This document shows positions 1 through 64,000 of a stretch of DNA of 64,000 nt, in pieces. The notes below the pieces were generated by a model. That model was not told where the DNA came from. It did no database searches and saw nothing but the letters and a program-made list of their open reading frames with translations. This stretch comes from Morinoia aosen. Lineage: Eukaryota > Arthropoda > Malacostraca > Amphipoda > Talitridae. Location: assembly GCA_030386875.1 (NCBI GenBank), contig CM059560.1:23864683-23928682 (forward strand), in the 5' to 3' direction. The position numbers were made by a program, and so were the translations under genes. How positions within the stretch are numbered: position 1 is the first letter of the stretch; each line of letters starts with the position of its first letter.

Positions 1-627
1 GCATAGTCCCAGCCATCAACCTGGTCTCTCTGCCCTCTACCAAACATGGCGGTCTTGCTCCAGCGCGCCAGCCAGGCGACGTTCAAACTGCGAGTCCTGA
101 TCTCCAAATCTCAGTTGAGTCCCTCTCTGATATTATGTCGATCCGAGTCCCCGCTCAAGCTTATAAGTATATTAGGATGTGAATGCGCAGATCGCGTGCA
201 CTCAATTTAGTTTGCGTAATTTCGATGATTAATGTCTCAATATTTTCCTGTGTCCAATAGCGAATTTCTTTAATGTTCTTGTGTTCTTCATATCCTTTAG
301 ATAGTTAGGAAAGGAGGATGATATGATTTAGAAAGAAAAGAATGATGATGTTTGAAGCCAGGAAACACGGCTAAAATGCACGATTAATTTATGGCCTTAA
401 GCCGTTCGTAACGCTTACCGAAGATTGAATTAAATATTTATTCAGAAGAATCTGAATTGGTGGCAGCTACCTTGATATTAACAAGTAGAAAATATAAGAA
501 ATGTGACGAATAATCTTGATGTTACGACTAATAACATAACATGGAAAAATATCATGCATCGCAACAAAGAATAACGGCAGAGAAAAATGAAGACCGTGAC
601 CTCAGCGAGATAAAATAAAGAGGGTCA
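1..627. other. No recognisable gene; unassigned AT-rich flank
   Basis: I see no open reading frame, RNA gene or repeat that recurs elsewhere in the window. The first 130 bases are more GC-rich than the rest. The next recognisable feature is the family B LINE tail that starts near 628. Confidence 0.5.
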
Positions 628-931
628 CGACATTTATGTCATGTACATGTAAACTGTCAAAAGTGTTTTCACCCCACAATGAAAATGCATCGTCCATGAA
701 ATTGTGTTATCTCTTATAATTAATTAACATTACATATATTATCAAATGTAGATTAAGCTAGATTAGGAGTTCATTGCCCTCAATCATTTCTTTTCGACTA
801 GTGACACGAGTTTTTCAATACTCGTGTGTGTGTATCATCTAAGTGTATTAATTTTAAGATATTTAAAAACCAATGATTGAAATATTGTACAATCTCTATT
901 GGAAATAAACTGTTTTTCTTTTCTTTCTTTC
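628..931 (+). mobile_element. LINE family B, 3' fragment (copy B1)
   Basis: This segment matches, in reverse orientation, the sequences at 28905-29210 and 34306-34625. It is the 3' end of a CR1-like LINE whose reverse transcriptase ORF is seen complete with its 3' UTR at 34.3-39.1 kb. Two stem-loops are conserved: one around 804-827 (ACACGAGT pairing with ACTCGTGT) and one at 870-902 (CCAAT...ATTGG outer stem), followed by GGAAATAAA and a T/C-rich tail up to the LTR at 936. No coding sequence remains, and the copy is 5'-truncated. Confidence 0.75.
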
Positions 932-935
932 TTAA

Positions 936-2199
936 TGCAAATTAACAAGGAATTTCTAAACAATAAAAATGAAGAAGGGAAAACCTCTATATAAGAAATT
1001 CCGGAGTAAGATTAAGGAACAATTATTTATGTGAATTGACTTGAAATGAGTACTACAGAAAATACAAACGCGATTTGCTGCAATATCCTATTTTATTTCT
1101 TAAGATTTTTGGACTTTAAACGTTGAGTGTGAAACTAAAAAGAATTCCATACTTGTTTGAATCATGAATTAATTACACAATGCACGACAGTAAATAAAAT
1201 AACTAAAAATTGGTTAGGAATGGGTTTTAACTTTGACTTGTAAAAGAAAACTAACACAATTGTAATCATTTCCAAAACCTACTTAATTAAAAAAATATAT
1301 ATATATACAGCTGTAAAAATTAAGAATGGTAATTGGTGTAAAGCTTAACTTGATTAAGAGGATACAGCTGTAAAAATTATGATAAATGATAATTGATGCA
1401 ACTCTAACTTGATAAAAAATAACACATATTGAAATATTGGCATATAAAAATTATTTTAAAACAAAAGGGGAAATTTCCCTTATAATGGCTTTACATTAAA
1501 TAGTGAGTTGACAATTTCATTAATCTGAAAATACTGACAGCAACTAGATAGCTACTACTCATGCTGAAGAGAATAATTCTCCTGGTTAGTCCAACCAGTT
1601 GCTTCTAGTTAAATTCTGCGGATACTTCTAAGAATTGCTTCTTGGAAGAACTAGGTTCAGAATCTCTGTAAGGCCAGGAGTGAATTGTTTGCCAAAAGCT
1701 TTTAAATAGGATATACAACAATACACAAGGGAAAATGCCCTGTGAGAACCACAAGTTCTGGGCAAGAAATCCTAAACATTTAGCACACTGGTAAATTGAG
1801 GCAATTCTACTTAATATTTACACAATAATATTATTGACAATTTACATATAATGCATATATATAGTTACCCGTAGATCAGCACACACAAAAACTAGAATTT
1901 TAGTCTCACCAGCCAGAAACACCGAGATGTGCACACTCTGAATGATATGAGAAAAGTGACGCTTGGCCGAATAAGATGTTGCTATCGCGCAGCCATGGGA
2001 AGTTTCGTTAAGACTCGAAAGTGAATTCTTAGAGATTGAATTTTTCGTTACACAATTTTAATAAAATTGAGGATAGAGATTAGTGAATTTCGTAATGTGT
2101 TTTTATGCTAATGGTTGAATTTATTTTACTGAATTTTTAAATGATCATTCTGAGAATTTCCGAAATTTCGACTGAGTTGCGGGATGAGGGTTCACTACA
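936..2199 (-). repeat. 3' LTR of the CsRn1-like element
   Basis: The 1264-bp sequence runs from TG to CA and is repeated at 10547-11810 with only about five differences by eye, for example C/G near 946, G/A near 1637 and T/C near 2010. Being nearest the C-terminal end of pol, it is the 3' LTR of a minus-strand element. It directly abuts the T/C-rich tail of the family B LINE fragment. Confidence 0.85.
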
Positions 2200-2212
2200 G
2201 CTACCCCCCAAC
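2200..2212 (-). promoter_or_regulatory. Polypurine tract of the CsRn1-like element
   Basis: On the minus strand a run of six G followed by TAGC lies immediately before the 3' LTR start (TGTAGTGAAC). This is the expected place and composition for the plus-strand DNA primer of a Ty3/gypsy element. Confidence 0.6.
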
Positions 2213-2349
2213 GCATGTGGACCGAAAGGTCTGGTAACAGTGAAGCTGTTACCTGTAAGATGCCCGAAATGATCAAGAAAGGAAAATCCCAACAGAAGGC
2301 TTGACAGGAGGAAATAGAAGAAAAAATTGACAGGTCAGAAGTCACCACC

Positions 2350-3570
2350 CTAAGTCTGCGCGTAACGAGCTGGCGGACGACTAGGTCTGCCAAAACTGCT
2401 ACAGCGCTCGGGGACAATAGAAGGGTTAAGCTGTGGAGCTGTGAAAGTTGACGTTCGGATTCCCAACTGGGACAACGAAAGGGTATCTGAGGCTTTTTTG
2501 TGATGGGGAACAACAGCAACAGAAACATCAGCCGAATTGGAGGCACCCGAATTACGAGGTTCCGACAGCGTTCTTTGAACGGTCTTCAAGGGAACGACGA
2601 ACTCATTACACTCCATAGTGGGAGGAAGGTTCCTAGCCAAAACAGACAAGTGCAACCCGGTGGCCTCGACAGGTGTTGACCTGGGGGTAATTTGCAACCT
2701 GGGTTGCGGCTCATGAATGTTGGTAGAACGATCTTCAGGAAAGGACACATATGCTGCCTTCAGTCTATCTATGCTAACACTGTCGCTCTTGGTACCCCTT
2801 TCGATTATAAAATATTTTGGCGTCCTCTTTAGAACTCTGTAGGGGCCATCATAGGGACGTCGTAAGGGGGTTTTTACACCGTCCACCCGAACGTAAACAT
2901 GTGTACAGGTGTTCAACAATGGATCAAGGCTTTCAGATGGTAAAGGCAGGCGAGGCGGTTGGTAAACCAATTCGCGCATGGCGCGTTTGAGACGTGCCGC
3001 GTAATCAGTGATTCGACTGAAGGAGTCGTCAATTTTGTACTCGGGATCAATAACATTTCCGGGCAATCTTAAGGACTTCCCGTAAAGCAATTCGGAGGAC
3101 GTGCACTTCTGGTCCTGACGAAACAAGTTACGTAGAGTAAGTAAGACGACAGGCAATCGGTCCGCCTAATCGTCGTGGCATTTTAAGCAACGTAGTGACG
3201 CTTTGAGATCCCGGTGGACTCTCTCAATGAGTCCATTTGATTGGGGGTGGAACGCAGTGGTCGCGATGTTGTCACTACCTAGGATTTTGGAGATCTCCAG
3301 CCACAAAGCGGAAGTAAACTGAGCACCACGATCGTGCGTGATGCTCAAAGGAACCCCACAGCGGGAGATCAGCGTCTCTACGAAAGTTCGAGCTACGGTT
3401 TCTGCCGTTATGTTAGCAATGGGAACAGCCTCGACCTACATAGAGAAACGGTCTATCATAGTAAGTAAATACGAGAACCCACGAGAGTTCGGAAGCGGGC
3501 CGACAATATCTATGTTGACCGCGTCAAATTTTCCGCCTGAGAAAGCACAAGGTTGAATTGCGGCTTTGTT
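2350..3570 (-). pseudogene. pol: Gypsy pol, integrase core and C-terminus (stops)
   Basis: The minus strand encodes the integrase catalytic core and C-terminal part. HDRGAQFTS and FHPQSNGLIERVHRDLK mark the second Asp and the Glu of the DDE triad. The C-terminus ends in a FGRPSRPPARY motif, typical of integrase tails in this clade. Reading is broken by a stop just after CQASKVT (about 3574), one near 3437 after DRFSM, and one near 3165 after KCHDD. At two of these sites the family normally has Trp. Without these stops the frame would be continuous from the zinc-binding domain at 3574-4147. The three stops make this copy inactive. Confidence 0.8.
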
Positions 3571-3573
3571 GTG

Positions 3574-4147
3574 TCAAGTGACTTTGCTAGCTTGGCAATC
3601 TGGGCAATTGCGAACGTACTCTCTTATGGCCCTACGCATCCCGGGCCAGACAAAACGATCTGCGAATAGGCGGAAAGTTCTGTCTGTCCCAGGATGGGAA
3701 AGTGTATAGTAATGTTTAATGGCGGGCAAACGCAAATTGTTAGGCAAGTAGTATCGGTTAGGCCGGTCAGCGTCACAGTAAACGCCTTCTCTGAGTGACA
3801 GCTTTAGAGACGAGCTAGGAGACTCAATCAAAGATTGGATCTCCGTGTCGTTTTTTTGTTCGGTGATGATATCAGCCAACGAAATCATGTGCACAGAAGG
3901 TCGGAACTCGGGCGCCAACGGGTTTAATACCACGTTGTGCACACGCGATAAGCAGTCGGCGACCGTGTTCTCGTCCCCCTTAATGTGCCTGAGATCGTTA
4001 GTGAACTGTGCTATGTAACTCAGGTGCCGACTTTCTCGAGGGGAATGGCGGTCAGGAGGCATTCTTATTGCGTTGATCAACGGCTTATGATCGGTGAATA
4101 CCGTGAACTGACGCGCTTCCAAGGTATAGCGGAAGTGTTTTATGGCA
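3574..4147 (-). pseudogene. pol: Gypsy pol, RNase H end and integrase zinc-binding domain
   Basis: This continues pol after the solo LTR insertion. FTVFTDHKPL is the RNase H signature and IKGDENTVADCLSR its C-terminal part. The integrase HHCC zinc-binding domain follows, with HYYTLSHPGTDRT and CPDCQ. A stop codon after CQASKVT ends the frame. The reading frame at 4147 matches that at 5473 exactly when the 1317-bp solo LTR and one target repeat are skipped, so this was one continuous polyprotein before the insertion. Confidence 0.85.
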
Positions 4148-4151
4148 AGAT

Positions 4152-5468
4152 TGTTGAGAATTATCGTGTGCGCCTCTCAGGTACTTGTCAGTTTGCACTT
4201 TAAAGGCTTTCAGCTGACCGGGGGCGGAGGAGGAAGCTATGTCGGTGAGATATTTTTATATATTAAAAAGGAAGAAAAGGAAAGAGAGGCCAAGAGGCTT
4301 AGAGGCTTAGAGGCTTAATATTTACCATTACACGACGGACTTGAACTGTACTGTGTACTCGTCCTGTGTACCTTAATGGAGTAACGTGGAACAACAGAGT
4401 GCTGCACTTCGCCTGTGCATTCGACAACATTCTCGCAATCTTGGTCCCTTTCTTTGACCGTACTCTTGATTTGGTTTGTGTGAATGTGTGTTTCATGTTT
4501 ATTTTGTTCAACTAGCCTTTCAGAGTGGTATTAATAATTCCTAGGCTTTCTAGCCGCCTCTAACATTACTTACTTACTAAACGGTTCTGTCGAGCCGTAC
4601 TTACTTACTTACCGGTTCAGTTGAGCCGTACTTACTTACTTATCGGTTCAGTTGAGCCGTACTTACTTACTTGCCGGTTCTGTTGAGCCGTACTTACTTA
4701 CTTGCCGGTTCTGTTGAGCCGTACTTACTTGCCGGTTCTGTTGAGCCGTACTTACTTGCCGGTTCTGTTGAGCCGTACTTACTTACTTGCCGGTTCTGTT
4801 GAGCCGTACTTACTTAGCTGTCAAGCTACGCTCGTGTATTAAGAGCCCGTTGGGCCATCCTTAAAAACGTTAACTCTTATTGATGCTTGCTCTGAATGGT
4901 ATTCTTCCACTATCGTCTTTTCGTTATTTTTTCATCTCTCGCCTAACCTCTTTCTAAAAGAAGCTCCAATGGCTTCACTCGGGAAGTAATTCCTTAGGTG
5001 AGGGTTATCAGGACTTCACTTATTTTGAACTTAGATTTGTGCTCTACATTCCACTGTTATTGCAATAACTGAAAGAAACTTGCTAGTTTTGGGTATTTCG
5101 CAAGCTTACTACCGTTTTCTTTTGCGCAGTATACCACAACTACCGCCGGGTCCGGTCTGCTTCCAACCCGACAGCAGATGAGGGCGTCAATTCGGCCCCG
5201 CTAAATTCTTGTTGAGCGCCCATCTGACTCCTAATTTGTCCGAGGTTCCTACCCTTCTGGAGGTACCATTCAATTCTTGAAAACGGTACCTCCACTCTCT
5301 CTCCAAACACTCGCAAGCTAGGAGGAAACGAGGCCTCATCAACCAATTTCTGAAAGGAATTCGATTCCATTCCTGCCTCAATCATTGTAAAACTTCTACG
5401 TTCTTGTCTTCGTTTACGTTACCAAATTAAAAACTTTTGAAAACCTTGCAGTGTGTGATTTCCTTACA
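4152..5468. mobile_element. Solo LTR (1317 bp) inserted in gypsy pol
   Basis: The insertion begins TGTTGAG and ends TTACA and is flanked by the 4-bp repeat AGAT (4148-4151 and 5469-5472). Skipping it and one AGAT leaves the host pol frame intact (AIYLAIKHF). There are no internal domains, so it fits a solo LTR of a Ty3/gypsy-type element left by LTR-LTR recombination. Between about 4566 and 4818 it holds a tandem array. Its full-length parent is not present in the window, and its orientation is not certain. Confidence 0.75.
4566..4818 (+). repeat. Tandem array of eight 27/31-bp units, each with a small hairpin
   Basis: Eight units are built from ACTT repeats followed by a CGGTTC-NNNN-GAGCCG block. 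Units differ by one ACTT (27 or 31 bp). The stem CGGTTC/GAGCCG, with one G.U pair, is constant, while the four-base loop varies (TGTC, AGTT, TGTT). It lies inside the solo LTR. Confidence 0.8.
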
Positions 5469-5472
5469 AGAT

Positions 5473-6155
5473 AGATCGCCAGAAGCTCTCTCCCGAACGT
5501 GCTATAGCGTTGTTCGGTGGGAGAAAGTTTCCGACTAAAGAACGCCAATGGTGACGTGTCATTTTGAACGGTTTGCTGTAGCACCGCGCCGACAGCAAGG
5601 TCTGACGCATCTACTACTAGATTAAGTTTTGCGTTCGGGTGTGGGTAAGCCAACTCCGTCGCATTAGCGAGTTCCTCTTTAATCGCTGTGAATGCCTCCT
5701 CTGCCTCACCGTTCCACTCTATCAGTACAGACTTCCCTCGTTTCTTCGCTCTAATGAGTGAGGAGAGTGGTGCCAGAGTCGCCGCACAGTTCCTTAGGAA
5801 TCGGTGGTAAAAATTCACCGATCCCAAGAACCTGCGCAACTCTCTCTGTGTAGAGGGTTTTGGGAAATTTCGGATAGCTTCTACCTTGTCGGGAAGTGGC
5901 CTAATGCCTTTATCTGAGATGTAGTGACCTAGAAAAGTCAGTTCCTTCTTTCCCAGTACACACTTTGCTGGATTAATCAGCAGAGCGTGCGACGCTAGTC
6001 GTTTGCACAGCTCTCTCAAATGATGCACGTGCTCCTCAGGCGTCCCCGAAGCCACAAGCACATCATCGAGGTAACAATACAAAAACGGGAGGTCGGAAAG
6101 GACTTCAGTCATGTGCCGCTGAAAAGTTTGCGGAGCATTTCGCAAGCCATACGGC
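5473..6155 (-). pseudogene. pol: Gypsy pol, middle of RT to start of RNase H
   Basis: VPYGLRNAPQTFQRHM and FLYCYLDDVLVAS are RT motifs; YLDD holds the catalytic aspartates. FLGHYIS, LRRFLGSVNFYHRF and the connection to RNase H (LAFFSRKLSPTEQRYSTFGRELLAIY) follow. The segment is open. It is cut off on its N-terminal side by the family A insertion (6162-7085) and on its C-terminal side by the solo LTR (4152-5468). In an uninterrupted element it would join YEYLRV upstream and LAIKHFRYT downstream. Confidence 0.9.
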
Positions 6156-6161
6156 ACACGA

Positions 6162-7085
6162 CAAACAAACAAAAAAAACAAAACCGTTTATTTCCAAGTT
6201 GTCACATGAGATACATATGCCAACATATTGGCTTTTAAAAGTTCCTTAATATAAGACGTCCTAAAACAAAAGATCCATACGAGGAGTATTAATTGACAAA
6301 CCATCCGAGGTGTAAAAATAGATAAGCCATACGAGGCATAATAATCGACAAACTATATGAGGTGTGCTAATAGATAAACTATCAGAGGTGTACAAATAGA
6401 TAGACCATACGAGGCATATTAATAGACATAATATACGAGGCGTACTATAATAGACAAACCACACGTGGTGTGCTAATAGTCTAACAAAGTTCCATACGAG
6501 GAATACTAATTGACAAACCATACGAGGTGTACAAATAGATAAGCCGTACGAGGCATAATAATAGACAAACTATACGAGATGTAATATTAGACAATACTAT
6601 CATAGGTGTACAGATAGATAGACCATACGAGGCATATTAATAGAAAAAATATACGAGGCGTACTAATAGACAAACCATACGGGTCGTGCTAATAGTTTAA
6701 CTCTGTCAAGGGTAGTTGAATGAGAAATGAGAAATATTATCTCTTGGATATTTTATATTCCAAGAGATTCCGGTACAGCGCTTCTTGCCTTTTTCCTACT
6801 TCGATAATTTCAACTAAGAACTTGGCAGTTTCGAAGAATTCTTTAGTATTTTTCGAATTATTTATAAGATCATCGAAGTAGGAAAAATACAAAAAAACGC
6901 TACACCGTACTAGATTGAAACAACACCGTAAATGACAATCAAGTATTGAGAAAAAGATAGTCTCGAAATAATTTGTAAAGAACATCGCGCAACACAGCAC
7001 GCACATCTAGGAATGCGTAAACAAACTTACACTCAAAATTGAAATGCATGGCTTGTTCGGCATACAAATATAGAGATAATTTTTG
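6162..7085 (-). mobile_element. LINE-tail repeat family A, copy A1
   Basis: This 924-bp insertion into gypsy RT is flanked by ACACGA (6156-6161 and 7086-7091); removing it restores the pol frame. Read on the minus strand it ends in a hairpin near 6192-6229, then GGAAATAAACG, then a T-rich tail with scattered G. The middle is an imperfect tandem array (6260-6705). The same sequence recurs at 21443-22450, and its right-hand part is related to 27690-27800. It has no coding capacity. It looks like the 3' end of a LINE or a non-autonomous derivative, with a 5' end possibly set by CACGA microhomology. Confidence 0.75.
6260..6705 (-). repeat. Imperfect tandem array of about 28-33-bp units in family A
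   Basis: Diverged units around TACGAGGCGTACTAATAGAC repeat some 14-15 times, with alternating GTAC, GCAT and GTGC variants. The same array occurs in the second copy at 21555-21975. Confidence 0.7.
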
Positions 7086-7091
7086 ACACGA

Positions 7092-8038
7092 AGATACTCG
7101 TACAAACCAAACGGCGTGCAGACAGCGGTCTTCTGAATAGAGCTTTCCTCCATCGGAATCTGGTGGAAAGCTCTCTTCAGGTCAATTGTAGAGAAGATTT
7201 TTGCCCCTGACAGATTTGTAGTAAAATCATGAAGATGGGGAATGGGGAATCTGTCGGGTACAGTTACGGAATTGAGTTGGCGATAATCGCCGCAAATACG
7301 CAACTCGCCGTTGCTTTTTGGAACAATCAACAAGGGACTGGCCCAGGGACTTTTCGAAACGCGAACTGTCCCTTCCTGGACCATTTTTGAAAACTCGGCT
7401 TTTACTTCCTGCAATCGATCATGGGGCAAACGTCTTACTTTCGCGTAAACAGGAGGACCGCTCGTCGATATGTGGTGTTGCGTCAGCGTGTTATTTTGCA
7501 ACGTTACATTAGGTTGAAAGAGTGAGGGAAAGTCGAGCAACACCCGTTGGTAGGGGCATGTACTCTCTAGGTTAGGGGAGACGCTTGACGTAACGTTCAC
7601 CATTTCGACGGCACTAAGGGGTCTTTGCACTCTGGTTTCGCTATCATACAAGCATCCGTTTCTCACATCCACCACCAATGCAAACTTCTGAAGAAAATCG
7701 GCACCAATGATGGGCGTGTCCACATCAGCCACTATGAATTCGAAGCTCAAGGTACGTTTGAGATTTAGGGAACACGACAGCGTTCTCGTGCCGTAACAGA
7801 GTATAGGAGTGCCATTAGCAGCACGCAAGTTTGGAATACCCGTGGTACTTTTGTCTCTGTCAGTTGCCGGGATTAGGCTTACCGAACTCCCGGTATCGAT
7901 CAAAAATCGAAAACCGGTAGCCGGATCGGAAAGGAATAGGCAGCGAGTGGCGTTTGGTTTGTTTTGCGCTGGCGTTTGACTCGCATTTACGCCGCGCTGT
8001 TCCCGTTTTTTGGGTAAAGTAGTACGTAAAGTGGGCAC
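7092..8038 (-). pseudogene. pol: Gypsy pol, protease and N-terminal RT (-1 frame to gag)
   Basis: The aspartic protease motif FLIDTGSSVSLIPA and the flap region IIGADFLQKFALVVD are followed by the RT start (VPKSNGELRICGDYRQLN, FSTIDLKRAFHQIP). Coding ends at YEYLRV, where the family A repeat is inserted. Pol is in the -1 frame relative to gag and overlaps its end; an AAAAAAC heptamer lies at 8011-8005. An ATG at 8038 opens the frame, but frameshifting from gag is the likelier route. Apart from the truncation by insertion this stretch is open. Confidence 0.85.
7966..8011 (-). promoter_or_regulatory. Candidate -1 ribosomal frameshift signal, gag to pol
   Basis: The heptamer AAAAAAC (8011-8005) lies in the gag frame as A-AAA-AAC, six codons before the gag stop. 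After a 7-base spacer, GCGCGGCG (7997-7990) can pair with CGCCAGCGC (7974-7966) with one bulged A. The gag stop sits in the loop. Gag and pol frames differ by exactly -1. Confidence 0.7.
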
Positions 8039-8925
8039 ATCGGCGACTCACATTTACGAGCCTTGTGCAAGTACTTTCTGTGATACCAGCACCATTCCTC
8101 CTCCAGATTGTCTCGTGAATCCTGGCCCTGAACGGTATTTGAACTACCGGCCCTCTGATGTTTAAATGAACGATTCACTCTTTTGTGTCTGTCAAACGGA
8201 ACGGTGTGTGTGGGATTATCGGCTTGCTGATACGCCGCTGTTTGGTGTGCAACCCCATGAACTCTATCCGCGTGTTCGGCTTGCTGGGTAGCAACTTCTA
8301 GTGCTCCAACTCGCTGAACTAACTCGCGCAATAATCTTTCCGTTTCGTTTGGACTGGTTTGATTGACCATTGGAGTAGCGGCAGAGCTATTCGGTGTCTG
8401 GTTTTCACAGGCAAGAATTTTCTCGGCTAATTCTGCGAGAACGTCCAGGTTCACAGAGAAATCCTGTGTATGGAGGAATGGTTGCAGGCGTACGGGCAAG
8501 CGTTGGATGTACAATGTCTTAAGGGTATCGTCATCCATCACCCCCTTCGCCAATTTCCACATTTCTTTAAGTAACTCTAGAGGTGTTTGGCTATTGTAGG
8601 TGGTGAGATTACTCGTCAAAGCCTGGATTCTTTGGGCTCTATCCTTGCTGTAACGTTTTAAAACATGATCTTTGAGGGTGGAATAAGGTTCGGTTGAGTT
8701 AGCGTTGCAAACCCCAGAGAGGTCGTCTAGGCAAGTAGTGGGCAGGGCCCTTAATAACGAGTAATATTTAATTTTTTCGGAATCGATTGATAGGCTTTCG
8801 AAATGTTCTTCGGTTTGGAAGAACCAAGAGTCCAAACTTTGAATCGCGAACGGCGTTAGTTTAACAGAAACCGCCTGACTGTCGTTACTATCGTTTGGAG
8901 CCATAATGCTTCTAATGTTCCCCAA
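7987..8925 (-). CDS. gag: Gag polyprotein, CsRn1-like Ty3/gypsy
   Basis: The 312-residue ORF has the Ty3/gypsy capsid pattern (SWFFQTEEHFES, YYSLLRALP, LKDHVLKRYS, LLKEMWKLA, LYIQRLPVRLQPFL). A C-terminal knuckle is spaced Cys-x2-His-x9-Cys-x4-Cys (CWYH through MC), unlike the usual CCHC. The natural start may be the second Met (MAPND) at 8904. It forms the capsid that packages element RNA. It is the only open, undamaged gene of this element. The final codons carry the frameshift heptamer for pol. Confidence 0.85.
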   Translation of the reverse strand: MGNIRSIMAPNDSNDSQAVSVKLTPFAIQSLDSWFFQTEEHFESLSIDSEKIKYYSLLRALPTTCLDDLSGVCNANSTEPYSTLKDHVLKRYSKDRAQRIQALTSNLTTYNSQTPLELLKEMWKLAKGVMDDDTLKTLYIQRLPVRLQPFLHTQDFSVNLDVLAELAEKILACENQTPNSSAATPMVNQTSPNETERLLRELVQRVGALEVATQQAEHADRVHGVAHQTAAYQQADNPTHTVPFDRHKRVNRSFKHQRAGSSNTVQGQDSRDNLEEEWCWYHRKYLHKARKCESPMCPLYVLLYPKNGNSAA

Positions 8926-8992
8926 AGAATTATTGATAACGCGCGTTGCAACAGCTTTTGGTTTCGTACAAGTTTTATTTTACTTTTGTGCT

Positions 8993-9193
8993 TCAGTAGC
9001 AATGGTGCTGCAGTAGCAATGGAAATTGCGAAGTTTATTAGTAAGGAGCTTCAGTAGCAATGGAAATAATCCTAGAAGGTCTCCTATGGTTTGCTTCAGT
9101 AGCAATGGAAATGCATGAAGAGTTTTGTAAAAGGTGGCTTCAGTAGCAATGGAAAAACATGAAGAATTTGTTAGAATAGGCTGCAGTAGCAAT
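8993..9193 (-). repeat. Six spaced copies of CAGTAGCAAT in the gypsy leader
   Basis: The plus strand shows CAGTAGCAAT six times at about 18-46-base spacing, four of them within a longer GCTTCAGTAGCAATGGAAA. They lie between gag and the 5' LTR, that is, in the transcribed leader of the element. Confidence 0.85.
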
Positions 9194-9199
9194 AACTTA

Positions 9200-10546
9200 T
9201 TATTAGGGAAGAGTTTAGAGAGGAAATACTATGTTTGACTACTGAGAGTAGGGAAAGAAACTACCTCCTTCAAGGTCAGCCATGCACAGAAGTTGACAGC
9301 ACTAGACATGCGCTCCTAATCCTTCCGATGGTGGTCCGGGTAAGTATTTATAAGCATTTATATCTGATAAAACTACTCAGGGTATTCACCAATGTAAACT
9401 TTAGCCTGATGGGCGTAATTCAAGTTTTACTTTGGACAGGGTCACTAATTTAAACAGCTCCCAAAGTGGGGATGTTCAGTTTAATGTTCTTAATTTAGCA
9501 AATGACAAGATTGTTGTTCTTGATAAGGCGAGGTCACCAGCGCGTTGGAACGCGCATTGAATTACGACTGGAAAAGGATTGACCACTAGCTCAGAAGGAG
9601 TTGCAAGGATGTTCTTGGCTTTATGCCTGTTTAATCAAATCTAACAACGAACTTTACCACGGACTGGACCAATCAGAAGGACAAAGAAAGGAGATATGAT
9701 TTATAATATCTGGCCTTTATTAGGTGGCTGGCAGATTTGTCTCTTCAGGGTGAGCTGATGTTGAGATCCGATCTTGAGTAGGACTGAAACAGGCTCACAG
9801 CTGCGTTGGTTATGTGGTGAGTGTATTTGTGGAGAGAGTCGTGTGCATGTAATCCCCAATGGCTAGAGACGGCAAATAGCGTCAATGATAAATGCGGACG
9901 GTAAAAGGTCTATTCCCCCAAGTTTGATTGTTTATTGAATTGTTGGGTAAGCAGCATTTGAATTAGATGCAACCCAAGGGTCTCAATTCGGAGTGAGGTT
10001 GATGGGGAATGAGGAAATTGCATTACCGTCCAGTAATTGAGTGATAAGAACAAGGAGAAGGAGGCAGTTTTTTTGTCCTCTGCCAAGTTTGGCTACCGGG
10101 TTATTTTACCCTTTTGATATGATCGGGCAAGGTAGGTGACGTGGCAGTGGAATGTAAAGTGTCTCGTGGCTTCCTGTACGGGGACAAGACGCTGGGTGAA
10201 AATGCACACGGTATCTTGGGAAACCACATATCAACACATGCTATGCTGCAAACAATTCTGGCATTAACATGCCGCCTCAAAGCGAGGAGTCTCTTCGAAA
10301 AACGACCCCCACCAGCACTCTGGCGCCGGAGTGCAAGCGGGGATCAACTTCGGAACACTGACAATTTGCTCGGAGCCAAATATTAATCTTAATATTTTTA
10401 ACGGCATGAAGCTACACTTTATACTAGTAAATGCACACAAGCAAAACTTTGCCTGGCAAAACTAAGATGGCATAAGCAGTGACAACTGAGTCTAAAGTCT
10501 CAATTAATTAATTAACTATGGTAAAAATATCTACAGCATCTGCTAA
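9200..10546 (-). other. Leader of the CsRn1-like element, no recognised gene
   Basis: This is the stretch between the leader repeats and the 5' LTR. The short open frame at 10141-10386 (plus strand) resembles nothing I know. A primer-binding site should abut the LTR just left of 10547, but I could not match it to a tRNA. Confidence 0.5.
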
Positions 10547-11810
10547 TGCAAATTAAGAAGGAATTTCTAAACAATAAAAATGAAGAAGGGAAAACCTCTA
10601 TATAAGAAATTCCGGAGTAAGATTAAGGAACAATTATTTATGTGAATTGACTTGAAATGAGTACTACAGAAAATACAAACGCGATTTGCTGCAATATCCT
10701 ATTTTATTTCTTAAGATTTTTGGACTTTAAACGTTGAGTGTGAAACTAAAAAGAATTCCATACTTGTTTGAATCATGAATTAATTACACAATGCACGACA
10801 GTAAATAAAATAACTAAAAATTGGTTAGGAATGGGTTTTAACTTTGACTTGTAAAAGAAAACTAACACAATTGTAATCATTTCCAAAACCTACTTAATTA
10901 AAAATATATATATATATACAGCTGTAAAAATTAAGAATGGTAATTGGTGTAAAGCTTAACTTGATTAAGAGGATACAGCTGTAAAAATTATGATAAATGA
11001 TAATTGATGCAACTCTAACTTGATAAAAAATAACACATATTGAAATATTGGCATATAAAAATTATTTTAAAACAAAAGGGGAAATTTCCCTTATAATGGC
11101 TTTACATTAAATAGTGAGTTGACAATTTCATTAATCTGAAAATACTGACAGCAACTAGATAGCTACTACTCATGCTGAAGAGAATAATTCTCCTGGTTAG
11201 TCCAACCAGTTGCTTCTAGTTAAATTCTGCGGATACTTCTAAGAATTACTTCTTGGAAGAACTAGGTTCAGAATCTCTGTAAGGCCAGGAGTGAATTGTT
11301 TGCCAAAAGCTTTTAAATAGGATATACAACAATACACAAGGGAAAATGCCCTGTGAGAACCACAAGTTCTGGGCAAGAAATCCTAAACATTTAGCACACT
11401 GGTAAATTGAGGCAATTCTACTTAATATTTACACAATAATATTATTGACAATTTACATATAATGCATATATATAGTTACCCGTAGATCAGCACACACAAA
11501 AACTAGAATTTTAGTCTCACCAGCCAGAAACACCGAGATGTGCACACTCTGAATGATATGAGAAAAGTGACGCTTGGCCGAATAAGATGTTGCTATCGCG
11601 CAGCCATGGGAAGTTTCGTCAAGACTCGAAAGTGAATTCTTAGAGATTGAATTTTTCGTTACACAATTTTAATAAAATTGAGGATAGAGATTAGTGAATT
11701 TCGTAATGTGTTTTTATGCTAATGGTTGAATTTATTTTACTGAATTTTTAAATGATCATTCTGAGAATTTCCGAAATTTCGACTGAGTTGCGGGATGAGG
11801 GTTCACTACA
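10547..11810 (-). repeat. 5' LTR of the CsRn1-like element
   Basis: This is a 1264-bp direct copy of 936-2199, on the gag side of the element. Its outer flank (GGTCT) does not match the outer flank of the other LTR (CTTAA). Confidence 0.85.
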
Positions 11811-12480
11811 GGTCTTTTACCGTGCCGGCCTTTTGACGTTAGAGCTTGGCTGGAGTTCGACAGGATAAAATCCTGGTACCTATTTTTTTTCTTCTTCTTC
11901 TTGCATATTTTCATTTCCTTTTTAATAAATTTCCTTCAATATAAATTACTTAATAAATATTTTTCAAAAAAAATTGTGCTGTCGCTGTGCTATCCGGAAA
12001 TTTCCTTCAATATAAATTACTTAATAAATATTTTTCAAAAAAATTGTGCTGTCGCTGTGCTATCCGGATAGCCGGGGTCGGTTGTCGGATCTCACTAGGT
12101 TTAAGTTGTGGAGTGATACCTGTGTTGTATTTTTAGGCAGGGTATTCGTTGCTAGCCTTGCGTTTAAAGGTTCTAGCGTTTTTTTACCTTGTCGAAACCC
12201 CTTTTAGGTTCACTCATATAAAATTGTGTAAGTGTGTGTAAAGCCTGAGATATTTAAGGCAAATTTTTAAATTTTGTGTAAAGTGTAAATGTAAAAAAAA
12301 AGAAAATTGTTGTGAATTAAACAGTGCCTGGTGGGGGTGATTGAATTTTTTGTATTTTTCTGTGTCATTAGTATTTTTCCATGTTTCAAAAGGGATGTAA
12401 TCTGTCCACTTGATAAGTGTAGACCTATATTTTAGATAACAGTTTTCCTGATAAGCCTAATAATTGCATTTTTTATCATA
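11811..12480 (+). other. Leader-like region before a BEL gag fragment; 70-bp tandem duplication
   Basis: There is no coding sequence. A unit of about 69-70 bp is duplicated head to tail at about 11928-11998 and 11999-12067, with a one-base difference in an A run. The region sits just upstream of the BEL-like gag N-terminus and may be its leader or LTR remnant, but I found no second copy to prove an LTR. Confidence 0.4.
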
Positions 12481-12825
12481 ATGAGTGAAAATAGTAACGC
12501 TGCAGCCCTAGGCATAAAATTGTGGGGCTTAAAATGTAGTATAACTGCTATTCGCAAAAAAGTTCTGTCTCCTGGCTGTGACCTAGCTTTCCGTCTGGAA
12601 GCCGTTCCTCAGTTGAGTGGCCTTCTACAGGCCTATAGACAACTGTCCTCTACTATACCTTCTGATGTTGATGAAGTGTCTGATGAGGAACTTACTAGGC
12701 GAGCCGAGTATGAGGTGCAGGTGATTGAAGCATTCGCTACAAAGCGTGAAAATTATAAACTTTCCCATTCGCACTTAAATAAAATAATTATTAGCATCAA
12801 AAAACTTACTCTAAATTATTGTTAA
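12481..12825 (+). pseudogene. gag: Probable BEL/Pao gag N-terminal fragment
   Basis: The 114-residue ORF resembles the helical N-terminal region of BEL/Pao gags: a basic ITAIRKK start, LLQAYRQLSSTI, and EYEVQVIEAFATKRENY. It then runs into a low-complexity end (HLNKIIISIKKL) that looks like non-gag sequence. The next gag-like sequence in the same direction is 2.2 kb downstream at 14993. Either an insertion separates the two, or this is the remnant of a second element. The assignment is by pattern only. Confidence 0.4.
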
Positions 12826-14992
12826 TTATTTTCTACTTCTAATTCGTAATCATTGAAGTTTTTGTGTATATACATGAGAGATCAAATAATCAATCGACAT
12901 TTCGAGTTTTAAAGCAGCCTGAAGTGGCAACATCCAAGCGCGACGCTTGAACTGACCCACTCTTTTTCGTGGCTCGCTAGCGTGCGTACATCTCGTAAGT
13001 GAAAGAAAATTAAGTGTGAGAATAGAAAACCCGGTAAAGTATACAGTGTAAATTCTCCGTGTGCATGATGATAAACTTAAGGATCTGTTCATCGTCGTGA
13101 TGTAGGGATAAACTCTAAAATAGTGTTAAAACTCTTAGACTAGCATGTTCATTTTCGAGTGCTACCTCGACGTGACAAAACGTATAAATTTGCGTGTCAC
13201 GATTCATTTCCTGTGTCGAGTCAATTATATTATCCAACTACGTTTGTGCCTTACTACAAAGTTATACATTTTGCAGTTGTCATATTAATTCAAGATTCGT
13301 TCACGAATACGGTTGATAGAGCGCGGCTAAAACCGCCGGCGTCTTTGTTGATAGAGTCTTTGTCGCCGGCGTCTTTGTTTTCCAAATTTGCGGAGAATAA
13401 AACTGCCGTCTCGTGTCATTACTCTGTGATTTAAAATCGTACTTTATGCACGGGGAATAATAATTCTTTTTCACAACATATTTGCAGTAGTTTTCTGAAG
13501 TGTGTTTGACGTGAAATAATAATTGGGAATGCCTTTTAATAATTTCGTACGGATTATAGAGTACGAAGATTATTCATGCATATGCCTGCTAAAGTTTTAG
13601 TTTTTTTTCGTATATCATTACTCCTTAAATCTTGCGATTAATCGCACTTATTTCAATATAAATCACTATAAACAAATTAAATCAATTTTTCCTTATTCTT
13701 GCGGCAGAAATACATACTGGCATCTGCCATCGTAAACGCGTACTTCTCGCGTACAAAATACTTCGTGAACGCTTACGATGTTATGCCGGCGGTTTATTGC
13801 AAATGGCGAAACGTAAAAACCGCCGGGTCATTGTCACCTTGATTTTCATGTTTCGTCTTGCGAATATTTTCTTTCTGTGCAAGCAACACGTTTAGTGTTT
13901 CTTTTCTCAGGTAGATATTATTCCTTATATTTTTTATCAATGATGTTTGCCAGTGCTTTTCAGTATGAAAGCTAGGACTTTTTCCCTGTTATTTCTCGTA
14001 CGGATATAGAGAGGTTCTAGAGTACACAAAAAGTTATTAATTCTCATCCTATGCATTTTAGCTAATTCCTTCCGACTGCATGAATCCCGTGTATTCAGTC
14101 TCACGAATTTGCTATAATTCCACAAATGGAAGCACCGATTGTTGCTCTAAAAAGAATCACCAGTGGTTCTTTACAAAAAAATCTCCTGTAAAATTTCATG
14201 CCTCTATTTAAAGTCAGAGCAGTGGTAAAAGAGTTTTTGCAAACCTAAAGTGATTCTATCCTATTTTGAGCTTGACAAAAGAGAGATTTATTAAATTAGC
14301 TCGTGTCGGATCTGTAGGATTTCTCGGAGAGTCTACCTTGTGGGAGTTTATCATTTACGATGTTGGGGACTGTCAGTGGTGGAATTTTTCCTTGATGTCT
14401 CCTGGGACTGCTCATCCAGCGTTTCGACTTTTTGCAGGACCTCAACGACATCGCCAAACGCCACCACACAAATCAGTTCCCTGGGCCTTGTTGGGACTTG
14501 TTTTGGACTTGTTTTGTCCTTGTTTTGGCCTTGTGTTTGCCTTAACTGAATCTTACCTGAGTTTGGGCCTGAGAGATCTCATTTACAAATTATTCCCTTG
14601 CAATTCCTATGGGTTATTTTGAAGCTAGTAAGCCTAAGATTCCACTCCCAGGCTAGCTAAACTACCTGCTTCAACTACGATAACCATCTTGTCCAGCTTG
14701 GGATTAATAAAGCCGATACCTTAAATTGACACCACCAACGTCACGGGTTTTCCCAAAGGCTTATGCTACTAGTTAGTCTAAATTGGGCTTATATAAATTC
14801 CCAAACACAACTCATTACATCCTGCCGACACCATCGCCGGACGGACCTCGCTGGCACGGAGTGCCCACCTAGAGAAGATCTTCCAGTCAAGATCCCGCCA
14901 GTCCGCCGGGCGTTCCTCCGAAATAAAAAGACCGAGCTGAGTTCCCTCGCCTCATTAACCTTTCTCACGGTTTTGCGAATACTATCGAGTAA
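12826..14992. other. Unassigned 2.2-kb stretch inside or before the BEL element
   Basis: No convincing gene. There is a direct repeat (CGCCGGCGTCTTTGTT at 13334-13349 and 13364-13379). TTGACACCACCAACGTCACG near 14726 could be the start of the BEL internal region, but I could not match it to a tRNA. The short frames at 13159, 14266 and 14763 look like chance ORFs. I found no matching LTR copy downstream of the BEL pol. Confidence 0.4.
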
Positions 14993-16084
14993 TTGTTTAG
15001 GTTTTGGAAGCGGATAACTAGCACCCCATCCAATCCTAACATGATAGAGCTTTTATCTGAACTTAAAAATTATATTTCAACTTCCCAGGTGTCAAACTTA
15101 AGTGATACCATTCCTACTTCTGTGCCTACTAAGGTTTCAATTTCTGATGTTCCCTTGAATATCTTTAGAGCCCCTCAGTTGACGTTAAAGAAGTTTAGCG
15201 ACAATGAGGGCTGTCCTTTTGATTTTCTTCATTTTCAAGAGTCCTTTCTTAATGCCCTGCAAGCTTATCCTAGTATGAGTGAGGGGCAAAAATTTATCTT
15301 TTTGAAAAATCAGCTTCAAGGGAGGGCTCTCAGTCTTGTTGAGGGTCTTCCTAATGAAGAGTCTAGTTTCCGATCTGCTTGGGCTTTACTCAAGCAAGAT
15401 TTTTTAAATGCTGACAAACTAATTTCTATGGCTCTTGATGAGTTAATCAGCTGTCCTGGTGTTCAGAGCTTAGCCGAAATAGGGAATTTCCTCTCTAAGG
15501 TTAAGTTTCGTCTACTCGAGCTATCTAAGTTGGGGTTAGACTTCTGTAGTGAGAAGTCTGGCAACCTACTGTTTTCTTCTATTATTAAAACTAAACTTCC
15601 TGACTTTTTCCTTCTAGAAATCCTTCGCTATTTTAAAGCGAGTTTCTTTTCATTAGAAATGTTTGAGAATGCACATCAGGTGCTTTCTCTTTTTGAAACA
15701 AAAAATAACAATAAACCTAAACCATCTCTTCTCGTCCGAAATGAGGGGGTGGGGGGAATTACCCGAGCTGAAGTTAGGGACAAAATTAGACCTTCTCCTG
15801 TGCTCGATAAGTTGCCCAGTGTTAAGGTTTGTCGTTTCTGTAATTTAACTGGCCACTCGTCCTTTTCTTGTAAGAAATTTGACACTCACGTAAAACGCGT
15901 GAAACGAGTTGGTGAGTTACAATTGTGTACAGTTTGTCTAAGCGGCAAACATTTAATTTCCGAGTGCCCTGCAAAAGTTAAGGGTCTTCCATTTTCTTGC
16001 TCTTTATGCAAAGCTAACAATCACGTTAGCCCTATGTGTCCCAAATTTGTAGCATTCTCTACTCTTGCTACCGCCTCCTCATGA
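14993..16084 (+). CDS. gag: BEL/Pao gag with zinc knuckles, ending in UGA-CGG
   Basis: This gag segment carries the BEL capsid pattern: LTLKKFSDN...FDFLHFQESFLNAL, SEGQKFIFLKNQLQGRAL, SSFRSAWALLKQDF. Three Cys/His knuckles follow: CRFCNLTGHSSFSC, CTVCLSGKHLISEC and CSLCKANNHVSPMC. The first residues (about 1-15) may not be native, since the N-terminal part of a BEL gag is missing. The stop TGA at 16082-16084 is followed by CGG, and pol continues in the same frame 21 bases later. BEL elements usually have one gag-pol ORF, so this is either a readthrough stop or a single nonsense mutation. Confidence 0.8.
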   Translation: MFRFWKRITSTPSNPNMIELLSELKNYISTSQVSNLSDTIPTSVPTKVSISDVPLNIFRAPQLTLKKFSDNEGCPFDFLHFQESFLNALQAYPSMSEGQKFIFLKNQLQGRALSLVEGLPNEESSFRSAWALLKQDFLNADKLISMALDELISCPGVQSLAEIGNFLSKVKFRLLELSKLGLDFCSEKSGNLLFSSIIKTKLPDFFLLEILRYFKASFFSLEMFENAHQVLSLFETKNNNKPKPSLLVRNEGVGGITRAEVRDKIRPSPVLDKLPSVKVCRFCNLTGHSSFSCKKFDTHVKRVKRVGELQLCTVCLSGKHLISECPAKVKGLPFSCSLCKANNHVSPMCPKFVAFSTLATASS

Positions 16085-16105
16085 CGGTTAAAGGCACGTC
16101 TTCGG

Positions 16106-18213
16106 ATGTGCCCTCTTGTAGCTCTTTCTACTAAGTATGGCGGGGTAGTTAAGAGAATTAATTTCTTAATCGATACGGGTAGTCAGAAATCCCTTATCGA
16201 CTTAGCTACTGTAATCCCTGATGGTTCTACAGTTGATTTGCAGGAACTTACTGTTAACACTGTAGAAGCTTCTGTCCCGTTAAGGGGTAAGCAAATTAAC
16301 ATTGAACTCGTGCTTCCAGACAGTGAGAAGTACGAGCTTGATGTCTTCGCCATGCAGAACTTGAACCTGCAGATGGGGATCAAGGGTCTGCAAGCTAAAC
16401 TTGCTCAATTTAAAACTAAGTTTCCTCTGTCCACTTCCTTTCCGGAAATAGTTGAGGATAGTATTCAAGTTAACGGCATTTTGGGTGTCGATGCTCTTCA
16501 AGCATTTAGGGTCCTTGAGTTACAAAACGTTGACAACTATAAGGTCATGCGTGTTTCAAATGGGCTTCTACCTTTCGGGGACTTTAAGTGCTATAAATCC
16601 TCTCTATCTCATGTTGTTGCCTCTGAAGCTAAGACGATAGACAGTTGCTCGGCAACTTCTGTTGTCAAGGTTGATAACACTCATTTGAGTAAAACGTTCT
16701 CTTCTTCTGCTTTCACAACTAAATCGAAATCTAAAAGAAAAAAGTCTAAATGTAAATTAAACCAACCCCGTTACCGAAGTACTCTGAAGACATTTTTTGA
16801 TACTCCTAAAGTGTGTTCTTCCGTGTTGGACGTTACCGAGCAATGTGATGTACAAGCAGGTCTTGATAAACTATTGGACTTGGAGCTTATAGGGGTGCCC
16901 TCGAAAGAGGAGGAGTATGACAAAGAATTGGAGGATTTCAAAAGTAGTGTCACTTATGCGGAAGGCAGGTATTCTATCATGTTGCCGTGGAATCGAAATT
17001 TATTAGCTAAAGTTCCTCATAGTTTCGGGCTAGCGAGGTTTCTTGCACGTAAAGTTGCAGTTGATAATGCTCGTAGGGGGATTGAGAAGGAGTATAATGA
17101 TGTTTTCCTTGAGCAACTCGAATTAGGAATAATAGAACCTTTGCCTCTCAAATCTTTGGACGTGCGAGTGCACAAATGGATTCCTCACCGACCTGTCGTG
17201 CGTGAGCATTTCGAAACCTCTAAAATTCGCCCTGTCTTTAACTGCTCTCTGAAGATAGGAAAGTTACCAAGTCTGAACGAAGCCTCGTATGTAGGTCCAA
17301 ATCTTATGAACAATTTTTTGGGTCTCTTGGTGTATTTTCGTGCTAACTCCATAGTCATACTCTCTGACATTTTTAAAGCTTTCCTTCAGGTAAAATTAGC
17401 CTGTGAATTTGACCGCAATCAATTTAGCTTTGTCCTTTACAAGGACGGTAAATTTCAGTACTTCCGATACACGACTCTGTTGTTCGGGTTTGTTGCATCT
17501 CCCTATATTCTTAACTATCTTCTTAAACTTCATGCTGACACTTTAACTGACTTAGTAATTAGAGACGTTATGGCCAATAAGCTGTACGTCGATAACTTAG
17601 TCTTTACCACTAATAGTCCTGAGCTTGCGCTTAGCACTTTTCAACGCACTAACCGAGCCTTTGAGGAGAGTGGGTTTCCGTTGCGTAAATGGCAATCCAA
17701 TAACTCTGAACTTCTTTCGCAAATTGACCCTTCTCTTTGTAGTGCCGAAGTGCACTCCAGAGTGCTAGGGTATAATTATAATTCTTCCTCTGATCTTCTT
17801 TCTCTGTCCCTGAAAAGTTTGGATTCTTCCTGTAAAACGCGCAGGAGCATTCTGTCTGCAGTTGCGTCACTGTACGACCCATTAGGGGTTTTGCTTCCTT
17901 TTTCGGTACGTGGTAAGCTCATTTTACGCAAGTTAACGCCTTTGAGACTAGGATGGGATCAAGATGTCCCAGACGAGTTACGTAAGGACTGGCGTGATTA
18001 TTGTCAGGAGTTTTCTGAGTTGAGTAATTTCGAGTTCCCTAGAATGAATTTGGACGAAACCAAAAATGTTAAACTTTTAGTGTTTTGTGACGCTAGTGCT
18101 AGCACCTTTGGCACTTGTATTTACGGTGTTCAAGAGGAACGCAGTACGCTCCTGTTCTCTAAAGTTAAGGTTTCGCCTCCTCGCCAAAGAACTCCTCCTT
18201 CTGTTTATATTCC
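16106..18213 (+). pseudogene. pol: BEL/Pao pol, protease, RT and start of RNase H; cut by a SINE
   Basis: The protease motif FLIDTGSQKSLID is followed by the RT: RPVFNCSLK, LSDIFKAFLQVKL, LLFGFVASPYILN, and the catalytic box KLYVDNLVF, with Asn at the second Asp position of YVDD. Then comes the A17-type connection (LYDPLGVLLPFSVRGKLILRKL) and the start of RNase H (LLVFCDASASTFGTCIYG). The frame runs into a SINE at about 18214 and reaches a stop at 18238. It is in the same frame as gag. Confidence 0.85.
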
Positions 18214-18478
18214 GTGCTCCCCGTGGCACAGCGGTTAAGGGATCGGACTTGTATGCTGGAAGTCGCGGGTTCGTTCCCAGCGCTGGCGCGGAGATTTTCC
18301 CCGTTGGGTATAAGGGAAAGCTCAAAAGCACAATACCCCACTCAACCCAGGTGTCGGAAATGGGTACCGGCTTTACGGGGGAACCGTCATGGTGTCCTAT
18401 ATATAGGGTTAGTTATAAGACATTTGAAAAACCAATGCTAAGATCCTATGTATCAGGCTTGATTGGAAATAAAGCATC
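18214..18478 (+). mobile_element. tRNA-derived SINE inserted in BEL pol
   Basis: An A box (TGGCACAGCGG, 18224-18234) and a B box (GGTTCGTTCCC, 18268-18278) are spaced as in a tRNA gene. The body is about 150 bases, and the 3' end forms CCAAT-stem-ATTGG (18432-18466) followed by GGAAATAAA. CCAAAGA occurs at 18184-18190 and 18479-18485 and may be the target duplication, which would place the start of the insertion earlier. The 3' end closely resembles the family B and A LINE tails. RNA polymerase III would transcribe it from the internal boxes. Confidence 0.8.
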
Positions 18479-18484
18479 CCAAAG

Positions 18485-20713
18485 ATGCCGATGTTAACCT
18501 GTGAACTTTTGGCCGTATTTCTTGCCTATCAATGTCTTGTATCTCTGATGTGTGACGTTAATTTCCCTCATAAGGTCTCGAGCGTAATTATGTTAACGGA
18601 CTCCCAAGTCACCTTAGCTTGGTTGTTGAGCGGCAAACCTCCCCGAAAAAATGTATTTGTAAGCAATAGACTAAAAGACGTAGAAGACATGCGTAAAACA
18701 TTAGAATGTAAAACTTCGGCTTCCTTCAGCTATGAGTATGTTCCCACTATGTTTAACGTGGCAGACATGCTGACACGTGTTGTTAAAGCTTCTAAGTTTT
18801 TACAAAGTAATATGTTATGGTTAGAAGGTCCTTCTTGGATAAGAGAAAGTAAGGATAAATGGCCCAAGGGACACTTGGGTTGCATTCCGCACCAATTTGT
18901 TTCAGATGCATGTATCGCAGTTAATATTAATCCCCCACGTCAAGCTTCGATTGTGGAGCTTGAACGATTTTCCTCCTATCCCAAACCATTGGGTACGATA
19001 GAGAAAGTATTTAGAGCTGTCGCTATCTTTAGGCGTGCAGATGGGGGTGAGGCTAAACTGCGAGCCTTTTTGTATCTTATTTCTTCTATGCAAAAAGCGC
19101 ATTTCGCAGACGAGATCGAGGCCTTAACTAACAAAAGTCCTCGTCCGCCTCTGCTAGTTCGATCCTTTAATCTTTTTCTAGACTCTCACGGTTTAGTTAG
19201 ATCTAGTAGCCGTATTGTTGCCGCTGAAGAGTTGGATTACAACACTAGAAATCCTATTTTGTTGGCTAGCACTTCTCATTTGACTAATCTGTTAATTTTG
19301 CATACGCATAAATGTTTAAACCATCAAGGTATTGACACCACCGTGCAGAAGCTTAAACTGGACGGTTATTTAATACCGCGCTGTAAGCGTGTTGTTCGTA
19401 GCGTGTTATCTAAGTGCATAGTTTGCAAAAAGGTAAACGCAAAAGCCTTCTCCTATCCTGATCCTCCTGCTTTACCTGACACTCGAGTAAACTTTGTAAG
19501 GCCTTTCGCCACAACGGGAATGGACTTCTCTGCCCATTTCTGGGTATTAGATCCTTTTGGTCATAAACAAAAGGTATATCTTTTATTATTCACTTGTTTC
19601 CAAACCAGAGCCATTCATATCGAGCTTCTTCCTTCCATGACGTTGGAAGAATTTTGCTTCGCCTTCATTCGTTTTACCAACGAAAAAGGCGTCCCTAATA
19701 TCGTGTATTCCGATAACGCTAGAACTTTCTTAGCGTCTCCTGATCTTCTGTCGGAAGTTTTAACTTCTTCTTTGTATGAAGATCGTTTTCGCACCTTTAA
19801 CGTTAAATTTAAAACTATCCCGATCTACAGTACTCAATTTGGGGCGATCTGGGAGCGTTTGTTCAAATCCATTAAGGATTGCTTGTATAAACTTTTTGGT
19901 CGCAGTACCTATCCATATTCTACCTTCCTTACTGCCATTTCCGATATTACCCTTCATCTCAATCGGCGTCCTCTTTCTTACACAGAGACGGGGGACACTA
20001 TCTTGCCTATTATGCCTATTCAATTCCTTCAACTGTACCCTACCTCTAATTCTTTAATCCTCTCTGATGAGATTCCGGACATGGAAGCCGAAGACGGTGA
20101 GCACCGGGAGCATTTGCTCTCAGCCTTAGAGCGGCGCGACGTAATGGTTGCCAAGTTCCGGGAGCTCTGGTACTCTCAATACTTACTTTCTTTGCGCGGT
20201 CCTTATCCGCTTAGATCTCTCCCTCTCAATCATAAGTATTTATCTGTGGGTCAGGTTGTCCTACTTAGGCATCCTGTAACACCTAGACCATTTTGGACCC
20301 TAGTTCGCATCATCGCTCTGCTGCCTGGACGCGATGGCAAGGTCCGTGTTGTTAGAATAGTTAAAGCTGACAACTCTGAAACTGCCGTTAAAATTTCTCT
20401 GCTATACCCTCTGGAGTTGGCTATTTCTACTACTTCTTCAGAGGAGGGGTGGGAAAGTGCAGACGGGAGTTCGAGTGAGGAGTTCCATCCTCGTCTCGAG
20501 CCTCCCGAGAGTTCCTTTTCTCGTGCGGGTAGCTCTGTTTCTCATGAACGCCCTAGAGGTCAGCATTCTTCTTCTTCTTCTTTCTCTTCTGAATCGGACT
20601 CCTCGGCCCAGTCCGAGGAACCCGAAGCTGCGTCAGGTGCCCAGCCCAAAAGGCAGGCAGCGAGTCGGCAACGTAGTAAGCTGGCATACTTGATCAAGAA
20701 AGGTCACATCTAG
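18485..20713 (+). pseudogene. pol: BEL/Pao pol, RNase H to integrase and C-terminal domain
   Basis: After the SINE, pol resumes with RNase H (TCELLAVFLAYQCL, MLTDSQVTLAWL, VPTMFNVADMLTR). Integrase follows: a zinc-binding H-H-C-C (HTHKCLNHQG, CIVCKK), the core (TTGMDFSAHF, IVYSDNARTF, IYSTQFGAIWERL giving D, D, E), then the BEL-specific C-terminal domain (VGQVVLLRHPVTPRPFWTLVRI). A Ser/Glu-rich tail of about 100 residues ends at 20713. The segment itself is fully open. Only the upstream SINE breaks the polyprotein, so the insertion may be fairly recent. Confidence 0.88.
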
Positions 20714-21442
20714 TTCCTTTCTTAATTATTTGATATTAACGTTTAAATGCGCATAAAATGTATGAATGTCCTCACCATGCTTTCGCTGGAAGGCAACTTT
20801 AATATGTAAATGTTTTATGTAACGGAAGTTTCTTTAGAAAACTCCGTTTCTTTTCTTTGCCGGGCTTGTGTCGCAAATCCAGCCATTGCTCATTACTAAA
20901 GTCCTGCAAGTCAATCCATATCTTGCATAATAAAGGAAAAAGGCTTTGTCACATTAACACAAGCCTAAATAGTGAAACGCTAATAATTTATGACAGAGCG
21001 AGGCAATGGTGGGAGTGCTTCACTTTTCCTGGCGACTAACATCTTGAACATAAATAATTTGTTCATCTTGTTTCTTGATCGAATCCAAACCCCTATCGAC
21101 GGATTCGAGCAAGATGAGGTGCAAGCCGCGACTGGCTGCCATCTCAGACAACGACAAGACTTGGTCGCGAGCGCATGCTCCTAAGCGCGCTCTGACCTGT
21201 TCCGACCCCTGCATCCGGGGCCTTTTGCCCTAGGCAGCCGGCTTAATTGAAGAGGTGTTCGCCTGCAACATTATCTTCGAAGATTTGCAGGTGAGCCTCC
21301 TATACTTTGTTTCCTTTGTCATAAAAAAGCGTTTTTACTTGCAGTGTACCCTGACCTCCTTAAGGCCAGTTGGTAAGGCTATGTCTTTTGGGCCAGTTAA
21401 TTCTGGAAGTTTCGCCGTAATGTCGGACGGCGGGACAAAATA
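20714..21442 (+). other. Region 3' of BEL pol; possible LTR remnant
   Basis: No gene seen. This should contain the polypurine tract and 3' LTR of the BEL element. TGTCGGACGGCGGGAC at 21421-21436 resembles an LTR start, but the family A repeat begins immediately afterwards and cuts it off. I found no matching 5' copy. Confidence 0.4.
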
Positions 21443-22450
21443 AAGAAAAAGAAAAAAAGAAAAACGTTTATTTTCCAAGTTGCCACATGAGAGACATGCC
21501 AACATATTGGGTTTTAAAAAATTTCTTAATATAGGACGTCCTAAAACAAAAATTCCATACTAGTACTAATTGCCAAACCATCAGAGGTGCACAAATAGAT
21601 AAGCCATACGAGGCATAATAATAGACAAACCATGCAAGGTGTACTTATAGATAAACTATCAGAGGTGTACACATAGATAGACAATACGGGGCATATTAAT
21701 GGACAAAATATACGAGGCGTACTAATAGACGAACCATACGTGGCGTGCTAATAGTCTAAAAAAAGTTCCACACGAGGAGAACTAATTGACAAACCATCCG
21801 AGGTGTACAAATAGATAAGCCATACGAGGCATAATAATAGGCAAACTGTACGAGGTGTACTAAGAGACAAAATATCAGAGGTGTACAAATAGATAGACCA
21901 TACGAGGCATATTAATAGACAAAATATACGAGGCGTACTAATAGACAAACCATACATGGCGTGCTAATAGTCTAACTCTGTCAAGGTTAGTTGAATGAGA
22001 AATGAAAAATATCATCTCTTGGACATTTTATATTCCAAGAAATGGCTAACAACTTATAAATAATTCGAAATTTCGAACACTGCTAAGGAATTATTCGAAA
22101 CACCCAAGTTCTTAGTTGAAATTATCGAAGTAGGAAAAAGACAAAAAACGCTATACGGGAGCAGATTGAAACCCCATCGTAAATGACAATCAAGTATTGA
22201 GAAAAGGGTAGTCACGAAGTAATTTATAAAGAACATCGAAGTAGGAAAAAGACTAAAAAACGCTATACCGGAGCAGATTGAAGCACCATCGTAAATGACA
22301 ATCAGGTATTAGAAAAGGGTAGTCACGAAGTAATTTATAAAGAACATCGCGCAACACAGCACGCACATCTGGAAATGCGTAAACAAACTTACACTCAAAA
22401 ATGTAATGCATGGCTTGTTCAGCATACAAATATAGAGATAATTTTTGCAC
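21443..22450 (-). mobile_element. LINE-tail repeat family A, copy A2
   Basis: This is homologous to copy A1 (6162-7085) over its whole length: the same T/C-rich tail, GGAAAATAAACG, terminal hairpin (21470-21505), tandem 28-33-bp array and right-hand end (TACAAATATAGAGATAATTTTTG). It differs by an extra tandem duplication of about 109 bp (about 22128-22236 and 22237-22345). No coding capacity. It truncates the region downstream of BEL pol. Confidence 0.75.
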
Positions 22451-23627
22451 GATCCCTTTATTTCATTTATCTGTTTATACTTTCAATTTCTTCTATTCAC
22501 AGAAATGCCCTACGGGGCCGTGATAGATCGATTTATAAATCATTAAGCAAGCGCAATCAATTTGTTTATTTATGGAATTTGCTTCGGTGTTAACTGATCG
22601 CAGAGCTTCAGGTAAAATATATTGTGTCATGAGGTTTTGCTTTTTACGCAAAAAGTAGAAATAGAAACATATATATGTACATGTGCTTATATATATGTGC
22701 GAAACGTGTACATGTGTACACTGATACATAGACATTCATGTTTGCGTGCTCACACATACACACCCATGCACACACTAACACACATATTCATATATATACG
22801 TTGTGGTGTTCTCCCTCAGGCTGCTTTACACTCCGGGCAGACTTGTGAATATCTATTGACTTGTGAATATCGATAGACTTGTGAAATATCTTTGCCCGAA
22901 GTGAGTGCCTGAGGTGCAAACGAACCCGACAGGATAAGGAAAACACAACTGGAATAAACGCCGTATTGTTATGAAGATTGCCGACAATAATGGCACAAGG
23001 GAATATGACAGTCGAGCAATACAGCAACCGATGACGTCTTGGCGGACCGACGGTTATCGGGCAGACGCTGCGTAGCTGGAGGACGAGAGCAGACCGGTGG
23101 GGCTGCTGCTGGCAGAGCGTCACCGACCAGGGAGTACCAGAGGCGCAAGCAGGGAACTGGTGCGTCTAGCAAGCAACAAGGCGTGGTGGCTGGCAGTCGA
23201 GGAGGCGGTGAAGGCACGGGTGAGGTGCTGGCGGAGCGTCGAGACTTAGTGTGAATATCAGGGACGCTGCGAGTGTACTGAGGCAGCGTTCGTTCGTTCG
23301 ATGCTTATAGAAAAGACGGAGATAGGGTTTGACGCAGAGTGTGTCGGGAAGAGAAGGGGTGAAACGGAAAAGGATAGATAGGAAACTGATAGAGATGCGC
23401 TTTGCGCATATGATGCTAGTGTTAGGGGGTAATTTTTTGTAGGTAGTTTGAGGGTGGTAGAAGTTAATTACCCGTCAGGGTTTTGTATGGTTGGGTATTT
23501 AGTTAGTATGCATCTTTAATACCGGACGTGGGTGGGTTGGCTTGCCGTAGGGGTTAAGTCTCTCTTCTAGCACAAAACATGTGCTTGAGTCGGTGCTGGT
23601 CAGTCGAGTCTGTCCGTCCGTCCGTCG
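22451..23627. other. Unassigned; TG/AC-rich microsatellite and GC-richer flank of the Jockey-like LINE
   Basis: 22655-22800 is a TATATG/ACAC-rich simple sequence. From 22800 the sequence becomes more GC-rich and may include the 3' UTR of the Jockey-like LINE (minus strand). No supported ORF. 22783-22807 is repeated in inverted form at 27342-27367. Confidence 0.4.
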
Positions 23628-23638
23628 TTAGAGTCGTG

Positions 23639-25010
23639 TTAAGTGTATTTTGGTCTCGGTTGGGGTGCAAGTGTTTTCATTTTTGAGCTCTGGAATTGTT
23701 TGTGCGGTGTTTGTGGAGTGTCTTGCGGGAATGTGAGTTGTAGGTAGAGTTGTGGGTGCGTGTCGTGAATGTTTTGCCAGATTCTTTTTGCGTGTTTGTG
23801 GAGTGTAATGTTGATTGGTTGCAGGTTTGCTCGGCGGTGTAGTTGTGCAGATGTGGAGAAATCTTGCCATTCTGAATTTGTTATGTATCTTGTGGCTCGG
23901 TTTTGTACACGTTGGAGTGTTGAGATGGATGTTGGTGGAAGTGTGTGTAGGGGAATGGCTGGGTAGATTATAGTGGATCTTACTAGGGCGATGTTGAGTT
24001 GGCGGTTTACTTCTGGGTTCAGGTGTTTGAATCGGTAAAGGCGTGAGAGGTTTTGATGTGCTATTGCTGCTCGTTGTCTGGTGTGGGTTGCATATCCGGT
24101 TGTGCTGATTGTGAGACCTAGACCTTTGCCTGAGCTTGTGTATGGGTGTGGGGTGTTGTTGATGTGCACTGTTGGGTGTTTGCGGCGGCTGATAGCAATT
24201 ATTTTCCAATGTGATTAGGTCGTCGTCTATGCCCTCTAGTGTAGGGCTTAGGTCCTGCGGTATTGTGTGGTCAGCGAGAAGGTTGCGGTATAGTTCCCAG
24301 TTTGCATTGTGGAAGGAGGGTCGTGGGCGGATGGGAATTTGTATGGGGTTGGCTGATATTGTGGCTATGATGGGGATGTGGTCGGAAGGTGTTAGTGGAC
24401 CTGGTTCGAGTATGATGTTGTGGAATGTTTGCGTGTTTGTTAGTACTATGTCTGGGCTAGTACAAGCGCGGTGAGTGATTATCGTGGGGAAGTTAGGGCC
24501 GATGTGAAGACATTTGTTCCTGTCTATTAGTGAGTGTACTTGTCTTCCCTTCCTGTTTGCGTAGGTGTATCCAAAGGTGGGGTGTATGGCATTCATGTCG
24601 GCAAGGAGGTAAGTGGGGTGTTTTCGGTTAAAGAGAGTGTGCATGTCAATGTAATTTATGTAATCAATGCGTGGAGGTATGTAGGTAGTGGCAAGTGTGA
24701 TTGGGCCTTGTGGTGTTTCTACTGTGATGGCCAACATATCTGTGTGAAAGGTATCGTGAAGCTTGAACGGGAGGTCTTTGCGGATTGCTATTGCTACTCC
24801 AGCGTGATTTTCATTTGCTTTGTTTGTGGTGTATGTGTTGTAATTCCAAATTTTGATTGGGGTGTCGTTACGCATGCAGTGCGAGTTGAGTAGAATTATG
24901 TGTGGATTGTATTGACGGTAGATGTTGCATAGTGCGATTTTATTATTTTGCCAGTGTTGGACGTTGTGTTGGATGACGGTTAGTGTTTTGTTCATATTGT
25001 GTGTATCCAT
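23639..25010 (-). pseudogene. Jockey-like LINE ORF2, endonuclease joined to C-terminus, RT core deleted
   Basis: The ORF opens with an apurinic-type endonuclease: TVIQHNVQHWQNNK, the LNSHCMR region, DMNAIHPTFG, and PLTPSDHIPIIATI at the Asp-His catalytic site. After ENNCY (about 24190) the endonuclease frame runs into a different frame. That frame carries only the C-terminal thumb region (LVRSTIIYPAIPL, LQRVQNRATRYI). The whole RT palm with its YADD box is missing, so this copy is an internally deleted derivative and cannot copy itself. Its ATG overlaps the ORF1 stop as TAATG (25012-25008). Confidence 0.8.
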
Positions 25011-26724
25011 TATGGAGTCGAGTGTTTGGGTTTCTTGTGGAGGGTGTCAGGTTTTGAGCATGTGTTCATCATGTCGAAATGTTCGCGTGGGAGTGAGGCT
25101 ATGGGTTTGTTTTCGAGGTTGAATCGGCCGTCAATGATTTCTTTCCAGATTTTGTCCGGGTAGGGATGTGCGACGGCGATTTTGAGGCCAGGGGGTTTTG
25201 CGGTTAGTTCATTCACTATCTGTTCGTTGGTGAGTTTGCTTGGAATATGCCGTGAGTGCGTGTCGCTGCGGTAGAGTGTAAGCTGGATTGCGTCGTCGTG
25301 TGAAGAGGATTCTTCCGAGGAGGGTTGTCTCTTCTTTTTCCCTTTTTTTGTTTTCTTCTTCGGGCTGGACTGCGTTCTCCAGTTTTCTTTCAGGTTGTCG
25401 TCGCTTGTTTCGTCCTGGGTTGAGTTCTCTTCTGTTGAGTGGTAGCTTGTGTCCATTGCGTCATCGTTGGGGTCGGTGCTTGCTTGATTTGCAGGAGTCT
25501 CCGTTGTGGCTGCTTGGGGTTGTTTGTTTTGTTCTATGAACATGTTGGATATTTTTTGTGAGTTGCGATTGGGGAACTGGGTGTCCACGTCATAATTTTC
25601 TTTGAGGGACTTCGACAAGATTGATCCGAAATCCCCTCCCTGTGCGAGGTTTGCTATGTGGGCCTCGATGATGATAGCGGCCAGTTTTATATGTATTTCG
25701 CTGGTGAATGTGAGTGTATGTTCTGATTTTGCAGTTTGTTGGATGGCCGTTTTTGCAATTTCAATGTATGTGCTCTTGGTTTGGTCGGTTTCTTTTTTTG
25801 GAGTTCGTCGTTCTTCTTGCGGATAGCTTCTTTCCTGTATGGGCAGGAAGCTGCGAGGGTGCGGTGGTTTCCTTGGCAGTTGAGGCACTTCTTGTACAGT
25901 GAATTGCACTGTTGGTAGGTGTGGCCGTGTGCAGCGCATTCAGAGCAGTTCGATGTCTTGACAGTGCATTGATGTGTGGACTGGTCCTCAATTTTGTAGC
26001 ATTTGAAGCAGATCCGTAGATGAGTGTACGTTTCAAGTTCCATTTGCGATGGTGTGATCTTTGTGTTGAACATGAGGAGCCCATTCTGGAGAGCGCGCTG
26101 TGTCATGCCAGTGTCGGTGAAGGTTACTTTGATAACGTGTGTACAGTTTTTGATTTTGCTAATTTCCAGGATTTTTGCCCATTGTTGCACTCGTGTTATT
26201 TTTTCCTGTATTTCTTGCGGTTGGCGTTGGCCAATGCTGCTGTCCAGTTGTCTGATGAATATGGTTCTTTTGGCTCTGAGATCTGGGAAGATGATAGGCT
26301 TCAGATTTATTTTCTGGAAGTGAGTGGTTGCTTTGTCCGAGGTCAGTTTATCGATGGCAGTGATGTCATCGGTTATGGCGTAGAATCCGCTTGAGTTGCT
26401 GGTGAGTCGTATGAGTGGGGCTTCCAAGTGTTTGAAAGCAGTTTCAAAGACTTGTTCTCGGTTTGTATCTTTGCTGGGGTCGATCTTGCGGAGTTGGGCT
26501 TTGTAGGTAGTGTTGGATTTGTTGGCAGGCTGTGCTGCGATGGTTGTGGTAGTTTGCTTGGTCGTTCGTGGTTGAGTGTTGTTGCCAGGGATGGCGTTGG
26601 TGCGTGTGTTGGTGTTATGTTGCATAGTGTTGGGTTTTATATGGGTGGGTGTTTGTAGTAAGGGGCGGGAAAACTGGCTGTAGCCAGCTCTCCATGAACC
26701 ACAACTTCCTTGGTGGTGATGCAT
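25010..26724 (-). pseudogene. Jockey-like LINE ORF1 (gag-like, zinc knuckles), one frameshift
   Basis: A PRE-C2HC-like region (GFYAITDDITAIDKL, RAKRTIFIRQLD) is followed by three knuckles: CFKCYKIEDQSTHQC, CSECAAHGHTYQQC and CLNCQGNHRTLAASC. Coding then shifts frame near 25800-25900 and continues through KTAIQQTAKSEHTLTF and GGDFGSILSKSL to an acidic, Ser-rich tail ending at a TAA that overlaps the ORF2 ATG. The start may be the later Met (MQHNTNT, about 26625). The protein binds element RNA. The frameshift makes it a pseudogene unless it is a sequence error. Confidence 0.8.
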
Positions 26725-27341
26725 GGTGTTAGTCCTAAGTGTTGGTGTATGGTCTCAGGCGTCGGATTTGTCCGGAAGGCGGCTGGTGCCCTACTTGTAC
26801 CCGCTCCCCCCCTACTATAATGGGGTTTGCCCAGATGGTCGGGGGCCTTTCGGTACACCAGACTCTACTACCTTCCGGCGACGCTCAACGGTCGGTAAAC
26901 GTAAGAGCGAATTAAGAAAAGGCTACTCACACTCGCTTGAGAGGTCAGGGCTCGGCAAGCGAGGTAGGGAGTCGGCTGCTGTTGTGATATCTTGGTAGTG
27001 AGAAGGTCGTTGTTGAAGATTAGATGCTTCTTAGACGGTTTTCACTGGTGAACCTGAGGCAGCGCTGGCTGCGCGGCTGTTTATATAGGCCTCGCTGGAG
27101 CCTGACTCTGCCCGTCCAGGTCTCCGATTGATCAAGACGGGGGTGCCCACTTTTCGCCGTCTAGGCTCGTGCTATACTTACGAAGATTTCTATCGACGTT
27201 GCCTGACTGTTCGAGGCAGGCTGCTTATAAAGCTCGGTCCGGCACCCCAGCTCCAAACTTGAGCTCTGATTATTAGTCGTTTAGCATTGGCGCTTTGAGG
27301 CTGTGAGGTGGCGCTTTTAAGCTTGTGTGGTGGTGTGTGTT
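26725..27341 (-). other. Probable 5' UTR of the Jockey-like LINE and flank
   Basis: GC-richer sequence lies immediately upstream of ORF1 on the minus strand, without an ORF of its own. Its 5' limit is uncertain. Confidence 0.4.
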
Positions 27342-27800
27342 CATACCACCACAACGTATTGAAAATGAATATAAGAGAAATGCTAATAAACATGAAAAAT
27401 AATCTTGCTCTTTCTATATTTAAAATGACAGCCAAAGCTCTGATGAATCGTAAGAAATAACCTGAGGAAAAATAAGGAATTGAAAAAGGACTTCGAAAAC
27501 GTAAAATGGAATCGTTTTTTAATTTCCTAAAAGAAATTTTAAGAAAACTCAAGTAACCGCCGAGGAACAACAACAACAACAAAAAAAAACATATTTCGTA
27601 TCTTCTCAATATTCTCTGCGACATCATGCGGACATTGGTACATGGGATAAAATGGAGATACAGTGTAAGCCGGTTACTACTCATGATTGACAAATATCTA
27701 CAAAATTTTGGCAGAAATGCGTAAACAAACATATACTCAACATCAAAATTCATAGCTTGTACAACATACGGACAGAAAGATAATTTTACCACGATTTATA
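27342..27800 (-). repeat. Fragment related to the 5' part of repeat family A
   Basis: The end at about 27720-27795 (GTTTACGCATTTCT, then GATAATTTT and CACGAT) matches the right-hand ends of A1 and A2. The rest is diverged. It lies between the Jockey-like LINE and the plus-strand LINE. Confidence 0.5.
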
Positions 27801-27825
27801 TGTTCAAATTGCGCTTTATTTCATT

Positions 27826-28904
27826 AATTGTGAGAGATTGAGTTGTTTGTTGTATGCTGACGATGTGGTTGTGGTTAGTGAATGTGGACATGAACTACAA
27901 AGGATGCTTGACATTGTGAATGGATATAGTACAGATTTCAAGATGAACTTTGGTGCCGATAAAAGTAAGGTTATAGTTATAAATAGTGATGAGACTGATA
28001 GAGACAGATTGTGGAATATTGGAGAAATCAGAGTAGGTTGAACGAAAAAATACAAATATCTAGGTTGTATAATAAGTGAAGATGGATGCACTAGAACTAA
28101 GGGTGAGAAAGTGCGAAAAGTAATGCAGTGGAGTGGACGGTTAAATAGTGTGGGCAGAGACAGAGCAAACAAGTACGAATGCGTAAGAGGAATGTGGAAG
28201 TGTGTTGCTGTACCTAGTGTCATGTATGGTATGAGTGCTCTTGCTTGGAATAGAAGTGACCTTGAAAAGCTGGATGTGATACAAAATAAGGTAGGACGTT
28301 TAGCATTGGATGCTCCATAATGGACAGCTACGGAAGCCATTAGAATTGACCTAGGGTGGAGCCTATTTGCAGAAAGAATAATGAAAACTCTGCTGAATTA
28401 TAAGGTAAGAATTGAGAGAATGCAGAATAGCAGGTGGGTAAAGCAAATTTTTTTATTAAATCTGAGTGTAAGCTATTGGGAGAAAATATGTTGGGGGCAT
28501 GCAAGGAAACTAAGTATGCAAAAGATTATTCATGTTAAAATTGGGAGAACTGTGGATTACTGGAGCTTAATAAATGTTGGAGGTGATGGGCCTGAGTGGG
28601 ACTGCAAGAGGTGGAAAAAAGAGATTGACAGGCGAACAAGAGAGTATGGATTGAATAAGTGGAAGCTTATAATGAGGCGAAAGCCTACATTTAACTTGGA
28701 CATGCAACAGGATGTATCTAAGTGTGAGATGTTCTATGATGGTAGTTTTGGAAGTCAACTCTTGTTTGCTGTGAGGTGAAAGTCATTGAGTGTGAACAAA
28801 CGTACATGAAGGTGGAATGAGAATAATAATAGATTATGTCGGCAGTGTAATAGTGGAGTGGCGGAAACAATTGAGCATTTTGTGCTGGAATGTAGTAAGT
28901 ATGA
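27826..28904 (+). pseudogene. LINE reverse transcriptase 3' part, with stops
   Basis: The sequence begins at the catalytic box (LSCLLYADDVVVVSE) and runs through KYKYLGCIISEDG and the thumb to a C-terminal zinc-knuckle-like region (LCRQCSN...ETIEHFVLECSKY). In-frame stops occur near 28038 (TGA), 28318 (TAA) and 28777 (TGA). It is 5'-truncated just before YADD. The final Cys/His motif is cut off at 28905 by the tail of a family B LINE on the opposite strand. The clade was not determined. Confidence 0.75.
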
Positions 28905-29570
28905 GCAAAGAAAAAGAAAAGAAAAACATTTTATTTCCAATAGAGATGTTACATAAGTACCATCATTGGTTTTTAAAATATCTTAAAGTTAATACACTTA
29001 GATGATACACTCACACGAGTATTGTAATACCCATGTCACTAGTCTAAAAGAAATGATTGAGAGCAATGGACTCATAATGTTGCTTAATCTACATATGATG
29101 ATACATGCAAGGATAATTATACGAGTCAACACAATTTCATTGACGATGCATTTTCATTGTGGTTGAGAACACTTTTTACAGTTTACATATACATGACATA
29201 ATACTTCGCAATTCTTGACGCCAGGAAATAATATTAGAATTGCTTGTTTCGGAAGATGTTCAAAAATGTCATTTTAAGGAAGCACGAAAAAATATAAATA
29301 TACATATATATAAAACCATGAGGACCACGAAAATTACAAGTTTTGTATTTCTAATTAAACAATTTCAACATAACGGTCATTAGTTGATAAGCATTTTATT
29401 TAAATATAAATGAATGATCACACAAAAATGTATAGTTTTTTTACGTGAATGCTTTGCAATAATAAAGAGATGACGAGTTAGGTAATGCTAAAAGTTGAGA
29501 GTGAACAGAAAAAAAAATTATCTCCAGTTAAAATGCTAGTTGTCAGTCTAGTACACACATATATGCAATA
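28905..29570 (-). mobile_element. LINE family B, 3' UTR fragment (copy B2)
   Basis: Homologous to 34306-34970. Minus-strand order is: an AT-rich body, a stem-loop at 29012-29036 (with two G.U pairs), the terminal hairpin at 28937-28969, GGAAATAAAATG, and a (TTTTC)-type tail at 28905-28925. No ORF. Its insertion truncates the plus-strand LINE at 27826-28904. Confidence 0.78.
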
Positions 29571-29835
29571 TTGTCCGACATTTTTGTTGCCAAACTTTAA
29601 CATAAGGTAGCGATCGTCGAAATGAACACTTTTTATTCTATTAAGGGATGGTCTAAAATGCTTTGTTAAAGAGTTACAAGGACTTGAAGTTGGACAGTTA
29701 TTAAAAATAATTTGTACACTCTCTTGCGGAGACGAATCCAAGGCGGTAAACTGCGGCACATCGATGGCAAGGATACGAAATGAGAAGTTAGGCAAGTATG
29801 TGAAACATTTATTATTATTAATTAACAATAACTTT
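29571..29835. other. Unassigned; short minus-strand frame
   Basis: A 116-codon minus-strand frame (29478-29828) crosses this stretch. I do not recognise it and its codon pattern gives no support. No terminal inverted repeat for the neighbouring transposase was confirmed. Confidence 0.3.
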
Positions 29836-30996
29836 TTAATGTTGTGTTAAGAAAAAGCATTTTCGACAGTAATTATTATGAGCACAACAAACGAAACCGT
29901 AAACTAGGTTACATGTTTTCAAAAATTGTTCAAAATGCCGCCCATTTTTTTCGATGCAGGCGTTCAAACGCCTCTCCAATGATTGGCGGACGCGAGCAAA
30001 GACACCAGGAGTTTCACGAATCCTTTCCGAGGCTTCAACAATCCTACCCATCAGGTCCTCTTCGGATTGAATCGGTGTTTCATCCACCTAACGTTTCATA
30101 TGCCCCCAGAAAAAGTAATATCAGGGGCGTAATATCAGATCTTGGTGGCCACGCGAAGGGACCGCGCCACGGCCTATCCAGCGATTGGGATATCGGTCAT
30201 CCAATAATTGCCTAACAGCAACCGCAAAGTTGGCAGGAGCACCATCATGTTGAAAATAAATTCCTCTGATGTCAGCTAAAGGTACATTTTCCAGTAGTTC
30301 TGGCAATAATTCATTTAGACAAATGTAATAGGTACGTCCATTTAGTCTCTCTGGTAAGATGTATGGCCCAATCAGATGGTCACCAAGAATTCCTGCCCAA
30401 ACATTTACGGCGAATCCAACCTAATGTCGTCATTGTCTTGTAACATGTGGATTGTTGCCAGACCACATGTGCAGGTTAGGAGATTAAGTATTCCTTCTCG
30501 AGTAAATGACGCTTCGTCTGTGAATAAGACTCGTGATGGGAAACGAGGTTGTTGATCTGTTTCCTGTTGAAACCACCTCGCAAATTCAACACGATGTTCG
30601 AAATCTTCACCGTGCAATTCCTGCACACGCTGAAAGTGAAATGGATGTAGACTACTGTTATGTAGTACTTGCCACACAGTAGTTTTGCTTAAATGTAAAG
30701 CACGTGCACAAGAACGAGTGCTTGAAGTAGGATTGTTTCAAAAATATTCTAAGACATCTTCCACCTTGTTTGCATGAATCTGCTACTCTCCTTTGGCGTC
30801 TTCCTTCAGGTCGTGGTCTGGGAAATGATCCGTATTTACGTAATCTTTGGTGTATGGCTGTGAATGTTTGACGCGATGGAACATGTCTGTTAGGATGCTT
30901 TTCTGCGTAAATTCGAACAGCCTCCCTATAATTTCCATTTGCTGCACCATACACTAGGTGCATAACCGCTAATTCAGCATTGGATACTCCCTCCAT
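29836..30996 (-). pseudogene. Tc1/mariner-type transposase, degenerate
   Basis: The N-terminus (GVSNAELAVMHLVYGAANGN, then PSRQTFTAIHQRLRKYGSF) matches the helix-turn-helix region often annotated DUF4817 in insect transposases. FTDEASF carries the first catalytic Asp and YFQHDGAPANF the second. WPPRS followed by ITPL marks the third acidic region, now in another frame. Several frame changes and stops (near 30100-30130, 30310, 30420 and 30770) destroy the gene. It lies against the 3' end of the I-like LINE. Confidence 0.8.
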
Positions 30997-31029
30997 TGCC
31001 GGTGATACATTTGCAGCCGAAGAAGTACT

Positions 31030-31060
31030 AACTTACTTACTTTGGTTACTTTGGTCCAAT
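31030..31060 (-). repeat. Short tandem 3' tail of the I-like LINE
   Basis: On the minus strand, after the ORF2 stop and a UTR of about 60 bases, AAAGTAACC and (AAGT)n repeats form a simple tail, as expected at the 3' end of an I-group LINE. Confidence 0.5.
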
Positions 31061-31122
31061 TAGGCACATCACCAGTCACAGGTAAGAGTGCCAGATGTTA
31101 CAGCAACTAGAACGTGGGGCAT

Positions 31123-32090
31123 TTAGATTTGATTCATCATACCAATATTGGCAATGAATTCAAGGATCAGCTCAGTACTGAATCCTTCGCCAAGCACGCT
31201 ACTTGTATCAAAGGTTGCTTTTTGGTCTCTGGCTAGTTCTCTCATTGTTTTCCGCTGACGTTCAAACGCAGGGCAACCAATCAATATATGACAAATGTTT
31301 AATTTACACCTACAGTGGCTGCATTTGGGTTTCATTTCTTCGGTAAATAAGTGTTTATGCGTTATTTAAGTAGTAAGAAGCCTCAGCCTGGTTAGTATCA
31401 CCTGATCCTTCCTTGATACATCATTGTTCACGGTGGGTTTTAATATAGGTTTAATTTTGTGATACGGGGATTGTTCCCTATCCCATTCTTTTTGCCATTG
31501 TTCTCTACAGTGCAAGCGTGCTCCCAGATCTGTATATTGAATTAGATTAGAACTATTGGTATTAAGAAGACAAGCTGTTCTTGCCAACTGATCTGCTTTG
31601 TCATTTCCCATTATTCCTACATGGCTTGGGATCCATTCTATGATTAGTTTTTTAGGAGGAAGGTGTTGAAGCAAATGTTTAATTTTGGCAACTAGATGGT
31701 GTTTAGATGGATGCAGTCGATTTATAGCCTGAATAGCGCTGAGTGAGTCTGTGTACAAAATGAAGTCTTCTATTTGGGTTTCTGCAAATTTCAATGCATA
31801 ATAAATTCTAGTAAGCTCTGCTGTGAGAATTGTAGACCTATCTGGGATTCTAGCCAGCATATTAACTTGTTGGGACCAAACTCCTGCTCCAGCTTTAGGA
31901 CCTTGAACTGACCCGTCAGTGAACAATGCCGTTCTATCTTTGTATTCTTCGTGCAGTTAGTTGTATAGCTGTTTCCAGTTGCTTTCTGATAAGCAGTTTT
32001 TTTGATAGCGCCCCAGACTGACTTGACAATTTTCACTGATAGTTTGGTATTTATATTTTTTTGGGATGAGGCCTATGTCTTCCATTTAAA
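31123..32090 (-). pseudogene. I-like LINE ORF2, RNase H and C-terminal zinc knuckle
   Basis: MFTDGSVQG, ILTAELTRIYYAL, LYTDSLSAIQAI and NDKADQLA supply the four RNase H carboxylates. A C-terminal CSHCRCKLNICHILIGC motif ends the protein at 31123. Frame changes near 31370 and between 31926 and 32090 separate it from the RT. RNase H would remove the RNA template during target-primed reverse transcription. Confidence 0.8.
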
Positions 32091-33372
32091 CTTGTATCTC
32101 TAGAAATAGGTTATATATGCGACCAGGGAATGGGAGAGGTTTGTTACAGTTTTGGAATAGCTGGTATGGGTAATGGTCTAAACATATTGCTCGAACCGGA
32201 TGGTTAGGAACACCAAGTATCCTTAATGCATATTGACACAATTGGATTTTCCTTGCATATTTAAGTGGTAGTAAATTTGCTTCTGTTTCCACATTACTAA
32301 CTTTTGTGCATCTCAATGCACCCAGCATCAAGCGAGCAGCAGCATACTGGACTCTGTCCAAGGACAACAAGTGGGTTGCACAGGCAGTGTCAAACGGAAA
32401 ACTTCCATATTCTAGCTTTGGCAATGTAATGTTATGGTAGATAATTTTTAGTATTTTGAATTCTGCTGACCATTTCAGATTGGATAAAATGCGCAGAAGC
32501 CTCAGGTCTTTTTGGCACTTTTGTTTGACTTCCTTGATATGCAAACCCCATCTCAGTTGTGAGTCGAGGTTGAGTCCCAAGAACTTGAACTTCTTTACAA
32601 ATTCTATATTTGTGTAATTGTATTTTAGTTGGAAGGAAGGTTTTGTATGTTTTTGAGTAAACACCATGCACTTGGTTTTTTCAGCAGATATTTGAAAGCC
32701 CCAGCTTTGCGACCAACTTAGGAGAATGTCCAGAGCTTCCTGCAAGATAATGAGAGCCTGAGCTAAGTTTGTATGGGTTATCCAGAATGCTCCATCGTCT
32801 GAATAAAGAGATGTTTCTAGCATATGGGGAAAATCATGAAATATATCATTAATCATAGCATTGAATAGTGTAGGGCTTATGACTGATCCTTGAGGAACAC
32901 CAGTATTTAATGTGCATACCTTAGATAAGACACTATTTACCCTCACCCTGATTTTGCGATTTTTTATAAAGGATGCAATTACTTTTGGTAGATTTCCCTG
33001 AAGACCCATAATATCCAATTTTTTTAGTAGTCCATGATGCCACACCGTATCAAAAGCACGCTTAATATCAATAAATACAACAATGCAATGGTCCTGAAGC
33101 ATGAGGGCTTTTCGGATTGAGTTTTCCAGGCGAGACATTTCGTCTAGAGTGGAGTGACTGGCTCTAAAACCACTTTGGGTATTATCAATTAAATTTTTAT
33201 CCTCCAAATAAAAAAGGAGTCTCCAATTAATTATTTTTTCAAATATTTTGCATAAAGTATTGGTGAGAGCTACTGGCCTATAAGACTTTGGATCTGTAGG
33301 ATCTTTGCCAGGTTTCAAAATGGGGCAAATTACTGCTTCTTTCCAAGGCATGGGGATTTCCGAGTTCCCCAC
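32086..33372 (-). pseudogene. I-like LINE ORF2, reverse transcriptase domain
   Basis: RT motifs in order are PWKEAVICPILKPGKDP, YRPVALTNTLCKIFEKI, SGFRASHSTLDEMSRLE, VVFIDIKRAFDTVWHHGLL, NTGVPQGSVISPTLFNAMIND and LETSLYSDDGAFW. The catalytic box reads YSDD instead of YADD. FQISAEKTKCMVF and the thumb follow. The open frame covers the whole RT, but it is out of frame with the endonuclease part upstream and the RNase H downstream. Confidence 0.85.
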
Positions 33373-34305
33373 TATATTGAATAGCTGTAAAATTGCATTT
33401 TTTTATTTTCATCCATAGTTTTTACGAAATCTCCTGGGATTGAATCAGGGCCTGGTGCTTTGGCCTTGGAGCTTTTCAGTGCTCTTTCAAGTTCAGCATA
33501 TGTAATTGGACGGTTATATTGATGATGAGGAGCAGGACTGAAGTGTATGGGCGAATGTTCACTGATAACCTTATGTTCAAAGAATAAAGGATCTTGAGTC
33601 TCACCAGTGCTATAGGATTTATATTGTTCTACTAGAATGTCAGCTACATCTTTAGGACATGTGGTCACCTCATTTTGGATTTTCAATGTTATTTGGGTTC
33701 TGTTTCTTTTTCCATTTATAGCTCTGATTTTTCTCCACACTTCTGCTGATGAGCTTTTATCATTTAGACTGGCTACATAACTTCTCCAACTTTCCATTTT
33801 TGCTTCGAGCACCATCTTTCTGAAAATAGCTCGAGCCCTTTTAACTGCAATCCATTTTTGCCTATTTCCACGGTGATTTTTATATTGATTGTATGCCCTA
33901 TGATATTCCCTGTGACTTTCCTTACATTTTTCATTCCACCAACAATTCATTTTCCGTCCTGCTGGGCTCATGCTACTCTTTTTAACACTGCCTTCAGTTG
34001 CACTAATAATTGCCTGTGTCACTGCTCCACAAGCTTCATCACATGTTAGGTTGCTGAGAATGGGGAAGTTCATGTTTTCTCTAAACTTGGGCCAGTTAGC
34101 TGATTTAAGGAGCCATCTATCTGGAAAATTAACCTGCAATATTTCTATGTTTGAGTCCATGTACACTGGGAAGTGGTCTGACATCATGGTGTCTGGGTGG
34201 GTTTTCCATGTTAGGAGAGAGTGCAAATATTCAGTCACTAGTGTCAAGTCAATGTGAGTATAGTTTCCATTTGATGATAAAAAAGTAGGGGCTGAGTTGT
34301 TTAAC
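33372..34305 (-). pseudogene. I-like LINE ORF2, endonuclease end and linker (5'-truncated)
   Basis: The stretch holds the end of the endonuclease (NYTHIDLTLV, MMSDHFPVYMD) and the linker to the RT (WWNEKCKESHREYHRAYNQY, KAPGPDSIPGDFVK). The N-terminal endonuclease half and any ORF1 are missing. The sequence stops at 34305 against the T/C-rich tail of a family B LINE. A frameshift in an A run (minus strand, near 33390) separates it from the RT ORF. Confidence 0.82.
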
Positions 34306-36219
34306 AAAAAGAAAGAAAAAAAGAAAAACATTTTATTTCCAATAGAGATGGTACAAAAGTACCATCATTGGTTTTTAAAATATTTTAAAGTTAATACACT
34401 TAGGTGATACACATACATGAGTATTGCAATACTCATGTCACTAGTCGAAAAGAACTGATTGAGGGCTATGTACTTCTAATCTTGCTTAATCTACATTTGA
34501 CGATGCACATAATGATAATTATAAGACACAGCACAATTTCATGGACGGTGCATTTTCGTTGTGGGTTTAGAACACCTTTGACAATATACGTATTCATGAT
34601 ATGAAACTTCGCAATTCTTGACGCCAGGAAATAGTATTAGAATTGTTTGTTTCGGAAGACGTTCAAAAATGTCATTTTAAGGAAGCACGAAAAAAATAAA
34701 TAAACATATATATAAGCATGGGGACCACGAAAATTACAAGATTTGTATTTCTAATTAAGCAATTTTAACATAACGGTCATTAGTTGATAAGCATTTTATT
34801 TAAATATAAATGGATGATCACACAACAAATGTATAGTTTTTTACATGAACACTTTACAATAATAAAGAGATGACGAGTTAGGTAATGTTACAAGTTGAGA
34901 GGGAACAGAACAAAAAAACAATTATCTTTAGGTAAAATGCCAGTTGTCAGTTTAGTACACACATATGTGCATATATACATGTAAATATATACACATATAC
35001 ATGCACATACATACCTACGCACATACATACACCTAACACGTAAACATACACAAAAACCTTTCTATGCATCTAGGCAATCACAATATATGCGTGTTCCATA
35101 AAAATGCTGTGCGATGTTCTGAAATATGAGATACTGAACAAAGGAAGATTCGCGACAACTCTTTCAGTATGTGTTGCTGCTTACAATTTCTAATGAAATA
35201 TTGTAACGATGTTCTATTAAATTTTGTATCGAACAGATCATTGGTTGATAAGCGTCATATTTATCATATGTCGGTGATCGCGCAACAAATATACTTGCAT
35301 ATATATACTTTATAGATGCTGTACACTAATCAAGTAAAATGAAGCATTACGTAGTGACACATTCACCTATCTACGTACCATAGCGTGCACAAGTACACAT
35401 ATACACAAGTAAGCATGTGCTCAAATATCAGCGTAAACTACTCAGTATAAACTAGCATTCCAATCGAGGGAATCGGAGAAAATATGTTTTATCATGGCAT
35501 GAATTTTATAAAATTTCCGTACTAAAAACAGTGGCACAAAACAGACTACCTTAGTCAGAAACATGAAAGCGATCTTTCTTCAACGGTTCCCAAGTACGGA
35601 ATATTTCCAGAAGCACGCGACGCTAAGGTGCAGTTAATATAATATATTCTAGAGCGTAAGAGATTATATGATAATTTGCACTACACTAGCCTACCAAGTG
35701 CATTTTTGGACGTGACGAAGGGAGAAACATGAATGTCTTATAAGGATGTCATATTAGGAAAAAAAATCACATTTTCATTGGAATATGGCGCAAAATGCCT
35801 GCAATTGATATATATACATAGGTACCACATTTTACATGTACAAGACATTTAAGCTTTGAATTACCTTACAACGATAAAATGAAATGACGTGTTGGGTAGT
35901 GTTAGAAGTTGGGAGTGAGAAAAAAGTATGGTGTTTATTTTTTATATACCAATTGCTAGTCCAGTGCACACAGGTGTATTGTGCACTCATGCACACCCAT
36001 ATACGTACACACATATACGAGTAAGCATGCTTGCAAATCCCAGCGTATAGGCGATCAAATCATAATAGGCGATCGCAGCGTATAGGCGAACGCATACTTT
36101 AAGACTGTTTTGTGATTTCTTGAATTATAAAGAAAATGAGCAAGAGACGATTAAGCAATGGAGATACCAGGCAAAATGAGATTTTTCAGTACGTGTTCAG
36201 TATGTTTTGTAGCTAAGAA
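34306..36219 (-). mobile_element. 3' UTR of the CR1-like LINE, family B (copy B3)
   Basis: This long UTR follows the RT stop at 36220 directly. It contains diverged internal repeats (near 34780-34990, 35225-35400 and 35865-36020) and AC/AT microsatellite at 34960-35060. A 24-base perfect palindrome lies at 34417-34440. It ends with a terminal hairpin (34341-34373), GGAAATAAAATG and a (TTTTC/TTTC)n tail. Copies B1 and B2 are pieces of this UTR, which ties those orphan repeats to a LINE with an RT gene. Confidence 0.75.
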
Positions 36220-37385
36220 TTATCGTTGAGACGATAGATGACGAATTATTTTGGCTCTAAATTCTCTCGGTTTTTGAGGGATTTTAATACTCAGGGGAAG
36301 TTTGTTCCACATTAAGGCACCTGATATTGACAGAGCCTTCTGCCCTATGTGAGATGAACGATAGTTGACTAAGACATTGTTGTTTCTGTTCGGTTTTTGG
36401 CTGGTTACAGTGGGTGGATGGAAACGCACTATCTCAGCATTGCTCTGAGGAAGATACAACGAGGAGAATACGTATTCGGCCCTCTGCATGAGGAGCCTTT
36501 CTTGAACAGGAACCCAGCCGAGTTTATTAAGGAGAGGGGTTACGTGATCGCTTCTTTTGAAATTACCGTTGCATACCACCTTGGCTGCGAAGTTTACGCA
36601 TTTTTGTAAATCCCTTTGAAAGTATTGAGGTAAGTCTCCCCATACTACGCTGCAGTAGTCAATGCGCGATAACACAAGGGATTGAATGGCTAATAATTTG
36701 GATTTTTCGTCTAGCATACTTTTTATACGATGAAAAAATATTAAAGTTCCGTAGATTTTGTTGCAAGTAGTCTCAACGTGAGATTTGAAGGACACGTTTC
36801 TATCGAACCAGATACCTAAGTTTTTAACTTCTTCTGATGCATTAATTTTATCATTTCCAACTGTGAGAGTAAGACCTGAAGTTTTTTTAATGGCATCATT
36901 GGATCCGAAAATAATGCATTGTGTTTTATTAGCATTTAATTTGAGACCATTTCGGTCGTACCATGATTTCAGGCTAGTCAGGATAGTTTCGGCTTTAATT
37001 TGCGTCCGTGGAATTTCCGATACAGAAATTGTTATTGCAATTTGAACATCATCTGCATACATTGAGATCCGTGTGTTAGAAGGCATTGGAGGGAAATCAT
37101 TAACGAAAATAGAAAACAGTAGCGGACCAAGAATGGATTCTTGGGGAACACCAAAATTGTTTTGAATGAATGGGGACAATTTGTCTTCTATGCGGACTGC
37201 GTGAGATCGATTTGACAAGTAACTTTCAAACCATTGCGTGTCAACTCCCAAGTTCAGTATTTTACGTAGAAGTCTATCATGTTCGACGCTATCAAACGCT
37301 TTAGAGAGATCGAGTAGCAGCAATAGTGTTACATTATTTTGATCGATGTCACTGTATATTTTTTCAGAGATAATGAGCAGAGCAA
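36220..37385 (-). pseudogene. CR1-like LINE reverse transcriptase, C-terminal two thirds
   Basis: LLLDLSKAFDSVEHDRLL, NNFGVPQESILGPLLFSIFVNDF and ISMYADDVQIAI form the RT palm; GVPQES replaces the usual GVPQGS. FGLKLNANKTQC-like and VKNLGIWFDRNVSF regions and a C-terminus of CR1/L2 type (ALMWNKLPLSIK...FRAKIIRHL) follow. It continues the reading of 38636-39085 in frame once the plus-strand LINE (37386-38635) is skipped. There is no RNase H. The 3' UTR is family B. Confidence 0.82.
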
Positions 37386-38222
37386 TTCATACTTTTTGCC
37401 GATGACAGTACGCTTTCTGCGGTCCTTCCGAACCAAAATCCTGCTATGATTGTGGAGAGTATAAATACTGAACTTCACAAGGTTTCATCGTGGCTCAAAG
37501 CTAATAAAATAAGCCTTAATATTGATAAAACAAATTATATTACATTCTCATACAAGAAAGATGTATCTCTCCCATGCATTAAAATTAGCGAAGGTGAAAT
37601 CGAAGAAACCAACTCATGTAAGTTTCTGGGCATCATAATAGATAAACATCTGACCTTCAAAGAGCACATCACTCATATTAGTTCTAAATTATCAAAATCC
37701 ATCGGAATCCTAAGTAAAGTTAAAAATTTTCTGCCTGAAACAGCTTTACAAATGCTCTACCAAACGCTCATTTTTCCATACTTGCAATACGGAATAGAAG
37801 CATGGCACGGAACTGATAAAAATAAAACCAACAAAATTTTTACTCTGCAGAAAAGAGCTGTCAGAGCCGTAAAGAACCTAGAACATGATGCTCACACAAA
37901 TGATTCTTTCAAAAATTTAAAAATACTAAAACTTTCGGATCTCTACAAAATCTCCATCTGTAATTTCATTTACAAAACATTAAGAAATGATGGCGACAAT
38001 AGCCTAAGACAATTATTGACTGCGCAAACTGGTCATCACGACCATTTAACCCGAAATAGAAGCAAATTCATGCTTCCTTATTATTCAAAGGCCCGGTCGC
38101 AACACAGTATCCTCTTCGTTGGAACCAAAACTCTGAACTCTATACCTGCAGAGATCCGTGAATGTAATTCGTACAAAGTATTCAAAAGACATCTTGAGTC
38201 TCACTTCCTATCAGAATACTAG
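37386..38222 (+). pseudogene. CR1-like RT C-terminus of the nested LINE
   Basis: The frame opens at FILFADDSTLSAV (the RT active-site box FADD), with WLKANKISLNIDKTNYITF, CKFLGIIIDKHLTFKEHI, YGIEAWHGT and the CR1/L2-type end (GTKTLNSIPAEIRE...FKRHLESHFLSEY). The remaining frame has no stop until 38222. It is 5'-truncated in the palm, as is usual after incomplete reverse transcription, so it is dead although it looks little mutated. Confidence 0.85.
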
Positions 38223-38635
38223 TCGTGTAAGATCACCGTGTCAAAATCTTGCCTCCTACATGTAACTAATGATAATGTCATAATTGTAACTTGCCTTGGG
38301 TACCATAACCAATATTCTGTCTGCTCATGAATCGTTTTATCAAACATACTATTAAATATAGCCGATTTGACCTATATTGTAAAATACAGCTTAAAATATT
38401 GAGTTAATTATCTCAATGATCAGTCTAATGCGAAACTAGGTTAAGTGAACTAGGTTAAACATTTTGTACACCCTATAATAACGTGATGGTAGGATGCCCT
38501 AGAAGTCGCTGAACTTGTTCGGGCCCACAGGTAGCTATACTCAAATTTGACCATTGTACTAGACTTAAGAAAAATTCTACCTCTGTATCACCTGTGGTAG
38601 ATAAATTGTTTAAATTGTTTAAATTGTTTAAAATC
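37386..38635 (+). mobile_element. 5'-truncated CR1-like LINE with 9-bp tail repeat
   Basis: A plus-strand LINE fragment starts at the YADD-equivalent box, carries its RT C-terminus, then a 3' UTR (38223-38602), and ends in three tandem AAATTGTTT units (38603-38629). Such short tandem tails are typical of CR1-group elements. Taking it out leaves the surrounding minus-strand RT in frame (STQD then IALLII). Confidence 0.8.
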
Positions 38636-39085
38636 TTGAGTGCTAGTGTTTCTTCTATAGGCGTATTGATTTCGGTGTAGATTTGACTCGTCCAGGTGAA
38701 ATGACAGTTGATTTGTCACCACTTTCTCCAATATTTTGGACATAAAAGGTAAAAGACTGATGGGCCTGTAGTTTGATGCTGTATTTAGGTCACCACTTTT
38801 ATGCAACGGTCTAATAATGGAGTGTTTCCATTGGTTTGGAAACGTGTTTGTTACTATTGATGTATTAATTATCAGACGAATCCATGTTGCTGTGACAGGG
38901 AAACTGTCTTTGATATATTGAAGACTGATACCATCATGTCCGACTGCCTTTGTGTTTTTTAGTGAGTATAAGATATTTCTCAACTCCGGTAAATCGACAG
39001 GACGTGGTCTCCACCTGACATCAGCCTTCGAGGATGCAGTGGGGCATGAATTTTCATTTGACGTTTCACCTGGACTGGTACACAC
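38636..39085 (-). pseudogene. CR1-like LINE RT, N-terminal part
   Basis: LRNILYSLKNTKAVGHDGIS, FPNQWKHSIIRPLHKSGD, NYRPISLLPFMSKILEKVV and NQYAYRRNTSTQD are the first RT motifs, before the nested plus-strand LINE. The frame starts abruptly at 39085, where the plus-strand LTR element begins (TGTGG at 39086). The LINE endonuclease is not found on the other side of that element, so the LINE was already truncated or the region was rearranged. Confidence 0.82.
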
Positions 39086-39737
39086 TGTGGTGTATTGCTA
39101 CGCCAGGCACGTATTCCTACGCGCGGCCAATCACAGGGCTGCACCCGTCAGCGGGTTGCTTGTGTACACATCGTAATTTGTGTTCACGGACGCTTTGGTG
39201 TTCCAATGTGTTTATTCTGTTTAGAATTACACATGCGACGTTTTTTACGTTGTAAGCTGCTCCGTTTGAGTGGCAGGAGGTATTTTGTGGGATCTACTTC
39301 CTGACGTATGGAGCGTCGATTGGTGCGCCGGCCTTGGCATTATTGCGTCTGCTGCTGCCGAGTGAGGTTGAGCGCGTTTGAGCTTCCGGTTTCGCTCTTG
39401 AAGTATCGTTGCGAGATACTTGTGTTGTGTTCTTTTCCTTGTGCTGAGACACAAGCAGGTAGGACCTGTAGGCGTGTTGTGTGCCTGTGTGTTTGAGTGT
39501 GTTCAGACTCACCACACTAGCTTGGAGCTAGTGTGTGCTTCCGTTTCTGCCGTGAAGGGTGCTCGTTTCACGGCAGCGTGTGTTCACACTGGGTGTGCCC
39601 TCTGACACACGAGCTCAAGTGTGTGTCTGGCGTCGGCTGTAGGGGAGGTTCGGAGGCCGACCCGAGCTCTGGGAGCTCGGCTTTGAGATCTTGGGTCTCG
39701 GGATTTGCACATCCCACTACAAGCTATCTAGGCTTTT

Positions 39738-40703
39738 TTGCCTTGCCTTATGTCGGAGGTACGTAAGGCAGGGACTGCGTCATCGAGAGATGATGCAGGG
39801 TCGCCCGAGGCGGCTAGTGGTGCGTCTGGGACAGCCACCACGGTTGATCTTAGGCAACTGGCCAGCATCCTGATGCAGGCTAAGGGGCCTATTATTGACC
39901 GATTGGGGAGAGCTCTCCCCAAGTTCAGCGGCGACGGCACAGTGGATGTGTCGGAGTGGCTGGATGACCTTGAGCGTAGGTGCAAGGTCGAACAGGTTGG
40001 ACCTGAGGAGGTCGTAGACTTCCTGCTCGAGGGCAATGCTGCTCGGGTGTTCCGCGCCCTTAGGGTGTCGGAGGCCTCCCAGTGGGAGGTAGTGAAGGCG
40101 ACACTGCTGGCGCAGTACGGCATGTCGCGGCAGGAAGCCTACAGGCGCTTCACGGACCGTCAGCTTCAGGCTGGCGAGGCCGTGGACGTCTATGTGGACG
40201 ACCTGCAGCGCCTAGGCGCTCGGCTGAGGGCAGGGCCGGAGGACTTGATCTTCCGGGTCAAGTACCTTGAGGGCCTGCCTCAAGCCATCCGTAAGTGGGC
40301 AGTGATGCTCCCGGAGGTTTACACCTCCAGCTTCGACGAGTTGCTGTCGAAGGTGCGCGACAGGGTGTCCGCACAGCGTGCTGCTGATGGCCTTACTTAT
40401 GCGAGTAAGGCCAAGGCAGCCGCAGCTTCTTCCGGGAAGAAGCCTGGGCTTGTATGCCCAAGGTGCACAGGACCTCACCGGGTGAGGGACTGTACCCAGA
40501 CTCGCCGCAAGGCGAAGGCAGTGCCTCCTTCGAACAGCAGGAAAGAAAGCTTATGCTTTCGCTGCCCGAAGCCCGGGCACATTGCTCGGGACTGCCCAGA
40601 GCCCACAGCTGCCGCTGGCGGCGCTGATTGCGGTTCGGGTTTCCGCACGGAGGAAGTGGAAAGGGGCACCGCTTCTTCCGGCGTGGAAACCATGGAAGTC
40701 TAG
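39738..40703 (+). CDS. gag: Gag polyprotein of the hairpin-dense Ty3/gypsy-like element
   Basis: The 321-residue frame has a capsid domain (LPKFSGDGTVDVSEWLDDLE, VVDFLLEGNAARVFRAL, AQYGMSRQEAYRRFTDRQ, VDVYVDDLQRLGARL) and two zinc-binding motifs, CPRCTGPHRVRDC and CFRCPKPGHIARDC. The start is probably the second Met (MSEVRK). It overlaps pol by 76 bases in the -1 frame. It is undamaged. The coding sequence is threaded with perfect palindromes and hairpins, which must constrain codon choice. Confidence 0.85.
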   Translation: MPCLMSEVRKAGTASSRDDAGSPEAASGASGTATTVDLRQLASILMQAKGPIIDRLGRALPKFSGDGTVDVSEWLDDLERRCKVEQVGPEEVVDFLLEGNAARVFRALRVSEASQWEVVKATLLAQYGMSRQEAYRRFTDRQLQAGEAVDVYVDDLQRLGARLRAGPEDLIFRVKYLEGLPQAIRKWAVMLPEVYTSSFDELLSKVRDRVSAQRAADGLTYASKAKAAAASSGKKPGLVCPRCTGPHRVRDCTQTRRKAKAVPPSNSRKESLCFRCPKPGHIARDCPEPTAAAGGADCGSGFRTEEVERGTASSGVETMEV

Positions 40704-41815
40704 GTATTTCCACTAGCCTCTCTACGAGAGGCTTGGCTGTCAGGGACGTCCAACAGCGTCCTGGGGACGTTGTCGTGACCGGCGCTCATGCGCCTGTCAC
40801 GGGTAAGCAGGGCTTACCCATGGCAGCTGGTAGGCTTACTTCGAGTAGCATGCCAGTTGTCAAGGCCATTGTGAATGGCCATTCTGCCTTGTGTCTGGTT
40901 GATACCGGCAGCGGGTGCACGATGGTGTCCACCCGGGTGGTGGAGGGACTGTCGGGCCGCAAGGCCCGACATTTTGTGACGGCTGATGGCAGAACTTCCT
41001 CTAAGGGGAAGGAATGTCAGGCAGTCGTGCAGTTGCATGGGCACTCTTTTGGAGTGTCAGCAATTGCAGTTGAAGGGTTGGAGAATCTTGGCGTTGACTG
41101 CCTCTTGGGTGACGATGCAATCGATCACATGGGAGGAGTCACTGTCAGAAGAGGACCCAACTCTCGGTACCAGGTTGAGTGGGGTCAACCCACCTCTGCC
41201 AGGTGCTGTGGTAGTGCTCCCATGAAGGGAGGTCGTGAGGTTGTTTGTGGGGTTGACTCACTTATGATTAGTGATCACGACTTTGAAGCCACGTTTTCTA
41301 ACGGTCATTGGACCGTTAGTTGGCGTTGGTCTGCCGGCGAGCCGACGCAGCTTCAAACTGGTGTTGGCGAGTACAAGTGTACGCGCGCGCCAGGCGTACA
41401 TGAGAGGTATGCTGAGGAGATCCAGAGTTGGATCTCTAAAGGTTGGCTGGTGAAGTGGAATGGCCCGGTAAAAGGGGTCATACCACTTTTGGCGGTTGTC
41501 CAGCCAACCAAAGACAAGGTGAGACCGGTAATGGATTACCGTGAACTTAACTTGTTCATTGAGTCTCACACTGGTGATGAGCAAACCGCTGTGTGTGCCG
41601 AGAAGGTGCGCAAATGGAGGCAGTTTGAAGGGGAGCTTAAGGTCGTTGACCTTAAGTCTGCCTATCTTCAAATTCGTGTCTCCAGTGACTTGTGGCAGTA
41701 TCAAGTCGTGAGGTATAATGGTGTGCATTATGCCTTGACTCGCCTCGGGTTTGGCTTGTCATGTGCGCCCAGGATTATGACGACCTGCCGCAAGTCTATT
41801 CAGCACTTTATTTAA
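40628..41815 (+). pseudogene. pol: Pol, protease and truncated RT of the hairpin-dense element
   Basis: The protease shows ALCLVDTGSGCTMVS and the glycine region VDCLLGDDAI. The RT starts with KDKVRPVMDYRELN, LKVVDLKSAYLQIRV and YALTRLGFGLSCAPRIM, then ends at a stop in 41813-41815, before the YxDD box. It lies in the -1 frame to gag, with slippery GGGTTTC at 40637-40643. Because RNase H and integrase are missing the copy is dead, yet the remaining frame is open. Confidence 0.8.
40637..40679 (+). promoter_or_regulatory. Candidate -1 frameshift signal, gag to pol
   Basis: GGGTTTC (40637-40643) lies in the gag frame as G-GGT-TTC. After a 5-base spacer, GGAGGAAG (40649-40656) can pair with CTTCTTCC (40672-40679), with one G.U pair. 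The pol frame is exactly -1 and opens nine bases upstream. Confidence 0.65.
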
Positions 41816-42335
41816 TTTAGCCTCCAATTGGTCCAGTTTATGGTTGGCACCGTTTGGTTCCGGTAATGGAGTTTTTTCGATTATTAGGTCAGGTTTTTGG
41901 GTTAATTCCACCTACACCGGTAGCGGTGCTTGGGTTGTTTTTGTCGGGGTTTGTTCGTAGTTTTGGTTTGTTTTTCTTTTTGGCGTTCATACTCCCGGCT
42001 TCAGAGTGGGTTTCCCCGCCTCGAAGTCGGGGTTTGAGGTATTAGCTGATTGTTGCCAGAACCGTTTAAAGTTTTAATTATGATTTAAAGTAGTGATCCA
42101 ATATGGACTATTTGTATACGTAACTCAAGTCTATTCTTAAAGATTATTTTTGGGCCCTGGAATATAGGGCAAATTAAAGAGAAGATAACTATAATTGAGA
42201 CCCAAGCTCCGAGGAGCTCGGGCCGCCGCCCGGCTTAGTTCTACCCAACAACGGGGATTTGGAAAAAAATTAAAATCTTAATCCCTCGAAAGAAAACTCA
42301 AAAGATAGAGGAAAGAGCAGTTGGGTATTTCAACG
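41816..42335. other. Unassigned, with several short hairpins
   Basis: No supported gene. Several perfect small hairpins continue the style of the upstream element (for example CACCG-GTAG-CGGTG near 41920, CCCCG...CGGGG near 42014, AGCTCC-GA-GGAGCT near 42208), so this may be another part of the same element family. Confidence 0.4.
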
Positions 42336-42875
42336 GTACCACCACGAGAAGGTGCCGGGTCAGCTGGATACTTGCTCGTGAGCAGGTACTCCTGTATCAA
42401 TCCTTGTCTCCAACTTCTTTCCTTCACCAAGTTCAATAATTCAACAATATGGTACCAGTAAACGTGGTAAAGGGAACACGTAAAATTTCCACTCACGCAC
42501 AAGCTGCACCAGCATCATGACGATCTCGCCGATGATGAGGTGAGTGCTATCATAAGCCTGAGCAGAGTCAATGACGCTTTTCGAGTCAATAAAAACGGTG
42601 AATTTATCATGCTGGTGCTCCTTAACTAGTTGAAGTGCCTCCAAGACACCATAGAGCTCCGCGGTGAAGCTCGAGGTCTCGGGTAGCAATCTTCTAGCCC
42701 TCACCCTCTCTCCAGAAACAGCAGCACAACCTACAGCTCTTCCTGTTCTGGAACCATCTGTGTAGATTTAAAAAGACTCCCCATGCACCTCCAGTACATG
42801 CTCCATAAAAATATGCTTCAGAAAGTTAGCTGGCATCGACTCCTTCTTTGGCATCCTGCACCCGGGGCAGATAAT
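42336..42875 (-). pseudogene. RNase H fragment of a LINE, left copy
   Basis: On the minus strand, IYTDGSRTGRAVGCAAVSGE and FTAELYGVLEALQLVKEH, then FTVFIDSKSV, give three RNase H carboxylates. An in-frame TAA (42770-42768) lies directly before IYTDGS. The final part of RNase H is missing: after LVREWKFYVFPL the frame runs out. The same fragment, with the same stop, recurs at 50055-50635. Confidence 0.75.
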
Positions 42876-43595
42876 AATAATTTTACGGAAACGTTTCTAC
42901 CGGGGTCGCCAGCGCAACGCCAATGTGGACCCCCCCGGCGATGGCCGGGAAAAACTCAGATATTCTGATTAAGGCAGACAACAGCAAGATACAAGAGATT
43001 TACGCATTATGATACGTCGCACTGGACATACATGAAATACAATTAGCGAGTAAATTTTGATGATGCACGGTTTGGGTTAGTGAAGGGTCGTAATTTTTAG
43101 GAGTTTGAGCAGTAGTGGTAGTGGTAGTAGTAACATGGGTTTGCTAGCGCTTCAGTTACTTAAACTATATTGCACCGAAGGTCACACATTTTAATTCGTA
43201 TCTGACTCTTCCAGATAAGCCCACAAGATAAATATTGCTATTATTTGAAACATCAGAATAATTATCTGAGCATCATGGTCATAATTACAACTCAAGATTA
43301 CAAGTGTCTCCCCAATAAAGTTTGTACACAACACATCTCATTCGAACGCACTGAGCAGCCAAACCCCGTAGGGGGTTTCAGCTGCCCACCCATTTATGGC
43401 CGGACGCCTTACCCACGCTGAAACCCCCGAGGTATCAACGCAGCGCGCCCGGCCATATTACAGTTTCTTCATCTTCAAACTTCCAAAACGATATCACGTC
43501 TGGCTATAAAGCCCTACGGCGCGGCTTCCCGTTAAATCTCTTCAAGTAATACAACATGAAGAGCCACAAGTTAGGAGCCCGAACATTTCCCCGTA
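42876..43595 (-). other. 3' UTR and flank of the I-like LINE
   Basis: No gene. From the ORF2 stop leftward this is the LINE 3' UTR, with two competing hairpins at 43361-43428. A trinucleotide run (TAC/CAC on the minus strand) at about 43107-43136 may be the LINE tail. ATAATAATAA follows the RNase H fragment at 42871. Confidence 0.5.
43361..43428 (-). promoter_or_regulatory. Competing inverted repeats in the I-like LINE 3' UTR
   Basis: A perfect 12-bp inverted repeat (GGGGGTTTCAGC 43371-43382 with GCTGAAACCCCC 43417-43428) shares an arm with a smaller hairpin AAACCCC-GTAG-GGGGTTT (43361-43378). A further ATGGCCGG/CCGGCCAT pair (43397-43404 and 43449-43456) interleaves with the first. Confidence 0.6.
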
Positions 43596-46500
43596 TCAGA
43601 TCATGTCGTAAGCATTTATTTTTTGAAGAAAGGTAACCAGCTGATCTACGGGCGCATTGTGACCAAGTATATTGCTTACTGAAGGTAGCCGGCTATTGTC
43701 AGAGAAGACATCAAAGCATTGTCTTCGCGTGTTGCGCAGCGCAGCGCAGTCGATGAGTAGGTGGCGCACCGTGAGGCGCGCCTCCAGGCACAGAGGGCAG
43801 CCAGGTGGGGGCTCCTGTACCTCACTGTTCATGAGGTAGCTGTGGGTGAGGTAGGTGTGGCCGCTTCTGAGTCGATTTAATATGACTTCCACTCGGCGTG
43901 GCAGTTTTCTTCTGGGCCATGATCCCGGTTCCAAATGGGCCTCGTGCATGAGGCTCCTCCGCTGGTGCCAGTCTTCTCTCCACTTGCCGTCGATCTTCCT
44001 CTCAAGTACCGAGAACCAGTCCCTATAAAAGGTTGGGACTCGCTCGGGTGGGCGAAGTGCAGCTGCTTTTGCTAGGCTATCGGCGGTCTCGTTACCTCGA
44101 ATCCCCACATGGCTGGGGATCCAGCAAAATTTGGTGGTTTTATGGTTCTGGGCAAGGTCGCGAATCTGATGTTGGAGAAGGCGGGCTTGAGGATGGTCCG
44201 TTCGTTTGTCAAGGAGAACTCGCAACACACTCAGAGAATCGCAAAAAATAATAAATTGGTTTTCAGAATGATCACGAATGATATGTAGTGCTAAATCAAT
44301 AGCATACAGTTCTGCAGTGAATATACTGGCTGTATGGGGAAGTGAAATCTGCTTCTGACTGCTGCTACAGAATGCAGCCGCGCCAACGCCGTCGCCGCTT
44401 TTGGATCCATCTGTGAAGATTGCACTGAAGCCTTGGTAGTTTTCGGTTTTTAGTCGGCGGTATTCTTGGATGTATGTGGTTGGATGGGTAGTTTCCTTTT
44501 TTAGGGCTGTTAGTTCCAGGTTTATGTCGACAGTGCCCGTGTTCCATGTTGGGACGTCAATGTTCAGTAGGCGGTACGAAAATGAGGGTTTAATATAAGG
44601 GGGTTCAAGATCTAGAGGTTCCATGATATTGAGGGTGCGAATGGCAAATGAAGGCATAACTTTCTTATTTATGAACAATCTTCTGTCAGTAGGTGGGATA
44701 ACAGAGTTAAATGCTGGGTTGCCCAAGTGGCTCTTCATTTTAAAATAATATTTTAAGGAAAGCAACTGCCTTCGCAGGTTCAGTGGCATTTCGCCAGTTA
44801 GAACTTGGAGGCTTGCGACAGGTGTGGACTTGAAGGCTCCGGTAGCGAGACGTAGACAGTCGTTAGCGACGGGATCCAAGCGCTTGAGGGTGGTGTTGGC
44901 AGCCGATGCGTAGACAATGCATCCGTAGTCCATTATTGACCGAACAAAAAGTTTATACATGTGGAGGAGAATGTGCTGGTCCCCTCCCCAATCGTGAGAA
45001 GATATGGATTTGAGCATAGCACATCCTTTCTTGCATTTGGCTATAATTTCATCAATGTGTTTCTTCCATGAGAGTTTTGCGTCCCAGGTAAGTCCAAGAA
45101 ATTTGATTTCCTCTACAAACTCGATCTCTTGATTTTCTATTTTTAGAGGTATGGGCATTTGAATACCGGGCAACGTGGTGAAGTGTACGGCTTTGGATTT
45201 TTCTGTTGAGAAAGTGAAACCGTTCATCTGCGTCCATCGTACGGCACGATTGATACATTCCTGGAGTTTGGTTTTTATAACATTTAGGTCACTATGCCGA
45301 TAGCCGAGCTGGAAGTCGTCGACAAAAAGTGAGGCATGAAATCGCGGATCCTGAGGGATCAGAGAGGCGATACCATTGATTTTAATGGCGAAAAGGGTGA
45401 CCGAGAGCACTGAGCCCTGCGGGACGCCTTCTTCTTGCGGGAAGGGGTCAGACAAATAATTATTTATTCGGACCCTAAAGGTCCGATCGCGCAGGAATTC
45501 TTGGATGAACGAGGGGAGTCTTCCTCGTAGTTTCATATGGTGAAGGTCCCGCATTATTCCGAATTTCCATGTTGTGTCATACGCTTTTGTAAGGTCAAAG
45601 AACACACTCACAAAGTGTTCATTGTGTACGAAAGCTCTCCTGATCGTAGTTTCAAGGCGCACTAGGTGGTCGGTTGTAGATCTGCTTCGCCTACCGCCGC
45701 ACTGGATGTTCGTGAGGCAGCCATGCATGTCACAGAAGTCCACGAGTCTATTGCTGACAAGACGTTCCATTGTTTTGCAGAGGCAACTGGTTAGTGCGAT
45801 GGGTCTGTAATTTTGGGGCGACTGTGGAGATTTGTGCGGTTTTGGAAAGGGGATTATAATGGCCTCCCGCCAGCTTGGAGGGAAATAGCCGTTTAGCCAA
45901 AGTTTGTTCATCATCGATAGTAGGTGCTGCTTGCCGGCTTCGGGTAGGTGCTTTAGCATTTGGTAGGAGATTTGGTCGGCTCCAGGAGAGGTGTCTTTGG
46001 TGTTATATAAAGCAGTCTCTAATTCTGCGGCCGAGAACGGTAGGTTGTACACTTCAGAGTTGGTGGATGAAAAATTCAAACCTTCGTTTTGGACCTTTTC
46101 TCTTTCTCGTTGGAATTCGACAGGGTAGTTGGTGGCTCTGCTTGTATTGCTGAATGTCATCGCTAGCTTGTTTGCTATTTGGGGTACGGTGGCAAAGGTA
46201 GTATTGTTTTCTTGTAAGATAGATATTCTTCGTTGGGGTTGGCCTTTTATTTTGCGGATATTTGCATAAACTGTTGTTAGAGGTGTATTTATGGTGAACG
46301 TATTTGCGAAACTTATCCACGCTTTCCGCTTTTCTTCACGTAGGAGGTTTCTGTGGATCGCTCGTGCTCTTTTCCAACGAAGAGCATTTTGTACCGATCT
46401 AGTCTGGCGGTACTTTTGGTATAGGCGTTCGCGGTTTCGTCGTGTTTCGGTCAGTTTTGCGCTCCAGTAGGGCTTTGGAAAAAAGGTTTTAATTTCAATA

Positions 46501-47330
46501 GTGGGTATGCATTCTGCAGCTACTGCTTGTATGGCATTAATGATGGCTTGGAGGTGCTCTTCACAGTTGGTTTCAGGCGCGATTTCAAGCTCGTTCCACT
46601 TTGGGTGGTTTTCATATGAGAGCCAATCTGCTCTTTTCAGGCACCACACTTTTCTGCCAGGCTCGCATTGTTGAGCGTTCATTAGCTGGATTAGGATCGG
46701 GCAGTGATCGCTGTCCTCAGGAGAGAGACAGGTGGACCACTCCAAATCTGCGTTCAGGCGGGGAGAGGCTAATGTTAGGTCTATGGCGGATTCGGAGTTA
46801 TACGAGATTCTGGTTGGGGATCCCGTATTCAGTAGGATGAAATTTGACTGTTCTATGTACTGTTCAAGAATGCGCCCCCGAGTGTCCGTGGTTCTGCATC
46901 CCCAAATTGTGTTATGACTGTTGAAGTCCCCCATAATAATGCTTGGAGTAGGGAGTTGATTTTCTAGGTCACGAAGTGCTTCTAGGGTAAGGCTATGGTT
47001 TCTTGACGTGTATATGGAGGCGACTGTAATCGGCCGACTGAGTTGGATGGTGGCTGCGATGACTTGAAGCTGAGACGTCAAAACGTGTTCTCTGAATGGG
47101 ACCGAGTTATGAATAAGCAAACCCACCCCTCCATGGGGGGTGAAGTTAAAGTGGCCATGCTTGATGAGAAGGGAGTATTGGGGTATAGAGAATGTGCAAT
47201 TGTGCCATAGCTTGGTTTCCTGTAGTGCTACGACTGCTGGTCGGTGCTGGTGTATCAATTCCAGCAGTTCGTCTTTCTTGGCTCGAACTCCTTGGCAGTT
47301 CCATTGTAGAATTGAGGTTGGGTTATTCAT
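43596..47330 (-). CDS. I-like LINE ORF2: endonuclease, reverse transcriptase, RNase H
   Basis: This open 1244-residue frame is the best-preserved pol in the window. The endonuclease occupies about residues 1-220 (SILQWNCQGVRAKK, VALQETKLW, IIMGDFNSHNTIWG, SPEDSDHCPILI). RT motifs include REAIIIPFPKPHK, VFFDLTKAYDTTW, EEGVPQGSVLSVTLF and ASLFVDDFQLGY; the FVDD box is of the YVDD/FVDD type. RNase H shows IFTDGSKSGDG, FTAELYAIDLAL, FCDSLSVLRVL and GNETADSLAKAA. A CCHC-like end (CPLCLEARLTVRHLLIDC) closes it. It would nick the target and prime reverse transcription there. Its ATG overlaps the ORF1 stop. The gene could be active. Confidence 0.92.
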   Translation of the reverse strand: MNNPTSILQWNCQGVRAKKDELLELIHQHRPAVVALQETKLWHNCTFSIPQYSLLIKHGHFNFTPHGGVGLLIHNSVPFREHVLTSQLQVIAATIQLSRPITVASIYTSRNHSLTLEALRDLENQLPTPSIIMGDFNSHNTIWGCRTTDTRGRILEQYIEQSNFILLNTGSPTRISYNSESAIDLTLASPRLNADLEWSTCLSPEDSDHCPILIQLMNAQQCEPGRKVWCLKRADWLSYENHPKWNELEIAPETNCEEHLQAIINAIQAVAAECIPTIEIKTFFPKPYWSAKLTETRRNRERLYQKYRQTRSVQNALRWKRARAIHRNLLREEKRKAWISFANTFTINTPLTTVYANIRKIKGQPQRRISILQENNTTFATVPQIANKLAMTFSNTSRATNYPVEFQREREKVQNEGLNFSSTNSEVYNLPFSAAELETALYNTKDTSPGADQISYQMLKHLPEAGKQHLLSMMNKLWLNGYFPPSWREAIIIPFPKPHKSPQSPQNYRPIALTSCLCKTMERLVSNRLVDFCDMHGCLTNIQCGGRRSRSTTDHLVRLETTIRRAFVHNEHFVSVFFDLTKAYDTTWKFGIMRDLHHMKLRGRLPSFIQEFLRDRTFRVRINNYLSDPFPQEEGVPQGSVLSVTLFAIKINGIASLIPQDPRFHASLFVDDFQLGYRHSDLNVIKTKLQECINRAVRWTQMNGFTFSTEKSKAVHFTTLPGIQMPIPLKIENQEIEFVEEIKFLGLTWDAKLSWKKHIDEIIAKCKKGCAMLKSISSHDWGGDQHILLHMYKLFVRSIMDYGCIVYASAANTTLKRLDPVANDCLRLATGAFKSTPVASLQVLTGEMPLNLRRQLLSLKYYFKMKSHLGNPAFNSVIPPTDRRLFINKKVMPSFAIRTLNIMEPLDLEPPYIKPSFSYRLLNIDVPTWNTGTVDINLELTALKKETTHPTTYIQEYRRLKTENYQGFSAIFTDGSKSGDGVGAAAFCSSSQKQISLPHTASIFTAELYAIDLALHIIRDHSENQFIIFCDSLSVLRVLLDKRTDHPQARLLQHQIRDLAQNHKTTKFCWIPSHVGIRGNETADSLAKAAALRPPERVPTFYRDWFSVLERKIDGKWREDWHQRRSLMHEAHLEPGSWPRRKLPRRVEVILNRLRSGHTYLTHSYLMNSEVQEPPPGCPLCLEARLTVRHLLIDCAALRNTRRQCFDVFSDNSRLPSVSNILGHNAPVDQLVTFLQKINAYDMI

Positions 47331-49720
47331 TGCTCAGGTCTGGATGGATTTGTTGTATATTCGTAGAAAATTTCCTCGGTTTCTTTTCTGACTGCAGGGT
47401 TGTTTTCGCTGGTTATTTCACAATCGCTGAGAGCGGAATCGTAAGTTGGGGTCATTTGTATTGATGTGGTATACAGTTCGCCGGTATCAGGATTCATACA
47501 CACTGCCTCTGTTAGTTGTTTCTTTTCCGTTGGGCGTTCCTGATGTTCGGAGTTTTTCCGCTTTCTTCGCGTGCTACAGTCCGCGGGCTTGGCGGGATTG
47601 TCTGCAGCAGACCTCGGAGATTCCACTTCCCTTGGTGGGATTTGACTTGACGCTGCATTGGGGGCGGTCGTCTGCACTGCACTGACAAAGGAGCGCCGAT
47701 ACTGCGGGCATTCTGAATCCAATTTAGCTTTGGCTTGGGCTCTACTGAGTCTAAATTTGTGTTGTATTGTTACTATTTCTTGTTGGTATTTGAATTCAAT
47801 GCATTTAATGGATCCAGTGAGATGGTTTTGGCCACAGTGGTGACATTCTATTTTTGGGCTGGTACATTCTGTGGCACTGTGATTGGCGTTGTCACACCGA
47901 GCACAGATTGTGGTGTTGCTTGAGCACCACTTTTGTGTATGCCCGTATTCCAGGCATATTTTGCAAAGCATTGGACGTGGTACGTAGGCGTATACTTTGC
48001 TTTTTGATTGTTCGCCTGGCACTGTTAGATATTCTGGAAGGTCTCCACGGAAAGTTAGTAGCAATGGTTGGGCGAGTGGGTTCTTGGGTCGAATCCATGT
48101 TGCCTTGGTCACATCGTAGAGGTCATGGTCCTCTTTGAGTCCCTTGCGGAAGTTCTCAAAATCGGACAGGTCATACTCGTATATGTAAACGAGTCCTTTG
48201 GCGGCGTTGGGGTGGCAATATTCTGAAATGGTGACAGGTATGTTATTGATTGACTTTATGCTGCGGACTGAATCGCTCTGGCGTGAGTTGTCGATTTCAA
48301 TTATAAACGAATCGTTCCCCTTAGAGGAAATGCGTTTGGGTTTAGTCCCAAGTTCTAGTTGTATGCTTTTCTCCAGAATCCACGGTGAGAGCTTGCGTTT
48401 TTCTGTTGCATCCATTTTGCAGAGAAAGTGCTTGGTGAAAGATTTTGATGTTTTTTCTGAGTATTCGTCTGAGTCGTGGTAAAGCTGTCTTGCGCGACGG
48501 ATGCCCACTTTGTGCTTTGCTTGAATTTCCACTATTTTCTGTTCTTCAATATGCTTAGGACACATTTTGCTTTTCAATGGGTGGGGGCCGCGGCAATGGA
48601 GACATTTGGCTTGTGCTTCTAGGCACTGATCGCTTGAGTGTCCCGCAGTGCCGCACTTTGCGCAGGTTGGTGGCCTGTTGCAGCGTATTTTGGTGTGACC
48701 GTACAGTTGGCAGTTGGAGCAGTGCATGGGTTTATCAATGTATGGATAAACTGGCGTGTCCGTACGTTCGCCTGGAATATATATATAGCTGGGGGGTGTT
48801 TCGGAGTTGAATTCGAGAATAAGGGCGCTGGTTTGTTCACGTCTGGTTTTAATGAAGGTAGCGTCAATGACGTTGCTGATGTTGTAAGCTTCCTTCAGTC
48901 CCGCTGCAAACTCGTCGAAGTCGCTCATGTTGTACTCATTGATATAGATGAGTCCTTTGGATTTGTTCAGTCTTGGGTGGAGCATGACTTCGCAGGGCAC
49001 GCTATTCACACTAGTGATGGTCAGCATGGCTTGTCCTTGTTTGTTGTCCCTTGCTTCGACTGTGAAGCTATCTTTGCCGCTGGTGGTAATTGACTTGGGA
49101 GGAAGTCCCGTAGCATTTATGACGCTGGCCTTTATTGCATACGGATTGAGGTTGCGTTTAGTTTCTGGTTTGAATTTCATGCAGTAAAAGCGCATGAATG
49201 TCTCTGTGCTTGGAAATTCCATGAGGTCCAGGGGGACATATTTTCGCTTCCTGGTAGGTCCAGGGGGACTGACAGGTTTTTGTTTTCCTTCTGGAGGGTT
49301 TTTTATTTTACCAATGATGTCCGACAGTTGGCTCACAGCCAATTCCACTTTTTTGATTCTCTCCTCCGTAGATGTTTCCACTGTTGCTGGGTCGCCACTC
49401 TGTACGTCCCGAACGTCGCCGCCCCGTCCCATCTCATTCAGACTCTGCATCAGCCCGCTCACTCTCCTCTCCACCTCGCTCACCCGCTCAGACGTGGTTT
49501 GCAGGGCCGCTGCGCCCACGGCCGTAGCCCCACGACGCTCCACCAGGACTCCTCCATCATTACCGCTTGTAGACTCGAGAGTTTCCCTGTTGATTGGTGT
49601 CCTGATTGACTTGATGGGGTTTGGCAAAGTTTCTCGTTTTCCTGGATTTCCCAAGTCCGGCTTGCGCTCGCTGCCTGCGCGCTTACCTCCGGACCGCGAG
49701 CCTCTCGCTCCTCTGGGCAT
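47327..49720 (-). CDS. I-like LINE ORF1 with a duplicated RRM-like and zinc-knuckle module
   Basis: The 797-residue ORF1 has a basic, Ser/Gly-rich N-terminus, then a short coiled-coil-like stretch (about 76-140). Two homologous modules of about 240 residues follow (about 175-413 and 429-663). Each has a folded domain (KGLIYINEYNMSDFDEF and KGLVYIYEYDLSDFENF) followed by three knuckles (CSNCQLYGHTKIRC, CAKCGTAGHSSDQC, CLHCRGPH in the first; CKICLEYGHTQKWC, CARCDNANHSATEC, CHHCGQNH in the second). LINE ORF1 proteins normally carry one set. The C-terminal tail is polar. It should bind LINE RNA. The stop TGA overlaps the ORF2 ATG as ATGA. Confidence 0.9.
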   Translation of the reverse strand: MPRGARGSRSGGKRAGSERKPDLGNPGKRETLPNPIKSIRTPINRETLESTSGNDGGVLVERRGATAVGAAALQTTSERVSEVERRVSGLMQSLNEMGRGGDVRDVQSGDPATVETSTEERIKKVELAVSQLSDIIGKIKNPPEGKQKPVSPPGPTRKRKYVPLDLMEFPSTETFMRFYCMKFKPETKRNLNPYAIKASVINATGLPPKSITTSGKDSFTVEARDNKQGQAMLTITSVNSVPCEVMLHPRLNKSKGLIYINEYNMSDFDEFAAGLKEAYNISNVIDATFIKTRREQTSALILEFNSETPPSYIYIPGERTDTPVYPYIDKPMHCSNCQLYGHTKIRCNRPPTCAKCGTAGHSSDQCLEAQAKCLHCRGPHPLKSKMCPKHIEEQKIVEIQAKHKVGIRRARQLYHDSDEYSEKTSKSFTKHFLCKMDATEKRKLSPWILEKSIQLELGTKPKRISSKGNDSFIIEIDNSRQSDSVRSIKSINNIPVTISEYCHPNAAKGLVYIYEYDLSDFENFRKGLKEDHDLYDVTKATWIRPKNPLAQPLLLTFRGDLPEYLTVPGEQSKSKVYAYVPRPMLCKICLEYGHTQKWCSSNTTICARCDNANHSATECTSPKIECHHCGQNHLTGSIKCIEFKYQQEIVTIQHKFRLSRAQAKAKLDSECPQYRRSFVSAVQTTAPNAASSQIPPREVESPRSAADNPAKPADCSTRRKRKNSEHQERPTEKKQLTEAVCMNPDTGELYTTSIQMTPTYDSALSDCEITSENNPAVRKETEEIFYEYTTNPSRPEQ

Positions 49721-50054
49721 GATGCCCGACCCCAGAGGCAGTCGGCCTCCGGGATCAGGGTTGGCGTTTTTACTCTTAATTTTAGGCTTAAGAACAAAAC
49801 TACAAATTTAACACAAAATTGGAACAATACACGATTTAGTAGGTTATGCAACCTAGTTTTTCACCTTACACTAACGAACGCGTAGTAAACCAAAATGAAA
49901 AAGAAATTCAAAACCTAGAGCACCGAGGTGCCCTAGGCGCCCCCCGCGTTGGTTCCACCCACAATAATTCTGATTGGCGATAAACTATTACAATAATCAA
50001 GTCGCTATCCCAGTACAACAGGTTGTACGGATGACAGTAGTCGTAGTGGGTGTA
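49721..50054 (-). other. 5' UTR of the I-like LINE and flank
   Basis: No gene. AT-rich sequence upstream of ORF1 leads to a GC-rich patch at 49918-49960 with small hairpins (GCACC-GA-GGTGC). The 5' end of the LINE and its target duplication were not resolved. Confidence 0.45.
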
Positions 50055-50635
50055 CTAACGGCACCACCACGAGAAGGTGCGGGTGGGCTGGATACCCGCA
50101 CCTGAGCACGGGTAACCTCTATCAAATCCTTGTCTGTTTTTCTTTTTTGTTCCCTAAACCACAAAAAGAAAGTTACACATCAAATAACCGTAAGAAAATA
50201 CTTCGAGTTCGATGCCAGTAAAACGTGGTAAAGGGAACACGTAAAATTTCCACTCACGCACAAGCTGCACCAGCATCATGACGATCTCGCCGATGATGAG
50301 GTGAGTGCTATCATAAGCCTGAGCAGAGTCAATGACGCTTTTCGAGTCAATAAAAACGGTGAATTTATCATGCTGGTGCTCCTTAACTAGTTGAAGTGCC
50401 TCCAAGACACCATAGAGCTCCGCGGTGAAGCTCGAGGTCTCGGGTAGCAATCTTCTAGCCCTCACCCTCTCTCCAGAAACAGCAGCACAACCTACAGCTC
50501 TTCCTGTTCTGGAACCATCTGTGTAGATTTAAAAAGACTCCCCATGCACCTCCAGTACATGCTCCATAAAAATATGCTTCAGAAAGTTAGCTGGCATCGA
50601 CCTCTTCTTTGGCATCCTGCACCCGGGGCAGAAAG
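50055..50635 (-). pseudogene. RNase H fragment of a LINE, right copy
   Basis: This is nearly identical to 42336-42875 over the RNase H part (IYTDGSRTG, FTAELYGVLEAL, FTVFIDSKSV) and carries the same in-frame TAA (50531-50529). The segment beyond RNase H is more diverged but keeps the CACCACGAGAAGGTG hairpin. The upstream match ends at GGGGCAG (about 50632). Confidence 0.75.
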
Positions 50636-53372
50636 TCTCCATTGGGAGGCGCCATGTTGGAGAGTTGTCAAAGAGTACCGGAAGGACTCTCGTGGGGTCT
50701 TAGTTGCATTGTGGCTACTAATGTCGGCTAATCTCTAGACGAAGGTAGAAAATATGGGAAAGGAAGGTGCCGTCCAAGGGGTGCGTGTACGCTTGCCCAC
50801 GTCGGAGACAGAGGCAGCTGGTCAAGTCGGGCAAGGTACTGCAGGCTCAGCTGTACACGGCGGAGCCAGAGAGGAGGCTCACCACTTCATGTGTGAGCAT
50901 GTTTGCCTTTACTAGAAGTTTGTGTGAGCAATAATTTACAAACTAGTAAAGGCAAAAAATGAGATTTCACGAAATATCGGCCGAGCATTGAGGGATATAG
51001 AAAATGCATACATCGTTGATATTTTATACCAAATAAATAATACTTTTTTCAAACACGTCCCAACTCAATTTTCAATCAATTTCCCGCATTCTTCTTCATT
51101 TATACCTCTGGTTTACACGCTTTGAATCATATTGATAAATATACCGTAAACTAAGGTTAAATTCTTCAGAAAATTTCTTTACAAAAGAGCACTTCCACAA
51201 GAATGTAAAGGGAAACAAAAATTTCCAAGTAGTTCCTACGCTTTATTACAGTGGAGGAATCAGCATTAGTTACACAATAATCAACGAATGCTCATATATT
51301 AACCAGCTGTACAAACAGCAACGATAATTATTTCTGTACACGTAATTTCACATCCTAGAGAGAATGAAAAAAGAAGTGGAGATACAAAATACACAATTGA
51401 ATTGCCTAACACAAGACAGCGTTTCACCCTCAAGACGGAAATAAAGGGAAAAAAATAAACAGCAACTTGTCATAAGAGGTGGAAATCCTAATGAATAATT
51501 AAATGGGATGTCAGGTGGCCGTCGTTTGCCCATAGTTTGGAGGGTAACTTCTCCCAAATCACAGCTGTCATTTAGCTGGGAAATCAGACATCAGGGCCAT
51601 AACAGACCCGAGTTACGAGGCTTGTGCATATAATTGACTTGTCTTCCGTCCCCTTTTACCTCATTTCAAACAGAAGTCCGGAGTTTTGGGAAGCAATAAA
51701 ATGGCCAGACATTACATAAATATCATTTACAGAACACAATGCAAGAGCACGAATATTTAGTACACTGATGACACCATAAACAAGACACATAGCGGTTTCG
51801 GATGAAGATAGTCAGCGTCCTCCCCGCGCATTATTCAAAGCAAGGACGGACTGTAAAGTAGGATTAGGAGGGCCCCAGTAAATGAACTAAATAGTGGCTG
51901 TCACTACAGACCAGATGCAAATGCCGTATAATCGTTACAACTTTGACCAACATTGCGAAAGGCCCAATACGTCTTGCGAGCGGATAGGTCAAGTCAGGTT
52001 TTACGACGCAAAACTATTAACACAAACAAAATATTGTTGACGAAACCATATAAGTTGAGGGGGCCAAAGGCAACGCAGAGCCTTTTACAAAGTAAGGACA
52101 CAGCGACGCTATCACAAAATAGCAATTCTTAGCTTAACATAAGACTAGAAAAATAGACGCTCATAATCTAAGATTCGTTTAATTCTTTCCTCTCACTGAT
52201 CAGTCGATAATCACCGCACACCATCTAATTTGCTCCGGCGAAGAAATAAAAAAACTAATGTTTCATGAAACACAACACCGAGCACCCAGAAATACTACTC
52301 GATAATACTTCAAAAACAATTTGGTTAGCAACAACTGTTTGGAAAACCAGTTTTTGAAATTCTTAAGAGTACCTACCTACCTTACAAGGGGGTTTAGTTT
52401 TTGATTTTCAATATTTACTAAATTTTTGTGACGATTTCATGAAAGAACTAAAATTAAACATCAAATTTACGTCGCAACAGCATACATTACATCGCTAAGT
52501 GCTTTGAAGAGCAACAACAAACATCTTTGAAGGTATTAAATTTCAATCGATTTGCAGGCAGTATGAGTTTGCCACTTCCCATTGGAGGAGGTTGGTTGAC
52601 TGACTCGCTGAGGTTTCATGAAGGGAGAGAAACGGAAGGGAGCAGCATTCTAGTAAAGCTTATGTAACTACAAATAAATATCCACAGCCTCTTGCACTAA
52701 CATTTACTTGGGGGTCTCTCGGAGCGCCCAAGATGGACTCAGACAACCAAACGTTTGATGATGAAGGCTGATCTATTTGAGACTATTTCACGCATTGTCA
52801 GTTCCCATCATCAGCAACGTCGACATTAATTAAATCGTAAAGCATTGGTAAACGATTTTCACATAAAGCTTATGGATGCTAGTAACTCCTTCAGAGAGCT
52901 GCATGCCCAATATTAACTGGACAAATGTCATTCTCCTGAGCATGTTATTTTTCTTAAGGAAATTTAACAGCAGAAATTATATGTAAAAAGATAAGTTTAG
53001 CCATGAATGCCTGAACGAATCTTTAACGCGGTTAGTGATTCGTTAGAAAGTCAATCCCAAAAGTTACGTTAGTAATAAATACCAACCATCAAGATACCTA
53101 GATTGATTCCAGTATCTTGATTCAGATCAAGTATTGATTCGACACACTAATGAAACTAGCGGAAATGATACCTACAACCAAAAATTCCCATTCTATAATG
53201 CAGAGCACCTTTTAAGTCTTCTCTAAATTGTTACGCGTAGTACAGAAGAATAATTTCTATTAAATTTTTATCCAAGGCTGTGTGACAGAATTGAGCACTT
53301 GATCTTGCCCACCAATAGCGCTCAATTGCACTAAAAAGCATCGACTTAGATTTGGATTATTTTTATAACATT
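50636..53372. other. Intergenic, downstream of Chd1; no gene seen
   Basis: About 2.7 kb without a supported ORF or any repeat found elsewhere in the window. It contains a 55-base hairpin at 50902-50956. It lies between the repeat cluster and the 3' end of Chd1. Confidence 0.6.
50902..50956. repeat. 55-base near-perfect hairpin
   Basis: TTTGCCTTTACTAG (50902-50915) pairs with CTAGTAAAGGCAAA (50943-50956). An inner GTTTGT/ACAAAC stem follows after a 3-base bulge, around a loop of about 14 bases. Confidence 0.75.
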
Positions 53373-53378
53373 TTTATT
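53373..53378 (-). terminator. Polyadenylation signal AATAAA of Chd1
   Basis: AATAAA on the minus strand lies 188 bases after the Chd1 stop codon. It is the first such signal downstream and is followed by T-rich sequence. Confidence 0.6.
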
Positions 53379-53565
53379 GCTTACGACAGAAAACTGTTAT
53401 ACCTTCTTCAAAAGTCTACAGGACCCTTTATAAATCAAAAGATAAATTCTTGTGATAAGACAGTTCCAAACTGTGATGACAGTATTTTCTACCATTGGCA
53501 TTATGTGCATTAGCCCTGCGTTTCTTCACTTAAAAATAGCGGTTCCTCTGTGTCGTTGAAGACCG

Positions 53566-53989
53566 CTACGACGCTGGAGGCCCCGCTCCCTTATACGGCT
53601 GAGGTCTGCTATCGACGTCCGAGTGCGGCTTGGTGCGCGGGTCGGCCCGGTTAGCGTGTTCCTTCCCCTGCCAGCCGCTGACGACAGGCCCGCTGCCAGA
53701 TTCCGCGGGTGGCGAGTCTCTAGGTCCCCATTCTCCTCGGTAAGCCTGGTGGTAGTGAGGGCCAGGGCCGCCTGGCAGCAGTGGAGCACCGTACATAGGG
53801 GGGCCAGGAGGGTAATGAGGAGGATAGTTGCCGGGTATTGCAGGCCCGCCGTAGTGAGGGTGGTGAGAACGACCGCCGCCGCCGCCGCCACCTCTCCATT
53901 CCCCACCGCCGCCACCCCCGCGGTGATGGTAACCGCTACCATATCCATCCTTATTGTAACCATCGCGATGGTAACCGCCATGGTATCGC
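53566..53989 (-). CDS. Chd1: Chd1 last exon, Gly/Tyr/Pro-rich tail
   Basis: 424 coding bases, acceptor TTTACAG. It codes for repeated [18 protein letters not shown] units, Gly runs, [12 protein letters not shown] and an end at GAGPPAS with stop TAG (53568-53566). Confidence 0.87.
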
Positions 53990-56900
53990 CTGTAAACAGA
54001 TTATGGGCATTTCTCATTGAAAGGCGATGATATAAGAAAAAGAAGAAGATGGATATGCAATAACCCTCGACTTCCTACACGAAACCCTCAAGGGTCCGAA
54101 AACGAGATGTATCAGTCACACAAATGTAAAGCATTGGCCTTTACGAGTTCCAACATGTTGGAAGTCATACGTTCGCATTCGCTTTGTTAAAACTCTAGTC
54201 TATCTCTCATCAGTCAGCTCTTATTTCCAGACCTCAAGGTGGTAAACGAAGTGACGATATTAAAAAAATGTACGATTGAACTGTACGCATTCTACCCTTT
54301 GTACGACTTCTATCTTCAGCATATACTTTTTGGGTGCCAATTGAAAAACTTCTCATGATTTTCACAAGCGAGAATAGAGTTGATAGCAATTTCAGAATTA
54401 GCGACCAACCTAGCGTGGGCAAGGTGTAAGATTGATTTAGCCAATTTTGAAGCCTAATTTTGTAACATCAACTAAACTGCTTGGCTATTCCAGTTTTGTT
54501 TTAAATTCACCATTTTAAATGGAAAGGTTTCTCCACACTTTGAGAACTACTCGGTCGAATAACAATGATTCATTTTTGAGAGTACTGTAACGAGTGTAGT
54601 GATAAATGAGAGAGGTGAATTCGAGGGAAATTTTACATGGAAGCTTGAATTCCCCCATAATTTTGGACAAGTGTGACAATAGAAGGTCGCGGAAATATGA
54701 AAAAAATTCACACGTTGCCATCAGTGTTGATGCTTCTTTCGTACTTACCACCATTAATTCAAGGTGCAGATTCACGATTGTAAGTTGATCTTAGACATGA
54801 TTAAATTCGTTGGTGCCTCAAAACCTCAATATGCAAAAGAGGTTTTTGAATGGTTAAAAACATAAGTACACACCCGTCTCCTCTGCCGTGTCTCCAGGAG
54901 TCTCTGTGTCTTCTGTGATAGTCGCCACTCCGCCTGTCGCCACTGCGGTCCCTCTCGTCCCTTCTGTCATGGTTACGATCTCTATAGTCAGACCGTCCGT
55001 CTTCCCTGTTGTCCCACTCTCTCCGACTGTCTCTGGAGTCTCTGTCTCTTCTTTGTTCTCTGTCGCGCTCATTAGATGACGGAGGTCTCTCATTCCGTCC
55101 CTCCCTGCACGTTAGAAAAATATTAAACCCTCAGCCTCACAGTGTCACTATTAAATGCATCGGAAAGAGCTGTGAAAAACTCTCAAATGCGCAGCTTCAT
55201 ATGCTATTCTTGAACAAAAAAAAAATTAGTGAAATATTCTACTGAAAACTGACAATTTATTCTTGCATACATGACAGAAAATACTCTGAAACGTTCTTAA
55301 GAAGCAGGTAAACGATATCAGCACACATCCAGTCTGAAACACTCACCCGTTGTACGACTTCTTGTTAGGTTGTTCACTTCTTTCATCATCATTTTTTCTC
55401 TTCATGTGTGACCTGTGGTCTTTAGGCTTACTGTTCTCATCAGGTTTGTCCTGTTTAGCTTTGTCTTTATGTTCCTTGTGTTTCTCTTTCTTCACTTCAG
55501 CCTCAACGCTGTCCTCCTGTTGAACTAACTCATGCTCTTGCTTCTTGGTTTTCTTGTAAAATTTATGAAGCTTTTTAGCATCGTACTCTGTGAACTTGGA
55601 CACAAACCGCCATAGAAGCCTGGAAACACAAAACGAATTACAACTTGGGGAAACAATAAAAAACGCTCATAAGAATAGCAAACAGTTTGAATTTCATTAC
55701 AGAATAATTTTTCGGAATTTTATCGATAGAAATATTTGGTTCCATCATCAATTGCAAAGTTTTAGATCGAATCGCGAGTACTTACACTTTCCATGAGTCC
55801 GTGTGCTCGGGATTTGCGGACGTAATGGCGAAAGAAATATGGTCACCGATTTTGAGGAGGCAGCGCTTCGTGTGAGCTATCTGCTCCTCTTGAGAGCAGT
55901 TGTCGCCCCCACCACTGCTCAGCTCTTGCAGGAACTTCTTCATGGGGCGCATCTTCTCTTTACACTGAATGAGGCCAAACGTGGTAATGAGTGGAAGTTC
56001 AAGAATAACTACAATGAAAATGTATACGAAAAATGACTGGACTGCCATTTCAATTGGAACAAGCTACCAAAACTAAATCATGTACTTCATAATTACTACA
56101 ATGAGCAATGTATTGAAATCTCACAACTACGAAATAGTAGATAATTAATCAAGAAACCAGACATCTCAAACCGTTGTAAGAAGAAGTACTACTCAAAAAT
56201 TACCCAAAGAAAATCACAAATGTCGAGTTAAGGTAGGCTTGCAGAATTTTGAATGTATTAAAAACACCGGATGAAGAAGAAGGTAATAGACCACTTCCTA
56301 AAATAAATTACAATTGACTGCTTTTCTGAAGAAAATATGGGTGGGTAAATATTTGAAAAGCAGCAGGTGTAATTCGCTAGTCAAGTTGGGCTATAGAAGA
56401 CACGCCTAGCTCACCTCAGACCACAAGGGATGACTGACGTCCATCTCACAATCGTCAATAATAGGCGTAGGTTCTCCATTTGCTGTTATGTGCACTGGTC
56501 CTTTTGGCTTTTCCCTTTCTTTCTTCTTTTTATCTTTTTTCTTCTTAGTATGAGCGTGTTCTTCCGACTTAGGTTCTTCCTTGGCCTTATCTTCTTTCTC
56601 CACCTTTGGTTCTTTCGATTTACTTTTTGATTCTTTCTCCTTGTGTTCCTTGGGATCTTTCACATCTCTCTCTTTCGTTTCCTGAAAATTATATATAATA
56701 TGTTATGAAACGGGCTGCAGTTGACACAAATTTAAGTGATTGAACAAATTACTTCTTCCGAAAGTTAACTATGGTCATATACTGCAACGCAACAAATTTT
56801 CCAATCCGAGTTGCACTTCAGGAATATATGGTATTTGAATTTTTATTCCGAAACGATTTCGTAAAAAAATCTGGTCTTGGGATAACAAAGTTCTCAATGA

Positions 56901-59900
56901 ACATTAAAACAAAAATAGATAGGACTCAAAACATAGGCCGAACGCACATTTTACATGGAGTTCGAGGCTCAACCCATCTCACAGATCAAATAATTCAAGT
57001 ATTAAATTACGAGATTTATTTGATGAGTGAGCAATAATAAATACCTCGCCTTGAATAAAAGTTACACACGCGGGGCCGAGAAAGAACAAGATAAGGATCA
57101 ATTCGGAAGAGGATTTAAAAAGTAAATGATAATATTGATTCAGTGCTGCGGGTTAGCTATGACAGATTGTAGTCAAGAAGTGGTACGTCACCTTCTCGAC
57201 AGATGGTTGCTTCACAGCAGCAGGAGAAGGAACGGCGGAAGTAGCGGCCGTTGTGTTGGCTGATGCACCAGGTCTGCTGGCATCGTCGTCGGAACTATCG
57301 TCTTCAATGATCTCCTTGGAAATGCCCTTAGGTTCCTTCACCTTCACTGCAGCGCGGCTCTTCGCGACTTTGCTCGCCCTTGGTTTCGGCTTGAGATAAA
57401 AAATACTCATTGAATGTTTATGAAATTATAGGCGTTAGAAATAAAAATTAAATACCACGCAGTTTATTATTTACAAGAAAAAGTATGAACACAACCTCTG
57501 AAAGTTACAAAACCTTAACAATGCGTAGAATAATTCTATGATAAATCATTACCTTTAATTGATTAGTATCACTGTGCTTCTTGATGAGTTTGAGTAAATA
57601 TTGCGCTCTGCTCTCCAGCTGCTTTGCTTGAGGCTTCAAGTCACCATCGAGTAAGATCTTATCACCCAAATTTAAAGCAGGATCTGCCTTGATTTGCTCC
57701 CACGATCCCATGCCGTACTCGTAGATTCCACATAATAATCTGTGAAATGAAAAAGAGTGCAGTTAAAAAGAGCACAAAAACTTGGGAGTGAATAAAAAAT
57801 TTATTGAACAAACTTGGGTGGGAATAATTTTCCAACAGCAGTTGCAATACTTTAGAAATCAGACAGTGAAAGAAAAGACAGCAAGCAGGTTTCTACACAC
57901 GCTCAAGGAAATTTCGCTTCAAGCACAATACAAGTAAATCTATCAGCAATTATTTGCTATAAGGTATAAGTCTTGTACCACCTCGAAAACCCCTGTTCAT
58001 TATTCAAAACACGTCTAACAGCTCAATTGCTACAGAAAGCATCAGGCACCCATCTATAAATAGACAAGTCTGGTCTTTAAAAGGAACCTGAGATCTAGTT
58101 ATACCATGTTGGCATGGGACTTCGTTTGAATACCCTCTAATGCTCACAGTTCAGGCAAAGAAAATTAACTTTCTCAACCTTCCACAGCATAACGGGAACT
58201 TTCAGTGCTCAGGGTCATTCATGCAGTTTGACTGTACAGAAAACGCCTAACTCATCTCAGACCAGAAGGAATGAACTATCGCCTGCAATGATCGTGAAAC
58301 TAGTCTGACAACACTAACTTTCCATGACAACTAAGTCCAAAAGTGAACGAACCCTCAAGTATGCATTAAGTGAGCAATTACAATCACCTAGAATCGTCCT
58401 GCAGACTCCATGTGGTGTCCCAGTGAGTGTCCTTCACTTTTTTAATAGGGAGCACCCAGCTAGCGCGCTGCACCGGCGCGTGCGGCACAGCAGTGTCTAG
58501 CGGTGCCAGTTCCTCCAGCGTTGCCAGGGTGGTCTTCGCATTGATGGACACACCGGACAACTTGAAGGAATTGCCACTGTGCTTCCCACGACGAGGAGGA
58601 CCTAAAAAAAGTATACACAACACACAATGAAAACACCATAACTACAACCGTAATGAAAACTCTAGGCATTTGAATGACAAATACTAAATAGAGAAATAAG
58701 TACATTTGGGAAGTACTTGTAATTGTCAACAGAACCTAAAAATGTTTATAGAATTACAACGCAGCAGCACTTTGATTTTTTGAAGCTTGGTATCATTGTT
58801 CACTTACCGATGGATGGAACATCGCGGTGAAAACTTTATACACACATGCCAGCCCAAAAGAAATACAAACATAATTTCACGCCATACCTACAATACCTAA
58901 AGCTCCTCAAGCACAAAGTACAAATTTCAGAAACATTACAATCAAAATATTATTACAAAAAGTTGATTAGAATCACTGCACTACCGCGCATTTTAGTGCT
59001 GTACCTTTATTTTCTGGATTATTAAGATTGTTTTTCTCGAGCTGCGCCATGAACTGGGTGCAGTGATCAAGGATGGTCTCTGCGAGCCGCTTCAGCTCGG
59101 CAATGGGCTTTTCGCGCAGGTCTGCGTCTCTGCTGATGGTGTCCAGGCGACGGAGAGGGTTCGAGAAGCGCTTCATCGACCGGAAAAAGCGCCGGACCTG
59201 ACGGCACAGATATTCATTGCAACGGAGGTTCTTTTTTAACATAGATCATGACATGAAAAAACGATCATTCATGACAGGCCGCTAAAATCAACATAAAATA
59301 TTGCCATGATTTTATCAATTCTTATCTGTTTAGATAGTACAACAGTTATCTTACTTTCTGAACACCAAGAAACAAATGGAAGTGAATGTGAAATTCATAC
59401 TCTTTGACTTCAGTTGATTCACCCAATAGAATACTAAAATGTGACCGTAGGCTTGCATTCATTATCAATCACAACAAAAATGTAAAATAAATATCGGGCA
59501 TGCCGGTTGAATTATCTTCACTTGAATATTTAACTAAGAATATGCGTCCAACAGACCAGGACAGCAGAGCACTGCCTACCTACTGATCAATATTGTCAGT
59601 AACCAGGAGAAGCTCTAATAGCAGTGCTAAGAGCAAGAGAACAGCAGTAAGTGTTTTTTTTTCAAAATTAAATAATTGCACAACTGCAAATGAAAATGAT
59701 GCAAAATCAGCTAAGATCTTACACAAAAGAACAACAGTAACAAACAAAAGCTGAAATTATCATTATATTAGTAGTGTTTATGTTTAAAACTCTTAGGCCA
59801 CAACTAAGTCGGTCTCAAGAGAATGAAAAGAAGAGAACATATAGTGTGAACTGCAGAAAACGGGGAATTGAAGCATACGCAGGATACTCTGCGCATAGAA

Positions 59901-62900
59901 ACAGCAAGTTGAGAAGGAAGAAGAAAAAAATAGCAAAGAATGCATGCAAATTGAAAGAAGCTAATTGACCACGAAAGTAGAAGTTCTGAAGGCCTATTTA
60001 CAGCTGAGGTAACCAAACAGTGCCTCCTGTTGGCGCCAGTCTCCACAGCACAGGATAGACAATCTTAACTAAGCTAAACCTACTGCCTATCCAATTCACA
60101 TAATTCACATGAGAGGACGAAAGTTGAAGAGCTATCAGAACTCAAAATAGCAGGAGTGAAATTAAAATGCTCAACAACAGTTGCAATCGAGAGACAGTGA
60201 GTTCGGAGCAGAGGTACACGTATCAGCGAGAGCTGCGAGCTAACCTCGGCCTCAGTGAATCCCTTGACGGACTCCTTCTCTTTGGCAGACGCGCTGTTCT
60301 TGGGAGGACGACCGCGCCTCTTGCAGGTCCCATCGTCGTCTTCCTTCTCCGAGTCGCTCGAGGATGAGCCCTCGTCCTCTTTTTCTTTCTTCACGTCGTT
60401 ACCCTGCAGAAACGATCATAAAACTTTGAAAACGAACTGTTATTAGAATATTAATATACTTAGATATTTCCTCTCAAAATACAGGTATTAGGACGAATTA
60501 TTTATGTTACAATCAAGCTAGCAACATTTTACACTACATAAATAAAGTGCATATTAAAATATAAATAAGGTTAGCATACGATTTTCTCACTCCACTTTCA
60601 CCAGAATACCGTAGAAAATAACAACGGCTGACACTCCACAGAATGTTATACACCAAGTGTGAATTATTACAGGAACTTGGTGGTAGATGAGGTTATTTAC
60701 TTACAGCATTTTGAACAGTCTTGCGACTACGAGGAGGCAAGTAAAGATCGGCCATTTCTTTGGCTTTAGCTTCCTCCTTGACTTCATTCCTCAGAGCTTC
60801 TGGAATAATATCATCCTGTAAAAACAACAAATACAAGTTAACACCATTTATTACACAGAAAAACGTCCTTGCACTCTTATATTTTTATTACTGTTAAAAT
60901 AAAATATTGATGTATGTAGCCTCAATGCTACTTGTATATAAATAGCGAACTCAGTTCTACATTTTATTTTGGTTCATTTTGAAAACGATATGAAAACTTG
61001 ATTTCAGAATATTGGAAAGTACGGTTGAAATTTTAGCTTAACTACATACAATATGAAAAAAAACTTTATTACTCTCTTTGGAAACACTACTCAAGAGTAA
61101 CAAATATAACTTACACTGGAGGCGTACGATGACGCATCACATACCACTCTACTAGCTATTAACAAGTTCAAGCTAGTGTACATAAGCAAGCACTCTTTAC
61201 CTACATTTCTTTCCATGAATAGCGAGTCAAAACTAAAAGCAGGATCAAAATGTATGTACTTCAAAAATAGAAAAATAAACACAATCAAATCACACCTATC
61301 ATTTATAGATATCGGCCCTGTTGTCAGATTTGACCAGATTATTTTATCAGTAATATCGAACATGCAAGAAGTAAGTTTACACCAATAAACTGGCATGCAT
61401 GGGCGTTTCTATTCACCTTCGAAAAAAACGGAAGATTCAAAAGCACTAGCGACAATAACTAACATATTTTTACCCAGTCTTTGGTGTTTTCATCGGCCAC
61501 AGAATCGAGCCTAGAGAGCTCCTCGTCCTCGTCGAGGTTGATGGAGGCAACTTTGAAGGCTGAGAGCAGGTCGTCGCCGGCCGAGGCAGGCCCGTCCTCG
61601 CGTGTCTCAGCCCGCCGCAATATCTCGTCTATGTCACACTGCAAACGACGAAACAAACTTAACGCATCTCACTTTGGAGAACTTATGGTTAGAAATTGAC
61701 ACAATGACAGAAATTGACAAATGAAAAAGTGATGTCTACACATAGTTAAGACGATTTCAGTCCGCTTCTTATACTTTTTTCCCATTAGAGTTAAATTTTG
61801 AAGCATATTTTGATTCCTTAGAATGGTGTGGGTTGTTTTTTGAACTCCACAGATTATGTAATAGCCCATTTTCCCCACCTGAAGGACCATTCAGTCTGAT
61901 AATTGGTTAAACTTGCACGAATGAAATAATGTAGCAGATGCGTCAGTGTGCTGACATGTTCGAGCATTGTTCGCTGACTATGTACTGGAGCAATGACGGG
62001 TATGTGTATGTTTAAGCAGTTCTCTAAATGCAGTAGATAATGTTCACGACAGAGGTATTCCCATGATAAAAATATGTTCAGTAGAACTGGTAAGCGTCAT
62101 TTACAAATGAATCGAAGTTCATCAGTACATGCTTGCCTGAAGTGACTTTTAACATTATAATGTACAGCCTATAAAGAGTAGTTGCCTAAAAAAATCCAAA
62201 ATAGAACCTGCAATGTGCGGCCTCATTACCTCAGCATGCATGATTGATCGAGCAAAATGGATAAATTAAGCCAGTTAAGTCAACCTAGAAACTTCTATTT
62301 CCATAAACAGGAAGTAAAGTTTAGGTGCAGTAAACAGGGATGCAAAACGAGGTCACTTGAATCGAAGGTAACGCCAATAATTGAGGACAAGAGTTGCATG
62401 CTAATGATTAGAAATAAAACCAAAAGTATCTCTGAACTCAAACAAAAGATTTGTTTTCCATTTTGTGGGTGCTCAAAGTACTGAGCAGCTAGAGCTCTCT
62501 AGTGAGTTTTACGGCAAACCTACGGACAAAATGAGAAAGTAATCACAAAGTTCAAGATGATCCAGAACACTGGTTACCGTTAAATATATCAAAGTTATGA
62601 AAACACTTACTAAACTTTACCGTAAATCATGAAAGGTTAAAACCCTGAGCAAGATAACAGAGACAAAACTATCCAGCGACATGAAAACATATACTCACGA
62701 CAGGCTCGTCAGTCTCGTCTTCTTCATCTTTGAATAACTCGTCCGCACCAAACTTGAGGATGGCATTCAGCTCCTCCTTGTTGAAAGGATTACTGTTGCT
62801 GCCTGAGCATAAAAGAGCACAAGAACTTGAATAATAATACAGCAGAGACGAATATAGGTAGAGTGCACTAGTGATTGGGTGCTTAACCCTTTAACGCCCA

Positions 62901-63955
62901 CATTTTTATACTCATATTACCGTTAACACAACCACTATCAGACACTGGCATTAGGTAGTTACTGTTATCAAGATGTGGAAGGAACTGCCACTCGGCAGAG
63001 AAGTTCAAGGGACACATTAGTGAACAAATTGAATAAGAAATACAATATATTATTGTTATTTTTGAAAGAGGACCGTACAGTCCACTTGGGCGTTAAAGGG
63101 TTAAAGGAGATCAAACTGAAGGTGAGTGCCGAAACAAAGGAATGCTGCAAGGACGGGACTAAGAAAAATGAGAACTCTGCACGTTCAGAATTTCATAACA
63201 TTTCAAGTTATAGAAACAAATAAATTTACACTTCCTTCTTCTACAGCCCCTCATTTCTAACAAGTTTCAGCTTTTTCTGATGTTGTCACCTAGTGGTTGA
63301 GAGTTGTGATTGCCTTTCGAGTGGCAAACCATACGCTAAGTCCAACGTTTCTTTTATAAGGAAAAAGGAAATAACATACTCCAGATTTCCTACTCAACCC
63401 AATAGTGTGAAATATACACCGGCTTCACTGGAACTAATCGCGAATGCTGGTACTTGAAAATTTAACACATATTTCATGAAGCAATTAATTAGTATTAGCA
63501 CACGACATGTATAAATATTCTATGCCACAGACAGTCTGAAGTCTCAGTACCACATGAAGCAGCCAGGATCAATTCACTTCCAGGGTGAATATTTCTACTG
63601 AAATTAATCACATCCTTACTCATCAAGGACGATACAAAGATAAATTAGATTAAAGAGCTTAAAAAGACACATATAGTTGAGATTACTTAACAATTTAGAT
63701 GTATTTTGGCCAACAAATTTCGCGGGCTCAGAAAAAAAAAACATTATCGTCTGAGGGCGAGTTGATACTGAAGTATACTGGACAGAAATGTAAAAAAGAC
63801 AATGAAGACTTACTGCCCAGTTTCTTATTGAAGACTGTCCGACCACTGGTGTCCATGGACTGGATAACTAGATGGTCCAAAACCATTTTCTGCTTGGCTC
63901 GCTCGATGATGTTCTCTTCAATACTGTTCTTTGTTACCAACCGGTATATGTTGAC
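53566..63955 (-). CDS. Chd1: Chd1, chromodomain-helicase-DNA-binding protein 1, C-terminal half
   Basis: Fourteen exons chain in frame to 948 codons plus a stop; all junctions have GT-AG splice sites and compatible phases. The visible protein starts at the end of helicase lobe 2 ([20 protein letters not shown]). It continues with [20 protein letters not shown], the acidic linker, the SANT-SLIDE DNA-binding region (about residues 228-425; [20 protein letters not shown]), Lys/Glu-rich stretches, the conserved C-terminal CHCT/DUF4208 domain ([12 protein letters not shown] through [14 protein letters not shown], about 581-680), an Arg/Asp-rich segment and a Gly/Tyr/Pro-rich tail. CHD1 is an ATP-dependent nucleosome-spacing remodeler linked to transcribed H3K4me3 chromatin. 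The chromodomains and most of the ATPase lie beyond base 64000. Confidence 0.93.
54874..55104 (-). CDS. Chd1: Chd1 exon, Arg/Asp-rich segment
   Basis: 231 bases, phase 2 in and out. In the phase set by the neighbouring exons it codes for [20 protein letters not shown] and further RD/RS repeats, the typical CHD1 tail. The longer frame that opens with an ATG here is a shadow. Confidence 0.85.
55347..55619 (-). CDS. Chd1: Chd1 exon, second half of the CHCT domain and basic tail
   Basis: 273 bases. It codes for [30 protein letters not shown] and a Lys/Glu/His-rich region ending KKSYNG. Confidence 0.9.
55786..55964 (-). CDS. Chd1: Chd1 exon, first half of the CHCT/DUF4208 domain
   Basis: 179 bases. 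Acceptor ATTCAG precedes TGT. It codes for [40 protein letters not shown] and the DSWK end. An upstream acceptor (TTGTAG near 56006) would break the frame. Confidence 0.88.
56415..56681 (-). CDS. Chd1: Chd1 exon, Lys/Glu-rich linker
   Basis: 267 bases, phase 0. It codes for a long Lys/Glu-rich stretch and [12 protein letters not shown], ending DVSHPLWSE before the C-terminal domain. A relic of its end lies at 58244-58274. Confidence 0.85.
57192..57389 (-). CDS. Chd1: Chd1 exon, low-complexity linker
   Basis: 198 bases, phase 0. It codes for [20 protein letters not shown], an acidic [11 protein letters not shown] patch and an Ala/Ser/Pro-rich stretch. Little is conserved; placement rests on splice sites and phase. 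Confidence 0.82.
57553..57739 (-). CDS. Chd1: Chd1 exon, SLIDE part
   Basis: 187 bases. It codes for [40 protein letters not shown] and [11 protein letters not shown], the strongest match to CHD1 in the window. Confidence 0.92.
58388..58601 (-). CDS. Chd1: Chd1 exon, linker to SLIDE
   Basis: 214 bases. It codes for [29 protein letters not shown] and [13 protein letters not shown], the conserved VEWxxEDDS-type region leading into SLIDE. Confidence 0.9.
59005..59197 (-). CDS. Chd1: Chd1 exon, SANT part of the DNA-binding domain
   Basis: 193 bases. It codes for [40 protein letters not shown] and FMAQLEKNN, matching the SANT helices of CHD1. Confidence 0.9.
60245..60403 (-). CDS. Chd1: Chd1 exon, acidic and basic linker
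   Basis: 159 bases. It codes for a Lys/Glu/Asp/Ser-rich stretch, [10 protein letters not shown] (an AT-hook-like GRP core) and GFTEAE, where the SANT part begins. Confidence 0.9.
60705..60815 (-). CDS. Chd1: Chd1 exon, DDIIPE segment
   Basis: 111 bases between TTACAG and GTAAGT. It codes for [20 protein letters not shown] and [14 protein letters not shown], the IIPE and PRSR region before the DNA-binding domain. Confidence 0.9.
61474..61638 (-). CDS. Chd1: Chd1 exon, CDIDEIL segment
   Basis: 165 bases, phase 0 at both ends. It codes for [33 protein letters not shown] and ENTKDW, conserved among CHD1 proteins. Confidence 0.9.
62699..62802 (-). CDS. Chd1: Chd1 exon, NPFNKEEL segment
   Basis: 104 bases between AG and GTGAGT. 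It codes for [20 protein letters not shown] and an acidic end, the bridge following the ATPase. Confidence 0.9.
63814..63955 (-). CDS. Chd1: Chd1 exon, end of helicase lobe 2
   Basis: Acceptor TTTTACAG and donor GTAAGT flank 142 bases. It codes for [29 protein letters not shown] and [10 protein letters not shown], the conserved end of the SNF2 ATPase. Confidence 0.9.
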
Positions 63956-64000
63956 CTGTAAAACAGAACATCAAATAGTAACACACTTCAACATGAACCA

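What the first reader, a model, noticed from the sequence alone, without database searches (positions are those of the whole stretch)
39401..41656. A retrotransposon gag-pol whose coding sequence is studded with perfect hairpins
I verified base by base at least 19 perfect inverted repeats with stems of 7-10 bp and loops of 0-10 bases. They are at 39401-39421, 39513-39535, 39549-39574, 39662-39680, 39903-39922 (20-bp palindrome), 40207-40220, 40331-40352, 40389-40412, 40425-40443, 40473-40487, 40715-40733, 40801-40819, 40864-40880, 40950-40971 (9-bp stem, GCAA loop), 41300-41317, 41378-41400, 41417-41436, 41526-41541 and 41636-41656. There are many more with 5-6-bp stems (40075-40089, 40313-40328, 40502-40515, 40545-40560, 40929-40940, 41173-41190). 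With equal base use, about 2 such 7-bp stems are expected in 2.6 kb (2600 x 11 x 4^-7). They run through gag, protease and RT without breaking the frames, so protein coding and folding are jointly maintained. The BEL, I-like and CsRn1-like elements nearby do not look like this by eye. Possible roles: a compact genomic RNA for packaging, avoidance of or targeting by small-RNA pathways, or a copying process that writes inverted repeats.
Basis: seen in the sequence. Interest (0 to 1): 0.87.

Follow-up and report, generated by a model that had tools for sequence, protein, structure and literature searches.

The report
Retrotransposon genome folded into hairpins
A jumping gene of the Ty3/gypsy kind uses synonymous codons in such a way that its whole RNA is predicted to fold into a chain of short hairpins, more strongly than values published for RNA viruses, while a more distant relative in the same genome shows nothing of the kind.

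Summary
All 19 listed stems are present, and 4 more: 23 perfect stems (>=7 bp, loop <=10) in 39390-41800, against about 2 per 2 kb elsewhere in the window. Synonymous shuffles give about 1 where gag has 9 and about 1 where pol has 9. Five stems lie in the 5' LTR (39086-39721), not in gag. The element is a truncated copy of a 5.4-kb Ty3/gypsy-type element with over 100 matching places in its genome. In copy L011 excess folding covers all of gag-pol: 29.5% over dinucleotide shuffles, 22 of 22 fragments. A second family (pol 61% identical) shows it too (16.6%). A third, more distant family in the same genome shows none (1.7%), and LINE-like ORFs little or none. In active lineages shared substitutions avoid paired sites and keep pairing more often than private ones; the two families share predicted pairs, some changed on both sides. 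Most single stems turn over. Best reading: lineage-specific genome-scale ordered RNA structure under selection; compaction, packaging or protection is inferred. One hairpin sits behind a -1 frameshift site.

The parts
39086..39721 (+). 5' LTR (TG...CA), 636 bp; in the window copy its stems lie in the second half (39401 on)
   Evidence: blastn of window against 20 fetched copies, whole or partial; LTR pairs in whole copies; LTR ends, and 5-bp target duplications in three other copies
39722..39733 (+). AGCTATCTAGGC, at the place of the primer-binding site, identical in three families
39750..40703 (+). gag (first ATG in frame 39750, stop TAG 40701-40703); CCHC zinc knuckle above, Retrotrans_gag just below Pfam's cut-off (above it in copy L011)
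40628..41783 (+). 5' part of pol (protease and start of RT), -1 frame relative to gag; element similarity ends at 41783
40637..40643 (+). GGGTTTC, slippery heptamer (X XXY YYZ in the gag frame) for -1 frameshifting
   Evidence: same heptamer at the corresponding place in L011 and L049
40645..40682 (+). predicted stem-loop behind the slippery site (-24.2 kcal/mol for the 55 nt folded)
   Evidence: helix shared with L049 in local folding, one pair changed on both sides; folding 55 nt alone gives L049 a partly different shape
39401..39421 (+). hairpin, stem 7, loop 7 (LTR)
   Evidence: perfect in 15 of 18 copies
39513..39535 (+). hairpin, stem 10, loop 3 (LTR)
39547..39576 (+). hairpin, stem 10, loop 10 (LTR)
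   Evidence: 15 of 18 copies
39662..39680 (+). hairpin, stem 8, loop 3 (LTR)
   Evidence: 16 of 18 copies
39903..39922 (+). 20-nt palindrome in gag
   Evidence: 16 of 18 copies; not kept in L049 (6 of 10 pairs)
   Evidence: 16 of 18 copies
40075..40089 (+). hairpin, stem 7, loop 1
   Evidence: 16 of 18 copies
40207..40220 (+). 14-nt palindrome
   Evidence: 15 of 18 copies
40331..40352 (+). hairpin, stem 7, loop 8
   Evidence: 15 of 18 copies
40388..40413 (+). hairpin, stem 10, loop 6
   Evidence: 17 of 18 copies
40425..40443 (+). hairpin, stem 9, loop 1; in L049 CTGCTTCGGGGAAGCAG, one pair changed on both sides (7 of 9 pairs kept)
   Evidence: 18 of 18 copies
40473..40487 (+). hairpin, stem 7, loop 1
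   Evidence: 13 of 18 copies
40715..40733 (+). hairpin, stem 8, loop 3; perfect in the window copy only (1 of 18), at least 12 others have a G.U pair instead
40801..40819 (+). hairpin, stem 8, loop 3
   Evidence: 13 of 18 copies
40864..40880 (+). hairpin, stem 7, loop 3
   Evidence: 17 of 18 copies
40950..40971 (+). hairpin, stem 9, GCAA loop; loop inverted in one copy
41298..41319 (+). hairpin, stem 9, loop 4; all 9 pairs kept in L049 with one pair changed on both sides
41378..41400 (+). hairpin, stem 7, loop 9
   Evidence: 15 of 18 copies
41417..41436 (+). hairpin, stem 8, loop 4; 18 of 18 copies; all 8 pairs kept in L049, one as G.U
41526..41541 (+). hairpin, stem 7, loop 2
   Evidence: 15 of 18 copies
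41636..41656 (+). hairpin, stem 9, loop 3; all 9 pairs kept in L049

Best explanation
The segment is the 5' half of a Ty3/gypsy-type LTR retrotransposon. Its lineage has been selected, mainly through synonymous codon choice, so that the full genomic RNA folds into a dense chain of short local hairpins: genome-scale ordered RNA structure. Shown computationally: the excess, its spread over the whole gag-pol, its presence in two families, its absence from a more distant related family in the same genome, and constraint on pairing in the active lineages. Inferred: selection acts on the folded state of the genomic RNA as such, because most single hairpins turn over; and the benefit is a compact RNA that resists nucleases and guide RNAs while it is packed by Gag into particles. 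A few conserved hairpins do specific jobs; the one behind the GGGTTTC site most likely drives -1 frameshifting into pol.
For: Excess over synonymous shuffles in copy L011: local folding z -8.9, -10.3, -8.2 and -9.3 in four successive blocks, 100 shuffles each. Excess over dinucleotide shuffles: 29.5%, 22 of 22 fragments with z < -2. Five further copies: pol 27-29% (24 shuffles each). Second family L049: gag 25%, pol 16%, z about -10. Active-lineage constraint in 41 sequences of the window's family: substitutions shared by >=3 copies fall on paired sites 44 times and on unpaired sites 103 times, singletons 701 and 819 (Fisher p 0.0002). Alleles shared by >=3 copies still pair in 27 of 54 cases, singletons in 221 of 740 (p 0.002); transitions only, 27 of 37 against 217 of 399 (p 0.02). 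Between families: shared predicted pairs 74 in gag and 235 in pol, against null means 20.6 and 77.9 (max 45 and 118 of 100 each); shared pairs changed on both sides 10 and 22, against 4.1 and 7.2 (max 9 and 14). Longer stems and more 3-5-nt loops than shuffles: 83 hairpins against 42 in L011, 75 against 46 in L049.
Against: Only 8 of 21 testable perfect stems are kept in the second family (null mean 4.2, max 9), and doubly changed pairs within those stems are not in excess (19 against 16.8). In gag, pairs changed on both sides still pair no more than the null (26 of 58 against 25.9 of 55). Part of the shared-pair excess reflects that real L049 simply folds more than its null (317 against 237 and 938 against 733 predicted pairs). 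Synonymous third positions alone are not significant: 11:156 against 24:183, p 0.11. Watson-Crick to G.U against A.C changes: 15:8 shared, 170:184 private, p 0.08. Strand evidence is weak: plus strand favoured in 18 of 29 and 20 of 28 windows (p 0.08 and 0.05), and the minus strand of L011 is nearly as over-folded (28.0%). One pol block has no excess of perfect 7-bp stems (1 against 0.84), though it is over-folded. Only two structured families could be read. No expression, probing or small-RNA data exist here; the function is inferred.
Confidence: 0.72

Rival explanations
1. Distributed packaging signals: many hairpins are specific binding sites for Gag, so loops and stem shapes matter, not folding in general.
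For: Gag has a CCHC zinc knuckle; stems are densest from the second half of the LTR to early RT; in L049 the excess is strongest at the 5' end (gag 26%, last pol block 13%); in L011 GNRA loops are 5 against 0.9 in shuffles and loops are poor in C.
Against: No recurrent loop motif, and GNRA loops only 2 against 0.8 in L049; most stems are not kept at the same sites in the second family; the excess covers all of pol in L011.
Confidence: 0.2
2. A mutational process (template switching or snap-back during reverse transcription) writes perfect inverted repeats into the element without selection.
For: Stems are short, local and often perfect; they occur in LTR and coding parts alike; one copy has an inverted hairpin loop, which shows that such events happen.
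Against: Shared substitutions avoid paired sites and keep pairing, whereas private ones do so less; imperfect stems with one G.T are 15 against 3 with A.C in L011 (expected share of G.T 0.61, p 0.04; with at least 8 pairs 9 against 2, p 0.13; L049 4 against 0, p 0.20), against 21 and 20 in 36 kb of other window DNA; shared pairs changed on both sides exceed the null.
Confidence: 0.07
3. Escape from host small RNAs or other RNA surveillance: folded RNA hides target sites.
For: For RNA viruses, structured transcripts are poorly recognised by innate sensors (PMC3950689, abstract and outline seen). Both structured families have over 100 matching places.
Against: The unstructured copy L051 is also a recent insertion in the same genome (LTRs 99.7% alike), so the host does not force structure on all elements; no small-RNA data.
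Confidence: 0.25
4. Base composition, codon use or overlapping antisense frames create the excess.
For: The element is G+C-rich (54.7% in L011) and the window copy carries antisense open frames of 130-166 codons.
Against: Excess persists against shuffles that keep protein and codon counts and against dinucleotide shuffles; L051 gives none by the same methods and LINE-like ORFs little or none. Antisense coding was not modelled.
Confidence: 0.04

Closest known systems
[quoted passage not shown] PMC7642675, passages seen)
   Same: Folding excess over shuffles spread along the whole coding RNA; positions of stems turn over between relatives; paired sites change less.
   Different: Here it is in an LTR retrotransposon, and larger: 29.5% by the same kind of statistic with a similar protocol, against 15% for SARS-CoV-2, 7.5-10.7% for HCV and 23.4% as the stated highest among vertebrate RNA viruses. 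Part of the pairing is shared between families.
Ty3 and Ty1 genomic RNA (SHAPE studies; PMC11381356, passages seen)
   Same: LTR element whose genomic RNA has structured regions, including the 5' end, the frameshift site and a palindromic dimerisation site.
   Different: Well-folded core is about 20% of Ty3 RNA; the passages I saw report no excess of folding over shuffled controls. Ty3 uses a +1 frameshift; here a -1 type site.
Retroviral and coronaviral -1 frameshift signals (recalled)
   Same: X XXY YYZ heptamer followed after a few bases by a stem-loop.
   Different: Accounts for one hairpin only.

Membership tests
Ty3/gypsy LTR retrotransposon (Metaviridae) | LTRs beginning TG and ending CA | tested here: met
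Ty3/gypsy LTR retrotransposon (Metaviridae) | gag with CCHC; pol order protease, RT, RNase H, integrase | tested here: met
   on copy L011: zf-CCHC, gag-asp_proteas, RVT_1, RVT_3, rve in that order; RVT_1, RVT_3 and rve are below Pfam's cut-offs (by 4.9, 0.7 and 1.9 bits). The window copy itself ends within RT
Ty3/gypsy LTR retrotransposon (Metaviridae) | 5-bp target-site duplication | tested here: met
   seen in 3 of 6 copies looked at (L010, L012, L014); not clear in L011 (tandem, see noticed), L013, L015; not testable for the truncated window copy
Ty3/gypsy LTR retrotransposon (Metaviridae) | primer-binding site complementary to a tRNA 3' end, next to the LTR | tested here: inconclusive
   conserved AGCTATCTAGGC, not beginning TGG; tRNA search not answered
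Ty3/gypsy LTR retrotransposon (Metaviridae) | RT groups with a named clade | tested here: inconclusive
   groups with unnamed elements of Watersipora, Nymphon and unnamed contigs; no named reference clade was included, so the Ty3/gypsy assignment rests on domain order and recall
Genome-scale ordered RNA structure | folding energy excess over composition-preserving shuffles through most of the coding RNA | tested here: met
   22 of 22 fragments
Genome-scale ordered RNA structure | paired sites evolve more slowly than unpaired | tested here: met
   not significant on synonymous third positions alone
Genome-scale ordered RNA structure | RNA folds so in the cell | not testable with these tools
   needs probing
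-1 programmed frameshift signal | slippery heptamer in the gag frame inside the gag/pol overlap with a downstream stem-loop | tested here: met
   heptamer and a helix shared with L049
-1 programmed frameshift signal | frameshift product made | not testable with these tools
   needs reporter or mass spectrometry

The most novel reading that the evidence does not exclude
One clade of Ty3/gypsy elements has turned its entire genomic RNA into a chain of short hairpins by synonymous selection, after splitting from unstructured relatives that live in the same genome, and has reached a genome-wide folding excess above the values I found published for RNA virus genomes. By RT sequence the clade also holds elements of Watersipora and Nymphon, whose folding could not be measured here; the bold prediction is that they share it, so that RNA folding itself is a heritable trait of a transposon lineage across animal phyla.
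Probability: 0.45. Interest if true: 0.82.

Novelty: new variant of a known kind. Interest (0 to 1): 0.72.

Why it matters
Genome-scale RNA structure is a puzzle in RNA viruses: it is widespread, it costs coding freedom, and its purpose is disputed. Here two structured families and one unstructured relative live in one host genome, and L049 and L051 are recent insertions. That makes a natural comparison: same cell, same defences, same kind of replication, different RNA folding. It offers a way to ask whether structure helps packaging, stability or escape from small RNAs. It also shows that codon choice in a transposon can be dominated by RNA folding, which bears on how such elements are dated and aligned.

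Tried and rejected
Chance and composition: rejected by shuffles. Strand test by folding energy: only weak. Stem-by-stem conservation in the second family: weak. Synonymous-site-only depletion: same direction, not significant (U3 shows no depletion there, 12:33 against 21:79). Relatives outside the genome: no locus in viral contigs, genome contigs or phages; DNA of the Watersipora, Nymphon and unnamed relatives (proteins) could not be reached. More families in the own genome: the capped hit lists of queries P0003, P0013 and P0029 showed by their places and scores only the three families already seen; L050 turned out to be the second family again. Known RNA families: none up to E 1 in 38900-41900. 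Loop motif: none strong. Eight paper searches listed no report, by title and abstract, of genome-wide folding excess in an LTR retrotransposon; the library is open-access only.
Full report
What is there. The window holds 23 perfect inverted repeats with stems of at least 7 bp and loops of at most 10 between 39390 and 41800, out of 82 in all 64 kb. They belong to the 5' half of an LTR retrotransposon: LTR 39086-39721, gag from ATG 39750 to stop 40701-40703, pol in the -1 frame from 40628, similarity to other copies ending at 41783. Five of the 23 stems are in the LTR, not in a coding frame.

Is it more than chance? Yes. With protein and codon counts kept, 400 shuffles give a mean of 1.25 stems in gag (observed 9) and 1.01 in pol (observed 9); the largest shuffle values are 6 and 4. 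The stems are local: with loops up to 10 bases there are 29 in 4.8 kb of copy L011 against 24 in 20 kb of other window sequence, while stems with long loops are mildly more frequent or not at all.

Relatives in the same genome. The window lies in an unnamed 1.99-Gb genome, where a search gave 107 matching places from 105 scored candidates, a lower bound that includes partial copies. Of the fetched copies, the 17 counted carry 28 to 35 stems each (L009 with part of its flank included; L018, L022 and L025, rearranged or partial, were left out). Whole elements are about 5.4 kb. A second family has 102 matching places with nearly equal scores, many with an open 1106-codon pol frame (L049, and L050 which is 99.3% alike). 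A third, more distant family has a 967-codon pol (L051). L011 and L049 share 52% of gag and 61% of pol residues; in the RT block L011 has 70% identity to L049 and 52% to L051. On an RT tree of 96 sequences L011 and L049 fall in a clade of 34 (support 0.96) with elements of Watersipora and Nymphon and unnamed contigs; L051 lies outside, and other groups of unknown folding lie between.

The wider phenomenon. In copy L011 the whole gag-pol is over-folded: z -8.9, -10.3, -8.2 and -9.3 against 100 synonymous shuffles, including a pol block without excess of perfect 7-bp stems (1 against 0.84; of 6 bp and more, 9 against 2.6). In 350-base fragments against dinucleotide shuffles the excess is 29.5% (22 of 22 fragments below z -2), in the window copy 28.0% (10 of 10), and in L049 16.6% (20 of 23). 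By ORF against synonymous shuffles the LTR-type neighbours range from 0.1 to 24.5% and the LINE-like ones from -9.7 to 13.0%. L051 gives 1.7% (4 of 23 fragments below -2; the last fragments run into its flank), and -4.0 and -0.5% against synonymous shuffles of gag and pol. Five other copies of the window's family give 27 to 29% in pol. Published values for the same kind of statistic are 15% for SARS-CoV-2, 7.5-10.7% for HCV and 23.4% as the highest among vertebrate RNA viruses (PMC7642675, passages). Shuffling method and step size differ, so the comparison is approximate.

Is it selected? In 41 aligned sequences of the family (the window copy and 40 loci, some partial), private changes, which should be mostly decay after insertion, hit paired and unpaired sites alike (701 at 2266 sites and 819 at 2514). 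Changes shared by at least 3 copies, which should have arisen in active lineages, hit paired sites half as often (44 and 103; Fisher p 0.0002); changes in exactly two copies lie between (100 and 138), and counting them as shared gives p 0.002. Excluding sites where L011 carries the minority base gives the same (37:695 against 93:807, p 0.0001). Shared alleles keep the pair in 27 of 54 cases, private ones in 221 of 740 (p 0.002); in perfect stems 8 of 12 against 43 of 155 (p 0.008). Among transitions only, 27 of 37 against 217 of 399 (p 0.02), and in perfect stems 8 of 11 against 42 of 88 (p 0.11). Changes from Watson-Crick to G.U against A.C are 15:8 shared and 170:184 private (p 0.08). Restricted to synonymous third positions the depletion has a similar size but is not significant (p 0.11).

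Between families. On codon alignments, predicted pairs coincide 74 times in gag and 235 times in pol; sliding one structure along the other gives at most 12 and 18. A stricter null permutes L049 codons among sites with the same L011 codon and amino acid. It gives 20.6 (max 45) and 77.9 (max 118), and for coinciding pairs changed on both sides 4.1 (max 9) and 7.2 (max 14) against 10 and 22 observed. Real L049 also folds more than its null (317 against 237 and 938 against 733 pairs), which explains part but not all of this. In pol, pairs of L011 changed on both sides still pair in 95 of 167 cases (null 74.5 of 148, max 83). Examples: 41298-41319 keeps all nine pairs with one A-T turned into G-C; 40425-40443 has one T-A turned into G-C. 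Against this: only 8 of 21 testable perfect stems of L011 are kept (3 more fall in gaps), the null mean being 4.2 and its maximum 9 of 500; doubly changed pairs in those stems are not in excess; and in gag the sequence-only test shows nothing. So the level of folding is kept more than most individual hairpins.

RNA or DNA? Stems with one mismatch are G.T in 15 and A.C in 3 cases in the transcribed part of L011 (p 0.04 given its composition; 9 and 2, p 0.13, with at least 8 pairs) and 4 and 0 in L049 (p 0.20), and 21 and 20 in 36 kb of background. Plus-strand folding is favoured in 18 of 29 windows (p 0.08) and 20 of 28 (p 0.05), combined p 0.025. The minus strand of L011 has an excess of 28.0% too. 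This points to the plus-strand RNA but is not decisive alone.

A specific part. In the gag-pol overlap the heptamer GGGTTTC (40637-40643) stands in the gag frame, followed by a predicted stem-loop; the same heptamer and a shared helix with a pair changed on both sides occur in L049. This is the layout of a -1 frameshift signal. It explains one hairpin.

How it most likely works. Shown by computation: over-folding, its lineage restriction among the families read, and constraint on pairing. Inferred: the benefit comes from the folded state of the genomic RNA, probably compaction and protection during packaging by Gag. LTR elements pack their RNA and LINEs do not (recalled); LTR-type neighbours in the window are moderately over-folded and LINE-like ones are not or little (8 against 8 ORFs, p 0.03). 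But L051, also an LTR element, shows that packing alone does not require it. Escape from small RNAs is the main rival; the recent L051 insertion in the same genome argues against pressure that acts on every element.

What is known. Genome-scale ordered RNA structure is known from RNA viruses. Ty1 and Ty3 RNAs have been probed and have a well-folded core of about 20% in Ty3 (PMC11381356, passages). Eight searches of an open-access library listed no report of genome-wide folding excess in an LTR retrotransposon. I file it as a new variant of a known kind.

Noticed in passing
39722-39733; L011, L049 and L051 directly after the 5' LTR: All three families have AGCTATCTAGGC where the primer-binding site should be. 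It does not begin TGG; its complement resembles a tRNA 5' end (recalled), so priming may use an unusual primer.
   Followed up: partly
LTR elements may be more structured than LINEs in this genome.
   Followed up: partly
40950-40971 in one of 18 aligned copies: The loop of the GCAA hairpin is inverted (GCAA to TTGC) with its stem mostly kept: a microinversion at an inverted repeat.
   Followed up: no
L011 15-1091 and 4793-5870; L026 53-1118 and 4784-5849: In copies L011 and L026 the sequence before the 5' LTR matches the element's own 3' end (repeat of about 1.07 kb, 98.5-99.1% alike; seen before the LTR of L011): these copies seem to stand in tandem, sharing an LTR with another copy.
   Followed up: no
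L049 family in G000: 102 matching places with nearly equal scores, many with an open 1106-codon pol frame; the fetched copy L049 has identical LTRs (298 of 298), so it inserted very recently.
   Followed up: no
6275-6695 and 21563-21975: Two arrays of related 26-bp tandem repeats (CCATACGAGGTGTAATAATAGATAAA-like) about 15 kb apart.
   Followed up: no
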